DNA of 64,000 bases from NCBI RefSeq assembly GCF_900114775.1, contig NZ_FOUE01000001.1, positions 992,001-1,056,000 on the forward strand, written 5' to 3'. The position numbers were made by a program, and so were the translations under genes. The notes under the pieces are model-generated. The model was not told the DNA's origin. It did no database searches and was given only the letters and a program-made list of their open reading frames with translations. This document shows, piece by piece, positions 1 through 64,000 of the stretch. The DNA comes from Marinobacter zhejiangensis. Lineage in GTDB: Bacteria; Pseudomonadota; Gammaproteobacteria; Pseudomonadales; Oleiphilaceae. Positions within the stretch are counted from its first letter, which is position 1. Each line of letters opens with the position of its first letter.

Positions 1-530
1 TACGGATGCTGGCCGGCAACCTGCCACTGAAAAGTCTGACCGAAGAGCGGAGCACCGATCTGTTCATCGCGTTCAGCCAGTTGATGCAGATGTTTGACTC
101 CATTGTGATCAACGTTGACCCGCTGCTGGCGGACTTCTGGATCAAGGTCATCGGGTTGCAGGTCTCCAACCTGGTTATGACCATTCATCCGGTGGTGGAG
201 CAGGCGCACCTGGCCCGGGAAAAACTCCAGTCCTGGGACGCGGAACTGTCGGAGCGGTGTAACCGGCTGTTGCTGGTGGATGGCTATGAGGACAAGGTGC
301 CCCCCGGGCTCGACCAGCTGGAAAGCGCCGTCGGCGTGCCGTCTCTGGGCGCCCTGCCTCTGGACTGGGCCAACCGTCTGTTGGCGATGAACGCGGGTAT
401 CCCGGTGCACACCCTGCCACGGCGCTCGGCCTTCAACCGCAAGTTTGAAAGCCTGTTGAAACGGGCGGATGAACAGCGAGCGGCGCAGCGCAAGCAGACA
501 CGTTCGAAAGAAGCCCAGGGGCGGGCCTGA
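1..530 (+). CDS. tadZ: TadZ/CpaE-like pilus localisation ATPase, 3' part
   Basis: The gene enters the window from the left edge and is open from base 3 to the TGA at 528-530, so only about the last 175 residues are visible. The visible part has the pattern of the C-terminal half of a MinD/ParA-like fold: a hydrophobic strand ending in an acidic residue (FDSIVINVDPL), then LLLVDGYEDKV and LGALPLDWANRLLAMNAGIPV, close to the PYD-like ends of TadZ/CpaE proteins. In the family this protein places the Tad secretion machine at the pole. It lies 14 bases upstream of tadA, and the order Z-A-B-C-D is that of known tad operons. The Walker A motif would be upstream and cannot be checked. Confidence 0.75.
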   Translation, partial: RMLAGNLPLKSLTEERSTDLFIAFSQLMQMFDSIVINVDPLLADFWIKVIGLQVSNLVMTIHPVVEQAHLAREKLQSWDAELSERCNRLLLVDGYEDKVPPGLDQLESAVGVPSLGALPLDWANRLLAMNAGIPVHTLPRRSAFNRKFESLLKRADEQRAAQRKQTRSKEAQGRA

Positions 531-544
531 GGGAGGGATGACCG

Positions 545-1723
545 TTGGCTCGAATTGACCCGGAATTTCAGGAACTGAAAAAGCGCGTCCACTATTTTCT
601 GGTGGAGCGGCTGGATGAAGAAGGCATTGAGGTTGGCAAGATCCATCGCGACGCGCTGTTCGATTTTGTCGAGACCAACATCACCGGGTTTATCAGTCTG
701 CACCGGGTGCCTTTGTCCACCAACGACCTTACCAGCCTGGTTCGGGAGCTGTTTGATGAAGTAACCGGGTTTGGCCCGTTGGAGCCGTTGCTGGCCGACG
801 AACGGGTCAACGATATTCTGGTGAACGGCCCGGAAGACGTCTTTGTCGAGATTTCCGGTGTCCTGCAGCGCGCCAATACCCGTTTTATTGATGATGACCA
901 TGTGACTCGGGTGATCCGCCGAATCATATCGCCCCTCGGGCGACGGCTGGACGAAGCGAGTCCGATGGTGGATGCCCGGCTGCCGGACGGTTCGCGGGTC
1001 AACGCCATCATCCCGCCCATTGCATTGGACGGACCCTCCATCAGTATCCGGAAGTTCACCCAGAACCACCTGACCGCCAATGACCTGGTCAACAGTGGGT
1101 CGATGACGCCGGAATGCCTGTCTTTGCTGATCAAGGCGGTGGAATCGCGGCGAAATATCCTGGTCAGTGGCGGTACCGGTACCGGTAAAACCACCATCCT
1201 TAACCTGCTCAGCCAATACGTTCCTCGTGATGAACGGGTGGTGACCATTGAGGATTCCGCCGAACTGGCCCTCAACCACCCCCATGTGGTGCGCCTGGAA
1301 ACCCGTCCGGCGAACACCGAAGGCAGCGGCCGGATCAGTGCCCGGGAGCTGGTTATCAATGCACTGCGGATGCGTCCGGACCGGATCGTTCTGGGCGAGG
1401 TTCGTTCCGGTGAAATTATTGAATTGCTCCAGGCCATGAACACCGGCCATGAGGGGTCGATGAGTACCATCCACTCCAATACCGCCCGGGATGCCATCAT
1501 CCGTATTGAGACGCTGCTGGCGGTCAACGGTTACGACGCTGGGGAGCGGGCCATCGGGCGGCTGATCGGTTCCTCCCTCGACCTCATCGTCCAGTTGGTC
1601 CGGTTGCCCAATGGCCGCCGCTACATCAGTGAAGTGGTGGCCATGAAGCCAACCCCGGATAATCCCTGCGATATGGAATACCTGTACCGGAGCGACCTCA
1701 ATGAGCAGTCTGGGCTGGTATAA
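545..1723 (+). CDS. tadA: TadA/CpaF secretion ATPase
   Basis: A 392-residue type II/IV secretion ATPase that powers Tad (Flp) pilus assembly at the inner membrane. The N-terminal 100 residues match the CpaF leader (FGPLEPLLADERVNDILVNG). A Walker A motif, GGTGTGKTT, lies at about residues 209-217, a Walker B-like RPDRIVLGEVR near 279-289, and the STIHSN motif typical of these ATPases follows. Length is normal for TadA. The start is a TTG at 545, chosen because a strong purine-rich ribosome site (GAGGGAGGGATG) lies just upstream and no ATG fits the family's N-terminus. The 3' end overlaps tadB by 23 bases. Confidence 0.93.
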   Translation: MARIDPEFQELKKRVHYFLVERLDEEGIEVGKIHRDALFDFVETNITGFISLHRVPLSTNDLTSLVRELFDEVTGFGPLEPLLADERVNDILVNGPEDVFVEISGVLQRANTRFIDDDHVTRVIRRIISPLGRRLDEASPMVDARLPDGSRVNAIIPPIALDGPSISIRKFTQNHLTANDLVNSGSMTPECLSLLIKAVESRRNILVSGGTGTGKTTILNLLSQYVPRDERVVTIEDSAELALNHPHVVRLETRPANTEGSGRISARELVINALRMRPDRIVLGEVRSGEIIELLQAMNTGHEGSMSTIHSNTARDAIIRIETLLAVNGYDAGERAIGRLIGSSLDLIVQLVRLPNGRRYISEVVAMKPTPDNPCDMEYLYRSDLNEQSGLV

Positions 1724-2618
1724 GCTGGCGTTGCTGGCCGCCCTGACTGCTTTGTTGCTGTTGGGTGGGCAGATGCTATGGCACTGGCTGCAGTCGCGGC
1801 GGGCGCTGGCGCAGCGGGTACAGGGCCGGTTGACGCCGACCCAGGAACTGGGAACGAGCAACGTTGCCCGGGTAAGGCTGGGGCCGCTGGAAAAGTTTCT
1901 GGTTCAGGCCGACATCAACCTGTCTCCCCGTAAAGCGCTGATGGTTGTACTGGTAACGCTGATCGCGGTGTTCCTGGTCGCAGTGTTTAAGGGTGCCGTT
2001 GTCACGCTGGTCACCGTGTTTTTCCTGGTCTCGGTCTGTGTCATGTACTGGAAGGTCCGGTTCCAGAAGCAGCGCCGGATTATCCATGAAGAGTTGCCCG
2101 GAATCGTTGATTCGGTGCTGCGGAGCATGGATGCAGGGCGGTCATTGGAACACGGTTTGATCCATGCCTTTGAGGATGCCTCGCCGGTTTTTGAACCGTT
2201 GGTGTTCCGGCTGCGCAGTGCCGTAGAGGCCGGCCGGGACTATACCCGGTTGTTTGAAGATTTTGCGGCCATCTACCACATTCCGGCGTTGATTATGGTG
2301 TCGATATCGTTGCGGACGGCGTCCCGCTTTGGTTCGTCCATTCGTCCGGTGTTGCAGCAGGTGGCTTCGTCCCTCCGTTCCCAGCAGGAGATGCGTCGGG
2401 AGTTCCTGGCGGCCACGGCGGAAACCCGCTTTACCGCCGTGACCTTTGCGATCCTGCCGCCAGGGCTTGCACTGTATATGGTCACCATCAACGACCAGTA
2501 TTCGCGGGTGCTGCTGGAGACTGCGACCGGCCACACCATGTTGATCGTGGCCGGGGTGCTGCAGTTGCTGGGTGTGGTGCTGATCTGGCGCATGATCCAG
2601 GGGGTGGGCCGTGAATAA
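1701..2618 (+). CDS. tadB: TadB inner-membrane platform protein
   Basis: A 305-residue T2SS-F-family membrane protein. There is an N-terminal hydrophobic helix (about residues 8-28), a second pair of helices around 80-115, a cytoplasmic loop with the family's ELPGIVDSVLRSMDAGRSLE pattern near 130-150, and C-terminal helices at about 250-300. With TadC it forms the inner-membrane platform that the TadA ATPase acts on. The gene starts inside the end of tadA and runs 8 bases into tadC, so translation of the three is probably coupled. Confidence 0.9.
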   Translation: MSSLGWYKLALLAALTALLLLGGQMLWHWLQSRRALAQRVQGRLTPTQELGTSNVARVRLGPLEKFLVQADINLSPRKALMVVLVTLIAVFLVAVFKGAVVTLVTVFFLVSVCVMYWKVRFQKQRRIIHEELPGIVDSVLRSMDAGRSLEHGLIHAFEDASPVFEPLVFRLRSAVEAGRDYTRLFEDFAAIYHIPALIMVSISLRTASRFGSSIRPVLQQVASSLRSQQEMRREFLAATAETRFTAVTFAILPPGLALYMVTINDQYSRVLLETATGHTMLIVAGVLQLLGVVLIWRMIQGVGRE

Positions 2619-3480
2619 CCTGCTGTTTTCCCTGTCGCTGTTGTTGGCCTTGGCGTCGGTCTGGATTGCCCTGGTCAAAGTCCCTGAGTGGCGATTGAGA
2701 TCCCGGGTACTGGCCCGCCTGCGTTTCCGCGGGGTCCGCAATGATGAGGTGGCCGACAGTTGGCTGAGTTCGCTGGCGGAGCGTTTCACCGCCCACCCGG
2801 CGATCCGGGGAGATTATGAAGAAATGGGCGAAGCGCTGGAAATCACCGGGCGCACGGAGGAAAAGGCCCGCATCGATTACCTGTTGATGTGCTGGGGCAT
2901 GCCTGCGGTTGCCATTATTGCCGGGTTTGCCTTCTCCGGAGTTGTCTGGGGCAGCCTGGTGGCTGTTGGGGGATTTCTGTTGCCAAGGCGAATTATCCGC
3001 TCCATGGCGGTGACCGCTGAGAAGGCGCAGAACCTGGAAGCCATTGAATTGTGCCACATGACCCGGATGTTGATGGAGGCAGGACTGTCCATTGAGCGGT
3101 CACTGCGGCTGATTGCGGCCCAGGCCAGACCCGTAATGCCAAGGCTGTCGATACGCCTGGACCGGTTCAACCGGATGATGGAGGCGGGTGCCGACCGCTC
3201 CCTGGCGTTGGATGAGCTCGGCCGGAACAAGCGCATCGTGGTGTTGAGAAATTACGTCGCCCTGATGAAACAGAGCAGCAAACTGGGGGCGGGGGTGTCC
3301 CACAGCCTGGATCAGGTGATCCAGGAAGCCCAGCATGCGGAGCGCAGCCGGCTGAAGGAAGACACCAACCGGATTGGCGCCAAGATGACGATCATCATGA
3401 TGGTGTTCATGCTGCCCGCTCTGTTTACTTTGATTGGTGGTCCGGCGGTCATATCGATCGCCGAAACCCTGTCCCGATAA
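2611..3480 (+). CDS. tadC: TadC inner-membrane platform protein
   Basis: A 289-residue T2SS-F-domain protein, the usual partner of TadB. An N-terminal helix is at residues 3-22, a paired hydrophobic region near 90-120, a loop with the family pattern AIELCHMTRMLMEAGLSIE near 145-165, and a C-terminal helix at about 258-285 (MTIIMMVFMLPALFTLIGG). The start is a GTG at 2611, overlapping the tadB stop by 8 bases; no ATG is nearer. The stop at 3480 is followed by the ribosome site of the tadD-like lipoprotein gene. Confidence 0.9.
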   Translation: MNNLLFSLSLLLALASVWIALVKVPEWRLRSRVLARLRFRGVRNDEVADSWLSSLAERFTAHPAIRGDYEEMGEALEITGRTEEKARIDYLLMCWGMPAVAIIAGFAFSGVVWGSLVAVGGFLLPRRIIRSMAVTAEKAQNLEAIELCHMTRMLMEAGLSIERSLRLIAAQARPVMPRLSIRLDRFNRMMEAGADRSLALDELGRNKRIVVLRNYVALMKQSSKLGAGVSHSLDQVIQEAQHAERSRLKEDTNRIGAKMTIIMMVFMLPALFTLIGGPAVISIAETLSR

Positions 3481-3496
3481 GAAAAAGGAAGTCCAC

Positions 3497-4177
3497 ATGC
3501 AACGAAACTGCTTACGGCGCCTGGCCACCCTCTCCCTGTTGGGGGTGATGATGTCCGGGTGTGCCACCACGCCGGTAGAGCCCCGGGAGCCTGCTTCGGA
3601 ACCGCTGGCCGTTCGTTGCAACGCCAATATTCAGCCGGAAGCTCAGGTACACCTGGATCTGGTGGACCGTCTGGCGGACGCTGGCAAACCCTATGCGGCG
3701 CTGGCGCAGCTGGAGAGCGAGTCGTTGTCGACTCCGGATCACTGGGTTCGCAAGGGGCGCTTGCTGGCATCCACCCAGCAACTGCAGGCCGCCGAAAACC
3801 TGTTCCGGGCACTGGCGGAAGAGTGCGACACCGCAGAAGCCTTTCATGGCCTGGGGATGGTCCTGCTGAAGAGCTGGCGTACCGAAGCGGGGGTGACCCA
3901 GCTGCGCATCGCCCGCGCCGAGGCGCCGTCATCGGGCAACATTCGCAACGATTACGGCTATGCGCTCCTGCTGAACGGCGACTATGAGCAGGCCGCTTAT
4001 GAACTGCGCACGGCGCTTGAACTGCTGGACGGTGAGGGACCCGTGCGCCAGAACCTAGCAGCGGCCTATCTGCTGACCAACAACGACGATGGCCTGCGGC
4101 TGCTCACAGAACGCTATGGGTTTGGGGTGGATGAAATCGCCCATGCCCAGCGGCTGGCCGGAACCCTCAGGAGGTAA
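3497..4177 (+). CDS. tadD: TadD-like TPR lipoprotein
   Basis: A 226-residue lipoprotein with tetratricopeptide-type helices. The start at 3497 gives a basic N-terminus (MQRNCLRRL), a hydrophobic stretch and the lipobox MSGC with the lipidated Cys at residue 22; AAGGAAG sits 6 bases upstream. An in-frame upstream start at 3434 lies inside tadC and would ruin the signal peptide. Repeated alanine- and leucine-rich helical pairs between about 40 and 200 (for example IRNDYGYALLLNGDYEQAA) are TPR-like. TadD is a lipoprotein needed for Tad assembly in characterised systems, and the position after tadC supports this call. Confidence 0.85.
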   Translation: MQRNCLRRLATLSLLGVMMSGCATTPVEPREPASEPLAVRCNANIQPEAQVHLDLVDRLADAGKPYAALAQLESESLSTPDHWVRKGRLLASTQQLQAAENLFRALAEECDTAEAFHGLGMVLLKSWRTEAGVTQLRIARAEAPSSGNIRNDYGYALLLNGDYEQAAYELRTALELLDGEGPVRQNLAAAYLLTNNDDGLRLLTERYGFGVDEIAHAQRLAGTLRR

Positions 4178-4179
4178 AC

Positions 4180-4446
4180 ATGAAGTATCGCTACGGACTG
4201 ATCATGCTGGCGCTACCCCTGGTTGGCCAGGCTGGCGGATACCCCCATGGGTTGTCGGACACGGTAATCGAAGCGAAACCCCGGACCCAGACCGAGCAGG
4301 CACTGCAGCGTCAGCGCGACTCCGGGCCGCCAGAGCAGGGCGAGTTGTCCACCCAGGTCTATGTCGATACCCAGGAGCGGATTTCGGAAACCTTCCGTCG
4401 CCCGGTGCCCGAACGTATGGCGGACCTGAATACCAAGGACGAGTAA
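4180..4446 (+). CDS. small exported protein of the tad operon (DUF3613-like)
   Basis: An 88-residue protein with an N-terminal signal peptide (MKYRYGLIMLALPLVGQA, then GG). The mature part is short, polar and predicted helical, ending in the segment YVDTQERISETFRRPVPE. That segment resembles small DUF3613-type proteins found within tad loci of other proteobacteria; I recall this from family knowledge and could not search for it. It starts 2 bases after the tadD stop with AGGAGG in front of the ATG, so it is clearly part of the operon. Its function in pilus assembly is unknown. Confidence 0.7.
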   Translation: MKYRYGLIMLALPLVGQAGGYPHGLSDTVIEAKPRTQTEQALQRQRDSGPPEQGELSTQVYVDTQERISETFRRPVPERMADLNTKDE

Positions 4447-4459
4447 CAGGAGAAGCGCA

Positions 4460-6244
4460 ATGTTGCAGCGGCAACGTGGGGCGTTCATTTTCATCACCCC
4501 GGTGATCCTGACCCTCATCGTCCTGTTTACGGTGATGGCGGTGGACGGTGCCCGTATCTACGGCGTCCGCAATGACCTGCAAAATCAGGCGAATGCCGCG
4601 GCATCAGCGGGTGCCGAGGCGACCCAGGCCTGTGGTGGCGTGAATGTCAGTGTCGCTGCAATGAAATCCCGGGCGCTGGCTGCGGCCCAGGCCCAGGGCT
4701 TCTCCGGGGCGGCGGAAGACCTGGATCTGCGAGTGGGTGTGCTGGTACCAGATCCGGACAGCCCGAGTCAGCTGCTGTTCCAGGAGGTTAACGACATTGC
4801 CGCGAGTAATGCGGTGCGGGTCCTGCTGAGCCGGGAAGAATCGATCTCCCGACTGCTGCCTGAATCCGTGTTGGGCTCGATCACCCTGTCGGCTTCGACA
4901 GCGGTGCGTAAGGAAGTCAGGGCTTCTCTCAGTGCTGCCGGATCGACCCTTGCTGTCCATCAGGGTGTGCTGGGGGGACTGCTGGGCGCGGTGTTCCAGG
5001 ATCCATCGTACACCCTGGATCCAACCAGTCTGAGTAGTCTGGAGAACACCTTTGTCGAACTGGGTGAGGTATTGTCGTTGCTGGGTGTTGATAACCTGGA
5101 AGACGCTTTGCCCCTGGGCGCGGACGAACTGGCAGCAGCGTTACGGGAAATTGCCGGCAACGCCACGCCGGCCGGCGAGCTGCTGGATGATCTGGTGGGC
5201 GCAGCCGGGATTTCCACGTTGCAGATTTCCGACATACTGACCGCGCTGGGGGATACCCGGGTTCCCGATAACAACCCGGTTGAGTTGCTGGGGCTGGTGA
5301 ACAGTCTGCTGCTCAATGTCATCCGTGAACAACAGCTGCTGAATGGGGCTGCGCTGGCGCTGACGAACCTGGGGGCGCTGCCCCTGATTTCCGCCATTGA
5401 CGGTAACAGCCTGGAAGTGAACCTGTACGTAAACCGGGCCCCCAAGTACATTTTCGATGTGCCGGCCCGGAAGAACCTGGACGGGGAATGGGAAGGGGTG
5501 TTCTACGCCCCGGATATCAGTCTCGAAGTGATTGTTCAGGCGGGTATCCCGCCGCTAGACCTGCTTGGGCTAGTGAAGCTGGAGCTGGCCGACCTGACCA
5601 TCCCGTTGGCGGTGGACCTGGGTGGCGGCAGTGGTTACCTGTCGTCGGCGATGTGTGCCCGGGGGGTGAGCAATGAGGTGCAGTTTGGCATGGAACTCGA
5701 ACGCCAGCTGCTGGAGTTGGGAACTGGCACTATCGACCCTGACACCGGTGATGTGGTGATCCAGCCGATTGATGCCAATATTGGCAAAGTAAGCCTGCTG
5801 GCTGGGCTGTTGACTATCGACTCGTTATTGAATCTGGAAGCCGAAATCTCCGGTGGTCTGCCAGGGGAGTCGGCATCGGTGATGCTTGAACCCGATTACC
5901 CACTGTACTGTTCGCCGCAGGATGGCTGCAGCCGCCGAACTTATGAAGATCCCGGTGCGGGGCTATCCGGCCTGGATCTCGATGTGGATGTGACCCGCCT
6001 GGCGCTGCTGGAGACGCAGTTGGGCGCGGTAGACCTGACGCCACTGGTCGGCCTGGTTACCCCCCTGGTATCGGACCTCCTGTACGACGTTACCCAAAGT
6101 CTGACCACGGTGTTAGTGAATCCGTTGCTGGAGGTGCTGGGTGTCGGGGTTGGTGGCATCAATGTGACGGTGACTGCTGGAGATCAGAGCTATACTCAAC
6201 TGATTGAAAACGTACGGCTGGCCAATGAAGGCGAGCCGCTATAG
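4460..6244 (+). CDS. TadE/TadG-like pilus assembly protein
   Basis: A 594-residue protein with a short basic N-terminus ending RGA, then one transmembrane helix (residues 10-32, FIFITPVILTLIVLFTVMAV) followed by DGARIYGVRNDLQNQANAAA. This is the signature of TadE/G-like proteins, which carry a pseudopilin-type membrane anchor. The large extracytoplasmic remainder is rich in Leu, Gly and Val, contains several Cys (CARGVS; CSPQDGCSRR) and has no von Willebrand A motif that I can see. It is the last gene of the visible tad operon, 13 bases after the small exported protein. The call as TadG-like rests on the N-terminus and position. Confidence 0.75.
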   Translation: MLQRQRGAFIFITPVILTLIVLFTVMAVDGARIYGVRNDLQNQANAAASAGAEATQACGGVNVSVAAMKSRALAAAQAQGFSGAAEDLDLRVGVLVPDPDSPSQLLFQEVNDIAASNAVRVLLSREESISRLLPESVLGSITLSASTAVRKEVRASLSAAGSTLAVHQGVLGGLLGAVFQDPSYTLDPTSLSSLENTFVELGEVLSLLGVDNLEDALPLGADELAAALREIAGNATPAGELLDDLVGAAGISTLQISDILTALGDTRVPDNNPVELLGLVNSLLLNVIREQQLLNGAALALTNLGALPLISAIDGNSLEVNLYVNRAPKYIFDVPARKNLDGEWEGVFYAPDISLEVIVQAGIPPLDLLGLVKLELADLTIPLAVDLGGGSGYLSSAMCARGVSNEVQFGMELERQLLELGTGTIDPDTGDVVIQPIDANIGKVSLLAGLLTIDSLLNLEAEISGGLPGESASVMLEPDYPLYCSPQDGCSRRTYEDPGAGLSGLDLDVDVTRLALLETQLGAVDLTPLVGLVTPLVSDLLYDVTQSLTTVLVNPLLEVLGVGVGGINVTVTAGDQSYTQLIENVRLANEGEPL

Positions 6245-6273
6245 GACCACCTGGACGGGCCATATGGGTAACA

Positions 6274-8331
6274 ATGATGACTGAGGCTTCATCCCTGATC
6301 CCGTTGGCCGCAGGCGCCCTGGTGGCCGTTCTGGGAGTTTTGCTGGCCTATCGGGAATGGCGGATACGGCGGCTGCGGATGGAAAACCTGGGGCTGCTCC
6401 AGGAGCTCGGTGACGCCCAACGTCGATTCAAGGACAGTAGCCGGGAACTGCGGGGGCTGTTTGACCATTCCGCCATCTCGGTGATGCTGTTCGACCGTTT
6501 TGACCGCACTGTCCTGTATGCCAACGACCTGGCCCTGGAGATGTTCGGGGTCGATTCCATGGCAGCCCTCACCAATGATGTTATGCAGCGGCCCGATGCC
6601 TGGTCGGGCTCGCCCTATGGGCTGGCGGACTTTGAGGCCTGGCTGGAGAAAGCCAGCCGCCTGGGTATGCAGCGTTTTGAATGGAAACTTCTCAACCAGA
6701 CCGGCTTGCCGGTTTGGCTGGACGCCACCCTGGTTTCCCTACCTTATGAGGGCAAGCAGACGCTGATGTTTACCGGGGTCAACATCAGCGTCCGCAAGAT
6801 TGCCGAATCAACGGACTGGCTTCGTAACCGGGCCATGCTGGCAATGACCGGTGACCGGCCGTTGGCCGCCAGTCTCGACCTGATCGTGGCGATGTACCAG
6901 TTCACCTCGCCCAACGCCCGATGCGCCATCATGATCCTTGATGAGAACACCCGGACCTTGGGCTGGGGCAATCGGCCCGTTTTCGCCCCGCCTTTTAATG
7001 AGGCGCTGGACAACCTGCCGGTTCGCTACGGAGCCGCTACCTGTGGCACGGCGGCGTCGATTCAGGGGCGGGTGGTGACGGAGGATATCGACAAGGATGA
7101 TCGCTGGGAACGGTATCGCGATGCGGGGCATGCGGCGGGGGTGGCTTCCTGCTGGTCGGAACCGGTGTTGGGCAGCGACGGCAAGGTACTGGGAACGTTC
7201 GCGGTTTACCACGACAACCCCTGGACACCGGGGGAGCCGGACATCGAAGCACTGACCGGTCCGCTTTATCTGGCCAGCCTGGCCATTGAGCGTTACCAGG
7301 CCCGGGATCGCCTGCAACGAATGGTGGCTGCGGAGAAAACCATTCGCGAGATCAGTGTGACCCTGCAGACCATGGACCCGGCGGCGACTGCACGGGGCGT
7401 TCGGTCGGTGCTGAAGTTCCTGCGTGAGTACCTGTCGGTGGATCAATGCCTGGTGTTGCAGGGAACCCAGGAGGGCAGCCTGTTTGAAGTCGCGCATGCC
7501 TGGCCGGAGCTGCCGTGCGATGAAGACGAAGAGCGCCTCGCACTGACCCGGGATGAGCTGGAGGAAGCCCTGTCGGAGATTCGGGAACAGGGTTATGGCG
7601 TGATCCGTTACGACGAGAGTGACGACGGTGATGAGCTGATCGACCTGTTGATGCCGGGGCAAAACGCGGGAAGCTGCCTGATCGCGCCCATTATTCAGAG
7701 TGATCAAGTTTCCGGTTTGCTGGTGTTCTGCAGTCGCGAAGACAAACACCACTGGCAGGCCTTTGACATCAATACCGTCACACCGGTTGCCGCTCTGCTC
7801 GGCAGCGCCCTGACCCGGCAGTCACTGTTACAGGAACTGACCCATCAGGCGCTGCACGATCGCCTGACCGGGCTCTATAACCGGGGCAAGACCGAGGACC
7901 GGCTGACGCAGGAAATCGTGCGATCGTCCCGCTACGGCAATACCTTCTCGTTAATCCTGTTCGATGTAGACCATTTCAAACTGGTGAACGATCGTTTCGG
8001 GCACAATGCCGGCGATGATGTGCTGGTGGAAGTGGCATCCCAGCTGAGTACAAACGTGCGCTCGGCGGACTTTGTCGGGCGCTGGGGCGGGGAGGAGTTT
8101 CTGGTGATCCTGCCGGAAACCGACCTCGATGAGGGTGGTGCGGTGGCGGAGAACCTGCGTCTGCACATTGCCGAACAGACGTTTCCAATACCCGGAGGCT
8201 CTGTGACCGTCAGTGCCGGGGTATCGGCGTTTCTGCCCGGTGATGACCTGCAGGAACTGGTCAAGCGAGCGGATACCGCGCTCTATCAGGCGAAGGACGA
8301 AGGCCGTAACCAGATCAGGGTATCGGCCTGA
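6274..8331 (+). CDS. PAS-GAF-GAF diguanylate cyclase
   Basis: A 685-residue protein predicted to make cyclic di-GMP. One N-terminal membrane helix lies at about residues 9-25, a short coiled linker follows, then a PAS domain (about 57-178), a GAF domain (about 190-340), a second GAF-like domain (about 360-512) and a C-terminal GGDEF domain (517-685). The active-site loop is intact (GGEEF at 605-609), and the product-inhibition I-site RSAD at 596-599 is five residues upstream, so the enzyme should be active and feedback-inhibited. The ATG at 6274 is followed at once by a second ATG; either may be used. It lies 29 bases after the TadG-like gene, which hints at c-di-GMP control of pili. No EAL domain is present. 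Confidence 0.9.
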   Translation: MMTEASSLIPLAAGALVAVLGVLLAYREWRIRRLRMENLGLLQELGDAQRRFKDSSRELRGLFDHSAISVMLFDRFDRTVLYANDLALEMFGVDSMAALTNDVMQRPDAWSGSPYGLADFEAWLEKASRLGMQRFEWKLLNQTGLPVWLDATLVSLPYEGKQTLMFTGVNISVRKIAESTDWLRNRAMLAMTGDRPLAASLDLIVAMYQFTSPNARCAIMILDENTRTLGWGNRPVFAPPFNEALDNLPVRYGAATCGTAASIQGRVVTEDIDKDDRWERYRDAGHAAGVASCWSEPVLGSDGKVLGTFAVYHDNPWTPGEPDIEALTGPLYLASLAIERYQARDRLQRMVAAEKTIREISVTLQTMDPAATARGVRSVLKFLREYLSVDQCLVLQGTQEGSLFEVAHAWPELPCDEDEERLALTRDELEEALSEIREQGYGVIRYDESDDGDELIDLLMPGQNAGSCLIAPIIQSDQVSGLLVFCSREDKHHWQAFDINTVTPVAALLGSALTRQSLLQELTHQALHDRLTGLYNRGKTEDRLTQEIVRSSRYGNTFSLILFDVDHFKLVNDRFGHNAGDDVLVEVASQLSTNVRSADFVGRWGGEEFLVILPETDLDEGGAVAENLRLHIAEQTFPIPGGSVTVSAGVSAFLPGDDLQELVKRADTALYQAKDEGRNQIRVSA

Positions 8332-8437
8332 TCGCCTTGCCTGCCTTCCCGCCTGAGAGCGCCTATACTCCAAAACCCAGGGCAGTTTTCCGAACAGCGG
8401 ATAGACACGAAAGCCCGGACCGGACAGGGAGAGTGCA

Positions 8438-9172
8438 ATGCGTGGTCTGATTCTGATTTTGGGGTCGCTGATGGTTTCCCTGTGCCTGGCTGGGGAAACG
8501 GTTCGGGTGGGGATTAACCATGCGCCGCCCTACCGGGTTGTTGATGGTGACCAGATCAGCGGCTTCTATGTTGAGGTGTTTGAAGCGATCGCCCATCGCA
8601 TGGATTGGGAGGTGCAGTACGTCGAAGCGCCGTTTCGCCGGATTCTTCGGCTGATGGAAAGTGGGGAAGTGGATGTCATGCTTGGCCCACTGCGGACCGC
8701 CGAGCGGGAACGCTACATGGAGTATTTGGTAGACGCTTTTCCGCCTGAGCGCCGGCTGTTTTTCTATCAGCGTCCAGAGAACGAGATTCTTTCCTATCAT
8801 GACCTGCGGCAGAAGCGGATTGGGGTGCTGCGGGGTAGCCACTATTTTCCCGCATTTGATGACGACACCGGACTGATCAAGGAAGCCGGCATTCGCTACG
8901 AGAACCTGGTGCGGATGCTGGACCGGGATTATGTGGATGTGGTTATCGCACCAGAACTGGTTGGGCTGTACACCCTGCGTCAGGAAAATGTGGAGGCGCA
9001 AGTGTCGCCCTTTTTTGTGCCCGGCGAACGTTCATGGATTGCGGTTTCCCGGAAATCAGCGTTGATGCATTACCAGGAGGCGATCCGGCAGAGCATGGCC
9101 GATATCCAGACCCAGCGGATCTATGACGGGCTGTTGCTCGAATACCTGCAGCGAACCACGGATGAGGAATGA
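8438..9172 (+). CDS. orphan periplasmic solute-binding protein (SBP_bac_3 type)
   Basis: A 244-residue secreted protein with a signal peptide (residues 1-18, cut near CLAGE). It begins with the fold pattern of amino-acid-type binding proteins (VRVGINHAPPYRVVDGDQISGFYVE), and KRIGVLRGS near residue 125 marks the second lobe. No permease or ATPase gene is beside it. Such stand-alone proteins are common near c-di-GMP enzymes and may feed sensors rather than transporters; that is inference. A good ribosome site, GGGAGAG, precedes the ATG by 5 bases. Confidence 0.8.
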   Translation: MRGLILILGSLMVSLCLAGETVRVGINHAPPYRVVDGDQISGFYVEVFEAIAHRMDWEVQYVEAPFRRILRLMESGEVDVMLGPLRTAERERYMEYLVDAFPPERRLFFYQRPENEILSYHDLRQKRIGVLRGSHYFPAFDDDTGLIKEAGIRYENLVRMLDRDYVDVVIAPELVGLYTLRQENVEAQVSPFFVPGERSWIAVSRKSALMHYQEAIRQSMADIQTQRIYDGLLLEYLQRTTDEE

Positions 9173-9238
9173 GGTGGCGCTGGTGTTGACGGTGAGCAGA
9201 GAGTGCTGGAAATGAGGGGCGACTAGGGGAGAAGAAAC

Positions 9239-9260
9239 GGGGCCGGAAAGATCCGGCCCC
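9239..9260 (-). terminator. hairpin after the 9269-11191 gene
   Basis: Perfect inverted repeat GGGGCCGG/CCGGCCCC with a 6-base loop, just beyond the stop of the minus-strand membrane protein. Read on the minus strand it is followed by GTTTCTTCT, a weak U-rich tail, so it is a plausible intrinsic terminator for that gene. Confidence 0.55.
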
Positions 9261-9268
9261 GGGCAGGA

Positions 9269-11191
9269 TCAGTCGTTGCTGTTACCTTCCCAACGGGAAA
9301 CCTGCTCGCGATCCTGGGGCTGTTGCAGGACGCCCTGGTCCTGATTGGGCAGCGTTCCCTGGGGATCCCTGGTCAGCCCTTGGGCAACCATATCGCCGGT
9401 GCGTCGGGCTTCCTGCTCCTGACGGATATAGTCCAGACGTTCCTCCCGGTCGGCCCGCTTTTCTTCCCGCAGCTCGTCATTACGCAGGCGGAACTGGTTT
9501 TCCAGGTCGCCCACCACGCTGTTGATGAAACCATCGCAGTTGTTCAGAGACAGCAGGTAACGAGGTTGCTCCAGGTTGTACTGGCCGGATACCGCAAAGG
9601 TCGAACTGACCGCTTCAGTCGCCAGGGCAAAGTAGGTGGCGTCGAAGCTGAAAACGTCCTGTTCGGACGAAGCGCTGTGACGGTCGGCACCGCGGAAATG
9701 GGTGGCCCGCATGACGGTGCCTTCGCAGTGCAGGTCGAACAGGTTCGACTTGAAAAAGATCTCCGACCAGAACAGATGGCAGATGCGCGCGATGGAGCGG
9801 CCAAAGCCCAGCAGCAGCAACGCCGCCAGGATAATGGCAAACGTTCCGCCCGCCGGCACCAGTACCTGCTCGATGAAGGCGGTTGAGCTGCCGGAGCCCT
9901 TGCCCCCGAACTGCTGCGTCACGCTGAGGTGATCGAGCACGCGCTCGACGCCCAGCCACAGCAGCAGTGCGCCGATGAGCATTAATACCTGACCGGCCAC
10001 GGTGCCGCCGATGCGTGCCCAGCGCAGAACCTGCGGCTCAGGGATATCTTCGACGGTGGGCTGGATTTCGGCAATCAGGTCGCCATTGAACTGCTCGTTT
10101 TCACGGTTGGCTTCACCGGTATCGTTCTTGTCCAGATAGACCCGGTTCGGCAGTTCCAGCTGGCGCTTCTGCATCAGTACCAGATCGCGAAGGGTGGTGA
10201 AAATCTGGCGGGGGTGCAGATCAAAGCGCCAGCTGTTGTTGAGCTCGGAGCTGGAGGTGTTGATGCGTACCATACCAATACGGGCTTTCACCATCACTGC
10301 AGCCAGCACTGCGGTGATCAGGGCGCCAAAAATCGCCAGGGTCAGCAGGGCGCCGGTGTTGAACATCGGCTCCACCAAAGGCAGCCCTTCAGCCAGCCCG
10401 GCCTGGTCGCGGGACGACATGCTGTCCCAGAAGAACCCCCAACCCTGGGCAAACAGCACTGGGATGGCAATCGCACCGACCACCACCAGTGCCAGTCCGC
10501 CACTGTTGAAGCTATGCAGCTTGGTCATGTTGTTACGGGACAGCGGATTGCCCAGTTTGACCCAAACCAGGCCAAGGTAGATAAACAGGGCGGTTTGCAT
10601 CAACAACGACACAACGGTGGAGCCGACTTCGCCCCCGGTGCTGCCGGAAAACGCCATGTACATGACCAGGCTGGCCACCAGGAAAGCGGCAATGGCCACC
10701 AGGCTCTTGGTCAGCTTCATCGCAATCACCTGGGCCATATTGCGAATGGGCCAGGGGGTGACGATCAGGTTAGGGAACACCGAATGAACCGCGCGGGCGA
10801 ACCAGGTCTTGGGCTCAACAAAGGTCGGGTTCGACTTGCTCATCAGCATGTTGTGGAGGGTTTTGGCGGTGTAGAGGCTGGGCTCATGCTCAGCCACCGC
10901 TTCGCGGGCCACGTTCTGGGTCAGGGAGGCCGGGGCGGCACGGCCCACAAAGAAGCGCATCATCTGGAACAGGCCGCCGCCCAGGGCTTTCAGCCCGGCG
11001 CCAACAAACAGTCCGCCCAGAGCCAGGCTAACCCAGGCGCTGGTCTTGTCGGTGCTCAGCAGGGATTGAATCTGCAGCAACAGATATACGCCAATCGCGG
11101 TAACGATCAGGCCACGAATGGAACGCACTAGCCCCTCAAACCGGAACGGGTTGCGTATGTTGAGTTTCTGGGCACCGTACTCAAATGCCAT
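9269..11191 (-). CDS. multi-pass membrane protein of unknown function
   Basis: A 640-residue protein that I do not recognise. The start at 11191 (MAFEYGAQ) has AAGGAAAG 6 bases upstream; the longer frame adds an unlikely N-terminus across the promoter. Hydrophobic segments suggest about nine membrane helices: near 25-45, 55-75, 160-182, 195-215, 230-255, 285-310, 390-415 and 440-465 among others. The last roughly 170 residues are soluble, with FDLHCEGTVMRATHFRGAD and a charged coiled coil (LRNDELREEKRADREERLDYIR) near 575-600. It is monocistronic, divergent from the YchJ-like gene, and followed by a hairpin. No catalytic motif is evident. Confidence 0.8.
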   Translation of the reverse strand: MAFEYGAQKLNIRNPFRFEGLVRSIRGLIVTAIGVYLLLQIQSLLSTDKTSAWVSLALGGLFVGAGLKALGGGLFQMMRFFVGRAAPASLTQNVAREAVAEHEPSLYTAKTLHNMLMSKSNPTFVEPKTWFARAVHSVFPNLIVTPWPIRNMAQVIAMKLTKSLVAIAAFLVASLVMYMAFSGSTGGEVGSTVVSLLMQTALFIYLGLVWVKLGNPLSRNNMTKLHSFNSGGLALVVVGAIAIPVLFAQGWGFFWDSMSSRDQAGLAEGLPLVEPMFNTGALLTLAIFGALITAVLAAVMVKARIGMVRINTSSSELNNSWRFDLHPRQIFTTLRDLVLMQKRQLELPNRVYLDKNDTGEANRENEQFNGDLIAEIQPTVEDIPEPQVLRWARIGGTVAGQVLMLIGALLLWLGVERVLDHLSVTQQFGGKGSGSSTAFIEQVLVPAGGTFAIILAALLLLGFGRSIARICHLFWSEIFFKSNLFDLHCEGTVMRATHFRGADRHSASSEQDVFSFDATYFALATEAVSSTFAVSGQYNLEQPRYLLSLNNCDGFINSVVGDLENQFRLRNDELREEKRADREERLDYIRQEQEARRTGDMVAQGLTRDPQGTLPNQDQGVLQQPQDREQVSRWEGNSND

Positions 11192-11332
11192 GCTCGCTTT
11201 CCTTAAATAATAGGTAGATCTGAAAACGCAGAAGTCTAACGTGAAAACGTGACAGCGATCAGAGCTTTTTGAAAAATAATGCAAAATAGCAGTTAAGATT
11301 TGTCCTGCCTGCACCACCAAAGGAACCATACC

Positions 11333-11821
11333 ATGAGCTGCCCCCCAATCGATCCCAGCCAGCCCTGCCCCTGTGGCAGCGAACGCCTATACCGGGCATG
11401 TTGCCAACCGTGGCACCAGGGCCAGCCTGCGCCAACGCCAGAGGCGCTGATGCGTTCCCGCTATACGGCCTTTGTTGTTGGCCTGGCTGATTATCTGCGC
11501 GAGACCTGGCACCCCGCCACCCGGCCAGCGGAGTTGGCCCTGGATGACAGCCCCGAGTGGGTGTCCCTCCAGGTTTTGTCGGCCAACGAAGGGGACAATA
11601 GAGGAAGGAATACAGAGAGCGACAAAGGCCAGGTCCATTTCCGCGCTATTTACCGGACCGGCAGCGGCTTTGGTTATCTGGAGGAGAACTCCGATTTTGC
11701 CCGTGAGCAGGGGCGCTGGTTCTATGTGGCCGGCGACACCCGCGAAGGCACGCTGAAACCTGGCCGGAATGAACCCTGCCCCTGTGGCAGTGGTAAGAAG
11801 TACAAGGCATGCTGTTGCTGA
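11333..11821 (+). CDS. YchJ-family SEC-C motif protein
   Basis: A 162-residue protein of the YchJ (UPF0225) family. It carries a zinc-binding SEC-C motif at each end: CPCGSERLYRACC near the N-terminus and CPCGSGKKYKACC at the C-terminus. The family segment PEALMRSRYTAFVVGLADYL lies between them. The start at 11333 is preceded by AAAGGAA with good spacing; an upstream TTG at 11300 lacks this. The role of YchJ proteins is not established, although the SEC-C motif is also the tail of SecA. It is divergent from the membrane-protein gene. Confidence 0.88.
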   Translation: MSCPPIDPSQPCPCGSERLYRACCQPWHQGQPAPTPEALMRSRYTAFVVGLADYLRETWHPATRPAELALDDSPEWVSLQVLSANEGDNRGRNTESDKGQVHFRAIYRTGSGFGYLEENSDFAREQGRWFYVAGDTREGTLKPGRNEPCPCGSGKKYKACCC

Positions 11822-11892
11822 TCCCGGAGGACGAGGGCGAGGGATTTACGCATAGGTTTTGATCAAAAAACGTGCTATTGTCCGCGCCCTTT

Positions 11893-11923
11893 TTGAGAAA
11901 TATCAAACGGGCTCGCGTACAAT
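11893..11923 (+). promoter_or_regulatory. possible sigma-70 promoter for the YgiQ-type gene
   Basis: TTGAGA (11893-11898) and TACAAT (11918-11923) with a 19-base spacer, about 50 bases upstream of the ATG at 11973. The spacer is longer than the usual 17, so the assignment is tentative. Confidence 0.35.
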
Positions 11924-11972
11924 AGCGTTTTATCTGCTGTACCAGCCATCATCAGGATTTCCGGTTACCCCC

Positions 11973-14177
<2,205 letters not shown>

Positions 14178-14183
14178 TGCGGG

Positions 14184-15227
14184 TCAGTCGATCAGTTGCT
14201 GCCACCAGCGGCTGATCGGATTCGGGAAGCGCGCGGTAAGCGGCAGGGCGTTGATGTGCCACTTCGCGGGTAGCGGCTCGGCCAGATGCACCTGCAGCAC
14301 CAGGGTGACCTGGTTGGGCTTGAACGACGAACGCATGGCGGGCGGTAGCGGCCGCACCTGAGAGGGTTCACCGGAAATCGCTGCGTCCAGCCACTGGCCG
14401 TCTGGCAGGTGCAGCTGCAGCGGTTGCCCGGGTTGAGCCAGGTCGCTGTACTTGGGCTCCAGGAACAGCTCAATGGTGGGCGTGCCGTCGGTGGTCAGTG
14501 TCATCATCAGGGTTCCCGGACCAACGTTCTCCCCCTCTACCACGTCAATAGACAGCACCCGGCCGTTCCGGGGAGCGTTGATGCCCAACCGGGCTAACCG
14601 TTCTTCGGCCACTTTGCGGGCCTGGCTGGCCTGGGCCAGTTGTTGTTGCAGGCCAGGTGATAGCTGGTTGGCACTTGCCTGGGTGCGGTCGAAATCCAAC
14701 AGGTCCAGCTCCGCCTTATCCCGCAGGTTTTCCGCTGCCAACAGTTCGCCCCGGGTTGCGGCACCGGCGGCGACCAACTGGCGCAGCCGGTTCACCCGGT
14801 TTTCGGCCCGGTTCAATAACTGCGCGAGGATCTGGCGTTGCTGTCCGCTGAGGGAACGCGAGCCTTCGCTGGTGAGGTTGATGGCGCCGGTTTCCGACAG
14901 CATCGAACGATAGGCCGGGTTATCCAGTGCGATCAGTGGCTGTCCGAGACTCACCGTCTCGTTAGTGCCGACCACGATCCGGTCAACCTGGGCGCTTTCC
15001 GGTGCCCGTATTTCCACCCGGGGCAACGACACCTGGGCGGGGGCGTCGAGCCGGATGGTCTCCAGGAACACCCGCCCCAGGAACCACAGGAACGGACTGG
15101 CCACCAGGGCCAGGATCAGGTACCAGCGCAGACGGTAGGCGGTGCGCTTGGCGGGGGCGTAGAGTACCCGCATACCGCCGTCTGATGCGGGTTCATCCCG
15201 TCTGGTATTTTTGAAACGAACCTTCAC
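14184..15227 (-). CDS. HlyD-family adaptor of a polysaccharide export operon
   Basis: A 347-residue membrane-fusion protein: a short cytoplasmic N-terminus, one membrane helix at about residues 29-50, a lipoyl-like half (VEIRAPESAQVDRIVVGTN), a long alpha-hairpin (about 125-220) and the second half (GRVLSIDVVEGENVGPG), then a barrel domain. The GTG start at 15227 overlaps the TGA of the upstream gene by four bases (GTGA), implying coupled translation. Adaptors of this kind bridge inner and outer membrane and normally pair with a TolC protein, which is exactly what the preceding gene encodes. No ABC or RND pump gene is present; the partner in the inner membrane is likely the GT2 synthase. Confidence 0.87.
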   Translation of the reverse strand: MKVRFKNTRRDEPASDGGMRVLYAPAKRTAYRLRWYLILALVASPFLWFLGRVFLETIRLDAPAQVSLPRVEIRAPESAQVDRIVVGTNETVSLGQPLIALDNPAYRSMLSETGAINLTSEGSRSLSGQQRQILAQLLNRAENRVNRLRQLVAAGAATRGELLAAENLRDKAELDLLDFDRTQASANQLSPGLQQQLAQASQARKVAEERLARLGINAPRNGRVLSIDVVEGENVGPGTLMMTLTTDGTPTIELFLEPKYSDLAQPGQPLQLHLPDGQWLDAAISGEPSQVRPLPPAMRSSFKPNQVTLVLQVHLAEPLPAKWHINALPLTARFPNPISRWWQQLID

Positions 15228-17311
15228 TCTGTCACTCCCATGGGGTCGGTCGTGGTGATGGATGACCAGTCCTGCCATTCCAGTGCCCACAGGCCCTGTT
15301 GCTGCAGCTCTCCCTGCCATTGCCGGGAAAGCGCGGATAACTCGCGGGCAGAGCGGCCCTGCCAGCTTTCAACCGGGCTCAGTGTTGGCTCGGCACTCTG
15401 TGCCAGGCTGAACTGCATGTCCGGCCAGGCGGTGGTGATGGACTGCACCAGTTGTGCACGCCGGGTCAGGTTGGTGGTGTAGATCATCAGCGACACCTGC
15501 TTGATACCCAGGGCCGGGAGCCGGCAGGGGATGCAGGTTGTCCCGTCAGTTTGCGGCTCGAACCAGCGGTAGTGGCTGGCAATGGACAGGGGCAGATCGG
15601 TCGATTCGGACACCGCTTGCAGTGTTGCGAGCCAGGCTTCGAGCCGCTGTTGGGGCACCGGCCAGCCCAATTGCTCCACTTCCAGGTCCAGGTGGAGGCC
15701 GTCGAAGGGCAGGGAATCGAAACGCCTGACCAGGTCTACCAGCCGGGGGCGGCCTTGCTCGCTGATCCAGTCCGGATCACCCAGTAACAGGCTAACCCTT
15801 AAATTGCTGCGGTGGGCTTCGGACAACAGTTGCCGTAGCCGGGACGAGGTCTCGGCGGCGTTCACCTGGGCGGCGTCGAGTCCGAGATAGACATGGTTGA
15901 AACCGAGCGCGACCAACTGGTCCAGTACCCTGGCGCGGCTGGCGGGGGCCAGCAGTTCGCGGCTGTTCCAGAGGTATACCCGTTGCTGCCAGGCGGTCGG
16001 TGGCGCAGTGGCGGTGAGCGGTGTTGGTATGGTTATCGCTTTGGCGGTAAAGACGCTATCCCAGGGAGCGCCGGTATCTTCCTGGATCGCCACCATGGTG
16101 GCGGACTGGGCCGCCAGCGCGCGCCAGCGATCATAAAGCTCAAAGTAACTCTCGATCAGGTCCAGGCGCGCCGATTCAATCCCGAAAAAAGTGCGGTCTC
16201 CGGTGATGGGCTGGCGGGCAAGGGTTTCCCGGTACTCCCGCAGGTGCTGACTGCGGCGGTCCTGGCGGTAATCAATCTCATCCCGCAGTTCCTGGTAGGT
16301 CATGACCTCGTGTTCGACATTGTCCAACAGTTGGTAGCGGGTAGCCTGGAGCTGTTCCTGGGCGGAGTAATAGCGGTGCTTGCGGGCGTCGCCGCGGGTG
16401 CTGCCGGAGAAACTGGTCAGTGGCATTTCCAGGCGAATACCGGCCACCAGGCTGTAGCCGGTATCGGAGTTGTCGTCGCGACGATTGAAATGGTTGGTGA
16501 CTTCAAACCCGGCTTCGAGGTCGTCATACCAGCTGCTGTCGGCGGTGTCCCGGGTGAGGGAAACTTCGGCGCGGGCACGACTCATCGCCGGGTGGCTTTC
16601 CAGCAGCGAGCCCCAGTCCACAGGGTCGGCCAGTTCCGGCAGGGCCGGCGGTTCGGCCCGGTCGACGTCTCTAGTGTTCAGACCGGCCAGGCGGGCCAGC
16701 CTTTGGCGAACCTGGTGCTGGGTACGCCCCGCCCGGGTACAGTGGCGCTCCAGGCCAGTCCACCGGTTTTGCAGGAGCTGGCGCTGGGATTCCCTCAGGT
16801 CGCCGGCCCGGTAGCGCTCGTCGATGGTGTTGGTGATTGCGCGGGACTGTCGGCTCAGGTCCTGGCAGGTAGTGGCAAGCGCCGTCCAGTACCACCAGTC
16901 GTAATAGCTGGTACGAATTTGGCGGCGATGCTCATGGCCGAGAAGGGTTCGTTCATGCTCAAGCTGGACACTGGTCAGCTCACTGAAGGCTTCGGCTTCG
17001 CTGTTGTTGCGGTGGGAGCCAAACAATGGATGGCTCAGACCGATGTAGCCGCCATAGCCGGTGTACTTGTCGAGTCCCCGTGGCCCGTCCAGTTCGTTGA
17101 AATAGCCAGCATCGGCTCCGGCAATGGCACGCCAGCCGCCGCTGCCGGCAAGCTCACGGGTTTCGGCACCCTGCTGCTGGATACGGGCATTCAGGGCATT
17201 AACGGTGGGTGTATCCGACGCCAGCTGGAGCAGTTCGGTCAGGGTGATGGCCCTGACAGGAAGGGCGGCCAGGATGAGCAAACCGGCGACCAGGAGCTTT
17301 CGGGTACGCAT
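15224..17311 (-). CDS. TolC-type outer-membrane protein fused to a TIM-barrel glycosidase-like domain
   Basis: A 695-residue protein. Residues 1-21 form a signal peptide (ALPVRA cut). Residues about 22-420 have the TolC/OMF pattern: an N-terminal LTELLQLASDTPTVNALNAR, two long helical repeats and a beta-strand segment (GYSLVAGIRLEMPLTS near 285-300). After a Pro/Thr-rich linker (about 425-440), residues about 441-690 look like a TIM-barrel glycosidase-like domain: YLWNSRELL, LGFNHVYLGLD, LRVSLLLGDPDW and FDGLHLDLEVEQLG, with acidic residues at about D542, E544 and E546 after a strand in the catalytic position. TolC proteins are usually about 450 residues, so the extra 250 are a fusion. The ATG at 17311 overlaps the synthase stop by one base. 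The exact glycosidase family cannot be assigned by eye. Confidence 0.8.
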   Translation of the reverse strand: MRTRKLLVAGLLILAALPVRAITLTELLQLASDTPTVNALNARIQQQGAETRELAGSGGWRAIAGADAGYFNELDGPRGLDKYTGYGGYIGLSHPLFGSHRNNSEAEAFSELTSVQLEHERTLLGHEHRRQIRTSYYDWWYWTALATTCQDLSRQSRAITNTIDERYRAGDLRESQRQLLQNRWTGLERHCTRAGRTQHQVRQRLARLAGLNTRDVDRAEPPALPELADPVDWGSLLESHPAMSRARAEVSLTRDTADSSWYDDLEAGFEVTNHFNRRDDNSDTGYSLVAGIRLEMPLTSFSGSTRGDARKHRYYSAQEQLQATRYQLLDNVEHEVMTYQELRDEIDYRQDRRSQHLREYRETLARQPITGDRTFFGIESARLDLIESYFELYDRWRALAAQSATMVAIQEDTGAPWDSVFTAKAITIPTPLTATAPPTAWQQRVYLWNSRELLAPASRARVLDQLVALGFNHVYLGLDAAQVNAAETSSRLRQLLSEAHRSNLRVSLLLGDPDWISEQGRPRLVDLVRRFDSLPFDGLHLDLEVEQLGWPVPQQRLEAWLATLQAVSESTDLPLSIASHYRWFEPQTDGTTCIPCRLPALGIKQVSLMIYTTNLTRRAQLVQSITTAWPDMQFSLAQSAEPTLSPVESWQGRSARELSALSRQWQGELQQQGLWALEWQDWSSITTTDPMGVTE

Positions 17312-18639
17312 CAGAATTTCTTCCCCCGTTTGATGACCCACCAGGGCGCCATGCTGCTTTCTTCGTGGCCCCGACGCAGGGCTTCGTTCAGTGTGCAGAC
17401 CACACCCCAGCAGCGGATAACCAGCATAAACACCGGGAACAAAGGCACCAGGGGCAGTAGCTTCAGGTCTTCCCGTGGGCGCTCGGAGACCAGTAGCAGG
17501 CAGGCCAGGTAGAGCGTCAGAGTGATCGCGAAGTAGACCGAGTAGATCAGCACGGCCACGAAGGCGATGGTTGATAACGGCATCAGGATGAAGCCGACCA
17601 CCAGGTAGCTGACAATCAGGAACGGCATCACCAGCTGAAAGAACAGGCCGGTGACCAGAGTCATCAGGAAGTCGGGCCAGCCCATCAGGCGAGGTGACAG
17701 GTTGCGCTGGTGTTTGCGCACAAACAGGAAGTACAGGTCACCATCCCAGCGCAATCTCTGCATCAGGAACTGGCGAAACGTCGTGGGAACGTCGGTATGA
17801 CCGATGGCCCTGGGTTCGAACGGAATCCGGAAGTGGTGGCGACCGTAGTAGCTCTTGATCCGCAGGGTAATGTCGAGATCTTCCGCGGTATGGGTGTCCC
17901 AGCCACCAATACGGGTCAGCAGCTTCCGCCGGAATGCACCAAAGGCCCCGGAAATGTTGTTGATGGTATTCCACTCCCCAAGACCGATCTTGGACATCTG
18001 GATCGACAGCAGGTATTCCAGGGCCTGGATTCTGGCGACCAGGGAGTCATTGCGGTTGCGCACCCGCAGGTTACCGGAAACAGCCGGAACGTTGGGGTCG
18101 GCAAAGTGCTGCACGATCTGGCTGACCATGTCGTTATCGAACGAGGTATCGCCGTCCAGCGCCAGCACGATGTCGCCCGTGGCATGGTGAAGGCCTGCAT
18201 TCAGCGATGACACCCGGCCACCGCGCTGCCACTTGGCCAGCGGTCGGATGGTGCGGCGCGGGTGCAAATGCGGGTCGACGCGGAAACCTTCAATCGCGGC
18301 CAGGGTCTCACGGTTAATGCTGGCGCCATCGACCACCGGGATGATTTCCAGAACCCCCGGGTAGAGCTGTTCGCACAGGCTCTTCAGGGTAATGACGGTC
18401 TCGGCCCCTTCGCTGTAACAGGTCACAATGCACGAGACTTTGGGGGTGTAGAGCCTGCTCGGTGGGATTCTGTGCCGTTCTCGCAGCTTCCAGCGCAGTA
18501 CGCCCACAAAGATCAGCAGGTACACCGGGAGTTCCAGCAGAATAAAGAAAGGAAACAGCCGCAGCAGCCATTCGGACAGGCCACCGTTACCGAAAATCTC
18601 ACCGGCAATCTGTGATGCGGCTTGTACGATCGTTTCCAC
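17311..18639 (-). CDS. processive GT2 glycosyltransferase, membrane-bound polysaccharide synthase
   Basis: A 442-residue family 2 glycosyltransferase. A membrane helix at about residues 25-50 precedes the catalytic domain, and about four helices follow at 305-430. Synthase motifs are in order: VVDGA (D104), the UDP-binding LDGD (D162-D164), TAED (E253, D254) and QRLRW (294-298), the last typical of processive enzymes such as cellulose, hyaluronan and chitin-type synthases. No PilZ domain is fused. The GTG start at 18639 overlaps the stop of the TackOD1 gene by one base. Substrate sugar is not predictable. It should make and push a polysaccharide across the inner membrane for the HlyD/TolC pair. 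Confidence 0.88.
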   Translation of the reverse strand: METIVQAASQIAGEIFGNGGLSEWLLRLFPFFILLELPVYLLIFVGVLRWKLRERHRIPPSRLYTPKVSCIVTCYSEGAETVITLKSLCEQLYPGVLEIIPVVDGASINRETLAAIEGFRVDPHLHPRRTIRPLAKWQRGGRVSSLNAGLHHATGDIVLALDGDTSFDNDMVSQIVQHFADPNVPAVSGNLRVRNRNDSLVARIQALEYLLSIQMSKIGLGEWNTINNISGAFGAFRRKLLTRIGGWDTHTAEDLDITLRIKSYYGRHHFRIPFEPRAIGHTDVPTTFRQFLMQRLRWDGDLYFLFVRKHQRNLSPRLMGWPDFLMTLVTGLFFQLVMPFLIVSYLVVGFILMPLSTIAFVAVLIYSVYFAITLTLYLACLLLVSERPREDLKLLPLVPLFPVFMLVIRCWGVVCTLNEALRRGHEESSMAPWWVIKRGKKF

Positions 18640-20030
18640 TACGCCCCCAGCTTACCGGACAGTCTGGCCATGATCAGTTCAGCGTCCTCCTGGGGCAGCA
18701 TCTCCATTGGCAGGGTGTAGCCATCGACCACGACGCGGAAACCACTGTGTTCGGCGATCGGCAGGAGTTGAGCCAGTTCCAGTATCCGGTTCCGCAGGGC
18801 TTCACGGCCCTCAATGTCGGTGTTGGGTAACAACAGCCAGAGCAGGTTTTCCTTCGAGCGGGTGCAGCGATCGGTTTCGCGAATGGCTTCGCGGATGCGG
18901 CTGACCAGAGTGTCGATGGCGGCGATGCCACCAGCTTCACCCACCTGTTCCATGGCGGCCTCCAGGTTCTCAAACTTGATGGCCATCAGTGAGGTGGCGT
19001 GAGACTTGTACCGGTGGGTCAGTTGGATCTGCCAGTTCAGGAGTGTCCTGAAGGCGCCGTTGTTGATCAGGTTGAGCTGATCAAAATGATCGTCCCGGAG
19101 GCTGGAGGTCAGGCCCTGGCGGCACTTCAGACGACCAAGTTCGGTCAGGCTGTAGCGCCGGATCTCCCGAACCTTGAGGTCTTCCGGTGCATTGATGTGC
19201 TGGCAGTCCAGACAGTGCGCTTCCACCAGCGGCTCTTCGAAAAACGCATTGCAACTGCGGCAGCGCAGGTTTTCCAGGGGCCGGTCGTAATCGCTGCCAA
19301 TGTGCCGCAGTCGGGTCAGGCAGTTCGGGCATTCCAGGGTGCCGTTCTTCAGAAAGCTTTCCTGAGGTGCAACATGGCCACAGGTAAAACAATGCAGCGA
19401 TGGCTGGCGGGTGATATCGATGGTCTGGCAGTCCGGGCACACGTCGATGTAGTTCAGACGAGTCGAGGAGCATTCCCGGCACTGCCGCAGCCGGTCCAGA
19501 AGTTCACCTTCCGCAAACAGGCCTTGTTGCTGCATCAGTTGCAGCCAGCTGAACGCATTGATGGTGTCGTCCTCGGTGAGGACATCCACCAGAGGGTAGT
19601 AGTAGGGAATGGCCTGACGAGGCGCGCGGACCGGAACCAGCGCGCTGCGGGGCCGGCTCCACAACCAGGCCAGCACACGCTCTTCGGTTGTGGTGGATGG
19701 CTGGCCACGGTTAAAGCTGTGCAGGCGTTGCTGCCAAAGCCTGTACAACGGCAGGACAGCATCCGTTGCCTCAGGTAGCATGCCATCGCCCAGCTGCTCG
19801 AACAGCGGGCCATTGGCAGGCCTTGCGGAAAAAATCAGGTTCAGCGGATAGATCGATTTGCGGAGTTCGATAATGGCCCGTTCCAGGCCTTCCTGCGGCA
19901 GGTCGATCACAATAACATCGCTGTTTGCCTGGGTGAGCTGCGCAACGGTTTCGTATCGCTGCCAGCCGTCAGGGATCTGGAAATCGGTGGTGTGCGGTGC
20001 CAGGAAAGCGATGTTGGGGGAATTCGTCAT
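18639..20030 (-). CDS. TackOD1 zinc-ribbon protein with degenerate GGDEF domain
   Basis: A 463-residue cytoplasmic protein in three parts. Residues 1-100 look like a receiver-type alpha/beta fold without the phosphate-accepting motif. Residues about 181-290 hold three paired CxxC units (C184/C187/C198/C201; C214/C217/C234/C237; C257/C260/C273/C276), the pattern of the Thaumarchaeal output domain TackOD1. Residues about 335-460 follow the GGDEF fold, but the catalytic loop reads RSKENLLWL, so it cannot be an active cyclase. It is the first gene of the polysaccharide operon and probably its regulatory subunit. Binding of c-di-GMP or zinc is inference. The ATG at 20030 is the first in frame. Confidence 0.78.
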   Translation of the reverse strand: MTNSPNIAFLAPHTTDFQIPDGWQRYETVAQLTQANSDVIVIDLPQEGLERAIIELRKSIYPLNLIFSARPANGPLFEQLGDGMLPEATDAVLPLYRLWQQRLHSFNRGQPSTTTEERVLAWLWSRPRSALVPVRAPRQAIPYYYPLVDVLTEDDTINAFSWLQLMQQQGLFAEGELLDRLRQCRECSSTRLNYIDVCPDCQTIDITRQPSLHCFTCGHVAPQESFLKNGTLECPNCLTRLRHIGSDYDRPLENLRCRSCNAFFEEPLVEAHCLDCQHINAPEDLKVREIRRYSLTELGRLKCRQGLTSSLRDDHFDQLNLINNGAFRTLLNWQIQLTHRYKSHATSLMAIKFENLEAAMEQVGEAGGIAAIDTLVSRIREAIRETDRCTRSKENLLWLLLPNTDIEGREALRNRILELAQLLPIAEHSGFRVVVDGYTLPMEMLPQEDAELIMARLSGKLGA

Positions 20031-20075
20031 AACGCGTGTCTGCCGTACTTCGGTGATAACAATACGCGGTATTAA

Positions 20076-20092
20076 TGACTAAAATTTGGTCA
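20076..20092. promoter_or_regulatory. operator-like palindrome upstream of the polysaccharide operon
   Basis: A 17-base near-perfect palindrome (14 of 17 positions symmetric): TGAC-half at 20076-20079 and GTCA at 20089-20092 around an A/T core. It lies 46 bases upstream of the TackOD1 start codon on the minus strand, a position suitable for a regulator site. Confidence 0.45.
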
Positions 20093-20156
20093 TATTTTGA
20101 GCGCAGCGCCAATGTATCAGGGAGTCAGGGCGTTTCACAGTGGTGAATGCTGTAAC

Positions 20157-20179
20157 AATGTAAAACATAATATTACATT
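20157..20179. promoter_or_regulatory. second inverted repeat in the divergent region
   Basis: AATGTAA (20157-20163) and TTACATT (20173-20179), a perfect 7-base inverted repeat with a 9-base A/T-rich centre, 49 bases before the DUF3565 start. A shorter repeat, TTCAC/GTGAA, lies at 20134-20147. The whole 20031-20227 stretch is much richer in A/T than its surroundings. Confidence 0.4.
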
Positions 20180-20227
20180 TCACTTTCGTTGATCTGGATT
20201 AATTTTTTGGGACGTTGAGAGGGTGGT

Positions 20228-20434
20228 ATGCAGCAGTCCATCGTGGGCTTTCATCGGGACGACGAGCAACACTGGGTTGCCGAGCTGGCCTGTGGACACG
20301 GCCAGCATGTGCGTCACGACCCACCCTGGATCAACCGGCCCTGGGTGATCACCGCCGAGGGCCGCAAGCAGCGCCTCGGTACTCCGCTGAACTGCGTTAA
20401 ATGTGACCGGGGCGAACCCCGCGACCGTTGGTGA
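20228..20434 (+). CDS. DUF3565 small protein
   Basis: A 68-residue protein whose segments VGFHRDDEQHWVAELACGH and HVRHDPPWINRPWV are the signature of DUF3565. Two Cys (C22 in ACGH, C56 in NCVKC with C59) and several His suggest a small metal-binding fold. GAGAGGGTGG lies 4 bases before the ATG. It is divergent from the polysaccharide operon and followed by a histidine kinase 138 bases downstream. The family has no known function. Confidence 0.88.
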   Translation: MQQSIVGFHRDDEQHWVAELACGHGQHVRHDPPWINRPWVITAEGRKQRLGTPLNCVKCDRGEPRDRW

Positions 20435-20572
20435 GTCGTTGCCGGGCAAAATCCCCTTGATTGTTAATGGCCTGCCCGCCCGGGATTGGCTATGTTAAGT
20501 GGATTGGCGAATTCAAAACCCGATGACTGGAGGCAGTAGGACGTTGGCATTGCTAAGACGGTTAAAGGTCAC

Positions 20573-22489
20573 ATGCTCAGAAATTTAAACCGGGAATCGT
20601 GGGTTCGCGTCTTGCTCTGGGGCGGCTGGGTTTGTGTGGCTTTGGTGACCACGCTTGGCGGGTACACTCTGGATCAGCAATACCGTGAGCGTTATCACCA
20701 GGAACGGCGGGCGGATGTGACCCAGCAGCTGGCGATCCTGCGAGCGCAGCTTGAAGGGACCGTTGGTAAGAATCTTCAGGTGGTGCAGGGGCTGGTGGCG
20801 GTGGTTTCGGCAGACCCGTCCATTACCCAGCAACGCTTTGGCGCCATCGCCAGCGAGATTCTGGCGCAGAAACAACAGCTCCGGAATATCGGCGCAGCAC
20901 CGGATATGGTGATCCGGATGATCTACCCGTTGACCGGCAATGAGGCGGCCCTGGGGCTGGATTACCGCGCCAATGCCCATCAGTGGCCGAAGGTCCGCCA
21001 GGCCGCTGAAAGTGGGGAGCTGGTGCTCGATGGCCCGCTGACCCTGGTTCAGGGCGGACGTGGGTTTATCGGTCGGGTTCCGGTGTTCAGTCATCGCCTG
21101 AATGGCGATGGGCGTTATTTGTGGGGCCTGGTGTCAGCGGTGATTGACGTCGATGCCCTGTATCAGGAAGCCGGGATCTACGATGTTTCCGATCTCTTGA
21201 TTGCTCTGCGCAAAGTGGAGTCGGATGGTCAGCCCGGCGCTGTTTTCTACGGTAGCGACGAACTGTTCGGCCAGGCACCGGTGACCATGCCGGTTGCGGT
21301 TGGCGGTGGCAGCTGGCAGTTGGCGGCCGTGCCTGCTGATGGGTGGCGGCCCCTTCCTCCCGATGTGGTCTCATTTCGTGGCCTGCTGTTCGCCGCCGCA
21401 GCCCTGATCCTGCTGCCGGGGCTGGGTATGGCCTTGTCGATCCAGCGTGAGCGCAAGAGCCAGCGACGGCTGCAGTCCCTGTTTGAATTGTCGCCCCTGG
21501 GGATGGCGCTGGTGGACGCCCAGAGCGGCCGCTTCCTGAGCGTCAATGCCTCCCTGTGTGCCATGACGGCAATGGATGTTGGTCAGCTTCATGCGGTGAC
21601 CGTGAGTCGTATCCTTCCACCGCCCTTGCCCTGGGCCGATTTGGGGGGTGAGCCGCGTTTTGGTCCGCTAGAAAGCCTGTGCCTGAGTGCCGATGGGCAC
21701 AGTATGCCGATTCTGCTGGCGGGTGCCCGGGTGCAGGAAGCGCGCAATCGCGAATTGGTCTGGCTGGCCTTGCAGGACATTTCCGAGCAGAAACGAGTGG
21801 AACAGATGAAGAATGAATTCATCTCCACGGTCAGCCACGAATTGCGCACGCCACTGACGTCGATTTCGGGGGCGCTCAAACTGACCTCCGAAGGCATGGT
21901 GGGAGAACTGCCCGACAAAGCCCGGGAAATGGTCGGAATTGCCCTGAAAAACAGCGAACGACTGGCGCAGCTGATCAATGACCTGCTGGATATGGACAAG
22001 CTGGTCTCCGGCAAGCTGGGGTTCAATATTCGTCCGCTGGCCCTGGCGCCGATGATGAAAACCAGCCTGGAGAACCTGGAGGTCTACGCCCACAATCACG
22101 ACGTCGTGCTGGAGTACAGCAACCAGTCCAGCCGCTGTTCGGTGTTGGCGGATGATCTGCGGTTCCTGCAGGTGATGGATAACCTGGTGTCCAATGCCAT
22201 CAAGTTTTCTCCGGCGGGCGGCACCGTGCGGGTAAGCAGCGAGCTGCTGGATGGGCAGGTCCAGATTTCAGTCTGTGATCAGGGCGATGGCATTCCAGAG
22301 TCGTTTCATAGTCGGGTGTTCGAGAAATTTGCCCAGGCCGACGGCTCGGATCGTCGGGTCAAAGGCGGCACCGGGCTGGGGCTGGCCATCTCACGGGGGT
22401 TGTTGCTCCACATGAACGGCAGTATCCGGTTTGATTCCGAGCCGGGTAAGGGGACCTGTTTCTACGTGACCCTGCCTCGGGCGGACTGA
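20573..22489 (+). CDS. CHASE-PAS sensor histidine kinase
   Basis: A 638-residue membrane sensor. A first membrane helix at about residues 10-30 and a second at 269-291 enclose a periplasmic CHASE domain (about 45-215; VVQGLVAVVSADPSITQQRFG, IRMIYPLTGNEAALGLDY). A PAS domain (about 300-405) and a HisKA/HATPase module follow, with the phosphorylated His at 422 (STVSHELRTPLTS), the N box near 545 and GTGLGLAIS. No receiver is fused and no response regulator is adjacent. Its HisKA region is nearly identical at the DNA level to that of the hybrid kinase at 23660-26527. The kinase sits before the lone TRAP binding protein. Confidence 0.9.
   Translation: MLRNLNRESWVRVLLWGGWVCVALVTTLGGYTLDQQYRERYHQERRADVTQQLAILRAQLEGTVGKNLQVVQGLVAVVSADPSITQQRFGAIASEILAQKQQLRNIGAAPDMVIRMIYPLTGNEAALGLDYRANAHQWPKVRQAAESGELVLDGPLTLVQGGRGFIGRVPVFSHRLNGDGRYLWGLVSAVIDVDALYQEAGIYDVSDLLIALRKVESDGQPGAVFYGSDELFGQAPVTMPVAVGGGSWQLAAVPADGWRPLPPDVVSFRGLLFAAAALILLPGLGMALSIQRERKSQRRLQSLFELSPLGMALVDAQSGRFLSVNASLCAMTAMDVGQLHAVTVSRILPPPLPWADLGGEPRFGPLESLCLSADGHSMPILLAGARVQEARNRELVWLALQDISEQKRVEQMKNEFISTVSHELRTPLTSISGALKLTSEGMVGELPDKAREMVGIALKNSERLAQLINDLLDMDKLVSGKLGFNIRPLALAPMMKTSLENLEVYAHNHDVVLEYSNQSSRCSVLADDLRFLQVMDNLVSNAIKFSPAGGTVRVSSELLDGQVQISVCDQGDGIPESFHSRVFEKFAQADGSDRRVKGGTGLGLAISRGLLLHMNGSIRFDSEPGKGTCFYVTLPRAD
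21818..21874 (+). repeat. HisKA-encoding repeat, copy 1 (inverted partner at 24725-24781)
   Basis: About 57 bases encoding FISTVSHELRTPLTSISGA. The reverse complement of 24725-24781 matches with about five differences, including an unbroken 26-base identity. The two copies lie in opposite orientation, 2.9 kb apart. Confidence 0.7.
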
Positions 22490-22583
22490 CCGGAGTGTGC
22501 TTGCCAGCGTTTGGGATCGCCCTCTAACCCCGGTATGATTGGCGCCGCACCTGATTGGTTCAACAATAATACCCGAGGGATCC

Positions 22584-23651
22584 ATGAGAAAAATCCGACT
22601 CCTGGCAACGGCCGCGCTGCTGTTTGCCGCCAGCCTGGTTACCCAGGCAGAGCAAACCCACGTTCTCCGACTGGCCGAGACCTGGGGGCCCAACTACCCC
22701 ATCCTGGGTGATGCCACCCGTAACATGGCGGCGATGGCCGAAGCCATGTCCGGCGGCCGTCTGCAGATCCGGATTGATTCCTCCAACCGGCACAAGGCCC
22801 CCTTCGGTATTTTCGATATGGTCAAGGCCGGCCAGTACGACATGGGACATACCGCCTCTTATTACTATAAGGGCAAGATCCCCAACGCCATGTACTTCAC
22901 CACCGTGCCCTTTGGCATGATCGCCCCGGAGCAGTACGCCTGGTTCTATTTCGGCGACGGTATGGCGTTGATGGAAAAGGTTTACGCACCCCATGGCCTG
23001 TTGTCCTTTCCCGGCGGTAATACCGGAAACCAGATGGGCGGCTGGTTCCGCGAGGAGATCAACTCGCTGGAGGACCTCCAGGGGCTGAAAATGCGGACCC
23101 CTGGTTTTGCCGGTGAAGTGATGGCGGAACTCGGCGTAGCCGTGACCAATATCCCGCCCGGTGAGCTGTATACCTCTCTGGAACGCGGCACCATTGACGC
23201 CCTGGAGTGGGTGGGGCCAGCCCTGGATTTCAGCATGGGCTTTCATCAGATTGCCGACTATTACTACTCAGGCTGGCAGGAACCCGGTGCGGAAGTTCAG
23301 TTCCTCATCAACCAGCGTGTTTGGGAGCGTCTACCGGCTGACCTTCAGGAGATCCTGCGGGTGGCCATGCGCACGGCGGCTTACGATATGTATATCCAGA
23401 GCACCCATGCCAGTGGTCTGGCCTGGAGCCGGATGCAGGAAGAGTACCCCAACGTTCAGCATCGCACGTTCCCGCCAGAAGTGATCGATGCGTTGCGTCA
23501 GACCACGGATCGCCTGCTGCTGGAAGCGTCGGAAAATGACCCGCTGGCCCAGGAAATTGTTCGCTCCCAGCAGGCCTATCTTCAGCAGGTCCGGCCATGG
23601 ACCAACATCTCCGACCGGGCTTACCTGAACACGGTTGCGCCCAGCGAGTAA
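22584..23651 (+). CDS. TRAP transporter solute-binding protein, orphan DctP type
   Basis: A 355-residue periplasmic protein of the DctP family. The start at 22584 gives a signal peptide (MRKIRLLATAALLFAASLV, cut near TQAEQ) and has GAGGGA 7 bases upstream. Family features include VLRLAETWGPNYPILG, KMRTPGFAGEVMAELGVA and PGELYTSLERGTIDALEWVGP, which resemble binding proteins for larger organic acids or mannitol-type ligands. No DctQ or DctM permease gene is adjacent; instead two sensor kinases flank it. It ends 8 bases before the convergent hybrid-kinase gene. Confidence 0.88.
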   Translation: MRKIRLLATAALLFAASLVTQAEQTHVLRLAETWGPNYPILGDATRNMAAMAEAMSGGRLQIRIDSSNRHKAPFGIFDMVKAGQYDMGHTASYYYKGKIPNAMYFTTVPFGMIAPEQYAWFYFGDGMALMEKVYAPHGLLSFPGGNTGNQMGGWFREEINSLEDLQGLKMRTPGFAGEVMAELGVAVTNIPPGELYTSLERGTIDALEWVGPALDFSMGFHQIADYYYSGWQEPGAEVQFLINQRVWERLPADLQEILRVAMRTAAYDMYIQSTHASGLAWSRMQEEYPNVQHRTFPPEVIDALRQTTDRLLLEASENDPLAQEIVRSQQAYLQQVRPWTNISDRAYLNTVAPSE

Positions 23652-23659
23652 CGCCGTTG

Positions 23660-26527
23660 TTAACGGTCGCTGGGATGGGACGTCAGGGTTTCCAGTGTGG
23701 ACAGCAGTATGTCGATGGAGGCCTGGGACTTGGTGAAGGTTGCCTCCACCAGGTCCAGCTCCTGACGGGACAGGTGTTGTCCGGACAGAATGACCACGTT
23801 GGCCTGGGGTTGCTGTCGGTAGATCTCCGGTAGCAACTGCCAGCCACTGCCGTCGGGTAGCCCGATATCCAGCAATACGAGTTGATACCGGCGCGGGTGC
23901 TGCAACTGCTCCCGTGCGGCTGCAAGGCTGGTGGCAAAGTGCAACTCGAAACGGTTGCCCGCCGCCACCCGCATCACATCAATAAGGTCAGCGTCATCTT
24001 CGACATGCAGGACCAACGGGCGTGTTGGCGACGTGTCGATGGTGGCAGGCGCTAATACCTGACGGGGTGCCGGTTCGGTGGGTGCTGGGATAGACGTTGT
24101 GGCACTAGCCCCGGTGGCCAACGGAAGGCGGATATAGAACCGGGTACCCGCGGTCGGCGACGTCTCAAAGGTGACCCACCCCCCCATCTGTTCAATCAGC
24201 TCACGGGTAATGGCCAGGCCCAGGCCGGTGCCGCCTTTCTGGCGAGCATCGGAGCTGTCGGCCTGGGCGAACTTCTGGAATATCCGATGGTGGAAATGGT
24301 CGGGAATACCTGCGCCCTGGTCAATCACCGCGATGGTCAACTCGTCACCGTCCTGTTCTGCCCGAACCTCGACCGGACAATCGTCCGGGGAAAATTTGAT
24401 GGCATTGGACAGCAGGTTGGACAGGGCCTGGATCAACCGGACACGGTCCACGCTGACGTCGATGTCAGGGATGGGGCCCATCAGCTCGACCGTGACGCCC
24501 CGTTTCCGGCCATAGGGCTGGTTCTGCTCGATGGCCTCGTCCAGCAGTGGCGGGAGTGCGCAGGTTTCGACGTGAAAATGCAGGTGCCCGGAAGCGATCT
24601 TCTGGATATCTAACAGGTCGTTGACCAGCAGGATCAGCCGCTTGGCGTTGTTTTCCGCAATGTTCAGCATCTGCCTCATGGAGTCCGGAACATGGCCAAG
24701 GGTGCCGTTGCGGACCAATGCCAGGGCGCCGGAAATCGACGTCAGTGGGGTGCGCAATTCGTGGCTGACCGTGGAAATGAACTCGTCCTTGAGGGTGTCC
24801 ATACGCTGGCGCTCGGAGATGTCGAGGGCGATGCCCAGGTAACCGGTCAGCTCGTTGTTGCCATCGCGAATGGCGGTCACCATGAGCGACACCGGTATAC
24901 GCTGACCATTTTTGTGGATGTAGGTCCAGTTCCTGATCTCAGCACCGCCGTCCGCCGTTACGCCGATGAGCGCGGTGAAATCCTCGATAGGCTTGTTGAG
25001 TCGCTGCCCCAATTCCTGTGCCCGGGCAGTGACCTCGTCGGCATCGTGGAACGCCAGTGGCGTGCATTTTCCCACCAGTTCATCGGCGTGATAGCCCAAC
25101 AGGCGTTCGGCGCCGTGGTTAAAAACGGAAATCGTGCCGCGGGTGTCGGTGGCGATAATCGAAATCTCGGTGGCCGAGTCCAGCACACTGTTGAGCAGGG
25201 TATTGGCATGACTGAGCTCCGTGGTTTTTTCCGCCACGGTCTGGCGCAGGGTGTCCTGGCTGCGATTGATTTCCCGAAATGCGTTGGTCAGGGCGCGAGT
25301 GACTTCTGACAGGGTGTGCGACAGCTCGTTGTATTCCGCCAGCATGCTGTCAGGCAGCTGCGGCAGTTCGCCGGAAGTGATCTGGCGGGTGAGCCCGTGG
25401 CTGCTGCGGGTCAGCTTGGCCAGGGGGCGGGTCAGCAAAAAACTGAACAGGTAGGCGGCAGGGACACCCAGCATGATGATGACAAACAGGATGGCCAGCA
25501 ATTGCAGCTGGTTGGTCCGGAGTTGCTCAACCACCGGGGCGGCCGGGTACTCCACCAGTACCTGGTCAACGCCGGGTACGTTCTGAACCGTAGCGGTTGT
25601 GAGGTAGCTGCCCTGCTGCCACTGCTTCAAGGCGTGTCTTTCCTGATACGGCTGCCACAGGCTGAGTCCATTGGCGCGTGTGGCGATGTCGCCGCCTTCT
25701 TCGGCCAAGCTGCGAATGGCGCCGATGCTGGCGATCACCTGCCCCTGATTACCCAGCAGGGCAATGCCAAAGTCGGGGCTGGTTTGGGCGATGGCCAGCT
25801 TGCGTGTCAGTGGTGCTTCAGACTGCTCCGGCTCTTGCTCCAATAAATGGGTGACGGTACGGGCATGTTCCTGAAGCTGCCTGGCGGTGAACTGCTCGTG
25901 GATCACCTGGTCACGGGCGCCTTCAACCACGATCGGCAGGGTGCCGGCGAGGGCAATCCCCAGGAGCAGGGAAATGAACAGCACCTCGGAAAACTCAAAC
26001 CGTGATGAACGTAGGGGGCGCATGGTGCCGGATCGTGCCAGGGCTTCCAGGGCCAGCACCAGTATCACTGCCAGCAAGGCGTTCAAGACGCCGTTCAGTG
26101 GCTGCTTCAGGGCGATCAGTGCCGTGGTGGCCGAGTCATTGTCCAGTCCGAAGTAATAGAAGATGCCCACCAGCGGCATGCCGGCGACCACCCAGTACAG
26201 CATGTCCGCGAGCACCAAGTTGAGGTTCCAGTAGCGGTGGCAGAGGCCGACACAGAGGGCTTCCAGCGAGAAAATCAGCAGGGCATAGGGGTGTCCCCAC
26301 AAAAACAGGGTGACCAGACTGCCGGATACCGCCACCAGTACCGCGGCCGGTGTGCCCAGCAGCATAACGGCGGTCATGGTGGCGATGGAGCCAAAGATCA
26401 GGTAGACATCGAACAGCAGCGGAATGTGGGTCAGGTTCAGCAGCGGCGCGATGGCTACCAATAACAGGGTCAGGATCAGGCGTTGGCCTTTACTGCCTAC
26501 TCTGGTGGTGCTTCCAGTCATGGTCAA
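23660..26527 (-). CDS. MASE-type hybrid sensor histidine kinase with receiver
   Basis: A 955-residue hybrid kinase. Residues about 15-165 contain five or six membrane helices of a MASE1-like sensor; a further helix at 180-200 and one at 338-362 enclose a periplasmic segment. HAMP (about 362-418), a coiled linker, PAS (about 440-570), HisKA with H589 (STVSHELRTPLTS), HATPase (about 690-805; GTGLGLAIT) and a C-terminal receiver (about 838-950) with phosphoacceptor D887 (LLDIGLPDG) follow. Two ATGs, at 26527 and 26521, are possible starts. It converges on the TRAP binding-protein gene, and its kinase core is a close paralogue of the CHASE kinase. Confidence 0.9.
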   Translation of the reverse strand: MTMTGSTTRVGSKGQRLILTLLLVAIAPLLNLTHIPLLFDVYLIFGSIATMTAVMLLGTPAAVLVAVSGSLVTLFLWGHPYALLIFSLEALCVGLCHRYWNLNLVLADMLYWVVAGMPLVGIFYYFGLDNDSATTALIALKQPLNGVLNALLAVILVLALEALARSGTMRPLRSSRFEFSEVLFISLLLGIALAGTLPIVVEGARDQVIHEQFTARQLQEHARTVTHLLEQEPEQSEAPLTRKLAIAQTSPDFGIALLGNQGQVIASIGAIRSLAEEGGDIATRANGLSLWQPYQERHALKQWQQGSYLTTATVQNVPGVDQVLVEYPAAPVVEQLRTNQLQLLAILFVIIMLGVPAAYLFSFLLTRPLAKLTRSSHGLTRQITSGELPQLPDSMLAEYNELSHTLSEVTRALTNAFREINRSQDTLRQTVAEKTTELSHANTLLNSVLDSATEISIIATDTRGTISVFNHGAERLLGYHADELVGKCTPLAFHDADEVTARAQELGQRLNKPIEDFTALIGVTADGGAEIRNWTYIHKNGQRIPVSLMVTAIRDGNNELTGYLGIALDISERQRMDTLKDEFISTVSHELRTPLTSISGALALVRNGTLGHVPDSMRQMLNIAENNAKRLILLVNDLLDIQKIASGHLHFHVETCALPPLLDEAIEQNQPYGRKRGVTVELMGPIPDIDVSVDRVRLIQALSNLLSNAIKFSPDDCPVEVRAEQDGDELTIAVIDQGAGIPDHFHHRIFQKFAQADSSDARQKGGTGLGLAITRELIEQMGGWVTFETSPTAGTRFYIRLPLATGASATTSIPAPTEPAPRQVLAPATIDTSPTRPLVLHVEDDADLIDVMRVAAGNRFELHFATSLAAAREQLQHPRRYQLVLLDIGLPDGSGWQLLPEIYRQQPQANVVILSGQHLSRQELDLVEATFTKSQASIDILLSTLETLTSHPSDR
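24725..24781 (-). repeat. HisKA-encoding repeat, copy 2
   Basis: Inverted partner of 21818-21874 inside the hybrid kinase gene; both encode the phosphoacceptor-His helix. Confidence 0.7.
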
Positions 26528-26745
26528 TACTTATTGTTGGGTTAGCCTTAGCCACGTAGCTTGCCGCGCATCACAACGAACGGCAAGACGCTTCGCATAA
26601 AGCCAAGCATAGACACTGTTGGCGCAATCATCGGTCTTCCGTGGTTCGGGGGACGATATTCCGTGGTAATGGGCTGACACGCCCGGCCATTTTTGGAAAA
26701 ATAGCGCGTTCAAAATTTCGGGAGTTTCCATGGGGCCTGGCACCG

Positions 26746-27888
26746 ATGACACAGACCTTGCTTTCCCTGCGTAACGTCAGCAAACAGTTTGACGGAAAAA
26801 CGGTGCTGGATGCACTGGATCTGGATATCCAGGACGGAGAATTTCTGACCCTGCTCGGACCATCCGGCTGTGGCAAGACCACCTTGCTGCGCCTGTTGGG
26901 CGGTTTCGAGCACCCGGACAGCGGCACCCTGGTGCTGTCTGGCGAGGACATTACCGCCAAGCCACCGGAACACCGGCCACTCAATACCGTCTTCCAGCAT
27001 TACGCGCTGTTTCCCCATATGACCGTGTTCGACAACGTCGCCTACGGCCTCAAGATGGAGAAACGACCGGCGGATGAGATCCGTCAGCGTGTCAGCGAGG
27101 CCCTGGCCCTGGTTCAGCTCGACGATTTTGCCCGCCGCAAGCCCCACCAGCTTTCCGGTGGCCAGCAGCAACGGGTGGCCATAGCGCGAGCGGTGGTCAA
27201 GCGGCCCAAGCTGCTGTTACTGGATGAGCCCCTGTCGGCGCTGGATTACAAACTGCGGCGAACCATGCAGATCGAACTCAAGCGACTGCAGCGGGAGCTG
27301 GGCATTACCTTTGTCTTTGTTACCCACGACCAGGAAGAAGCCCTGTCGATGTCGGATCGGGTGGTGGTGCTCAAGGACGGCAAGGTTCAGCAATTGGGGA
27401 CCCCACGGGAAATCTATGAGCGCCCGGCCAACCTGTTCACCGCGCGCTTTGTTGGGGAGACCAATTTCTTCCCGGGCGTGGTCTCCCGTATCGACGACGA
27501 ACACATTGCCGTCGACGTGCAGGGCCTGCTCCGTCACCTGCGCAAGCCGACGTTTGACGTCAGGGTTGGCCAGCCGGTGCATGTGCTGCTGCGACCGGAG
27601 GACATCCGAGTGCTTGAGCCAACCGCTGACCACGGTTTCACTGGCAAGGTCATCGAGCGTAACTACAAGGGCAGCACCCTGGATTCGCTGATCCGTCTGG
27701 ACAGTGGTCAGGAAGTGCTGGCCAGTGAATTCTTCGATGAAGACGACCCTACCTTCGACTACCGCCTGGGTGAACCGGTGCGGGTGAGCTGGGTGGATGG
27801 CTGGGAATGGCTGCTGCCGGAAGAGCTGAACGAGGCGGAAGTGCTGAGCGATGACCTCAACGCGGAGGCACCGGCGGGTGATGACTAA
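26746..27888 (+). CDS. potA: polyamine-type ABC transporter ATPase (system 1)
   Basis: A 380-residue ABC ATPase of the PotA type. Walker A is [17 protein letters not shown], the signature [15 protein letters not shown] and Walker [13 protein letters not shown]; the C-terminal TOBE-like regulatory domain runs from about 280. The start at 26746 ([11 protein letters not shown]) was chosen because the longer frame starts in intergenic DNA. It heads an A-B-C-D operon, overlapping potB by 8 bases. Expected to energise import of spermidine/putrescine-like substrates; actual specificity lies with the binding protein. Confidence 0.9.
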
Positions 27889-28738
27889 GGGCGCCCGACA
27901 GCCGTTCCGGACGGCGGTACTTATTCTGGTCTGGGGCTGGTTGCTGATGCTGGTGCTGGCCCCCAACCTGCTGGTGGTGGGAACCAGTGTGCTGAGTCGT
28001 GATCCGGCCGAGTTCATCCGGCTGCCGTTCACCCTCGATAATTACATCCGCCTGATGGACCCGCTCTATCTGGATGTGTTCCTGCACTCGCTGTACATGG
28101 CGGCGGTGACCACGATCTGTTGTCTGATCATCGGCTACCCGTTTGCCTGGGCGTTGTCCCGGGTTAGTAAGCGCCGACAGACCCTGCTGGTGTTTCTGCT
28201 GATTGTACCGTTCTGGACCAACTCCCTGGTACGCACTTATGCCCTCAAACTGCTGCTGGCCACCAATGGTCTGATCAACAACGCCCTGCTGGCCATCGGG
28301 GTGATCGACGAGCCGCTGACCCTGCTGTACACCGAATTGGCGGTGATCATCGGGCTGGTCTATCTGCTGTTGCCGTTTATGATTCTGCCCCTGTACAGCG
28401 TGTTCGATGACCTGCGTGACGAGTTGCTGCTGGCGTCCCATGACCTGGGGGCAGGGCGTTGGTCAACGTTTGTGCATGTGGTGGTGCCGCTGACCCTGCC
28501 GGGCGTGCTGGCGGGGGTGTTGCTGGTGCTGCTGCCGGCCATGGGCATGTTCTACGTGGCTGATGTCCTGGGCGGCTCCCGCAACCTGCTGGTGGGCAAC
28601 GTGATCAAGAATCAGTTCCTCGATGCCCGCGACTGGCCCTTTGGCGCCGCCGCCAGCGTCTTGCTGACCGTTGCCATGGCGGTGTTGCTGTTCGCGCATC
28701 GGCTCAGCCGTCGCCGGCTTGGTGAGGAGGGGGGATAA
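27881..28738 (+). CDS. potB: polyamine-type ABC permease PotB (system 1)
   Basis: A 285-residue inner-membrane permease with six hydrophobic helices. The EAA loop is [27 protein letters not shown] near residues 183-210. The ATG at 27881 overlaps the potA stop (ATGACTAA), and the stop overlaps the potC start by one base. Partner of PotC in the transmembrane channel. Confidence 0.9.
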
Positions 28739-29520
28739 TGGAGCGTGTCATCGCGCGCTGGCTGCCGCGCACCTACCTGACCCTCGTCTATGTTCTGCTG
28801 TATCTGCCGATACTGGTGCTGGTGGTGTTTTCCTTCAATGCCTCCCGTACCGGCTATCAATGGGACGGTCTGAGCCTGCATTGGTATGAGTCACTGTTCA
28901 ACAACCGCGCCATGGTCAAGGCGATGTGGAATTCCCTGTGGCTGGCGCTGGTGGCAGCCACCGTGTCCACGGTGATCGGCGCACTGACCGCACTGGCGCT
29001 GCACCGCTACCGCTTCCGTGGCAAGCGGATGCTGAATGGCATGCTGTTCGTGGTGATGATGTCGCCGGAAATTGTGCTGGCGATCTCGTTGCTGGCGCTG
29101 TTTCTGCTGATTGGTATGCAACTGGGCTTTATGTCGCTGCTGCTGGCCCATGTCACCTTCTGCCTGCCGTTTGTGGTTATTACGGTTATGGCACGGCTCA
29201 GTGGCTTCGACGAACGCTTGCCAGAGGCCGCCCGCGACCTGGGTGCCAGCGATTTCACCATGACCCGGACGGTGTTGATCCCGGTGATCATGCCAGCACT
29301 GATGGCGGGCTGGCTGCTAGGCTTTACCCTGTCGCTCGATGATGTGGTGGTGAGTACGTTTGTCAGCGGCCCGAGCTATGAAATCCTGCCCCTGCGCATC
29401 TATTCGATGGTGCGTGTGGGTCTGAAACCGGAAGTGAATGCCCTGGGCACCCTGCTGTTGGTGTTTTCCCTGGTCATGCTGATGTTGTCGCAATGGATAC
29501 TGATGAGGAGCAAACGATGA
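28738..29520 (+). CDS. potC: polyamine-type ABC permease PotC (system 1)
   Basis: A 260-residue permease with six membrane helices, the PotC-like N-terminus YVLLYLPILVLVVFSFN and the EAA loop LPEAARDLGASDFTMTRTVLIP. The segment LGFTLSLDDVVVSTFVSGP is characteristic of PotC proteins. The start overlaps the potB stop (TAATG), and the stop overlaps the potD start (ATGA). Confidence 0.92.
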   Translation: MERVIARWLPRTYLTLVYVLLYLPILVLVVFSFNASRTGYQWDGLSLHWYESLFNNRAMVKAMWNSLWLALVAATVSTVIGALTALALHRYRFRGKRMLNGMLFVVMMSPEIVLAISLLALFLLIGMQLGFMSLLLAHVTFCLPFVVITVMARLSGFDERLPEAARDLGASDFTMTRTVLIPVIMPALMAGWLLGFTLSLDDVVVSTFVSGPSYEILPLRIYSMVRVGLKPEVNALGTLLLVFSLVMLMLSQWILMRSKR

Positions 29521-30554
29521 AGAAACTGGCACTGACAGGCCTGATGGCCGTGACCCTGGTGGGTTGTGGCTCCAGCGAACCGCAGGTACTGAACCTGTAC
29601 AACTGGTCCGAATACATGCCTCAGGAAGTTCTGGATCGATTCCAGGAAGAGACCGGCGTTCAGGTGATCTACACCACCTACGACAGCAACGAGGCCATGT
29701 ACGCTCGCCTCAAACTGCTGGACGACAGTGCCCAGTACGACCTGGCGGTGCCTTCGACCTACTACGTCAACAAGATGCGTAAGGAAGGCCTGCTGGCGCC
29801 GATCGACCACAGTCAGCTGACAGGCTTCAACAACATGGACCCGGAGCTGATTAACCTCAACATCGATCCGGACAATGCCTACAGTGTGCCGTTCCTGTGG
29901 GGAACCACCGGCCTGGCCTACGATGCCGACGACGTCGAAGGCGAGCCAGCGGCCTGGGCCGACCTCTGGGATGAGGCTTACCAGGGCCGTATCGTGCTGA
30001 CCAACGACATGCGCGAAGTGTTCCATGTTGGCCTGCGGGTACTGGGTTACTCCGGCAACAGCACCAACCCGGAAGAAATTGAAGCCGCCTACGAAAAACT
30101 GGCAGATCTGATGCCGGCCGTGCGTACCTTCAACTCCGATGCCCCGCGGATGCCCTACCTGGAAGGGGAAACCGACATTGGCATGATCTGGAACGGCGAA
30201 GCGGTGATGGGCAAGGAAGACATGCCGTCGCTGGAGTTTGTTTACCCTGAGGAAGGCGTGATTGTCTGGCTCGACAGCTTCGTCATTCCCAAGAACGCCA
30301 AGAACATCGAGGCGGCCCACCAGTTCATCAGCTTCGTAATGCGCCCGGATATTTCCGCCCTGATCAGTGAGGAAATCGGCTACGCGACACCGAATCTGGA
30401 AGCCCGTAACCAGCTGGAGGCTGAGGTGGCCAATGATCGCACCAGCTACCCGACTCCAGAAGATATGGTGAACGCCGAGTTCCAGGAAGACGTGGGCGAT
30501 GAGGCGCTGCAGCTGTACAACAAGTACTGGGAACTGCTGAAAGCCGGTCGTTAA
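29517..30554 (+). CDS. potD: PotD-like solute-binding lipoprotein (system 1)
   Basis: A 345-residue polyamine-type binding protein. LNLYNWSEYMPQEVLDRFQEETG is the PotD/PotF opening, and TYDSNEAMYARLK and WNGEAVMG follow. Unlike most Gram-negative PotD proteins it begins with a lipobox (LVGC, lipidated Cys 17), so it should be membrane-tethered. The residue after Cys is Gly, which does not favour retention in the inner membrane. The start at 29517 overlaps the potC stop by four bases. Its stop overlaps the convergent gene at 30551 by four bases. Confidence 0.9.
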   Translation: MKKLALTGLMAVTLVGCGSSEPQVLNLYNWSEYMPQEVLDRFQEETGVQVIYTTYDSNEAMYARLKLLDDSAQYDLAVPSTYYVNKMRKEGLLAPIDHSQLTGFNNMDPELINLNIDPDNAYSVPFLWGTTGLAYDADDVEGEPAAWADLWDEAYQGRIVLTNDMREVFHVGLRVLGYSGNSTNPEEIEAAYEKLADLMPAVRTFNSDAPRMPYLEGETDIGMIWNGEAVMGKEDMPSLEFVYPEEGVIVWLDSFVIPKNAKNIEAAHQFISFVMRPDISALISEEIGYATPNLEARNQLEAEVANDRTSYPTPEDMVNAEFQEDVGDEALQLYNKYWELLKAGR

Positions 30555-31282
30555 TCCGCTGTGCCCGCCGCCGGAGTCTCCTGCTCCGATAACCGGAACG
30601 CAGTGAGGTGTTCGGCGGCCACCCTGGCTGGGGGGCAGTCTGAGTTGATGAAGATCTGTAGCGGGACTGTTAGCAGGGCCGCTTCAGAAAACTGAAACTG
30701 GCTGCCGTCGAGCCCCGCCTCCCTGATGGCGTGTTGCCCGCTGAGCTGATCGCCAAACACCAGGTCCACCCGCCTTTCTGACAGCATCCTGAACCCCTGT
30801 AGAACAGATTCCGTGAAGACCGGGACCAGGCCGGCTTCACGTAACTGATCCAGCAACAGGGAATGGGTGCCCGACCGGCGGAGTATGGCAACCCTTCGCC
30901 CATCCAGCTCTGCCAGCCGCTGCCAGCTAAAGGCTTCCGGCTGTTGCCGGCGGAATAGGCCGAGCCGCACACCCTGTTCACTGAGTCGGTGTATTTCGAT
31001 GTTGGTTTGCATGACCGCTGGTGGGTAGAAACTGGCGCACCACTGGCCCCGCTCCAGGTAGTAGCTGGCGCGAGCCGGGGGTACAAACTGGGGCCGGACC
31101 TCCAACCCCGAAGCAGACAGTTGTTCCCTGAGCAGGTCGAATGCGGTGCCACCGGCCAAGGCTTTGGCGGAGGTATAGGGCGGGTATTCAATGGCGAGGA
31201 CGGTGAGTTGCTCAGCCGATAGGGAAACAATCGGGAAACTGCCGCTCAACAGCGCCAATGAGAGGAGGAACGGTCGTACCAT
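30551..31282 (-). CDS. orphan periplasmic solute-binding protein (SBP_bac_3 type)
   Basis: A 243-residue exported protein. Starting at 31282 gives a signal peptide (MVRPFLLSLALLSGSFPIV, cut near SLSAEQ). The core has LTVLAIEYPPYTSAKALAGG and, near residue 120, the second-lobe strand GRRVAILRRSGTH, both typical of amino-acid-type binding domains. It is not linked to a permease and lies between two polyamine-type ABC operons, pointing the opposite way. Similar in size and type to the orphan at 8438, though clearly divergent in sequence. May be a sensor component; inference only. Confidence 0.78.
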   Translation of the reverse strand: MVRPFLLSLALLSGSFPIVSLSAEQLTVLAIEYPPYTSAKALAGGTAFDLLREQLSASGLEVRPQFVPPARASYYLERGQWCASFYPPAVMQTNIEIHRLSEQGVRLGLFRRQQPEAFSWQRLAELDGRRVAILRRSGTHSLLLDQLREAGLVPVFTESVLQGFRMLSERRVDLVFGDQLSGQHAIREAGLDGSQFQFSEAALLTVPLQIFINSDCPPARVAAEHLTAFRLSEQETPAAGTAD

Positions 31283-31406
31283 CGTGATCCATACCTGATT
31301 ATCAGTCGGTATTATAGCAGGCAGGTGTTTGGCCTCATCATAAACGCGTCCGGTAGTCGTCACCGGTCACGTTTCTCCTTGTTTTTCCCGATTATTTTCC
31401 ACTTTG

Positions 31407-31424
31407 CTTTCACAAATCTGTCAT
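31407..31424 (+). promoter_or_regulatory. Pho box
   Basis: Two 7-base direct repeats, CTTTCAC (31407-31413) and CTGTCAT (31418-31424), separated by AAAT; 16 of 18 bases fit the enterobacterial PhoB consensus (CTGTCAT, 4 bases, CTGTCAC/T). A -10-like TATACC lies at 31433-31438, 8 bases downstream, the spacing expected when a Pho box replaces the -35. The start codon of the binding-protein gene follows about 60 bases later. Suggests phosphate-starvation control of the second ABC system. Confidence 0.65.
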
Positions 31425-31497
31425 AACTGGTCTATACCTTCCTGATATCCGTGGGTTACTTCTGCCCCGAATCTGTCACTGGAAACAAGGAATGAGT

Positions 31498-32583
31498 ATG
31501 GCCAGCAAGAACCGGACTAAACGTAACAGCGCCCAGGTGGTTTCTGCCGTTCTGGCGGGAGCATTGTCCACCATGGCAACGGCGGGCGAAGAACTGCGCC
31601 TGATTACCTGGGGCGGCTATGCCCCGGATGAAGTGGTGGCGCAGTTTGAGGAAGAGACCGGGATTGACGTCAAGGTGACGCTGTCCAACAACGAAGACAT
31701 GATTTCCAAGCTGCGGGCCACCGGCGGTGCCGGCTTTGACCTCGCCCAGCCCAGCCAGGACCGCATTGTTGGCGTTCAGCGCCAGTTCAACATCTATCAG
31801 CCGATTGACCTGAGCCGGCTCGATACCAGCCTGATTCAGCCGTCCATGCTCAATGCCACCAACGAATCCACCGCGCTCAACGGTGCGGTCTACGGCGTGC
31901 CAGCCGTGTGGGGCACCAGTGGCCTGATCGTGCATCAGGACGTGGCGGATACAGTGACCGACTACACCGACCTGTGTGACAGCGCTGTCGCTGGTGATGT
32001 CAGCTACCGCCTCAAGCGGCCAACACTGATTGGTTTCGCCTTCGCCCTTGGGCAGGACCCGTTCGCGGCCTACGGCGACCCGGAACAGTACCAGTCCATC
32101 CTGACCCAGGTGGAGGATGCCCTGATCGACTGTAAGGCCAACGTGAAAACCTACTGGACCGGCGGTGACCAGTTGCTGGCGCTGCTGCGCACCGGTGAAG
32201 TCAAAGCGGCGATGGCCTGGGATGCCGGCGGCTGGAAGCTGAACGCCGAGAACCCGGAGATCCGTTTCGTAGCGCCCGAGTCCGGTGCGCTGGGCTGGAT
32301 CGATACCTTCGCGCTGCCCCGTCGCAGTGAGAACCTGGACGCGGCATACCAGTGGATCAACTTCGTGATGCGTCCAGACATTGCCGCCAAGATCACTAAT
32401 CAGTCCGGTAACTTCACCGCTTCCGTCGGCGCTGACGAGTATGTCGAAGCCAGCCTGCGGGATGCATACCGCCAGAGCTTCGATGAGGCAGCGCTGAATA
32501 ACATCAAGTGGTATCCGCCGGTTCCGCCGGGACTGGAAGCCATGGAAGGGCAGGTGCTGGACCGCGTTCAGGCGGCCAACTGA
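31498..32583 (+). CDS. PotD-like periplasmic solute-binding protein (system 2)
   Basis: A 361-residue periplasmic binding protein of the polyamine/iron/phosphonate superfamily. ELRLITWGGYAPDEVVAQFEEETG is the diagnostic opening; a signal peptide ends near MATAG (about residue 30). An ATG at 31492 is only 1 base from the AAGGA ribosome site, whereas the ATG at 31498 has proper spacing, so the latter is used here. First gene of a D-A-B-C operon lying behind a Pho box, which makes a phosphorus-containing amine such as an aminophosphonate or phosphorylated base a reasonable candidate ligand. That is inference; fold alone would say polyamine. Confidence 0.87.
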   Translation: MASKNRTKRNSAQVVSAVLAGALSTMATAGEELRLITWGGYAPDEVVAQFEEETGIDVKVTLSNNEDMISKLRATGGAGFDLAQPSQDRIVGVQRQFNIYQPIDLSRLDTSLIQPSMLNATNESTALNGAVYGVPAVWGTSGLIVHQDVADTVTDYTDLCDSAVAGDVSYRLKRPTLIGFAFALGQDPFAAYGDPEQYQSILTQVEDALIDCKANVKTYWTGGDQLLALLRTGEVKAAMAWDAGGWKLNAENPEIRFVAPESGALGWIDTFALPRRSENLDAAYQWINFVMRPDIAAKITNQSGNFTASVGADEYVEASLRDAYRQSFDEAALNNIKWYPPVPPGLEAMEGQVLDRVQAAN

Positions 32584-32587
32584 CTCC

Positions 32588-33697
32588 ATGGGAATGGATT
32601 CTATGGGAAAGGATTCCGACCTCTGCTGCGATCAGCTGATCCGCCGCTTCGATCATATGACAGCGGTGGATCAGGTGTCTCTGGACGTACCTGCCGGCAC
32701 CTTTTTCTCCATACTTGGCCCGTCCGGCTGCGGCAAGACCACCTTGTTGCGGCTGCTGGCGGGCTTTGACCGGCCTGACAGCGGCGACATTTTCATTCGT
32801 GGCCAGCGGATGAATGACGTCGCCCCCAACCGGCGCCCGGTCAATATGGTGTTCCAGCATCTGGCGCTGTTTCCCACCATGACCGTGGGCGAGAACATTG
32901 CCTACGGCCTGCGTCGGCAGAAGGTCCCGGCAGCGGAGCGCCGCAAGCGCATTGCCGAGGTGCTGGAGCAGGTCGGACTGCCGGGCATGAGCGACCGCAA
33001 TCCCCAGCAACTCAGTGGTGGCCAGCGCCAACGGGTGGCTCTGGCCCGCTGCCTGGTACTACGGCCAACCCTGCTGTTGCTGGACGAACCGCTGGGTGCC
33101 CTCGACCTCAAGCTGCGCGAGCAGATGAAGGTGGAGCTGAAGCACCTGCAAAAGTCGTTTGGCACCACCTTTGTCTACATTACCCACGACCAGTCCGAGG
33201 CCATGGTGATGTCGGATCAGGTGGCGGTGATGCGCAACGGTCGTTTTGACCAGGTGGCACCGCCGGAAGAACTGTATCGCCATCCGGCCACCCCCTTCGT
33301 GGCGGGGTTTGTGGGCGACAACAACCGGCTGAGCGGCGAGGTGACCCGGGTCTCCGGGGATACCGTTGAGCTGACCCTGGCTGGTGGCGCGCAAGTGTCC
33401 GGGCTGGCGGTCTCGCCGGGGCTGACGCCAGGCCAGCAGGCTGACTTGTTCATCCGTCCGGAAGCGCTGCAGTTGCAGCCGACGGTGACGGGGGAGAGGC
33501 TGTCCCGATTGACCGCCGGTGTGGTCACCACCCTGTTTGATGGTGCCAACAGCCGGGTCGAGCTGGAGGTGGCCGGGCAGACCCTGTTTGCCCGTTTGCC
33601 CCAGGACGGCTCATGGACTTCGCTGGCGGGTGGTCACCCGATCCAGTTGAGCTGGGCACCAGCGCTGGCGCGGGTGTTTGCCGGAGCAACCCCATGA
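32588..33697 (+). CDS. polyamine-type ABC transporter ATPase (system 2)
   Basis: A 369-residue ABC ATPase. Walker [18 protein letters not shown], signature LSGGQRQRVALARCL and Walker [13 protein letters not shown] are intact; a TOBE-like domain fills the last 120 residues. Three in-frame ATGs (32588, 32594, 32603) are possible starts; the first lies 4 bases after the binding-protein stop. The stop overlaps the permease start by four bases (ATGA). Paralogue of the ATPase at 26746. Confidence 0.9.
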   Translation: MGMDSMGKDSDLCCDQLIRRFDHMTAVDQVSLDVPAGTFFSILGPSGCGKTTLLRLLAGFDRPDSGDIFIRGQRMNDVAPNRRPVNMVFQHLALFPTMTVGENIAYGLRRQKVPAAERRKRIAEVLEQVGLPGMSDRNPQQLSGGQRQRVALARCLVLRPTLLLLDEPLGALDLKLREQMKVELKHLQKSFGTTFVYITHDQSEAMVMSDQVAVMRNGRFDQVAPPEELYRHPATPFVAGFVGDNNRLSGEVTRVSGDTVELTLAGGAQVSGLAVSPGLTPGQQADLFIRPEALQLQPTVTGERLSRLTAGVVTTLFDGANSRVELEVAGQTLFARLPQDGSWTSLAGGHPIQLSWAPALARVFAGATP

Positions 33698-34554
33698 GGG
33701 CATCCGCCAATCGGCTGGCGTTGTGGCTGCTGATGGCGCCTTTCCTGCTGTGGATCCTGTTGCTGGTGTTGCTGCCCCACCTGGACATGCTGCGGGTTTC
33801 GTTCCAGGTGCGGGAAAGCTGGGACTCCCTGGCCTGGGGGCTGACCCAGTACCAGAACTTCTTTGAAGAGTCCTATTACTGGCGCACCTTCGTTCGTACC
33901 GGGGTGATGTCGCTGTTCACCACCGCCCTGACCCTGCTGATTGCCTTCCCCATTGCCTGGTACATCGCCCGTCTGGCCAGTGGCCGGGCCAAGGGTTTGT
34001 TGTTCCTCGCCTGCCTGGTGCCGTTCTGGGCCAGCGAACTGGTGCGTACCTACGGCTGGATGATCCTGCTGCGGGAAAGTGGGTTGTTCAGTACCACCCT
34101 TCAGGCGCTGGGCCTGGTGGATGGCCCGGTAGAGATGCTCTACAACGATGTCGCGGTGATCATCGGGCTGGTCTACAACGGCCTGCTGTTTATGCTGGTG
34201 CCCCTGGTGACCACCCTCGATGGCCTCGATGAAAACCTGGTGGAAGCGGGTTACGACCTCGGGGGCGGGCATTGGACCGTGCTGCGGGAGGTGGTGATTC
34301 CCTGGGCGATGCCGGGGATTGTCTCGGGCTGCATCGTGGTGTTCATGCTCACCCTGGGCAGTTACCTGACGCCAATCCTGATGGGGGGTAAGGACAGCGC
34401 CTGGTTTACCGAGCAGATCTTCACCCAGTTCATCACCCGCTTTAACTGGGAGCAGGGCGCGGCCCTCGGGGTGCTGCTGTTGCTGCTGTCATCGCTGATT
34501 GTCTGGGCGGGCCTGCGGGTGACCGGCCAGTCCCTGCGCAAGGTCATGGGGTGA
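33694..34554 (+). CDS. polyamine-type ABC permease, PotB-like (system 2)
   Basis: A 286-residue permease with six helices. The EAA loop reads LVEAGYDLGGGHWTVLREVVIP, and SELVRTYGWMILLRESG matches PotB-type permeases. The ATG at 33694 overlaps the ATPase stop. Together with the next gene it forms the channel of the second system. Confidence 0.9.
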   Translation: MRASANRLALWLLMAPFLLWILLLVLLPHLDMLRVSFQVRESWDSLAWGLTQYQNFFEESYYWRTFVRTGVMSLFTTALTLLIAFPIAWYIARLASGRAKGLLFLACLVPFWASELVRTYGWMILLRESGLFSTTLQALGLVDGPVEMLYNDVAVIIGLVYNGLLFMLVPLVTTLDGLDENLVEAGYDLGGGHWTVLREVVIPWAMPGIVSGCIVVFMLTLGSYLTPILMGGKDSAWFTEQIFTQFITRFNWEQGAALGVLLLLLSSLIVWAGLRVTGQSLRKVMG

Positions 34555-34558
34555 GCCG

Positions 34559-35416
34559 ATGATTCGTTCCGTACCCCGCTCACGCTGGTTCGACCGTTTG
34601 TACTTGCTGTACCTGGTGGCCTTTTTCCTCTACCTGGCGTTGCCCCTGCTGGTGACGGCGGTGTTTGCCTTCAACGATGCGCCGTTTCCATCCTTGCCCT
34701 GGAAAGGGTTTACCCTGGACTGGTACCTGGCGGACGGCAGCGCGGGCCGTACCGGCCTGTTCCATGACGATGGCCTGTTGTCAGCGTTGTGGGTCAGTGT
34801 TCAGGTGGCGTTCTGGGTGACCCTGGTGAGTGTGTCGCTGGGGTGCCTGAACGCGGTACTGTTCGAGCGCCTGGAATTCCGCGGCAAGGAATTGCTGTAT
34901 CTGGTGATGCTGCTGCCCCTGGTGATTCCCGGCGTCATTCTCGGGGTGTCTATCCTGGTGTTCTACAGCGGCATGGCGAACACCGTGTCGATGCGCTGGC
35001 AACTGGAGCTGGATCTGTTCAGGCCTGGCTTGCCGCTGGTAGTGATGGGGCAGGTGGCGTTTATCACCACCCTCTCAACCCTGGTGATTGCCGCCCGCCT
35101 GCGCAAGTTTGACCGCCAGCTGGAAGAGGCTGCACTGAATCTGGGGGCAACTCCGGTGGTGGCCTGGTTTACCGTGACCCTGCCGTGGTTGCGCCCGGCG
35201 ATCGCGGGCGCTGCTGCGATGGCATTCCTGATGTCGTTCGAGAATTTCAACACCACGGTCATGCTCACCGGCAGCGATACCCCGCTCACGGTGGCCCTGT
35301 TCAATCGGCTGCGGGAAGGCTCCACACCGGTGTTGAATGCGGTGGCACTGTTGCTGATGGTGGGGTCGGCCGCGCTGGCAGTGCTGGCGACGGGGCGTTC
35401 GTCAAAGACCGCCTGA
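34559..35416 (+). CDS. polyamine-type ABC permease, PotC-like (system 2)
   Basis: A 285-residue permease with six helices, starting 4 bases after the PotB-like stop. The EAA loop is LEEAALNLGATPVVAWFTVTLP, and FLMSFENFNTTVMLTGSDTPL is the PotC-type segment, here reading MSFENFN where system 1 has LSLDDVV. This difference sits in the substrate-path region of PotC proteins and fits a different ligand. Last gene of the operon; no clear terminator follows. Confidence 0.9.
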   Translation: MIRSVPRSRWFDRLYLLYLVAFFLYLALPLLVTAVFAFNDAPFPSLPWKGFTLDWYLADGSAGRTGLFHDDGLLSALWVSVQVAFWVTLVSVSLGCLNAVLFERLEFRGKELLYLVMLLPLVIPGVILGVSILVFYSGMANTVSMRWQLELDLFRPGLPLVVMGQVAFITTLSTLVIAARLRKFDRQLEEAALNLGATPVVAWFTVTLPWLRPAIAGAAAMAFLMSFENFNTTVMLTGSDTPLTVALFNRLREGSTPVLNAVALLLMVGSAALAVLATGRSSKTA

Positions 35417-35540
35417 TCTCGTTATCGTGTTACGTCATCTACACCCTTCCTCATTCACGCCTCAACCTTCTCTCAGGCTTCATTGGTTCGATCGGGTCGG
35501 GTAACGGCCTGGGAAGCCGCTGCCGATCAGACTAGATCGT

Positions 35541-35556
35541 GGGTGGATTTCCACCC
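35541..35556. promoter_or_regulatory. enhancer-like palindrome, site 1
   Basis: Perfect 7-base inverted repeat GGGTGGA-TT-TCCACCC. Its centre is about 123 bases upstream of the predicted sigma-54 start site, the usual distance for an activator site. Likely bound by the DctD-like regulator encoded at 40838-42190. Confidence 0.6.
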
Positions 35557-35573
35557 AAGCACTCTTGGATCAG

Positions 35574-35589
35574 GGGTCAATTTCCACCC
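35574..35589. promoter_or_regulatory. enhancer-like site 2
   Basis: Same 16-base sequence as site 1 except CA in place of GG in the left arm (14 of 16 identical). It starts exactly 33 bases after site 1, about three helical turns, so the two sites face the same side of the DNA. Confidence 0.6.
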
Positions 35590-35644
35590 ATGCAGATCCG
35601 CGCTTACCCGGCGGAGGCTTTCTGCTGTGCGGGTTTCGGCGAGT

Positions 35645-35660
35645 TGGCCCGTTGGTTGCT
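35645..35660 (+). promoter_or_regulatory. sigma-54 promoter
   Basis: TGGCCCG (35645-35651), TTGG, TTGCT (35656-35660): one mismatch to the core sigma-54 consensus TGGCACG-N4-TTGCW, with GG and GC correctly spaced. The predicted start is near 35671, about 62 bases before the binding-protein ATG. A sigma-54 activator gene lies at the end of this locus. Confidence 0.75.
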
Positions 35661-35732
35661 GTTGAGCGGAGACAACAACCGGATGCAGCCGGTACTGACA
35701 ACAACAGCAATACGCCAACCTGGGAGTTTCCT

Positions 35733-36716
35733 ATGAGCCATAACATCCGTGTGCTGATCACCGCAGCGACTCTCTCTGCCACCGTTCTGTCTGCCAACGC
35801 CTTTGCCGGCGACCGGGCCGATTGGCCGGAGAGCTTTACCGTGGGTACCGCCAGCCAGGGCGGAACCTATTTTGCCTATGGCTCCGGATGGGCCAACTAC
35901 ATGGCTGAGAACCTGGGAATCTCCGGGGGCGCTGAAATCACCGGCGGGCCGGTTCAGAACCTGGCGCTGGTGCACACCGGTGAGCTGGCCTTCGGCCTGA
36001 CCACCATGGGCCCTGCTGCCGAGGCGCTGGCAGGCAACAGCCCGCTGGCTCCGGGTTTCAAACTCGATAACGTCTGCGCTATGTTCCCGATGTACGAGAC
36101 TCCGTTCTCCGTCACGGTACTGGCCAGCTCCGGCATCACTACCATCGCTGACATCCCGGCGGGTTCGCGCATTGGCTTTGGCCCTGCCGGCTCCACCTCC
36201 GACACCTATTTCCCCAAGATGATGTCCGCCCTTGGCGTGGACTATGAGCGCCGCAATGGCAGCTGGGCGGACCTCGGTGGTCAGTTGCAGGATGGCCTGA
36301 TTGACGTGGTGGCGTTTGCGGCCGGTATTCCGATCCCGGCGGTGAGCCAGCTGGAAGTTCAGTCCGAGATCCGCATTGTAGAGTTCACGGCTGACGAACT
36401 GACCAAAGTCACGGCTGAGTTCCCGGTTGCCCCGTTCACCATCCCGGCCAGCACTTACAGCTCCCTGAATGACGATTCCCAGGCCGTGTCCATGTGGAAC
36501 TTTGCGGTGGCTGGGTGTGATGTGCCCGAAGACCTGGTGTACGAAATGACCCGCCTGACCCTGGAGAACAATGAAAAGATGGTCTCCATTCACAAGGCCG
36601 CCACCACCAGTGTTGCTGAGAACTTCGTCAAGAACACCGTGATCCCCTGGCACCCAGGCGCCGCACGTTGGTTCAACGAGAACGGTTACACCATCGACGT
36701 TAGCCAGACCCGTTAA
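35733..36716 (+). CDS. TAXI-type TRAP solute-binding protein
   Basis: A 327-residue periplasmic binding protein of the TAXI family. The signal peptide ends near NAFAGD (about residue 26). FTVGTASQGGTYFAYGSGWANYM, ISGGAEITGGPVQNLALVHTGELAFGL and SRIGFGPAGSTSDTYFP are typical TAXI segments; these proteins bind small organic acids such as glutamate. The start at 35733 has GGGAG 6 bases upstream and the longer frame runs through the promoter. The stop lies inside a terminator hairpin that separates it from the permease. Confidence 0.9.
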   Translation: MSHNIRVLITAATLSATVLSANAFAGDRADWPESFTVGTASQGGTYFAYGSGWANYMAENLGISGGAEITGGPVQNLALVHTGELAFGLTTMGPAAEALAGNSPLAPGFKLDNVCAMFPMYETPFSVTVLASSGITTIADIPAGSRIGFGPAGSTSDTYFPKMMSALGVDYERRNGSWADLGGQLQDGLIDVVAFAAGIPIPAVSQLEVQSEIRIVEFTADELTKVTAEFPVAPFTIPASTYSSLNDDSQAVSMWNFAVAGCDVPEDLVYEMTRLTLENNEKMVSIHKAATTSVAENFVKNTVIPWHPGAARWFNENGYTIDVSQTR

Positions 36717-36730
36717 TCGGGTCGCTTTTT
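36707..36730 (+). terminator. intercistronic terminator/attenuator
   Basis: GACCCG-TTAAT-CGGGTC then GC and five T. The stem starts within the last codons of the binding-protein gene and ends 17 bases before the permease start. Probably makes partial termination, giving more binding protein than permease. Confidence 0.6.
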
Positions 36731-36746
36731 AACCGGGGTTTTTGTC

Positions 36747-38918
36747 ATGACCACCAATAACCAAACCATCACCGAGAGTGATGACCACATGCTGGCCCAT
36801 GGCGTCGACGATGAGCCGGTGGAAGGTAACCGCCGCCTGTTCGATCGGCGCCTGCTGGTCGTTGTCTCTGTTCTGGCCATCGCCTACGCAGTTTTCCATC
36901 TCTATGCGCTGAACATCTCGCCGCTGGAGACCTGGTCGTACCGCATCATCCACGTTTGTGGTGCCCTGGTGCTGGGGTATGTGCTGTTTTCCGGCGCCCG
37001 TTTTATCGAACCCGGTTCGGTCACCGGCGGGTTCCGCTGGACCAGTTGGGCGGCGTTGATCCTGCTGGTTCCGGCCGGCTATGCGCTGTTCCAGACCCTG
37101 CACATGTATCAGCTGGTTCAGGACGGCGCGATGAGGCTGCCGGCTGAGCTGGAGACCTGGCACTTCGGCTGGCCGTTGTTGGCGGCGACCGGGTTTGGCA
37201 TTGTGTTGAGCTGGTTGCACAAGCGTGAACGCTCGGCCTTCAGCCTGCCGGATCTGGTACTGGTGGTCTCGACCATTGCGACCGCGGCCTACCTGCTGGT
37301 GGTCTACAACACACCGATGCGGATGAGCACCGGTACGCCATTTGCGCCGGTGGGCATTTCCTTTGCGGCGGTCGCTGGTAGCGCGCTGATCATGGAAATG
37401 ACCCGGCGGGTGGCTGGCCTTGCGCTGGTCATCATCGCCCTGGTGTTCCTCGGTTATGTCTTCGCCGGTCCCTACCTGCCCGGTTTCCTCGGCTACCCGG
37501 GGTTGTCGGTGCAGCGTTTCTTCAGCCAGGTATATACCGATGCCGGTGTGCTCGGTCCCACCACGGCGGTGTCGTCAACCTACATCATCCTGTTCATCAT
37601 CTTTGCGGCCTTCCTGCAGGCCTCCAAAGTGGGTGACTACTTCGTCAACTTCGCGTTTGCGGCTGCCGGGCGTACCCGCGGCGGCCCGGCCAAGGTGGCG
37701 ATCTTCGCATCCGGCCTGATGGGCATGATCAATGGCACCAGTGCCGGTAACGTGGTGTCCACCGGCTCCCTGACTATTCCGCTGATGAAGCGGGTTGGCT
37801 ACAGCAAGCAGACTGCGGGTGCGGTTGAAGCCGCGGCTTCTACCGGTGGCCAGATCATGCCGCCGATCATGGGGGCAGGCGCTTTCATCATGGCGGAAAT
37901 TACCGGTATTCCCTACACCGACATTGCCATTGCGGCCATCATCCCGGCGATCCTGTACTTCGCCTCGGTTTACTTCATGGTGGACCTGGAAGCGGCCCGC
38001 CTTGGCATGCGTGGCATGCGCGAGGACGAACTGCCGTCACTCAAGCGCTTGGCTCGTCAGGCCTACCTGTTCGTGCCTATCCTGATCCTGATTGTGGCGT
38101 TGTTTATGGGCTACTCGGTCATTCGTGCCGGTACCCTGGCGACGGTCTCTGCGGTAGTGGTGAGCTGGCTGTCGCCTCACAAGATGGGGTTGCGTTCGAT
38201 TCTCAACGCATTGCAGCTCTCGGGGATCATGTCGGTCCAGATTATCGTGGTGTGTGCCTGCGCCGGGGTGATTGTTGGTGTGATCTCGCTGACCGGTGTG
38301 GGCGCCCGTTTCTCCTCCCTGTTGCTGGGCGTGGCTGAAACCAGCCAGTTGCTGGCGCTGGTGTTTGCCATGTTCATCTCGGTGTTGCTGGGCATGGGCA
38401 TGCCGACAACGGCCGCCTACGCGGTAGCGGCGTCGGTGGTGGCACCGGGGTTGGTGCAGCTGGGGATTGAACCGCTAACGGCGCACTTCTTTGTGTTCTA
38501 TTTCGCGGTGGTATCGGCGATCACACCACCGGTGGCGCTGGCGTCCTATGCCGCTGCAGGTATTTCCGGGGCCAATGCCATGGAAACCTCGGTCGCGTCG
38601 TTCCGCATCGGGCTGTCCGCCTTTATCGTTCCGTTCATGTTTTTCTACAACGGTGCGCTGCTGATGGATGCCGGCTGGTTCGACATCGCTCGTGCTCTGG
38701 TGACCGCGACCTTTGGGGTCTACCTGCTGTCCAGTGCGGTACAGGGCTGGTTTGTCCGCACCGCGGCCCCCGGGTTTGTCCGGTTGCTGCTGCTGGCAGC
38801 GGCACTGATGATGATCGAGGGTGGCATGATCACCGACCTCGCCGGTGTGGTGGTGGTTGCGGTGGCGTATGTCATGCAGAAGCGCCGTGGCGAGACCACG
38901 GCTGCGGCTGCAGCCTGA
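36747..38918 (+). CDS. fused TRAP permease (DctQ-DctM type, TAXI system)
   Basis: A 723-residue inner-membrane protein with about 16-18 hydrophobic helices: an N-terminal DctQ-like region of about four helices (residues 30-160) fused to a DctM-like channel. The channel carries GLMGMINGTSAGNVVSTGSLTIPLMKRVGY and GGQIMPPIMGAGAFIMAE, the conserved motifs of TRAP fused permeases. Partner of the TAXI binding protein just upstream. The ion-coupled import should be driven by sodium or protons. Confidence 0.92.
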   Translation: MTTNNQTITESDDHMLAHGVDDEPVEGNRRLFDRRLLVVVSVLAIAYAVFHLYALNISPLETWSYRIIHVCGALVLGYVLFSGARFIEPGSVTGGFRWTSWAALILLVPAGYALFQTLHMYQLVQDGAMRLPAELETWHFGWPLLAATGFGIVLSWLHKRERSAFSLPDLVLVVSTIATAAYLLVVYNTPMRMSTGTPFAPVGISFAAVAGSALIMEMTRRVAGLALVIIALVFLGYVFAGPYLPGFLGYPGLSVQRFFSQVYTDAGVLGPTTAVSSTYIILFIIFAAFLQASKVGDYFVNFAFAAAGRTRGGPAKVAIFASGLMGMINGTSAGNVVSTGSLTIPLMKRVGYSKQTAGAVEAAASTGGQIMPPIMGAGAFIMAEITGIPYTDIAIAAIIPAILYFASVYFMVDLEAARLGMRGMREDELPSLKRLARQAYLFVPILILIVALFMGYSVIRAGTLATVSAVVVSWLSPHKMGLRSILNALQLSGIMSVQIIVVCACAGVIVGVISLTGVGARFSSLLLGVAETSQLLALVFAMFISVLLGMGMPTTAAYAVAASVVAPGLVQLGIEPLTAHFFVFYFAVVSAITPPVALASYAAAGISGANAMETSVASFRIGLSAFIVPFMFFYNGALLMDAGWFDIARALVTATFGVYLLSSAVQGWFVRTAAPGFVRLLLLAAALMMIEGGMITDLAGVVVVAVAYVMQKRRGETTAAAAA

Positions 38919-38927
38919 GGCCGGAAC

Positions 38928-38951
38928 TCCCGGGCGTCGCACCGCCCGGGA
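38928..38951. terminator. hairpin after the TRAP permease
   Basis: TCCCGGGCG / CGCCCGGGA with a 6-base loop, 10 bases after the permease stop. No T-run follows, so it may be a weak terminator or an mRNA-stabilising hairpin before the kinase gene. Confidence 0.4.
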
Positions 38952-39023
38952 ACTTGCCATACACTGTAGAAGCCTCTGGTTGCCCTCGCTGGTAGCCGGG
39001 GCTTTCCTGTTTAAGGCTGAGCC

Positions 39024-40841
39024 ATGGTGTATCGACTTGCAATTGCTGGGTTGTACTTGCTGACGACGGCGCTGTGCTGGTTGCTGGGCGGCTGGTATGG
39101 CTATTACCTGCTGGAAGAGGAGAGCCTGAAAGAGTCTTTCCGTTACCAACAGCTGGTGGGCAACGAACTCAACCGCTATCGCCCCATTCCGGAGCTGGCG
39201 GCCCAGCACCCGGCCATGCGGGCTGTACTCGAGCACCCGGAAGATGTTGGTCTGGTGTTGCAGAGCAATATCCAGATGGCACGCATGGCCGACATTGTCG
39301 GTGCCTCCGACGTCTATCTGCTGGATATGTCCGGGCTGACCATCGCCCACAATAACTACAACCAGGCCGACAGTTTCATCGGCCGGCGCTTTGATTACCG
39401 ACCCTATTTTCAGGATGCGGTGAGTGGCCGGGATACCGCCCTGTATTTTGCCCTGGGCATCACCTCGGGCCAGCGCGGGCTCTACTTCTCCCACCCGGTG
39501 TGGTCAGCACGGGGCGACATGCTCGGGGTGTTGGCGGTAAAGATGCTGGTGACCGAACTGGAAAGCCAGTGGCAGCGCCCGGCGAGCTTTAGCGATGCTG
39601 AAATGGTGGTGCTGGACGGCGATGGAGTCAGCTTCCTGACCAGTCGTCCGGAATGGTTGTACCGCAGCTTTGGCCAGCAGATCGACGGCTCACAGATACC
39701 CCGTGACCTGCAGGAACGATACCCGGGCATGGCGCTGCAGTCGGTGCCCCGAATCGACCTGGGGCGGCCGTTCGGGGTATCGGAGCAGTCGACGCTGGTT
39801 CGCTTTCCCGAGGACAAAGGCGAGCTGGCCTATCTGGTGGTAGCTACGCCGCTGCCGCAACTGGACTGGTCGCTGCGGGTCATTATGGGCACCCAGCCAG
39901 TGCTGGTTTCCCGCATCCAGTTCGTGTTGGTGGGGTCGGTGTTGTTTTTCGGCGGCTTCCTGAGCTGGTTGTATCTGCGCGAGCGGTCCCGGCGAGAGGC
40001 CGAGCTGGCCGAGCGGGGGGTGCAACTGGAACAGCGGGTGGCCGAACGCACCGCCGATCTGGAAAGCTCCAACCGGCGCCTGCAGGACGAGGTTCGCCAG
40101 CGCGAGCGGGCCCAGAATGAGCTGCGGGAAACCCAGCAGGAGCTGATCCAGGCCGCTAAATTAGCGGTGCTGGGGCAGATGTCCGCTGGGTTGAATCACG
40201 AAATGAACCAGCCCCTGACCGCGATCCAGAGCTATGCTGGTAACAGTCGCCGCTTCCTCGAGCGCGGGGAGCTGGCCGCGGTGGATGAGAACCTGGCGGA
40301 AATTGGCGGCCTGTGCCGCAAGATGGCGGAGCTGATCCGTCAGTTCAAGGTGTTTGCCCGCAAATCCGAAGGTCCGCCCTCGGTGGTGGACTTACGACTG
40401 CCCATCGATGCCGCCATGAAAATTATCGCCACCCAGGACGCCTGTGCCGGTATTCGTTTTGGTTGGCGCCGGCCTGTGTACCCGGTGATGTGTCATGGCG
40501 ACCTGATCCGGTTGGAACAGGTGATGGTGAACCTGATGGCAAATGCGGCCCAGGCCGTAGCTTCAGTGTCTGCGCCTGCGGTGGAAATAGATATTGTCGA
40601 TGGTGGTGACAACTGGCTGTGCATTGTTCGAGATAACGGCCCGGGGCTGCCCAGCGACAGCGAGCAGATGTTTGAGCCGTTCTTTACCACCAAGTCCCTG
40701 CACCAGGGACTGGGCCTTGGCCTGTCGATCTCCCGGCAAATCGTCGAAGCGCTCGGCGGTAAACTCACGGGCCGTAACCGGAGCGTTGGCTTCGGCGCCG
40801 AATTCATTATCGAACTCACCAAGCGGGAAACCAAGGAATGA
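39024..40841 (+). CDS. DctB-like sensor histidine kinase
   Basis: A 605-residue kinase in the DctB architecture: a membrane helix at 5-27, a periplasmic double-PAS/Cache region (about 30-290; DVYLLDMSGLTIAHNNYNQ and RRFDYRPYFQDAVSG are typical of C4-dicarboxylate sensors), a second helix at about 298-318, a coiled linker, HisKA with H392 (GLNHEMNQPLTA) and HATPase (GLGLGLSIS). Its stop overlaps the regulator start (ATGA). With that regulator it should sense the TRAP substrate or a related organic acid and activate sigma-54 promoters. Confidence 0.9.
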   Translation: MVYRLAIAGLYLLTTALCWLLGGWYGYYLLEEESLKESFRYQQLVGNELNRYRPIPELAAQHPAMRAVLEHPEDVGLVLQSNIQMARMADIVGASDVYLLDMSGLTIAHNNYNQADSFIGRRFDYRPYFQDAVSGRDTALYFALGITSGQRGLYFSHPVWSARGDMLGVLAVKMLVTELESQWQRPASFSDAEMVVLDGDGVSFLTSRPEWLYRSFGQQIDGSQIPRDLQERYPGMALQSVPRIDLGRPFGVSEQSTLVRFPEDKGELAYLVVATPLPQLDWSLRVIMGTQPVLVSRIQFVLVGSVLFFGGFLSWLYLRERSRREAELAERGVQLEQRVAERTADLESSNRRLQDEVRQRERAQNELRETQQELIQAAKLAVLGQMSAGLNHEMNQPLTAIQSYAGNSRRFLERGELAAVDENLAEIGGLCRKMAELIRQFKVFARKSEGPPSVVDLRLPIDAAMKIIATQDACAGIRFGWRRPVYPVMCHGDLIRLEQVMVNLMANAAQAVASVSAPAVEIDIVDGGDNWLCIVRDNGPGLPSDSEQMFEPFFTTKSLHQGLGLGLSISRQIVEALGGKLTGRNRSVGFGAEFIIELTKRETKE

Positions 40842-42190
40842 CCCAAGCCACTGTTATTTTTGTGGACGACGATGCCGACATTCGCCGGGTTATGGCTCAG
40901 ACCCTGGCGCTGGAGGACATGCCGGCCGAGTGTGTTGGCGATGGTGCCAGTGCCCTGGCAATGATTACCCCGGATTATGAGGGTGTGGTGTTGTGTGACT
41001 ACAACATGCCGGGCATGGACGGTCTGGAGGTGCTGGCTCGGGTGCGCGCCATCGACGACGCCATTCCGCTGATTATCCTGACCGGGCAGGGCGACATCAG
41101 TACCGCGGTTTCGGCGATGCAGAAAGGTGCCTACGATTTCATCGAGAAGCCCTTCGACCATGATGAACTGCTGGAGCTGCTGCGTCACGCCCTGGAAAAA
41201 CGCCATCTGGCCCTCGAGAACCGCCGCCTGAAGGCGCAGCTCAAGCACCTGGCCAAGCCTGGGCCCCGCTTGCTTGGCGATTCACCGACCATGCAGCGGG
41301 TGATTGCGACCATTGACCCGCTGCTGGAGACCTCGGCCAATATCCTGCTGAAGGGCGAGACTGGCGCTGGCAAGGATGCCATCGCCCGCTACATCCATGA
41401 GAACAGCCCGCGGCGACAGCAGAACTATGTGGCTATCAATTGTGGCGCGGTGCCGGAAAACCTGATCGAAAGTGAGCTGTTTGGCCATGAGGCCGGGGCG
41501 TTTACCGGCGCCGAGCGTCGTCGTATCGGCAAGTTTGAGCATGCCCATGGCGGCACCCTGTTTCTGGACGAAGTGGAAAGCATGCCGCTGTCGTTACAGG
41601 TGAAAATCCTGAGGGTGCTGGAAGAGCGCCGACTGGAACGCTTGGGCAGCAACACCCCGGTGGAGGTGGATGTGCGGGTGATTGCGGCGACCAAGGCCGA
41701 CCTCAAACAGCTCAGCGACAGCGGTGAGTTTCGGGCTGACCTGTACTACCGCCTGAATGTGGTCCAGGTGGACATTCCAGCCCTGCGGGAGCGCAAGGAA
41801 GACATTCCCATGCTGTTCCACCACTTTGCCCTGATTGCGGCTGCTCGCTACGACCGTGAAAGTGTTCCCCTGAATGCGGCCCAGGCCGCCCGGCTCATGC
41901 AGTACGACTGGCCGGGCAATGTTCGTGAGCTGCGGAACCTGGCTGAGCGATATGTATTGCTGGGGGTGCTGGCGTTTGAGGAGTCCGGGGTGACCATGCC
42001 ACCCGCAGACCATGATCAGGTCACCCTGGCGGATATGGTGGATGCCTTTGAGCGGAGTGCCATTATCAGTGCCCTTAACGCCAACCGGGGCAGCATCAAG
42101 GACACCATGGCCCAGCTCAAGGTGGCGCGCAAAACGTTGTATGACAAAATGAAGAAGCATGGCCTCAACAAAGAGGCGTTTCGCGACTGA
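40838..42190 (+). CDS. DctD-like sigma-54 response regulator
   Basis: A 450-residue NtrC-family regulator. Receiver domain 1-120 with D54 (LCDYNMPGMDG); AAA+ domain about 143-370 with Walker A GETGAGKD (173-180) and the sigma-54 contact loop GAFTGA (220-225); C-terminal Fis-type helix-turn-helix at about 405-445 (IKDTMAQLKVARKTLYDKM). The gene overlaps the kinase by four bases. The upstream TAXI operon holds a sigma-54 promoter and two palindromes that are good candidates for its target. Confidence 0.92.
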   Translation: MTQATVIFVDDDADIRRVMAQTLALEDMPAECVGDGASALAMITPDYEGVVLCDYNMPGMDGLEVLARVRAIDDAIPLIILTGQGDISTAVSAMQKGAYDFIEKPFDHDELLELLRHALEKRHLALENRRLKAQLKHLAKPGPRLLGDSPTMQRVIATIDPLLETSANILLKGETGAGKDAIARYIHENSPRRQQNYVAINCGAVPENLIESELFGHEAGAFTGAERRRIGKFEHAHGGTLFLDEVESMPLSLQVKILRVLEERRLERLGSNTPVEVDVRVIAATKADLKQLSDSGEFRADLYYRLNVVQVDIPALRERKEDIPMLFHHFALIAAARYDRESVPLNAAQAARLMQYDWPGNVRELRNLAERYVLLGVLAFEESGVTMPPADHDQVTLADMVDAFERSAIISALNANRGSIKDTMAQLKVARKTLYDKMKKHGLNKEAFRD

Positions 42191-42229
42191 GGCCCCTGCC
42201 ATACCAGAAAATCGGCCGGCAGGGCCTTT
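42190..42229 (+). terminator. hairpin after the two-component operon
   Basis: AGGCCCCTGCC pairs with GGCAGGGCCT across a roughly 20-base loop, starting at the regulator stop and followed by TTTG. Weak T tract; plausible terminator. Confidence 0.45.
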
Positions 42230-42308
42230 GAAACCGGGACAGCCAGGCCATTGCTGTTTATACTCTCGGGCAGCAATGTCGCATTTCTAACTGTTTGGCC
42301 TGAACGCT

Positions 42309-44540
42309 ATGCGCCAGCCCGTCCTTACTGTTATCTGGGTTCTTTTTGGGTTATTGCTGTCCGGTATGGCCGCTGCGCATTCTGCGGCGGTGGATGTGAC
42401 GGACGGCTGGCAGTACCGCTGGGGCGACTCGCCCTTCAACGAGCAGGGGAAGCCACTCTGGGCTGAGGAACAGCAGCCGCAGGCCTGGGCCGACATCGGC
42501 TTTCCGTCCAATCCCCCTGACCGGGGCGACTACACCAATGTCTGGTACCGGGTGACGCTGCCGGGTGGCGACTGGAACGATCCGGTGCTGTACATCTACA
42601 GCGTGGACCTGATCGTCGAAGTGTACTTTCAGGGTGAACAGATCTATCACTATGGCACCTTTGATGCCAACGGCCAGGGCAAGTTTGAAGGCTGGCCCTG
42701 GCACGCCATTGACCTGCCCCCGAACTTTGCTGGGCAACCGTTGTATTTTCGAGTCTTTTCCGACTACAGCGATATCGGACTCTGGGGTGAAGTCCAGATT
42801 CTGGATCGTGAGGATCTGTACGTCTCCATCATCAAAAACTCCATTGAATCCTTGGTGGTCGCCGGTTTCAGCGGTCTGATTGCGCTGCTGGCCCTGGTGT
42901 TCGCACTGGTCCAGTCCGAGCGCAGGAGTTTTGCCACCGTCGCCCTGTTCTCATTCAGTGTCGGCGCCATGCTGGTGGCCGAAAGCCAGGCCGGGTTGCT
43001 GATTCTCTACGCGCCGTTGTTTTGGGACTACATTGCGGCTGGCTCCTATTTCATGATCCCGGTGGCGATGGCATTGCTGCTGTCCCAGTGGTTGACCAAT
43101 ACCCGCCCGATGGTGATGGACTGGATCTGGAAGCTCCATCTGGTCTATGTACTGGCTGCACTGGGTGCAGCGCTGGCAGGGCTAGTGAACCTGTCTGAAA
43201 CCTTCCCGGTGTTTGACGCCATGTTTGCGGTAACCACCGGGATACTGTTTGTGTCGGTGCTTCGGCGCTGGCGAACCGTGAATACCGAACAGCGATTGGT
43301 CATTGCCGGTTACGCCGTGCTGGCGGTGTTGCTGATGATCGATATGGCGGTGGCCCACAGCCTGCTGCCGTGGGGGCGGGTGCCGGTTAACCTGGGAGCG
43401 CTGGCGTTCTCGCTGGCCATTGTGGCCATCTCCCTGGCGCATTATGGTCGCACCCAGCAAGCCATCCGCCAGCTGAATCAATCGCTGGAACATAAGGTCA
43501 GTGAGCGTACCGAACGGTTGGAGCAGCTGGCACGGCAGGAGCAGGTGCGTTCACGTCAACTGATGCTGGAAAATGAACGCACCGGCTATCTGAACGACCT
43601 GATTGCCGAACTCCAGGATTGCCGGAATCTCAAGGAAGGCTACGCCATATGGGCGAAACGGCTGCCAAGGCTGTGCGGTCCCCTGCGCGGCCAGGCCTAC
43701 GTCAGGCTGGAGCAGGATGCTGGATTTATGCGGATTGCGCAGTGGGGCTCCCCCATGGACGAGATGGCATTGGCCGCGGAAACCCTGGTTTCCGTGCCGC
43801 CGCCATCGCAACTGGGGGCCGCGGCGGGTGATGCCCTGAACTACCCCTGGTGCTTTCACCTTTGCCTCCACAACCAGGACGGTGGGCGCTTTGTTGCGGG
43901 GCTCGTTTTGCTGGAGGAACCGTTGGCCCCGGGCGATGGGGATGCGGACTACAACTCGGCGCAGCTGTTCCTGTCATTGGAGCAGGCCATGCAGAAGACC
44001 TCCATTACCCTCTCCACCCTGGGGTTGAGGCAAGAACTGGAGCGGCTGTCCTACGAGGATTCGCTCACCGGGCTCAAGAATCGGCGCTTTTTTGAGGAGC
44101 TTCTCAACCACGAAGTGGCGTCGGCCCGTCGCAGTGAATTGCCGCTGTCCCTGTTGATCATCGACATCGACCTGTTCAAGCGCTTTAACGACCGTTATGG
44201 CCACCCCGCTGGAGATGCGGCCTTGAAGGCGGTGGCCAAGGTGTTGATGGACGGCGTGCGTGACAGTGATGTGGTGTGCCGCCTGGGCGGTGAGGAGTTC
44301 GTGGTACTGATGCCGGGTTCATCCAATCATCCAACGCTGGATCGTGCGGAACTGTTGCGGCGGTCGGTGTCGGAGCTGACGTTGGACTATGACGGCTCGG
44401 TGCTGGAGACCCTGACTATATCGGTTGGGGTGGCGACCTGGCCAGAAACCACCGAGGCGATTGATCAGCTGTTTCAGGTGGCGGATCAGGCCCTGTACCG
44501 GGCCAAGCAGAATGGTCGGAACTGTGTGTCGGCCGCCTGA
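42309..44540 (+). CDS. 7TMR-DISM diguanylate cyclase
   Basis: A 743-residue protein: signal peptide (1-23), a periplasmic 7TMR-DISM-type ligand domain (about 25-180; TNVWYRVTLPGGDW, IYSVDLIVEVYFQGE), seven membrane helices (about 185-395), a coiled linker (EHKVSERTERLEQLARQEQ), a GAF-like region and a C-terminal GGDEF domain from about 580. The active-site GGEEF near residue 660 is intact, and the I-site RDSD lies five residues upstream, so it is likely an active, feedback-inhibited cyclase. Translated alone; 118 bases after the two-component operon. Confidence 0.9.
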   Translation: MRQPVLTVIWVLFGLLLSGMAAAHSAAVDVTDGWQYRWGDSPFNEQGKPLWAEEQQPQAWADIGFPSNPPDRGDYTNVWYRVTLPGGDWNDPVLYIYSVDLIVEVYFQGEQIYHYGTFDANGQGKFEGWPWHAIDLPPNFAGQPLYFRVFSDYSDIGLWGEVQILDREDLYVSIIKNSIESLVVAGFSGLIALLALVFALVQSERRSFATVALFSFSVGAMLVAESQAGLLILYAPLFWDYIAAGSYFMIPVAMALLLSQWLTNTRPMVMDWIWKLHLVYVLAALGAALAGLVNLSETFPVFDAMFAVTTGILFVSVLRRWRTVNTEQRLVIAGYAVLAVLLMIDMAVAHSLLPWGRVPVNLGALAFSLAIVAISLAHYGRTQQAIRQLNQSLEHKVSERTERLEQLARQEQVRSRQLMLENERTGYLNDLIAELQDCRNLKEGYAIWAKRLPRLCGPLRGQAYVRLEQDAGFMRIAQWGSPMDEMALAAETLVSVPPPSQLGAAAGDALNYPWCFHLCLHNQDGGRFVAGLVLLEEPLAPGDGDADYNSAQLFLSLEQAMQKTSITLSTLGLRQELERLSYEDSLTGLKNRRFFEELLNHEVASARRSELPLSLLIIDIDLFKRFNDRYGHPAGDAALKAVAKVLMDGVRDSDVVCRLGGEEFVVLMPGSSNHPTLDRAELLRRSVSELTLDYDGSVLETLTISVGVATWPETTEAIDQLFQVADQALYRAKQNGRNCVSAA

Positions 44541-44562
44541 TCGGCGACCGACACGGCAGGGG

Positions 44563-46401
44563 TTACATCGCGGCGGGCGCGGGGGGGATGTAGGACTGGG
44601 TAGAGTAATCGTCCAGAGCCGGCTTGCTCAGGGTGCCCACTTCTTCAACGTAATCCACGAATGATTGGGCATAGTCGAGGAAGGTGTCGACGGCCCGGCC
44701 ATCATCGCTGACGGTACCGAAGGTGACATAACCATCCCTGCCACCGGCGGTAAAGCTGTTGGTGACCACGTTCAGCTGCTCTGCGTCGGTCAAAGGGCGC
44801 CATTCGGTACCATCCCGGTCCTTCACTTCGATGTTGAACAGACGCTCACCGGCGGCAAGGTTCATGTCTACTTCCCAGCGCAGGCCGGCGGCATAGGGGT
44901 AAGCGCCGCTGGAGCCGCCGGGTGCGTGGGCAAAATCCACGGCTTCGTTCAGCACCTGGCGGATCTCCGCGCCGGTCATGGTCAGGTCCGTCAGGGTGTT
45001 GGCGAACGGCAGCAGGGTATAGGCATCGCCGATGGTGATGTCGCCCTGGGCGATGTCGGTGCGCACACCGCCGCCGTTCTGGATCGCAACGTCGGCGTTC
45101 TTGCTCAGGTAAAGGAACGCCTGGGCCACCAGGTTGGAGATGTCACTGCCGCGATCCTTGGTCTGGTCATCACAACCTGGAATTTCGCTACGGCCACCGG
45201 CGCCGGGAATTCGCTCCAGACACAGGTCTTCGGTGGCCATGCCGACCACTTTATTGCGGAAGGTATCGAGTTGGTCGGTGTAGACCTTGAGGGCAGCGGC
45301 GACGGTGATGTCGTCTGCAACGAGGCTGAGTTGGGCGTCGTCGGCAATGGCGTCAAGAATGGCCTGACGCTCGTTGCCTGAGGGCTCGTACTCTTCGCCG
45401 GCCTCAGTTTCCCGAACCATGGCATCACCCAACAGCAGGTGGGGCACACCGCTGCATTCACTGACCTTGCCTTCGGCATCCCATTTCACGTTCAGTTCAC
45501 CCACCACCTGGGCATACTGCCAGGCCTGGACTACGCAGACCTTATCGCCATCGGCATTGATTGCCTGCGTGGGGTAAGCGCCCGCCGAGCCCAAGCCATA
45601 AGCATCAAAATCACCCAGCAGGGTGTGGGAGTCACCACCGACAATCACGTCAACGCCAGACAGGGCTTCGGCAAGGGCGATGTCGTTCTGGTACTGGTAA
45701 TGGGTTAGCAGGATGATCTTGTTAACGCCGTCAGCCTGCAGTTCATCGATCATGGCCTGGGCGGTGGTGGTCTCATCCAGGAAGGTGGTGCTTGCCAACG
45801 GGCTGGAGCTGGCCTGGGTCTTGTTGGCGATGTCGATGCCAATGATAGCCACGCGCTGGCCGTCGATCTCCTTCACGGTGTAAGGCTGGATGTAGTCGTT
45901 TTCGGTGACCGGTGCCAGTGGCGTGCCGACGGCCGGTTTGACGTTGGCGGCGAGCACCGGTGTGTTGCAGCTTCCGCTGGCCAGCTGATCGAGGAACTGT
46001 TGGAGGCCCTCGTCGCTGCGGTCGAATTCGTGGTTACCCAGGGCAAAGGCATCGAAGCACACCAGGTTCATCAGTTCGGCATCGGCTTCGCCTTCAAACG
46101 AGGTGAAGTACAGGGTTCCGGTGATGGCATCACCGGCGTGGAGCTTCAGTACGTTATCCAGTGCGGCTTCCCGCTCCATCATCTTGCTGGCGACCCGTGG
46201 AAAACCGCCCGACGCAAACTCGGTTTCCTGACCTGCGATCATCAGGCCAAGGGAACCCGCCTCCAAATGGGAGTGGTGGTCGTTGATGTGAAGGATGTTG
46301 ATTTCAAGGGGGGAGCTCTCTTTGGCTGGGGAGCTGTCATCATCGTTGCAGCCGGCCAATGCCAACAGGGGGATCAGTGCCAAAGCGGGTTTACGAACCA
46401 T
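44563..46401 (-). CDS. 5'-nucleotidase/metallophosphatase lipoprotein
   Basis: A 612-residue lipoprotein (lipobox LAGC, Cys 18) of the bifunctional UDP-sugar hydrolase/5'-nucleotidase family. Metal-binding motifs are intact: ILHINDHHSH, HAGDAITGTLYF, ALGNHEFD, and GGDSHTLL. The C-terminal substrate domain has VAIQNGGGVRTD and a normal length. It should release phosphate from nucleotides at the cell surface or periplasm. GGAGTAAGGAC precedes the ATG. Neighbour of other organophosphate-degrading genes. Confidence 0.9.
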   Translation of the reverse strand: MVRKPALALIPLLALAGCNDDDSSPAKESSPLEINILHINDHHSHLEAGSLGLMIAGQETEFASGGFPRVASKMMEREAALDNVLKLHAGDAITGTLYFTSFEGEADAELMNLVCFDAFALGNHEFDRSDEGLQQFLDQLASGSCNTPVLAANVKPAVGTPLAPVTENDYIQPYTVKEIDGQRVAIIGIDIANKTQASSSPLASTTFLDETTTAQAMIDELQADGVNKIILLTHYQYQNDIALAEALSGVDVIVGGDSHTLLGDFDAYGLGSAGAYPTQAINADGDKVCVVQAWQYAQVVGELNVKWDAEGKVSECSGVPHLLLGDAMVRETEAGEEYEPSGNERQAILDAIADDAQLSLVADDITVAAALKVYTDQLDTFRNKVVGMATEDLCLERIPGAGGRSEIPGCDDQTKDRGSDISNLVAQAFLYLSKNADVAIQNGGGVRTDIAQGDITIGDAYTLLPFANTLTDLTMTGAEIRQVLNEAVDFAHAPGGSSGAYPYAAGLRWEVDMNLAAGERLFNIEVKDRDGTEWRPLTDAEQLNVVTNSFTAGGRDGYVTFGTVSDDGRAVDTFLDYAQSFVDYVEEVGTLSKPALDDYSTQSYIPPAPAAM

Positions 46402-46690
46402 GTCCTTACTCCGTGGTTTGCTGGTTTTTTAAAAACCGAGCTTCCGATCTGGATATGTCAGGGACGTGATGGTTCTGTGGCGATTTGGCGACAGGGGGCG
46501 GCCAGATCTTCCCGGCGCTGAACACGGATGGTGTCATTAGCATCGGATGGGTTGACCGGCAGTCTCGGGAAGTTCCCCACAAGAGCTGACAATTGTTTAA
46601 TCCAAATCTGTCCGCGACCACGGTATGTTGCCTGTAGAGACGCCTGGCAATGGCAGGTAGACACACTCGTTGACGAAGTAAGGGTTTGTT

Positions 46691-48271
46691 ATGGATAAGA
46701 AACGGCTGTTGGTTCTGATGGCCGCGTGGTTGCCCGTAACCGCGCTGGCAGAGGTCACGGCGGTAACGCTGTATCCAGGTCAGGCAACCGTGACCAGGGA
46801 AGAGCAAGCTTCGGTTCAGGCCGGGGAGGGTGTGATCGAGATCCTCAATTTGCCGGCAGGCTTGATGGACCGGTCCCTGAGGGTGACGGTCAGCGGCGCC
46901 AGCGGTACGGTGATCCGGGATGTGAACCTGGCCACTGTGCAGACCACCGAAGCCCAGGCTCAGAAACTGACGGATTTACGAGCGGCGCTCCAGACGGTCG
47001 AAGACGACATCCAGGCTCACGATGACACCATTCGCGCGTGGCGCTATCGGTTGGAATTGCTGGATCGCTACACCCAGGGGAATGGCGAGATCACCCTGCC
47101 TGACAACGTGGGCACGGTGGCGGACAGCCTGTTCGACCAGGCGAGCAAGTCGCTCAGTAGCATTCGTACCATCGAGCGGGAAAAACGCGACCTTGTAGCC
47201 GAGCAGGATCGCCTGCAGCGGGAATTGGCTGCCATCAACCAGAGTCCGCGACAGGTGAAGAACCTGGCCATCGGCTACAGCGCCGGCCAAACTGGAGATG
47301 TGACGGTTCAGCTCCGGTACCAGACTCGCAATGCCGGCTGGAGCAGTGCCTATGAAGCCCGGCTGGATACCGCAGGAAACGAATTGGGACTGGTTCACCA
47401 GGCTGTGGTCTACCAGAACACCGGCGAAGACTGGGGTAATGTGAACTTGAGCCTGTCCACCGCCAATCCGGATGTGGGTGGGCGCCTGCCTGACCCGTCA
47501 CCCTGGATTATCAGCCCGCAGCCGCGACCTGAACCGGTGCTGGGCAAGGCGTTGGAAATGGATGGCGTTGCCATGGCACCGGCTCCCCGAATGATGCAGG
47601 ACGAAAGTCGGGCGGCCCCGGCCCAGATGGCGACCTTGGAGACCACCGGTCTGACCCAGAGCTACCGCATCCCTGGCCAGGTCAGCCTGGTGGACGGTAC
47701 CCGGGACAAACGCCTCTCGGTGGCGGATTACCAGCTACCGGCGAAGGTCAGTCGTCATCTGGTGCCCGCGTTATCCAGCCTGGGTTATGTCTTTGGTGAG
47801 GCAACCTACGAGGGTGACGCGACGTTGCCGGCTGCCCGAGTAACCCTGTACCAGGATGATCAGTTCGTTGGCCAGAGTTGGCTGGAGCAGATCGAGCCCG
47901 GAGAGGCCCTGGCGATGTCGTTCGGGGTTGATGACAAGGTAACCGTGCAGACAGTTCGTGAGTCCGATCAACGTGGTGAGCGTGGCCTGATCAGTGGCCA
48001 GCCCTATCTGGAGCGAGTCACCCGTTATGATGTCACCAATGCCCACAGCATACCCATTGACCTGCGGGTGATGGAGCGCCTTCCGGTGTCCCATCATGAC
48101 GACATCAAAGTGACCTATCAGGACATCACCACGCCGTACCAAGACAGCGTGGATGATAAACCGGGCATTATCGCCTGGGACCGGGTGGTGGCGCCGGGCC
48201 GGACGGTCACGTTCCGTGCCGGGTTTGAGGTGAGGGTGCCCGAGGGGCAGGATCTGCCTTACATTCCCTGA
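46691..48271 (+). CDS. DUF4139/MuiA-like exported protein
   Basis: A 526-residue secreted protein with a signal peptide cut near ALAEVTAV (about residue 20). The N-terminal part (VTAVTLYPGQATVTREEQ) and the helical coiled region at about 90-185 match the MuiA/DUF4140 N-domain; the remainder is the DUF4139 beta-rich domain (LRYQTRNAGWSSAYEARLD). The family name comes from mucoidy inhibition in one species, but no biochemical activity is established. Divergent from the 5'-nucleotidase gene, with a 289-base gap lacking an obvious Pho box. Confidence 0.83.
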   Translation: MDKKRLLVLMAAWLPVTALAEVTAVTLYPGQATVTREEQASVQAGEGVIEILNLPAGLMDRSLRVTVSGASGTVIRDVNLATVQTTEAQAQKLTDLRAALQTVEDDIQAHDDTIRAWRYRLELLDRYTQGNGEITLPDNVGTVADSLFDQASKSLSSIRTIEREKRDLVAEQDRLQRELAAINQSPRQVKNLAIGYSAGQTGDVTVQLRYQTRNAGWSSAYEARLDTAGNELGLVHQAVVYQNTGEDWGNVNLSLSTANPDVGGRLPDPSPWIISPQPRPEPVLGKALEMDGVAMAPAPRMMQDESRAAPAQMATLETTGLTQSYRIPGQVSLVDGTRDKRLSVADYQLPAKVSRHLVPALSSLGYVFGEATYEGDATLPAARVTLYQDDQFVGQSWLEQIEPGEALAMSFGVDDKVTVQTVRESDQRGERGLISGQPYLERVTRYDVTNAHSIPIDLRVMERLPVSHHDDIKVTYQDITTPYQDSVDDKPGIIAWDRVVAPGRTVTFRAGFEVRVPEGQDLPYIP

Positions 48272-48292
48272 TCTTGATGAGTGAGCGAATAG

Positions 48293-48325
48293 AAAGCCCG
48301 CGACGTGAGTCGCGGGCTTTTTTTG
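48293..48325. terminator. strong bidirectional terminator
   Basis: AAAGCCCGCGAC-GTGA-GTCGCGGGCTTT with seven following T on the plus strand and an A-run before it. It lies between the convergent MuiA-like and ExeM-like genes and can serve both. Confidence 0.9.
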
Positions 48326-48333
48326 TGGTGGAG

Positions 48334-50811
48334 TCAGACCGGGCGGCGAGCCTGGAACAGGGCCTCCAGGTCGTCAAGGTCGACCCGGCCATTGGCGTCG
48401 ATGTCGTAGCTGACGTCATCCGCCTGGCCAAACAGGTAGGCCAGGATGAAGCGGGCGACGTCACGACCATCAATGCGGCCATCGCCATTGAGGTCGGCAC
48501 GCTCGGCGAGAGTGGACGTGTCCATCGTCAGGGCAACCAGTACCGGATCGTGATCGGAAGCGCGATACGGGTCAGCGGCGTACAGGCTGGCCTGTTGTTC
48601 GCTGCTCTTGAACTCCATGTTGTAGTCCAGGGCCCGGGGCTCGTCCGCGTTGATGGACCAGACTGCCGCCGCCACGACTTTCTGGGTCAGGGGTTGGTTG
48701 GCGAGGGCATGGTCGAGGCTGCCCGCCTGTCCATAGAAGACGTAGGTGTAGGCCTGGTCGCCGAGCAGGCTGGCAACCAGATTGTTATAGCCGCTGTCCT
48801 CCAGCGTGCGGATCGGTGCTTCCTGGGTGTAGCTGTTGAGGTCGCCAATCACCAGGACATCCGATTCGCCAGTGCCGGTGGCGTCGTTGGCGAGCCAGCT
48901 GGCAAGGGCCGAGGCGGCGTGGGTACGAACGGGGTTCCAGCAACCCTGGCCATCGCCCTGATCGGCATTGTCGCCCTCGGCATTGTTACAGCCCTTGGAT
49001 TTGAAGTGGTTGACCACCACGGTGACGCCATCGCTGGAATCCAGTCGGCGGAACGTCTGTGCCAGCGGCTGGCGGTTGAGGGTATCAAAGGGGCTGGTGG
49101 ACAAGGTGGCGGCATCGCCAACAACCGCAACCCGGTCAGCACGGTAGATCAGTCCAACGGTGATGGCATCGCTGCCCAGCTGCGACAATCCCGGGTCAAC
49201 AAAGGCCCAGTCATCACCCAGTGCTGAGGCCAGTTCGGCTATGGCGCTGATCTCACTGTAGCCATCGTTCTCAATTTCCATCAGGCCGATGATGTCGGCA
49301 TCCAGGGCCTGCATGGCGCTCACCAGTTTGTCGGTCTGGCGGGCCAGCTCCTCGGCGGTATGCGCGCCACGAGCGGTGGGGAAATTGCCGCCCAGGCCGT
49401 CACCGTTGAAGAAGTTGAGCACATTGAACGACGCGACCACCAGATTGCCTCGGTCACTCAGTTCCGGTGCCGGGGTGCGCAGGTTGTTCGGCTGGAACAC
49501 GGGAGCGGCGGTGGGCTGCAGGCGCCATTCGCCGTAGCGGTAATCCAACACGCCCTGAAGCTGCGACACCGTGTCGCCGGCGCGAACGGTCTGGCTGGCG
49601 CTCAGTTCGGGCGTGGGGTACGGAATGGTGGCGGGGTTCTGGCGATTGCTGCCGTCATCCAGGATCAGCCGGTCGAGGGCGTTCATCTCGGCAAGGAGGG
49701 CGGCATCGGAGCCAGGGCTGACCACCTGGGTTGGAATAAAGGCACGCGCGCTGCCCAGAGTCAGGCTGCCATACCGTCCAAGGTCGTAGTTGTCATTCAC
49801 CACCAGCGCCTGCGGGAACTGAACCCTCATGCCTTCGAAGGCTTCAGCGGCATCGGCAGAGGTCCAGGGCAGGGTGACCGCCATAGCCGGTGGCAGATCG
49901 GCACTGCCACAGTCAGCGATATCGGAGACTGGAGCCAGTTCGGTCAGGCCGCCAAATTCGGTGACCTCGGCGGCAATTCGCAACAGCTGGCCAGGGCTCG
50001 CGCTGGTGCTGGGGGCATAGACAAACAAGCCTTCAGACGTGCGTGGGTCGTTGTCACGATCCTCCAGCCGGGCCTCCAGGAAGAAACCGCCCAGTTCGCC
50101 ATTGCCATTGCTAACCCGGGATACGACCGCTTCCACAACGACAGTCTGGCCCACCAGTGGGCTGGCATCCCCGCTGCCCTGAATCGCGTTGATCGGGGTG
50201 GCATCCGCGCCACAACTCATGTCCGGGCCAGCCGGTGGTTGTGAGCCATCGCCGCCGTCATTGGCTGCGCCCAGGTCGTCGATATTGTCCTGGGGAAAGC
50301 CATCGAATACCTGACTGGGGTCATAGCTGTCGAACGGGTTGGTGTCGGCGGCGGCGCCATCCCGGCGGCGCAGAGTGGCGTTCTGGGTGCGAATGTCGCC
50401 ACTGCCCCAGTAACTGCCGGGGTCGATACCGATCTGACCGATGCTGTCGTGAACAGCGCCACCATTAAGAAGGGTGATGGCATCGTCGCCATTGAACAGG
50501 CCGGAGGTGGTGGTTTGGTCGGCGACAGCAAGGATGGCCGGGATCGCGGAAGCGTGGGCAAAGACAAAGTTGGCGCCGGGGGCGATGTCGCCTTCGAGGT
50601 TCACGGTGAGCCCGGGGGTCTGGCTGCCGTTAAAGTAGACCTGAAGCTCCCAGGCAGCCAGGTTGACACTGTCCGGTCCGGTGTTGAGGAGTTCCAGCGC
50701 CTTGTTGTTGCTGGAGCCTTCTACGTATTCGCTGATCACCACGGCGGCTTGGCCGGAGGCAGACAGACCGGCGCTCAGGGCGAGCGCCAGCCAACGCGTT
50801 GTCACTTTCAT
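48334..50811 (-). CDS. ExeM/NucH-type extracellular endonuclease with dockerin-like tail
   Basis: An 825-residue secreted nuclease. A signal peptide (1-22) precedes a lamin-tail-like domain (about 23-155; VVISEYVEGSSNNKALEL), an OB-fold region (about 205-330) and an endonuclease/exonuclease/phosphatase domain (about 440-770) with VASFNVLNFF, LMEIEN, VVNHFKSKG, VIGDLNSY, SLDHALAN and ASDHDPVL, all catalytic motifs present. The last 55 residues contain two calcium-loop repeats, DLNGDGRIDGRD and DIDANGRVDLDD, as in dockerin domains. Such enzymes degrade extracellular DNA, freeing phosphate, or remodel biofilm. Ends just before the shared terminator. Confidence 0.9.
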   Translation of the reverse strand: MKVTTRWLALALSAGLSASGQAAVVISEYVEGSSNNKALELLNTGPDSVNLAAWELQVYFNGSQTPGLTVNLEGDIAPGANFVFAHASAIPAILAVADQTTTSGLFNGDDAITLLNGGAVHDSIGQIGIDPGSYWGSGDIRTQNATLRRRDGAAADTNPFDSYDPSQVFDGFPQDNIDDLGAANDGGDGSQPPAGPDMSCGADATPINAIQGSGDASPLVGQTVVVEAVVSRVSNGNGELGGFFLEARLEDRDNDPRTSEGLFVYAPSTSASPGQLLRIAAEVTEFGGLTELAPVSDIADCGSADLPPAMAVTLPWTSADAAEAFEGMRVQFPQALVVNDNYDLGRYGSLTLGSARAFIPTQVVSPGSDAALLAEMNALDRLILDDGSNRQNPATIPYPTPELSASQTVRAGDTVSQLQGVLDYRYGEWRLQPTAAPVFQPNNLRTPAPELSDRGNLVVASFNVLNFFNGDGLGGNFPTARGAHTAEELARQTDKLVSAMQALDADIIGLMEIENDGYSEISAIAELASALGDDWAFVDPGLSQLGSDAITVGLIYRADRVAVVGDAATLSTSPFDTLNRQPLAQTFRRLDSSDGVTVVVNHFKSKGCNNAEGDNADQGDGQGCWNPVRTHAASALASWLANDATGTGESDVLVIGDLNSYTQEAPIRTLEDSGYNNLVASLLGDQAYTYVFYGQAGSLDHALANQPLTQKVVAAAVWSINADEPRALDYNMEFKSSEQQASLYAADPYRASDHDPVLVALTMDTSTLAERADLNGDGRIDGRDVARFILAYLFGQADDVSYDIDANGRVDLDDLEALFQARRPV

Positions 50812-51146
50812 GGTTCCGTCCTTGTTAACTGGGGGTGGGTATGGCTGTGCCTAACCAGTCTGGACAGACAAGGTGACGACTCAGTGAGCATTTAATGACG
50901 GTGAGGTTGCGCAACGGAGACGGAATAGGGTTGTGTCATATTGGGCCATAGTGGTTATGGTGACGACAGTTGGTGAGACGTGGTCATGGTTTTTAAATGT
51001 GAGCAGTTGTTCAGCAATTTCCACTGGTTGTTTAATAAAGTGGCAATCGTGATGGGTCATCATCTCTTTGGTCGGAAATTTTGGCGTTGGCTCAGGATTG
51101 CGTGTCTCGACAATTCCAATAACAACGATTACGAAGGAAACGAACG
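50812..51146. other. 335-base divergent intergenic region
   Basis: Lies between the ExeM-like gene and the sphingomyelinase gene. I see no convincing gene. A small palindrome CCATA-GTGGT-TATGG is at 50946-50960. I found no Pho box. The last 40 bases contain CGAAGGAAACG, the ribosome site of the sphingomyelinase gene. Confidence 0.5.
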
Positions 51147-52478
51147 ATGCCTCATCGAAACCACTCTCTGCGGGCAGGCCTGCTGGCTATGGCGGCGGTT
51201 TTTACCTCCGCACCTGCGCTTGCTGACAGCTATGTGTACATCACCAACTCAACGCCCGAACCGGTGAGTGTCCAGATCAACCATTATGGTGACGACACCC
51301 TGAACGAGGGGAATGAATGGCAGCGGGAAGCCCAGGAAATTGCGCCCTATGCCACGGCACGGGTACTGGCCTTCAACCGCTATGAGGGTTTGAAGAGCGG
51401 CCGCACCTACTACTTCGACACCCAGGTAACCGGGGCCAGCTCAACCGTCACCCTGCAACAAAAAATGCGGGGCACCTGGTATGGCAGTCGCATCGAACAC
51501 AGCGCTGAAGGTGCCGACTTCCAGGCGCCGTGGGCGGACGATCGTGATATCCACCGCTACGACAGCCAGTACGATGCGCGGGCAAGCCGGGTGGGGTTCA
51601 AGGCCCAGTACACCGGTGGCTACGATGACTTCTATTACACCATCCATAACCAGACCCAGGCGGAGCCACTCAGCGGTGACGACGCCCTCAAGGTCCTGAC
51701 CTACAACATCTGGGCCCTGCCATTGCTTGCCAGCAACATTGGTGACCGGGTGGAAGAGCTGCCATCGGTACTGCATGGCTATGATGTCCTGCTGCTGCAG
51801 GAAGCGTTTGCTTCCGATGTTGAGGGGATGCTCAACACCTTGGCCTCGGAATACCCATACCAGACTGACGTATTGGATGCCCCTGGCTTCAACCTGTTCA
51901 ACGGTGGGGTGGTGATCCTTAGCCGTTACCCGATTGCCAGCACCGATTTCGACATTTTCGAGCAGTGCAACGGCACCGAGTGTCTGGCCGACAAAGGCGT
52001 GGTCTATGCCGAGATCATTCGTGACGGCAAGGCCTACCACGTAACTGCAGCCCATACCTCGGCGTTCGACAGCAACGAAGCGCGTGCCCAGCGCCAGCAG
52101 CAGTTCCAGGAGATCCGTGCGTTGGTGGACAGCAAGCAGCCTGCGGCCTTTGACGCAGTGATCATGGGCGGTGACTTCAACGTCAACAAACTGAAGTTCC
52201 CGGGTGACTATCAGCAAATGCTGACCAACCTGGTGGCGGCGGCACCGGTCTCTACCGGCTATGCCGGCGCCACCTATGACCCTTCGATCAACCAGAACGT
52301 CGATGGTGACCTGTCCCTGGGTGTGGAGTACCTCGACTACGTGTTCTACAGCACCACTCATCGGACGCCGGTGTCGTCCCGCAACGATGTCCGGGTACCC
52401 CGCTCTGATTCCGACGACCTTTGGGGTATCTGGGATTACTCGGACCACTTCCCGGTTCTGGGTGAGTTCCAGTTCTGA
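51147..52478 (+). CDS. sphingomyelinase C-type phosphodiesterase
   Basis: A 443-residue secreted protein. Signal peptide 1-26 (cut near ALADS), a beta-rich N-terminal domain (about 27-165) and an endonuclease/exonuclease/phosphatase-fold domain: LTYNIWALP, LLLQEAF, NGGVVILSRYPI, AHTSAFDSNEA, MGGDFNVNK, LDYVFYS and SDHFPVLGEF. This set is typical of bacterial neutral sphingomyelinases, which release phosphocholine from sphingomyelin. Its stop overlaps the start of the chaperone-like gene by one base (TGATG). Confidence 0.82.
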   Translation: MPHRNHSLRAGLLAMAAVFTSAPALADSYVYITNSTPEPVSVQINHYGDDTLNEGNEWQREAQEIAPYATARVLAFNRYEGLKSGRTYYFDTQVTGASSTVTLQQKMRGTWYGSRIEHSAEGADFQAPWADDRDIHRYDSQYDARASRVGFKAQYTGGYDDFYYTIHNQTQAEPLSGDDALKVLTYNIWALPLLASNIGDRVEELPSVLHGYDVLLLQEAFASDVEGMLNTLASEYPYQTDVLDAPGFNLFNGGVVILSRYPIASTDFDIFEQCNGTECLADKGVVYAEIIRDGKAYHVTAAHTSAFDSNEARAQRQQQFQEIRALVDSKQPAAFDAVIMGGDFNVNKLKFPGDYQQMLTNLVAAAPVSTGYAGATYDPSINQNVDGDLSLGVEYLDYVFYSTTHRTPVSSRNDVRVPRSDSDDLWGIWDYSDHFPVLGEFQF

Positions 52479-53488
52479 TGCGGTATCTGCTGACAGGCCT
52501 ACTGGCGGTCGTTGCAGGCCTTGCGGTGGTATGGGCGGTGATGGGCCGGGATGCCGACCCCCAGCCGCCTGTTGCCGCCACGGAAAGCCGGTTGGCGTCA
52601 CCGTCTCCTGACGCCGCCACGCCTGCGGCGGTTGCAGCCACCGGGGGCCCGGTGGTGTCGGCGGCCAATGGTGACGATGAGCGTGAGGCCAGTCAGCAGG
52701 CCCGGCGGGCGCAGGACCAGGCCTACTGGGCCGAGCGCCTGCAGGGGTATCAGGACCACGGCGGCAACCTGCAACAGTTCTTCCGCGAGTTGCTGGCCCA
52801 GTGTGGCGGTGAGCCCGATCTGTGTGAGGCCCTGCTGGACGATCGGCTTGAGGGCTACCCGGATGCCGGCTTTGCCGCTCAGCTGAGAACGATTCTCCAG
52901 CAGCAGTTCCAGTATCAGGCGCAGATGCAGAGCCTGACCATGCCGACAAGCCAGCCTCCCGAGCAGCGCTATCAGCAGCTGGATGCCTTGCGTGTCCAGC
53001 ACTTTGGCGATGCTGCGACCGAACTGCTGTATGGCCAGGAACGGGCCTGGGCCAGCTACCAGTTTGGTTACGGCGAGCTGTTGGAACAGGCGCCCTACCT
53101 GACGGCAGAGCAACGGCTCCAACGCCTGGAACAGTTACGCAGTGACCGCTGGGGCGGGTATGGCGAAGCCCTGGCAGATCAGGAGGGGGTGTATGGTCGT
53201 TACCGGCGTGAACGGGAACTGCTGCAGGCCGGGGTGACCGATGCCAAAGAACGTGAGGCCATCAGCGAGGCCCTACGCTCGCAGTACTTCGATGACGAGC
53301 AGTCGGCGCTGATTGGCGAGCGGGAACGGGTGCGGGAGGAGCAGGCTCAACAGCAGCAGGACTACGCAACCGCCAAGCAGGCGTTTGACGACGAGATGAC
53401 TGCCCTCAGGGGCAGTATGGCGGACGCTCAGTGGCAGCAGCTATACCAGCAGCGCCTGTCCGAACTGCGGCGCCGGTTCTTTGACTGA
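52478..53488 (+). CDS. lipase-chaperone (Lif)-like membrane-anchored foldase
   Basis: A 336-residue protein with an N-terminal membrane helix (residues 3-23) and no cleavage site, a Pro/Ala-rich linker (about 28-70), then an almost entirely helical, Gln/Glu/Arg-rich body. The layout and segments such as FGDAATELLYGQERAWASYQ and YFDDEQSALIGERERVREEQ resemble the steric lipase chaperones (Lif/LipB) of Pseudomonas and Burkholderia, which fold secreted lipases in the periplasm. Here it is coupled to a sphingomyelinase and no lipase is adjacent. The canonical Lif N-terminal motif (RxxFDYxLS) is not clearly present; similarity is moderate. Confidence 0.62.
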   Translation: MRYLLTGLLAVVAGLAVVWAVMGRDADPQPPVAATESRLASPSPDAATPAAVAATGGPVVSAANGDDEREASQQARRAQDQAYWAERLQGYQDHGGNLQQFFRELLAQCGGEPDLCEALLDDRLEGYPDAGFAAQLRTILQQQFQYQAQMQSLTMPTSQPPEQRYQQLDALRVQHFGDAATELLYGQERAWASYQFGYGELLEQAPYLTAEQRLQRLEQLRSDRWGGYGEALADQEGVYGRYRRERELLQAGVTDAKEREAISEALRSQYFDDEQSALIGERERVREEQAQQQQDYATAKQAFDDEMTALRGSMADAQWQQLYQQRLSELRRRFFD

Positions 53489-53511
53489 GCCCGTCAAACG
53501 GGCTCCCTTTT
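53487..53511 (+). terminator. terminator after the chaperone-like gene
   Basis: GAGCCCGT-CAA-ACGGGCTC followed by CCTTTT, beginning within the stop codon of the 336-residue protein. Confidence 0.7.
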
Positions 53512-53586
53512 GGCGGGAGTTGGACTATCTTTAAGAGTGGGGGAGCTGCCGCTCCTGAACGCCACCGCCAAAGGAGGGAGTCACGT

Positions 53587-53829
53587 ATGTCCATCAGCGA
53601 CCATGCTTTGAATCTTGATTTTCCCGATTACAAAGACGCTATCCTGGAACTCCGCAAAACCGATCCCCAATTCCGTGAACTCAGTGATCAATACGACGCG
53701 TTAGACAAGAAGATTCGAGGTCTGGAAGTCCGCGATGTGCCCACCGATGACGACCATTTCAGGGACATGAAAATGGAGCGGGCGCACCTGAAAGACAAAC
53801 TTTACCACCAGTTCTCCAACCACTCCTGA
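53587..53829 (+). CDS. YdcH/DUF465 small helical protein
   Basis: An 80-residue, highly charged helical protein of the DUF465 family: FRELSDQYDALDKKIRGLE and HLKDKLYHQF are typical. AAAGGAGGGAG lies a few bases upstream of the ATG. The family is widespread and of unknown function. Own terminators on both sides suggest a monocistronic unit. Confidence 0.88.
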   Translation: MSISDHALNLDFPDYKDAILELRKTDPQFRELSDQYDALDKKIRGLEVRDVPTDDDHFRDMKMERAHLKDKLYHQFSNHS

Positions 53830-53849
53830 GTACAGGCGTCATGTTCGTG

Positions 53850-53887
53850 CGGACACCGCCCTGACGCGTCGGGCGGTGTCCGTTTTT
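53850..53887 (+). terminator. strong terminator after the DUF465 gene
   Basis: CGGACACCGCCC / GGGCGGTGTCCG with a 9-base loop, then TTTTT. Confidence 0.9.
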
Positions 53888-53993
53888 CGATTTGCGATGA
53901 ATGCACCTTGGGCGGACGTGTTACTCTGGTACAATTCTGCACTGTATTCCCCGCTAACCATGCCGTACAGGAATCGTCCATGAGGGCCGTTGT

Positions 53994-54581
53994 TTGACCC
54001 TGCTTCCTTTCCGAATGTCCAAAGCCCGGCGCTTTGAGCTGAAAGTGCAGCCGCATATGCAAGGCATGTACGCCTTTGCCTATCGTCTGACCGGGCAGCG
54101 TGACGATGCTGAGGACCTGGTACAGGACGTCATGGTGAAGCTGTTTCCCCGGCTTGAGGAAGTTGAAGCGGTTGAGCAGTTACGGCCATGGCTGAACCGG
54201 GTGCTGTACCGTCAGTTCATCGATGCTACCCGCAAGAAAGGCCGGCAAAATGAAGTCTCGGTGAGTACGCTGACCGATGTGGCGGACCAGGCTGGGTTTC
54301 TCGACAGCTTTGATTCGGACTCCGCTGATGCCTTTGACCACATCAGTCAGGAACAGTTGGGGCAAAGCCTGACACGGGTGCTGGGTAAATTGTCGCCGGA
54401 TCAGCGGACCCTGTTGCTGCTGCATGATGCCGACGGCTGGCGCCAGGATGATATCGCCCAGGTACTTGATGTCCCGGTCGGAACCATCAAGTCCAGACTG
54501 CACCGCTGTCGTGCCAGGCTGCGGGAACTCTTGCAAAAAGAAGTGGAACCTTTTGGCCGCCGCGAACGTGTGAGTGATTGA
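53994..54581 (+). CDS. ECF-type RNA polymerase sigma factor
   Basis: A 195-residue sigma factor with region 2 (FELKVQPHMQGMYAFAYRLTG, QRDDAEDLVQDVMVKLFPRL) and region 4 (LSPDQRTLLLLHDADGWRQD, VPVGTIKSRLHRCRARLRELL). The linker between them is long and acidic. The TTG at 53994 is preceded by GAGGG with good spacing; the ATG at 54015 (MSKARRFELK) has no ribosome site but gives a more usual N-terminus, so the start is uncertain. The anti-sigma factor follows directly. Likely controls its own operon and perhaps the surface proteins downstream. Confidence 0.87.
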   Translation: MTLLPFRMSKARRFELKVQPHMQGMYAFAYRLTGQRDDAEDLVQDVMVKLFPRLEEVEAVEQLRPWLNRVLYRQFIDATRKKGRQNEVSVSTLTDVADQAGFLDSFDSDSADAFDHISQEQLGQSLTRVLGKLSPDQRTLLLLHDADGWRQDDIAQVLDVPVGTIKSRLHRCRARLRELLQKEVEPFGRRERVSD

Positions 54582-54591
54582 GGTGAATGCC

Positions 54592-55245
54592 ATGTCATGT
54601 GATCTGTTCAGTAAGCAGTTGGAGCAATACGCCCGTGGCGAGTTGGCGCCAGGGGTGGAGTGTGCGCTGGAAGCACACCTGGCTGAATGTACCTCCTGCT
54701 CAGATCGCCTGAACGCCGAGCGGCAGTTTCTGGACGCCTTGCGCCAACAGGCTGTTCCGGCGCCCAGTGTGGATTTCGAGGCCAGGGTGCTGGCGGTAGC
54801 TACTGGCAAACAGGGGGCGCACCGAGCCTGGCAGCACCCGGTTTTGGGTGGTGCTGTCGCGGCGGTGCTGGCCCTTGGGCTCTACATTGGTCTGCAGGAG
54901 CAGACACCTCCGGCAACGCAGTCCGCTCCGGTGGCGACTGCGGATCCAACTGCGGAAGTTTTCGCACCACAACAACAAACCGTCAAGCTGGCCTTTCATT
55001 CCAATCACGCCCTGGATGACGTGACCCTGACCCTGGACCTGCCACCGCATGTTGAGTTGGCCTCGTTCCCAGGTCGCCAGCGCCTGAGCTGGCAGGTGAG
55101 TCTGCAGCAGGGGGACAATGTGCTGTCCCTTCCGCTGAAGGTTCTGTTCCCTGCGGAAGGCGAGCTGGTGGCTCATCTGGATGATGGGTCAAGGCAAAAG
55201 ACATTCCGGGCCCCCATTCAAGTTGAAGCGGAGCCTGCATCATGA
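54592..55245 (+). CDS. anti-sigma factor with zinc-finger domain
   Basis: A 217-residue membrane protein: an N-terminal zf-HC2 domain (HLAECTSCSDRL near residues 29-40), a membrane helix at about 85-102 and a periplasmic domain of about 115 residues. Start at 54592 follows GAGGTG. The upstream GTG at 54574 would overlap the sigma gene. Should bind and hold the ECF sigma factor until an envelope signal is received. The periplasmic part resembles no sensor that I recognise. The stop overlaps the next start by four bases (ATGA). Confidence 0.85.
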   Translation: MSCDLFSKQLEQYARGELAPGVECALEAHLAECTSCSDRLNAERQFLDALRQQAVPAPSVDFEARVLAVATGKQGAHRAWQHPVLGGAVAAVLALGLYIGLQEQTPPATQSAPVATADPTAEVFAPQQQTVKLAFHSNHALDDVTLTLDLPPHVELASFPGRQRLSWQVSLQQGDNVLSLPLKVLFPAEGELVAHLDDGSRQKTFRAPIQVEAEPAS

Positions 55246-55751
55246 CGTTTCCCCGACGTTTTTTGCGGTATTTTCTGACCCTCGGCAGTGCCGTGTTGTT
55301 ACTGCTGGGGCCAGCGTTGGTCAGCGCTGACGATGAACTGGACGTGACCATGAGAATGGTCACCGACGATGAAGCTCTGTCAGAGAGCTTCGTGCAGCAA
55401 TTGGAGCTGCCGGATACCCTGCGTGACCGGGACAGTTTCGGTTTTGACGGTGACTACCCGGGCCGCGAACTGGCGGTTGATGCGCTGGACACCGGCCGTG
55501 AAGTGGGCGAGGCACTGGCTGAACAGGACCGGGAATCACGGGATGCCCTGGACGTCGAGCTGCCGGGTGAGACCATTGACACGTCGCCGGTGCTGGACCT
55601 GCCGCTGATCGACGGTCCAGGCCTGGATCTCCCCATTCTTGGGGAACCAGGCTTGCCGGTGATCGAAGTCCCCGATTTGCCACTGATCAATGAAGAGAAC
55701 CTGACCGATGGCAACCTGCTGGATAACCCGCTGATCGACGGTAAGCTGTAA
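55242..55751 (+). CDS. acidic exported repeat protein
   Basis: A 169-residue protein with a signal peptide cut near VSADDEL (about residue 29). The mature protein is strongly acidic. From about residue 115 it consists of repeats of the form DLPLI-x-x-P-G: DLPLIDGPG, DLPILGEPG, LPVIEVP, DLPLINEEN, NPLIDGKL. I do not recognise the family. Third gene of the sigma/anti-sigma operon (overlap ATGA), so it is probably a product or regulator of the envelope response. Confidence 0.75.
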   Translation: MTFPRRFLRYFLTLGSAVLLLLGPALVSADDELDVTMRMVTDDEALSESFVQQLELPDTLRDRDSFGFDGDYPGRELAVDALDTGREVGEALAEQDRESRDALDVELPGETIDTSPVLDLPLIDGPGLDLPILGEPGLPVIEVPDLPLINEENLTDGNLLDNPLIDGKL

Positions 55752-55865
55752 TTGGGCAGTGATGGTGAGTTGGCCGTTTTTCATTGTTATGTGCATCTTT
55801 TGCCATTAATGTAGACCCCTCGGTACTGCGGATGTCAGTGCTGCGAGTATAAGAACCGTGAACGT

Positions 55866-57245
55866 TTGGCTGTGTTGAATACACCGCCGGAAGTATCGGA
55901 TCCGGGGGTTGCCTTCTTGCTGCAGTTGTTCAAAACGCCTCTTGCTCTGGGGCTTGCGATGTTCCTGGCGAGTACGGGCGCATCGGCCCAATGGGTTGAT
56001 GCCAATACCCTGTTTCGATACGGGGTCGAAGCGTTTCAGCAGGGCCAGCCGGACGAAGCCCGGCTTTATCTTGAACATGCCCGCAATCAGGGTATGAACT
56101 CCCAATCCCTCTACTACAACCTCGGCGTGGTCTATTACCAGCTGGAGCGCTACACCGATGCGTCGGCAGCCTTCCGCGAGTTGCTGGATACCGACAGCCA
56201 GGCACTTGCCCGCTATAACCTTGGGCTTATTGCCCTCAAACAGGATGACCCGACGGCGGCCAGGGCATCGTTTCGTGCGGTACTGGATGCCGATGCGGCA
56301 GAGAACCTGGCAACACTTGCCGAGCGCCAACTGGCTCGTCTGGGCGAAGCTGTGCCAGTGTCCGGCACTGAAAAATCCTGGTTTGGCTATACCGCCTTCA
56401 GCAGTGGCTATGAAACCAACATTGGTCTGTTTCCCGACAGTGCCCGCTCCGAAGTCGACGCGGCGTTTGCCGAAGCGGTCGTAGCCGGCAACGGGTTTCT
56501 CTGGGGTGATGCCGAGGCCGGCCTTCGTACCGATCTCGGTTACTACGGCCGGCACTACATTTCTGAGCAGGACTTTAACAGCGATGTTGGTCAGTTTGGT
56601 GTGAGTTGGGTCCAGGCGGCCGGACCGGGCAGGGTTCGTGTTGGTGCCGGGGGCAGTTGGCTGTTCCGGGCGGGCTCGGCCCAGGAGCGTCATGCCCAAT
56701 TGCTGTTGGAGTATCTGCAGGGGGGCTGTCTCGGCTGGTTCCAGACTGAGTTTTGCCGGATCCGGTTCACCGCGACCGAGGTGGTGGCAGAGCCGGAGTA
56801 CCAAGCCTACGATGGCCAGCTTTACCGCTTGGCTGGGCGCTATCAGGTCATTTGGCAGCGTTGGAAAGGACGCCTGGACTATCGTGGTGAACTCAACGAC
56901 CGGAAAGACCTGTCGACCGCAAGGGAGTTCTACAGTCTCTCTCCAGAACGCCATCAACTGGAGTTGGCGGTGTCCTACCCAGTACTGTCTGAGCTGGAAC
57001 TGGGCCTGAGTCTTGGCGCCCGCTACAGCGAATACCAAGACCCACATCGTCTCGCCGTGCCTGAGGGCACGCTGGTCATTGTACGTTCGGATACCCGCCT
57101 GCAGGCTGGGCTGGACGCACGGTGGCAGCTGGGCAGCGGTTGGGCACTGATTGCGAACTATCAGTACAAGCGCAACGCCAGCAATATTGACCGATACGAC
57201 TACAGTAACCAGTTTGGGGATTTGGGGGTTGAGGTCAGCTTCTGA
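55866..57245 (+). CDS. TPR plus outer-membrane beta-barrel protein
   Basis: About 459 residues: a hydrophobic N-terminal export signal (cut near STGASAQWVD), TPR-like helices (about 48-165; SLYYNLGVVYYQLERYTDASAAF, ARYNLGLIALKQDDPTAARASF) and a C-terminal region of alternating strands ending in VEVSF, a barrel signature. The layout resembles surface-export proteins of the Slam type, though sequence similarity is untested. The start is uncertain: TTG 55866 is used here, but TTG 55926 gives a cleaner signal peptide, and an ATG lies at 55959. It lies 115 bases after the acidic repeat protein gene. Confidence 0.72.
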   Translation: MAVLNTPPEVSDPGVAFLLQLFKTPLALGLAMFLASTGASAQWVDANTLFRYGVEAFQQGQPDEARLYLEHARNQGMNSQSLYYNLGVVYYQLERYTDASAAFRELLDTDSQALARYNLGLIALKQDDPTAARASFRAVLDADAAENLATLAERQLARLGEAVPVSGTEKSWFGYTAFSSGYETNIGLFPDSARSEVDAAFAEAVVAGNGFLWGDAEAGLRTDLGYYGRHYISEQDFNSDVGQFGVSWVQAAGPGRVRVGAGGSWLFRAGSAQERHAQLLLEYLQGGCLGWFQTEFCRIRFTATEVVAEPEYQAYDGQLYRLAGRYQVIWQRWKGRLDYRGELNDRKDLSTAREFYSLSPERHQLELAVSYPVLSELELGLSLGARYSEYQDPHRLAVPEGTLVIVRSDTRLQAGLDARWQLGSGWALIANYQYKRNASNIDRYDYSNQFGDLGVEVSF

Positions 57246-57255
57246 TCAGAGGCTT

Positions 57256-57288
57256 AAAAAATACCCGCTCCAGGGGGGTGGAGCGGGT
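57256..57288 (-). terminator. minus-strand intrinsic terminator
   Basis: Stem ACCCGCTCC (57263-57271) / GGAGCGGGT (57280-57288), with six A at 57256-57261, i.e. a U-tract on the minus strand. Points away from the phoD gene and directly follows the small ORF at 57288-57488. Confidence 0.75.
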
Positions 57289-57488
57289 CAATATAATCCA
57301 ACTGGCTTGGCCTTCGAAAACCAGTGGGACACTCTGTCCAGGCTTCCACTTGCTAAAGAAGCTGCCAGGGGTGCAAGGGTTCCAATACTCACAACCACAG
57401 GCATGCGGGCAGAGACCGGGAATGCCATTTGCTCTGGCAGAATGACACTCCCTTGAATCACACGATGAAGATCCGTCGCCGGTTCCAT
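57288..57488 (-). CDS. possible small protein upstream of a minus-strand terminator
   Basis: A 66-codon ORF from ATG 57488 to TGA 57290-57288; the stop joins the terminator stem. The product has a central hydrophobic stretch (PVVVSIGTLAPLAASLAS). No good ribosome site is visible (GCAAAAAGT before the ATG), and third-position GC is lower than in neighbours. A terminator with this polarity needs a minus-strand transcript, so either a small gene or a noncoding RNA is likely here. Confidence 0.35.
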   Translation of the reverse strand: MEPATDLHRVIQGSVILPEQMAFPVSARMPVVVSIGTLAPLAASLASGSLDRVSHWFSKAKPVGLY

Positions 57489-57636
57489 ACTTTTTGCAGA
57501 TTAGCCGCATATTTCCCCTGCGAATTCTTGGCTCAAAATGACAAGCTGGTTGGCGTCAATAGTCAACGGATGTAATAAAGCGTTAACGGTGTCACATTAA
57601 ACTCTGTCACGTTTCTTTCAGACGTGAGTAGTAGTA

Positions 57637-59382
57637 ATGAAACGACGCGACTTTATTATTAAGAGCAGTGCCACCGGATTGTCCCTGGGATTGCTGTCTG
57701 CCTGCGGTGGCGGTGGTTCTGCCGAGGCCCCTGCGCTACCCGATATCAACCCACCCGGAAACGGCAATGGCAGTAGCGGTTCCATCGATTCCATTCGTGA
57801 CCGCATGCCGGCCTATAGCGGGCCAGACCCGTTCCAGCATGGCATTGCCAGCGGAGATCCTCTGGCCTACCAGGTGATTCTCTGGACCCGGATCACCGCA
57901 GAAGGCCTGGATGAGATTCCGGTAATTGTCGCGGTCGCCCGGGATACTGAATTCAACGACATCGTATACGAAGGGGTGGGCTACGCCCGGTCCCAGTCCG
58001 ATTACACGGTGAAGATTGACCCCCTGCTGCCTTCGCCGGGAACGACCTACTACTACCGCTTCGAGACCCTGGGTCATTATTCGGCCATTGGCCGGACCCG
58101 CACCACCCCGGCGCCAAGTGAGTCCGTGGACCACCTGCGTCTGGCCGTCATGTCCTGCTCCAACTACCCCTATGGCTATTTCAATGCCTATCGCAAGGTG
58201 GCGTTCCGCGCTGACCTGGACGCTGTGCTGCACCTGGGGGATTACATCTATGAATACGGTCCCGGCGAGTACGACGATGCCGCAGTGGCGGCCGACCGCC
58301 CCGTTGATCCGCCCCATGAGATCGTGACCCTGGATGACTACCGTCGTCGCTACGCCTGCTACCGCCAGGACGGAGATCTTCAGGAATGCCATCGCCAGCA
58401 CCCGTTTATCTGTGTGTGGGATGACCATGAGATCACCAACGATGCCTGGATGAACGGCGCCGAGAACCACAACGACGGTGAAGGTGATTATGGCGAACGC
58501 AAACGCGCTGCCGTCCGGGCCTACTTTGAGTGGATGCCGATTCGCCGGGTGGCACCGGACAATGAGGTTCGTATCTATCGGCACTTTGAGTTCGGTCAGT
58601 TGATGTCGCTGATGATGCTGGACACCCGCATCATTGGTCGCGACAAGCAGGTAAGTACGTCCGGCGAGGCCCGTGACCCTGATCGCCAGTTGCTGGGTGC
58701 GCCCCAGCAGCGTTGGCTGTTTGACCAACTGGATCATTCCCACAGCCGTGGTGCCCGTTGGCACCTGATTGGCCAGCAGGTGATGATCGCGCCGCTGACC
58801 CTGGGCACACTGCCGGATTCGCCGAACTGGAGCCTGGGCGGAGGTGCCCAGCTCAACTTTGACCAGTGGGACGGCTATGAAACCAGTCGCCGCGCTCTGC
58901 TGGGCCGTATCGAGGCAAAGGGCCTGGATAACACCGTCGTCTTGACCGGCGACATTCACAGCTCCTGGGCCATGGACCTGAGTATCGATCCGGGCAACCT
59001 GTCGGTCTATAACCCGTTCACCGGGGAAGGCTCACTGGCGGTGGAGTTCGTCACCCCTGCGGTGACTTCGCCGGCTGCTCCCACCAAGGGCTTATCGGAC
59101 CTGGCGGCACTGGCGCTGGTTCCGCTTAACCCGCACCTGAAATGGGTGGACCTGTTCCATCGGGGCTACATCGTATTGGATATCACGCCCGAGCACTGCA
59201 AGGCCGACTGGTTCCACCTGGAGACGGTCAGCGAACCCAGTAACCAGGAAACGTTCGCCCGCGCCTACGCCACCACTGATGGAGCCAACCGAGTTAAACG
59301 GCTGGACACTCCCAGTGCGCCCAAACAGAACCCGCCGTTGCTGGCCCCGGCCCAGCAAGCAGTCACGGAGTCCGCAGTATGA
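57637..59382 (+). CDS. phoD: PhoD-type alkaline phosphatase, Tat-exported lipoprotein
   Basis: A 581-residue PhoD-family metallophosphatase. The N-terminus has a twin-arginine motif (RRDFIIK) and a lipobox (LSAC, Cys 23), followed by a Gly/Ser linker. FQHGIASGDPLAYQVILWTRI is the PhoD N-domain; VLHLGDYIYEYG, VWDDHEITNDAW and VLTGDIHSSWAMDL are its metal-binding motifs. Should release phosphate from phosphate mono- and diesters at the cell surface. Overlaps the next gene by four bases (ATGA). Confidence 0.92.
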   Translation: MKRRDFIIKSSATGLSLGLLSACGGGGSAEAPALPDINPPGNGNGSSGSIDSIRDRMPAYSGPDPFQHGIASGDPLAYQVILWTRITAEGLDEIPVIVAVARDTEFNDIVYEGVGYARSQSDYTVKIDPLLPSPGTTYYYRFETLGHYSAIGRTRTTPAPSESVDHLRLAVMSCSNYPYGYFNAYRKVAFRADLDAVLHLGDYIYEYGPGEYDDAAVAADRPVDPPHEIVTLDDYRRRYACYRQDGDLQECHRQHPFICVWDDHEITNDAWMNGAENHNDGEGDYGERKRAAVRAYFEWMPIRRVAPDNEVRIYRHFEFGQLMSLMMLDTRIIGRDKQVSTSGEARDPDRQLLGAPQQRWLFDQLDHSHSRGARWHLIGQQVMIAPLTLGTLPDSPNWSLGGGAQLNFDQWDGYETSRRALLGRIEAKGLDNTVVLTGDIHSSWAMDLSIDPGNLSVYNPFTGEGSLAVEFVTPAVTSPAAPTKGLSDLAALALVPLNPHLKWVDLFHRGYIVLDITPEHCKADWFHLETVSEPSNQETFARAYATTDGANRVKRLDTPSAPKQNPPLLAPAQQAVTESAV

Positions 59383-60551
59383 GCATGAACCGACGTAAGT
59401 TTATTCGAAACCTCCTGGTAGGGAGTGCCACTGTCCCGGTGATCACCGCCTGTGGTGGTGGCGGTGGTGGGGACGGTGCCGGAAGTTCCGCAGGTAATGG
59501 CAATGGTGGCCAGGGTGGAACCGACACTGGTACAACCGATCCGGGCCAGACCCTACCGGAGCGTACCGAGGCGCTGAGCTTTATCGTCATCGGAGACATG
59601 GGCACCGGCACTATGGGGCAGTACTCGGTGGCAGCCGCCATGGCGAAGGTCGCCAAGGTGAAGGGGTGTGACTTCGTTCTGGGGGCTGGCGATAACATCT
59701 ATGAGGATGGGGTGACTTCCGTGGACGACCCCCGCTTCCTGGACAGCTTCGAGTATCCCTACCAGAACCTGGATCTGCCGTTCTACATGTGTCTGGGCAA
59801 CCACGACTGCGCCAGCACCATCTTTGGTGGCGGTAGTGATAACCAGCGTGGCAACCATCAGGTGGACTACCACTACAGCACCGAGCGGTATTCCAACAAA
59901 TGGCGCATGCCGGCACGCTACTACAATCAGGTCTTTGGTGATGCCGGTGATGATCGGCCGTTCCTGGAGCTGTTTGTGGTGGACTCCAACCCGCTGACCA
60001 GCTTCTATACCGATACCGACTCCAACTTCACCTGGCAGAACTACGGCTATCCGCAGCAGAGCTGGATGAAAAAGACCGTTGCGGATTCCCGGGCTCACTG
60101 GAAAATCGCCATGAGCCACGTGCCCTACAAATCCAACGGCAAGCACGGCAATGCCGGCAATCTGGACCCCGGTATGCGCTGGATGTTTACCAACCCGGAT
60201 GCCGATGGGCTGCGCTATAAGGCCTTCATGGAAGAGTGCTTTGCCGATAAGGCAGACCTGCTGTTCACCGGCCACGACCACTCCCTGCAGTGGATTGAGC
60301 CCGTCGAGGAAATGGGGCCGGCTCACATCATTGTGTCTGGCGCGGCCGGCAAGACCGACGACTTTGATGATGCCGAACGGAACCCGACGGTGTTCCAGCA
60401 GGAAAACGCCTTGGGGTTTGTGTGGGTACGGCTGACCGAAACCGAGATGCAGATTGAGTTCTACACCGTCGCTGAGGATGGCAGCGGTCACCAGCTGGCC
60501 TACAGCCAGACCCTCGACAAACCGGTAGCGGTGGAACCGGCACTGGCCTAA
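59379..60551 (+). CDS. Tat-exported metallophosphoesterase, acid-phosphatase-like
   Basis: A 390-residue protein with a twin-arginine motif (RRKFIRN), lipobox (ITAC, Cys 25) and a Gly-rich linker like that of PhoD. The calcineurin-type motifs are LSFIVIGDMG, VLGAGDNIYEDG, MCLGNHD, AMSHVPYKSNG and LLFTGHDHSLQ. The layout fits purple-acid/tartrate-resistant type phosphatases. Forms a two-gene operon with PhoD, so both are probably expressed together under phosphate limitation. Confidence 0.88.
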   Translation: MSMNRRKFIRNLLVGSATVPVITACGGGGGGDGAGSSAGNGNGGQGGTDTGTTDPGQTLPERTEALSFIVIGDMGTGTMGQYSVAAAMAKVAKVKGCDFVLGAGDNIYEDGVTSVDDPRFLDSFEYPYQNLDLPFYMCLGNHDCASTIFGGGSDNQRGNHQVDYHYSTERYSNKWRMPARYYNQVFGDAGDDRPFLELFVVDSNPLTSFYTDTDSNFTWQNYGYPQQSWMKKTVADSRAHWKIAMSHVPYKSNGKHGNAGNLDPGMRWMFTNPDADGLRYKAFMEECFADKADLLFTGHDHSLQWIEPVEEMGPAHIIVSGAAGKTDDFDDAERNPTVFQQENALGFVWVRLTETEMQIEFYTVAEDGSGHQLAYSQTLDKPVAVEPALA

Positions 60552-60629
60552 CGGTGTTGCCGTTCAGCGGCTGAGCTATAGTGATAGGTGGTAAGGCATC
60601 ATTTGCCCGTTATGGGGAGGCCTGAAGCC

Positions 60630-61277
60630 ATGACAGCTACCTATCGCGACCGCGCCGATGCCGGGCGTAAGCTGGCGACAGCGCTGGCAAAAACAGAACT
60701 GGGCAAGCAGGCCCTGGTTCTGGCCTTGCCTCGGGGTGGGGTGCCAGTGGCGGCGGAAATCGCTCGCCGTTTCGGGCTGGAGCTGGATGTTCTCAATGTT
60801 CGCAAACTGGGGGCACCGTTCCAACCGGAACTGGCGATGGGGGCGATTGCTGAAGATGGCTCCCGTTACCTCAATGCCCGCCTGATCCTCAGCCTGGGGG
60901 TCTCGGAAGCGGACGTGGACCGGGTTCAGGCCCGTGAACAGCAGGTGCTTGAGCAAAGAGCCCAACGTTACCGGGGGGATCGTCCCGCGCCCAGGATCAG
61001 TGGCCGGCATGTCATTCTGGTGGACGACGGCCTGGCAACCGGGGCGACCATGCACGCTGCGGTGCTTGCGGTTCGGAAACAGCATCCGGCACGCCTCACG
61101 GTCGCCGTGCCGGTGGCCGCACAGGACAGCGCCGACGAGTTCCGGACCGTGGTGGACAAGGTCGTCTGCCCTCTGGAACGCTCCGATTTTGGTGCAGTGG
61201 GCTGTTGGTACCAGCGTTTCGATCAGGTCACCGACGAGGAGGTTTGCCAGCTGCTGGAAACCGATCCCGCCGGTTAA
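60630..61277 (+). CDS. phosphoribosyltransferase-family protein
   Basis: A 215-residue PRTase-fold protein: LALPRGGVPVAAEIARRFG is the first loop region and HVILVDDGLATGATM the PRPP-binding motif. Start at 60630 is preceded by GGGGAGG. Similar proteins are often annotated as putative phosphoribosyltransferases with unknown substrate. Stands alone, 78 bases after the phosphatase operon. Confidence 0.87.
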   Translation: MTATYRDRADAGRKLATALAKTELGKQALVLALPRGGVPVAAEIARRFGLELDVLNVRKLGAPFQPELAMGAIAEDGSRYLNARLILSLGVSEADVDRVQAREQQVLEQRAQRYRGDRPAPRISGRHVILVDDGLATGATMHAAVLAVRKQHPARLTVAVPVAAQDSADEFRTVVDKVVCPLERSDFGAVGCWYQRFDQVTDEEVCQLLETDPAG

Positions 61278-61283
61278 CCGGGT

Positions 61284-61925
61284 TCAGGCCAGGAGCTGTC
61301 GGAACTGTGCCAGCGGGCGACGAACCTTGGCTTGCCCAGCCGTGTCGTCCCGTGTCTCGTCACGATAGCCGAGCGCCGCGATCACCACGCTGTTGAGGTT
61401 TTTCTCCGGCAGCCCCAACAGTCGGTCCAGTTCCTTGGGGTCGAAGCCTTCCATGGGCGTGGCATCCACCCCCTCGAGGGCCGCTGCAGTGAGGGTAAGC
61501 CCCAAGGCAATATAGGCCTGGCGGGCCGCCCACTGCTGCTTTGCCGCTGTGTCTCCCAATGTCTCCAGCGTGCCTTTGATGGCCGAACTGTAGTCGTTCA
61601 ACTCGCTGACTGGTATCTCCCGTTCATTTGCTATCAAGGCGATGAACTCATCAACGTGGTGCTCGTCGAGCGTGGTCCAGGTAGCAAATACCAGCAGGTG
61701 GGAGCCTTCCGACAGTTGCGGCTGCTGGGCCGCCTGTTGTTGGACTTTCGCCCGCAGTTCAGGATCTTCAATAACCAGCAGAGTATAGGGTTGAAGTCCG
61801 TAGGACGAAGGGGCCAGCCGAGCCGCCTCGACTATTCGGTCAATGGTGGCCTGGGGAATGCTCTGGCCATTCATTCGCTTGGTGGCATAACGCCAGTTGA
61901 GGGCGTTCAGGACATCTGTGAACAT
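61284..61925 (-). CDS. NAD(P)H nitroreductase family protein
   Basis: A 213-residue FMN-dependent nitroreductase-fold protein: LNWRYATKRMNGQSI, ARLAPSSYGLQPYTLLVIED and AALEGVDATPMEGFDPKELDRLLGL are typical of the NfsB-like group. The start at 61925 has AAGGAGAG 6 bases upstream. The last base is 6 bases from the convergent PRTase stop. Probably reduces quinones or nitro compounds. The LysR gene lies upstream on the same strand. Confidence 0.9.
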   Translation of the reverse strand: MFTDVLNALNWRYATKRMNGQSIPQATIDRIVEAARLAPSSYGLQPYTLLVIEDPELRAKVQQQAAQQPQLSEGSHLLVFATWTTLDEHHVDEFIALIANEREIPVSELNDYSSAIKGTLETLGDTAAKQQWAARQAYIALGLTLTAAALEGVDATPMEGFDPKELDRLLGLPEKNLNSVVIAALGYRDETRDDTAGQAKVRRPLAQFRQLLA

Positions 61926-62016
61926 GAGTGCTCTCCTTAACATGCTTTGCTGATTGGAGAGAGCACTTTGCCCGTGCAAGCGGGCGGGAACGAGTGCCAG
62001 TTTGGAAAAGCTCTTT

Positions 62017-62925
62017 TTACGGATTGGCTGGGCGGAGGCCCGCGAGCTCACCGGTGTGGGCTTTCAGGAAGTCAATGAACAACCTGGTACGCTTGGGCAT
62101 GTGTTGCCGGCCGGGGTAAACCACGTAAAGGGTACGTGGGGTTGGCTGGGGGCGAAGGTGGATTTCGGTCAGGGTGCCGGCCTCCAGCTCAGGCAGCACG
62201 TAACCCTTCGGCACCAGTGCGATGCCCAGCCCGGCTTTGGCACCCTCCACCAGCATCTGGGAGCTGTCGGCGATCAGTGGGCCGCTGACCGGGACACTGC
62301 GGCGGCTATCATTACCGAACTCCCACTGCAGGCTGTCCTGGCTGAGACTGAAAATCAGGCATTGATGGTCACTGAGTGCCTCAATGCGATCCGGTACGCC
62401 CTGGGCTTCAAGATAATCCGGTGAAGCTACCAGGCAGCGGTCCATATGCCCGATGGCTGTCGCGACGAGGGAGGAATCTGTCAGGGTTCCGGTGCCGCGG
62501 AGAGCAACGTCGACCCCTTCGCTAATGACATCGGTTATTTCGTCGCTGAGCCTGAGCCGAACGGTGAGTCCCGGGTAGGCTTTCTGGAAACGGAACAGGA
62601 CCGGTGCCAGGATCTTTACCGACATCGACACCGGGCAAGCCACCACCAGCTGGCCGGAAGCATTGTCGTCCTGGGCCATGACATCAAGAACCTGATCGGT
62701 ACTGGCAAGGACATTGACACAGTAATCGTAGAAAGACTGGCCTTCCTCAGTGATGCTGATACGGCGGGTATTGCGATTGACGAGTCGCGCCCCGGTCCAG
62801 TCTTCGAGGTATTTGACGTATTTGGAGATGACCGCATTTGAGCAGTCGAACTCTTCCGCAACCGCGGTAAAGGAGCCCAGTTCGACGATGCGTTTGTAGT
62901 ACTCAAGCCCTTTGAGTCGGTCCAA
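62017..62925 (-). CDS. LysR-family transcriptional regulator
   Basis: A 302-residue LysR protein: helix-turn-helix GSFTAVAEEFDCSNAVISKYVKYLE near residues 16-40 and an effector-binding domain from about 90. The TTG at 62925 gives normal family length and is preceded by GGGGA; upstream in-frame codons lie in the divergent promoter. It probably controls the nitroreductase gene downstream or the exporter gene divergent from it. Confidence 0.88.
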   Translation of the reverse strand: MDRLKGLEYYKRIVELGSFTAVAEEFDCSNAVISKYVKYLEDWTGARLVNRNTRRISITEEGQSFYDYCVNVLASTDQVLDVMAQDDNASGQLVVACPVSMSVKILAPVLFRFQKAYPGLTVRLRLSDEITDVISEGVDVALRGTGTLTDSSLVATAIGHMDRCLVASPDYLEAQGVPDRIEALSDHQCLIFSLSQDSLQWEFGNDSRRSVPVSGPLIADSSQMLVEGAKAGLGIALVPKGYVLPELEAGTLTEIHLRPQPTPRTLYVVYPGRQHMPKRTRLFIDFLKAHTGELAGLRPANP

Positions 62926-63058
62926 GGTATCCCCTATATGCTGGTCTGTTCGCGCCCAGTCTCTCACAAGTGAAAAGTGTTTTTCCAAAATACAGGGCGA
63001 TACGCGCTGTGGCGGTGACGACAATGTCCGGCTGTTAGCTGCTGCTGGAGAACGCCCC

Positions 63059-63958
63059 ATGTCTGTTATCGCAAATATCGTGCCCAGGACTCCCCCAATG
63101 GCTTACCTGTTGTTGATTGCGGTTGGTTTCATGGTGGCGTTGATGCTGCCATTGGCCAAGGTCGCAATCGCCGGGGGGATGACACCGCTTTCCTATGCTT
63201 TCTGGCAGGCGCTGGGAGGTGGTGGGTTGCTCTGGTTATGGTCCGGTCGAAGCCGCGGGGCGCTGCCGCTGCGAACGACTGGGAGGTATTTCCTGGTCAG
63301 CGGTCTGACCGCCATTGCCATACCCAATATTGTAGCGTTCCTGGTGCTGGAACGAATCGGGCCGGGGCTGACTTCGACGTTGTACGCAATGCCTTCTCTG
63401 ATGACTTACGTCCTGGCTGTCACGGTGCGGATAGAGGGGCTTCGTGGCTTGCGGGTTGTCGGGCTTGGGCTCGGAGTGCTGGGCTGTATCCGGATCATGT
63501 CGCCGGACAGCAACGGTCTGAGCACTGAAAACCTGCCTTGGTTGCTACTGGGCTTGCTGGTTCCGCTGTCACTGGCGATCGGGAATGTATACCGCTCCGT
63601 GGCCTGGCCGGCGGGGGCGGGCGCGAAACAGCTGGCGCCAGGCATGCTGCTTGGCGGTGCCCTGGTGGTGGCCGTGGTCATGCTGGGCACCGGTACGCTG
63701 GCAGAGGTGCGAGTGCCCAGCGGTGACGTTGGCTTGGTGTTGCTGGCCCAGGCGGTCTTGTCTGCGGTGACGTACCGGGCTTTCTTTGAGCTGCAGCGGC
63801 GCTCTTCCCCGGTCTTTCTCAGTCAGATAGGTTTTGTGGTGGCTCCTGCTGGCCTGCTGTTGGGGTTCCTGATCTTTGGGGAACGCTATGGGCTTGGAGT
63901 ATGGCTCGGCGTTGCGGTCCTGATGGCCGGCGTGTTACTGGCTAACTGGCGCAAATAA
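63059..63958 (+). CDS. EamA/DMT-family transporter
   Basis: A 299-residue membrane protein with about ten hydrophobic helices in two EamA halves; ALGGGGLLWLW and PNIVAFLVLERIGPGLTSTLYAMPSLMTYVLA are typical of drug/metabolite exporters. The start at 63059 is preceded by GGAGA. Divergent from the LysR gene with a 133-base shared promoter region, a common regulator-target layout. Confidence 0.9.
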   Translation: MSVIANIVPRTPPMAYLLLIAVGFMVALMLPLAKVAIAGGMTPLSYAFWQALGGGGLLWLWSGRSRGALPLRTTGRYFLVSGLTAIAIPNIVAFLVLERIGPGLTSTLYAMPSLMTYVLAVTVRIEGLRGLRVVGLGLGVLGCIRIMSPDSNGLSTENLPWLLLGLLVPLSLAIGNVYRSVAWPAGAGAKQLAPGMLLGGALVVAVVMLGTGTLAEVRVPSGDVGLVLLAQAVLSAVTYRAFFELQRRSSPVFLSQIGFVVAPAGLLLGFLIFGERYGLGVWLGVAVLMAGVLLANWRK

Positions 63959-63965
63959 GGGGCGT

Positions 63966-64000
63966 TCAGGCCGCCCCGACATCCACCACGACCGGTTCGT
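63966..64000 (-). CDS. 3' end of a minus-strand gene, truncated by the window
   Basis: Reading the minus strand from the edge gives an open frame ending EPVVVDVGAA and TGA at 63968-63966. Too short to identify. Its position, converging on the EamA gene, suggests the tail of a neighbouring gene. Confidence 0.35.
   Translation of the reverse strand, partial: EPVVVDVGAA

Follow-up and report, generated by a model that had tools for sequence, protein, structure and literature searches.

A Marinobacter operon that may export an exopolysaccharide through a pump-less HlyD–TolC conduit

Introduction

Synthase-dependent exopolysaccharide systems have been described as assemblies of a processive glycosyltransferase, a c-di-GMP-binding subunit, a periplasmic modification enzyme, and a TPR domain with an outer-membrane pore (PMC7112194). 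For cyanobacterial cellulose, a pump-less GT2–HlyD–TolC conduit, XcsAB–TolC, has been proposed (PMC12430437, citing Maeda et al. 2018); as presented there, it has a PilZ-bearing cellulose synthase and a hydrolase partner (XcsC), its genes are scattered in T. vulcanus with TolC outside the operon, experimental validation is lacking, and whether clusters organised as operons use this route is left open. In rhizobia (Sinorhizobium and Rhizobium), a GT2 adjoining the HlyD-like BgsB makes a mixed-linkage glucan; according to the cited account, c-di-GMP activates production and binds the C-terminus of the synthase, and the operon has two genes, with no OEP, hydrolase or TackOD1 partner described in that text (PMC9495663). 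The Pel operon encodes PelD, in which a GAF domain is joined to a degenerate GGDEF domain with an intact RxxD I-site (PMC7112168), and in Zymomonas a periplasmic hydrolase is fused to an outer-membrane pore, the TPR-porin BcsC, as BcsZC (PMC7112194). The function of TackOD1 has been called obscure (PMC5847659).

Here we analyse four genes of Marinobacter zhejiangensis that lie within a 64,000-nucleotide stretch of its genome (the window) and compare them with these systems.

Results

Reading of the sequence confirmed four open reading frames (ORFs) on the minus strand between positions 14184 and 20030 of the window:

18639..20030, minus strand: TackOD1–degenerate GGDEF protein, 463 aa (ORF, Pfam, alignment, model)
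17311..18639, minus strand: GT2 polysaccharide synthase, 442 aa, GTG start, PgaC-like (Pfam, NCBIfam, hhalign, alignment)
15224..17311, minus strand: OEP/TolC outer-membrane factor with C-terminal glycosidase-like TIM barrel, 695 aa (Pfam, junction)
15227..16039, minus strand: glycosidase-like TIM-barrel domain of the OEP protein (structure model of the domain alone)
14184..15227, minus strand: HlyD-family periplasmic adaptor, 347 aa (Pfam, alignment)

The initial annotation had described four minus-strand genes overlapping by 1-4 bases, and the junctions do read as overlaps of 1, 1 and 4 bases: the stop TAG of the TackOD1–GGDEF gene (18641-18639) shares one base with the GTG start of the GT2 gene (18639), the GT2 stop TGA (17313-17311) shares one with the ATG of the OEP gene (17311), and the OEP stop TGA (15226-15224) overlaps the HlyD GTG (15227) by four. 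Pfam and the model also agree with the makeup that it gave, namely TackOD1/degenerate GGDEF, GT2, a TolC–glycosidase-like fusion and HlyD. The most likely start of the OEP–glycosidase protein is ATG 17311, giving 695 aa as against 705 aa in the ORF listing, and that of HlyD, judged from the sequence, is GTG 15227, which corrects that listing to 347 aa; counted from this codon, K2 is kept in 77 of 80 aligned homologues and F5 in 79 of 80.

The synthase matched the Pfam GT2 family PF13632 (E = 9.9e-23). Processive GT2 enzymes are marked by D, DxD, ED and QxxRW motifs; all four are conserved in the window protein (D104, D162xD164, E253-D254, Q294xxR297-W298) and in 77/77 aligned sequences, in line with the earlier call of a GT2 synthase. 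Its best NCBIfam model was PgaC_IcaA, at 157 bits, far under the curated cut-off of 422 for a PgaC equivalog; NodC came second with 93 bits, and CelA scored 18. Similarly, hhalign gave E = 1.4e-25 against PgaC versus 6e-6 against BcsA. Although PgaC is thus the closest named synthase, its partners in the poly-beta-1,6-GlcNAc (Pga) system were not found, PgaA, PgaB and PgaD being the best probe for no ORF in 96 loci at E up to 1e-8.

The same machine might instead make a glucan, cellulose-like or mixed-linkage; it would then be a relative of XcsAB–TolC or BgsBA encoded in one operon, with a glucanase as its fused barrel. Both systems, as described, pair a GT2 with an HlyD protein, XcsAB also having a hydrolase partner, and at one of the loci examined (L131) a BcsA-like GT2 lies no more than 300 bases from the module. 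However, the GT2 is much nearer PgaC than BcsA by NCBIfam and hhalign, the Pfam search (E up to 1) revealed no PilZ domain, and BcsZ was the best probe for no ORF in the 96 loci; we therefore regard a glucan as unlikely. The rank of NodC raises another alternative: instead of a matrix polymer, the product of the GT2 might be a short oligosaccharide or signal (a NodC-like chitooligomer) that leaves through the conduit and whose size is set by the barrel, and a fused hydrolase could indeed determine chain length. PgaC nevertheless scores above NodC, and a survey of neighbouring genes, read by eye, showed only flanks shared within genera; this alternative seems very improbable to us.

The regulator consists of an N-terminal receiver-like alpha/beta region (secondary structure of the model), TackOD1 at residues 112-295 (PF18551, E = 7.7e-67) and a GGDEF fold at 317-425 (PF00990, E = 2.1e-7). 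In the window protein the GG[DE]EF motif is absent and RxxD is present (R384, D387). Among 76 aligned regulators, counting L019 with its broken frame, GG[DE][EF] occurs in none and the I-site RxxD is retained in 70; it is absent in six, one with a broken frame. In a Rhodobacteraceae variant (L105), RxxD was not seen and Pfam did not find GGDEF. The GGDEF domain had already been called degenerate; the cyclase motif has been lost, and c-di-GMP is probably bound at the retained I-site. PelD, the part of Pel compared here, likewise combines a degenerate GGDEF domain with RxxD, whereas its GAF domain (as described in PMC7112168) is replaced here by the receiver-like region and TackOD1.

The OEP protein (Pfam OEP, E = 4.4e-11) has an N-terminal signal peptide, as judged by eye, and its glycosidase-like domain folds as a TIM barrel when modelled alone. 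Three carboxylates of the barrel, D552, E554 and E651 in the numbering of the 705-aa ORF (D542, E544 and E641 from the ATG), are invariant in 83/83 sequences. In Foldseek, 3ian was matched with E = 2.5e-7, and third rank went to barrels that are not glycosidases, such as isocitrate lyase. Structure alignment returned Cwp19 (Z 18.9, rmsd 3.8, 239 residues aligned), a D. hafniense chitinase (Z 17.6, rmsd 4.2, 242 aligned), the GH18 protein 6k7z (Z 17.3, rmsd 3.8, 229 aligned), the TIM-barrel hydrolase part of PgaB (Z 17.1, rmsd 3.9, 236 aligned) and O-GlcNAcase (Z 16.6, rmsd 3.8, 231 aligned); beta-galactosidases and mannosidases also align near Z 16.6. The fold is the one informative feature of the modelled barrel, and many TIM barrels match it nearly equally well.

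Sequence comparison assigned the barrel to no known Pfam family: among 25 of the 37 families matched, the best hit of 58 relatives had E = 0.0057 and was to an unrelated family, and GH18 (PF00704) matched 2 of the 58, at best with E = 0.016. The GH18 motif is DxxDxDxE; the window barrel reads DGLHLDLE, one D being replaced by H, and the GH18 TIM-barrel fold is present (3ian, 6k7z), with other barrels scoring alike. A profile search against sequences of solved structures gave 25 weak matches (E 0.32-1.8), of which the top two were unrelated (YfiB, PksC) and most others chitinases or chitinase-like. Against the hydrolase part of PgaB (GH153), represented by a single E. coli sequence, the hhalign probability was 0.1. 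A role like that of BcsZ or PelA, which the initial annotation had given this domain, is plausible in view of the predicted fold and the invariant carboxylates. The polymer may perhaps be of the GlcNAc type, a weak step that we take because PgaC is the nearest named synthase and several of the closest barrel folds are GlcNAc-active.

The adaptor matched HlyD_3 (E = 3.2e-9) and has a conserved L151-x6-T158-x2-E161 segment (L151 in 79/80, S/T158 in 80/80), which we read from the sequence as the probable alpha-hairpin tip. The spacing of L151 and T158 matches the segment R-x3-L-x6-S of E. coli MacA. The full MacA-type motif was rejected, the arginine position being mostly Q (R in 5/80).

Proteins of the HlyD and OEP families normally partner ABC, RND or MFS pumps. 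The pair could accordingly belong to a pump whose gene lies elsewhere in the genome, for type I secretion or efflux, with the GT2 a bystander or acting on something else. In a BLAST search with four E. coli probes, for which full 2-kb flanks on both sides were available in 75/95 loci, no relative of AcrB, MsbA or EmrB lay within 2 kb in the 96 loci, and the MacB probe matched an ATPase within 2 kb in six Nitrosomonas-type loci; more distant matches occurred for AcrB (3 loci), EmrB (2), MsbA (3) and MacB (20). The near ATPase, however, reads in sequence as an ABC-F protein without a membrane domain. In addition, GT2 and HlyD remain together even where the OEP–glycosidase gene was not found beside the core, as at the loci of Plesiomonas, Photobacterium and Rhodobacteraceae and at five loci from the sampled genomes (L123, L124, L126, L130 and L131). 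By BLAST, then, none of the 96 loci showed an energised transporter of the inner membrane next to the HlyD–OEP pair, nor did a consistently co-occurring pump emerge, as expected from the initial annotation, which had seen no ABC or RND pump. We consider a remote pump quite unlikely.

The four-gene neighbourhood proved to be a recurrent module. The search with the glycosidase domain covered 80 of 106 relatives; of these 80 named loci, 73 have the complete set of four genes, four others being truncated by contig ends, and 66 of the 73 have the gene order of the window with the OEP–glycosidase fusion. Presumed repeats of named loci (L016-L018, L021-L023) were excluded from the alignment counts and from the pump and partner probe counts, and the tree excludes L019 and L083 (broken frames) as well as L124, L130 and L131. 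The association is more than chance, because the same genes occur in the same order in distant genomes. Starting from the regulator, TackOD1 scored above the cut-off at 12 loci in 299 Pseudomonadota genomes; a GT2 of this kind adjoins it in 12/12 and an HlyD-like gene in 11/12, the twelfth being a fragment at a contig end. A match below the cut-off (G632), left out of the 12, had no GT2 found beside it.

The operon looks mobile, being passed on horizontally in one piece. It is sporadic within the genus of the window (2/100 genomes), is present in environmental strains held in culture collections, among them Stutzerimonas degradans DSM 50238 (L029) and Vreelandella utahensis DSM 3051 (L028), and lies whole on the 29-kb mobilizable plasmid pKAM329_3 of Aeromonas caviae. 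Comparison of the insertion site across 13 genomes, with sister species, yielded no clean empty site: a YgiQ-like gene was present in two of them, M. zhejiangensis itself and G292, where the surrounding 19 kb yielded no operon gene, and in G853 the operon sits in a different context.

Other candidate associations were rejected. PADLOC returned no defence-system hits (0), and the neighbour survey disclosed no constant extra partner gene; the survey is weak evidence, because its ORFs were chosen for their length, which in GC-rich genomes selects wrong frames. A deacetylase lies next to the OEP–glycosidase gene in Stutzerimonas L021 (PF01522, E = 1.8e-11), a locus whose contig is as long as that of L047, and is a lead only, because GT2, HlyD and TackOD1 were not found at L021 or L057. 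At L057, a deacetylase beside the OEP–glycosidase gene was recognised from the start of its sequence.

Discussion

The interpretation in the initial annotation is strengthened by the conservation of the module, the I-site, the invariant carboxylates and the hairpin residues of HlyD. The annotation also named no described system of this makeup; that view is not supported, since XcsAB–TolC (PMC12430437) and the GT2 with BgsB (PMC9495663) are comparable as far as their cited descriptions go; the literature searched contained no published homologous cluster, and the transport principle itself is already in print as a proposal. Because XcsAB–TolC already proposes the same pump-less route, the window operon is not a new category. 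It shares with that system a GT2 synthase, an HlyD-like adaptor, a TolC-like channel without an adjacent pump, and a hydrolase or hydrolase-like partner, but in place of a PilZ- (or PCR-) bearing synthase of the cellulose type it has a PgaC-like GT2 without PilZ, whose similarity to BcsA is far weaker than that to PgaC. It also differs in its TackOD1–degenerate GGDEF regulator, in a different hydrolase-like domain fused to the OEP, and in the location of every part in one operon. The GT2 is set apart from BgsA and XcsA by their descriptions rather than by sequence. Of the general synthase-dependent parts, the inner-membrane processive glycosyltransferase is present, whereas the periplasmic TPR domain and its pore give way to an OEP/TolC protein, which likewise distinguishes the fusion from BcsZC; neither PgaA nor BcsC was the best probe for any ORF in the 96 loci.

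We lean towards a self-contained synthase-dependent exopolysaccharide machine, in which a c-di-GMP-gated GT2 synthase feeds an HlyD–TolC conduit directly and a hydrolase is fused to the duct. As in its family, the GT2 would polymerise a beta-linked sugar chain from a cytosolic nucleotide sugar and extrude it through its own membrane channel, and HlyD would span the periplasm to link the synthase with the OEP/TolC duct; polymerisation itself would drive export, so that no pump would be needed. BcsZ, PelA and PgaB are thought to trim or clear chains in their systems, and the TIM barrel, at the periplasmic end of the duct, could do likewise at the entrance. The TackOD1–degenerate GGDEF protein would license the synthase through c-di-GMP, as PelD does for Pel. 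More tentatively, and with somewhat greater doubt than belief, we suggest a distinct, plasmid-borne class of pump-less secretion, with a polymerisation-driven synthase–HlyD–TolC duct, an OEP carrying its own hydrolase, and gating by TackOD1–degenerate GGDEF, which would be a c-di-GMP receptor of a new kind devoted to a single GT2 family.

What is new here is the gathering of synthase, adaptor, duct, hydrolase-like domain and regulator in one operon. Since all parts lie together, also in the Stutzerimonas and Vreelandella collection strains, the pump-less route can be tested by clean deletions, and since a mobilizable plasmid carries the full set, a bacterium could gain a matrix polymer in a single step. 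The obscure TackOD1 domain gains a context, a polysaccharide synthase beside every above-cut-off locus sampled in Pseudomonadota; if the more tentative suggestion is true, TackOD1 would be the module that couples a second messenger to a membrane synthase.

Organization of the operon

The four minus-strand genes overlap by 1, 1 and 4 bases and are transcribed in the order TackOD1–GGDEF, GT2, OEP–extension, HlyD.

Features of the operon and its flanks
First gene, minus strand: TackOD1–GGDEF protein, 463 aa; TackOD1 PF18551, E = 7.7e-67; weak GGDEF, E = 2.1e-7
Second gene, minus strand: GT2 synthase, 442 aa; likely start GTG 18639
Third gene, minus strand: OEP/TolC-family protein, extended at its C terminus by ~270 residues; likely start ATG 17311
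Fourth gene, minus strand: HlyD-family adaptor; likely start GTG 15227
20573-22489: CHASE-histidine kinase, divergent, upstream of the operon
11859-14177: YgiQ-like radical SAM gene, convergent, downstream of the operon; named by eye from the translation

A second histidine kinase is encoded at 23660-26527, likewise upstream of the operon, and in G853, the second operon-bearing genome of the genus, sequences 42-49% identical to the kinase cores of these two are found upstream of the operon (locus L144, 11675-14472). The 686-aa membrane-type protein at 9269-11329 (minus strand) matched no Pfam family, even with E values as high as 1 allowed.

Conservation of the module

Searching with the C-terminal domain of the OEP protein gave hits in 5 genomes out of 274 from the class and 6 out of 293 from the order; both counts include the genome of the window. 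When named genomes were scanned with this domain, the best 80 of 106 relatives were used for locus counts: all four genes lay on one strand in 73, and the window's gene order and OEP–glycosidase fusion recurred in 66. Two of the 73 four-gene loci read glycosidase-HlyD-TackOD1-GT2, and one of these two is truncated by the end of its contig. Contig ends also cut four of the seven incomplete loci (L031, L040, L068 and L071); at the Stutzerimonas loci L037, L047 and L057, GT2, HlyD and TackOD1 were not found. In the remaining five of the 73, from Synechococcus/Synechococcaceae MAGs, the glycosidase domain was free-standing and no OEP was found; in one Synechococcus locus, L042, it begins, by eye, with a lipoprotein-like signal. 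From the other direction, a TackOD1 search of 299 Pseudomonadota genomes gave matches in 12, above the cut-off in 11; GT2 adjoined TackOD1 in all 12 above-cut-off loci and an HlyD-like gene in 11, the twelfth being a fragment at a contig end. Therefore, as surveyed from both directions, TackOD1, GT2 and HlyD are the core of the system, and the OEP–glycosidase protein is a feature of the group that includes the window.

Several loci carried additional genes or domains. In Stutzerimonas L021 (6146-10236), on a contig as long as that of L047, and L057 (5534-9613), the OEP–glycosidase gene is followed by one for a 645-650 aa protein, a polysaccharide deacetylase in L021, and GT2, HlyD and TackOD1 were not found near either. 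Locus L018 (7933-10443) has an extra N-terminal AMIN domain on the OEP–glycosidase protein (PF11741, E = 5.1e-13). On a Rhodobacteraceae M382 plasmid (L105, 8911-12283), a galE epimerase gene lies directly 3' of the core, a hint that the donor there may be Gal or GalNAc. At L131 (G791:C15, 9155-12567), a BcsA-like GT2 together with a second, weakly HlyD-like ORF is found next to the TackOD1–GT2–HlyD cluster, an arrangement resembling a pair of neighbouring pump-less systems.

In a quick FastTree phylogeny rooted on PgaC, 76 GT2 sequences from glycosidase-domain loci formed one group (support 0.998), and the five core-only loci included in the tree (L105, L106, L107, L123 and L126) a neighbouring one (0.889). 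The GT2s of L125, L127, L128 and L129 formed a more distant branch that belongs to neither group; upstream of L125, and weakly of L128, there is again a glycosidase-type domain. Within the genus, this GT2 family occurred in 2 of 100 sampled genomes, the window's own included (1010 and 671 bits; next best, 92). The window GT2 clustered with Vreelandella (0.962). A complete operon is borne by pKAM329_3, a mobilizable 29-kb plasmid of Aeromonas caviae, whose GT2 clustered with two Stutzerimonas sequences (0.974); the similarly sized pKAM345_3 carries the OEP–glycosidase and HlyD genes, and its GT2 reaches the record end.

Synthase, fused barrel domain and regulator

D104, D162xD164, E253-D254 and Q294xxR297-W298 were present in all 77 GT2 sequences, and we infer that the operon synthesises a polymer. 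The best-scoring named family was PgaC_IcaA (157 bits, far under its cut-off of 422), followed by NodC (93) and CelA (18); profile comparison agreed (PgaC, E = 1.4e-25; BcsA, 6e-6). The polymer may be of a GlcNAc type.

The fused domain, modelled alone, was a confident TIM barrel (pLDDT 92.4), whose closest solved folds were, in a near tie, Cwp19, GH18 chitinases, the PgaB hydrolase domain, beta-galactosidases and O-GlcNAcase. GH18 chitinases held Foldseek ranks 1 and 2 (E = 2.5e-7 and 6.9e-7) and isocitrate lyase rank 3. The barrel carboxylates D, E and second E were conserved in 83 of 83 sequences. Because it had no convincing match to any Pfam family and no profile similarity to the single E. 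coli PgaB sequence compared, the domain is, judged by sequence, a family without a name here. A GlcNAc substrate is a leaning rather than a finding. OEP termini face the periplasm, so the domain should sit at the duct entrance, and it would trim the polymer.

None of 76 regulators retained GG[DE][EF], and 70 had RxxD at the I-site position; of the six without it, L019 has a broken frame. The regulator model (pLDDT 91) matched solved GGDEF domains, several in complex with c-di-GMP, and its N-terminal region looks receiver-like by predicted secondary structure. The system may be under c-di-GMP control. PelD, as described in PMC7112168, binds c-di-GMP through RxxD in a degenerate GGDEF, a precedent for the arrangement seen here in sequence and model. 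The paper naming TackOD1 terms its function obscure (PMC5847659).

A proposed exit with no pump found beside it

Relatives of E. coli AcrB, MsbA and EmrB were found within 2 kb of the module in none of 96 loci; the MacB probe matched an ATPase within this distance in six, which we read as ABC-F. The probes work, since matches did occur beyond 2 kb (AcrB, 3 loci; EmrB, 2; MsbA, 3; MacB, 20), and 2-kb flanks on both sides were present in 75 of 95 loci with the module. In HlyD, L (79 of 80) and S/T (80 of 80) were spaced as in the E. coli MacA segment, which we take to be the TolC-docking hairpin tip; the R of that segment was not conserved in these 80 sequences. Polymer synthesis would be coupled to export.

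Comparison with known systems

PMC7112194 counts five synthase-dependent polymers and lists among the parts of their systems a TPR domain plus a pore in the outer membrane, in whose place HlyD and OEP stand here. The closest idea is XcsAB–TolC, for which PMC12430437 describes, as unvalidated, the same pump-less route; however, its genes are scattered and its cellulose synthase bears PilZ, whereas the operon is one cluster and a Pfam search of the window proteins found no PilZ domain. BgsBA likewise pairs a GT2 with an HlyD-like protein, according to PMC9495663. No description of the four-gene system was found in titles and abstract openings from a literature collection made up mostly of open-access journal papers. 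On this basis, we class the operon among the synthase-dependent polymer systems, its exit being HlyD–OEP and pump-less, and we call new its regulator architecture and its duct–hydrolase fusion.
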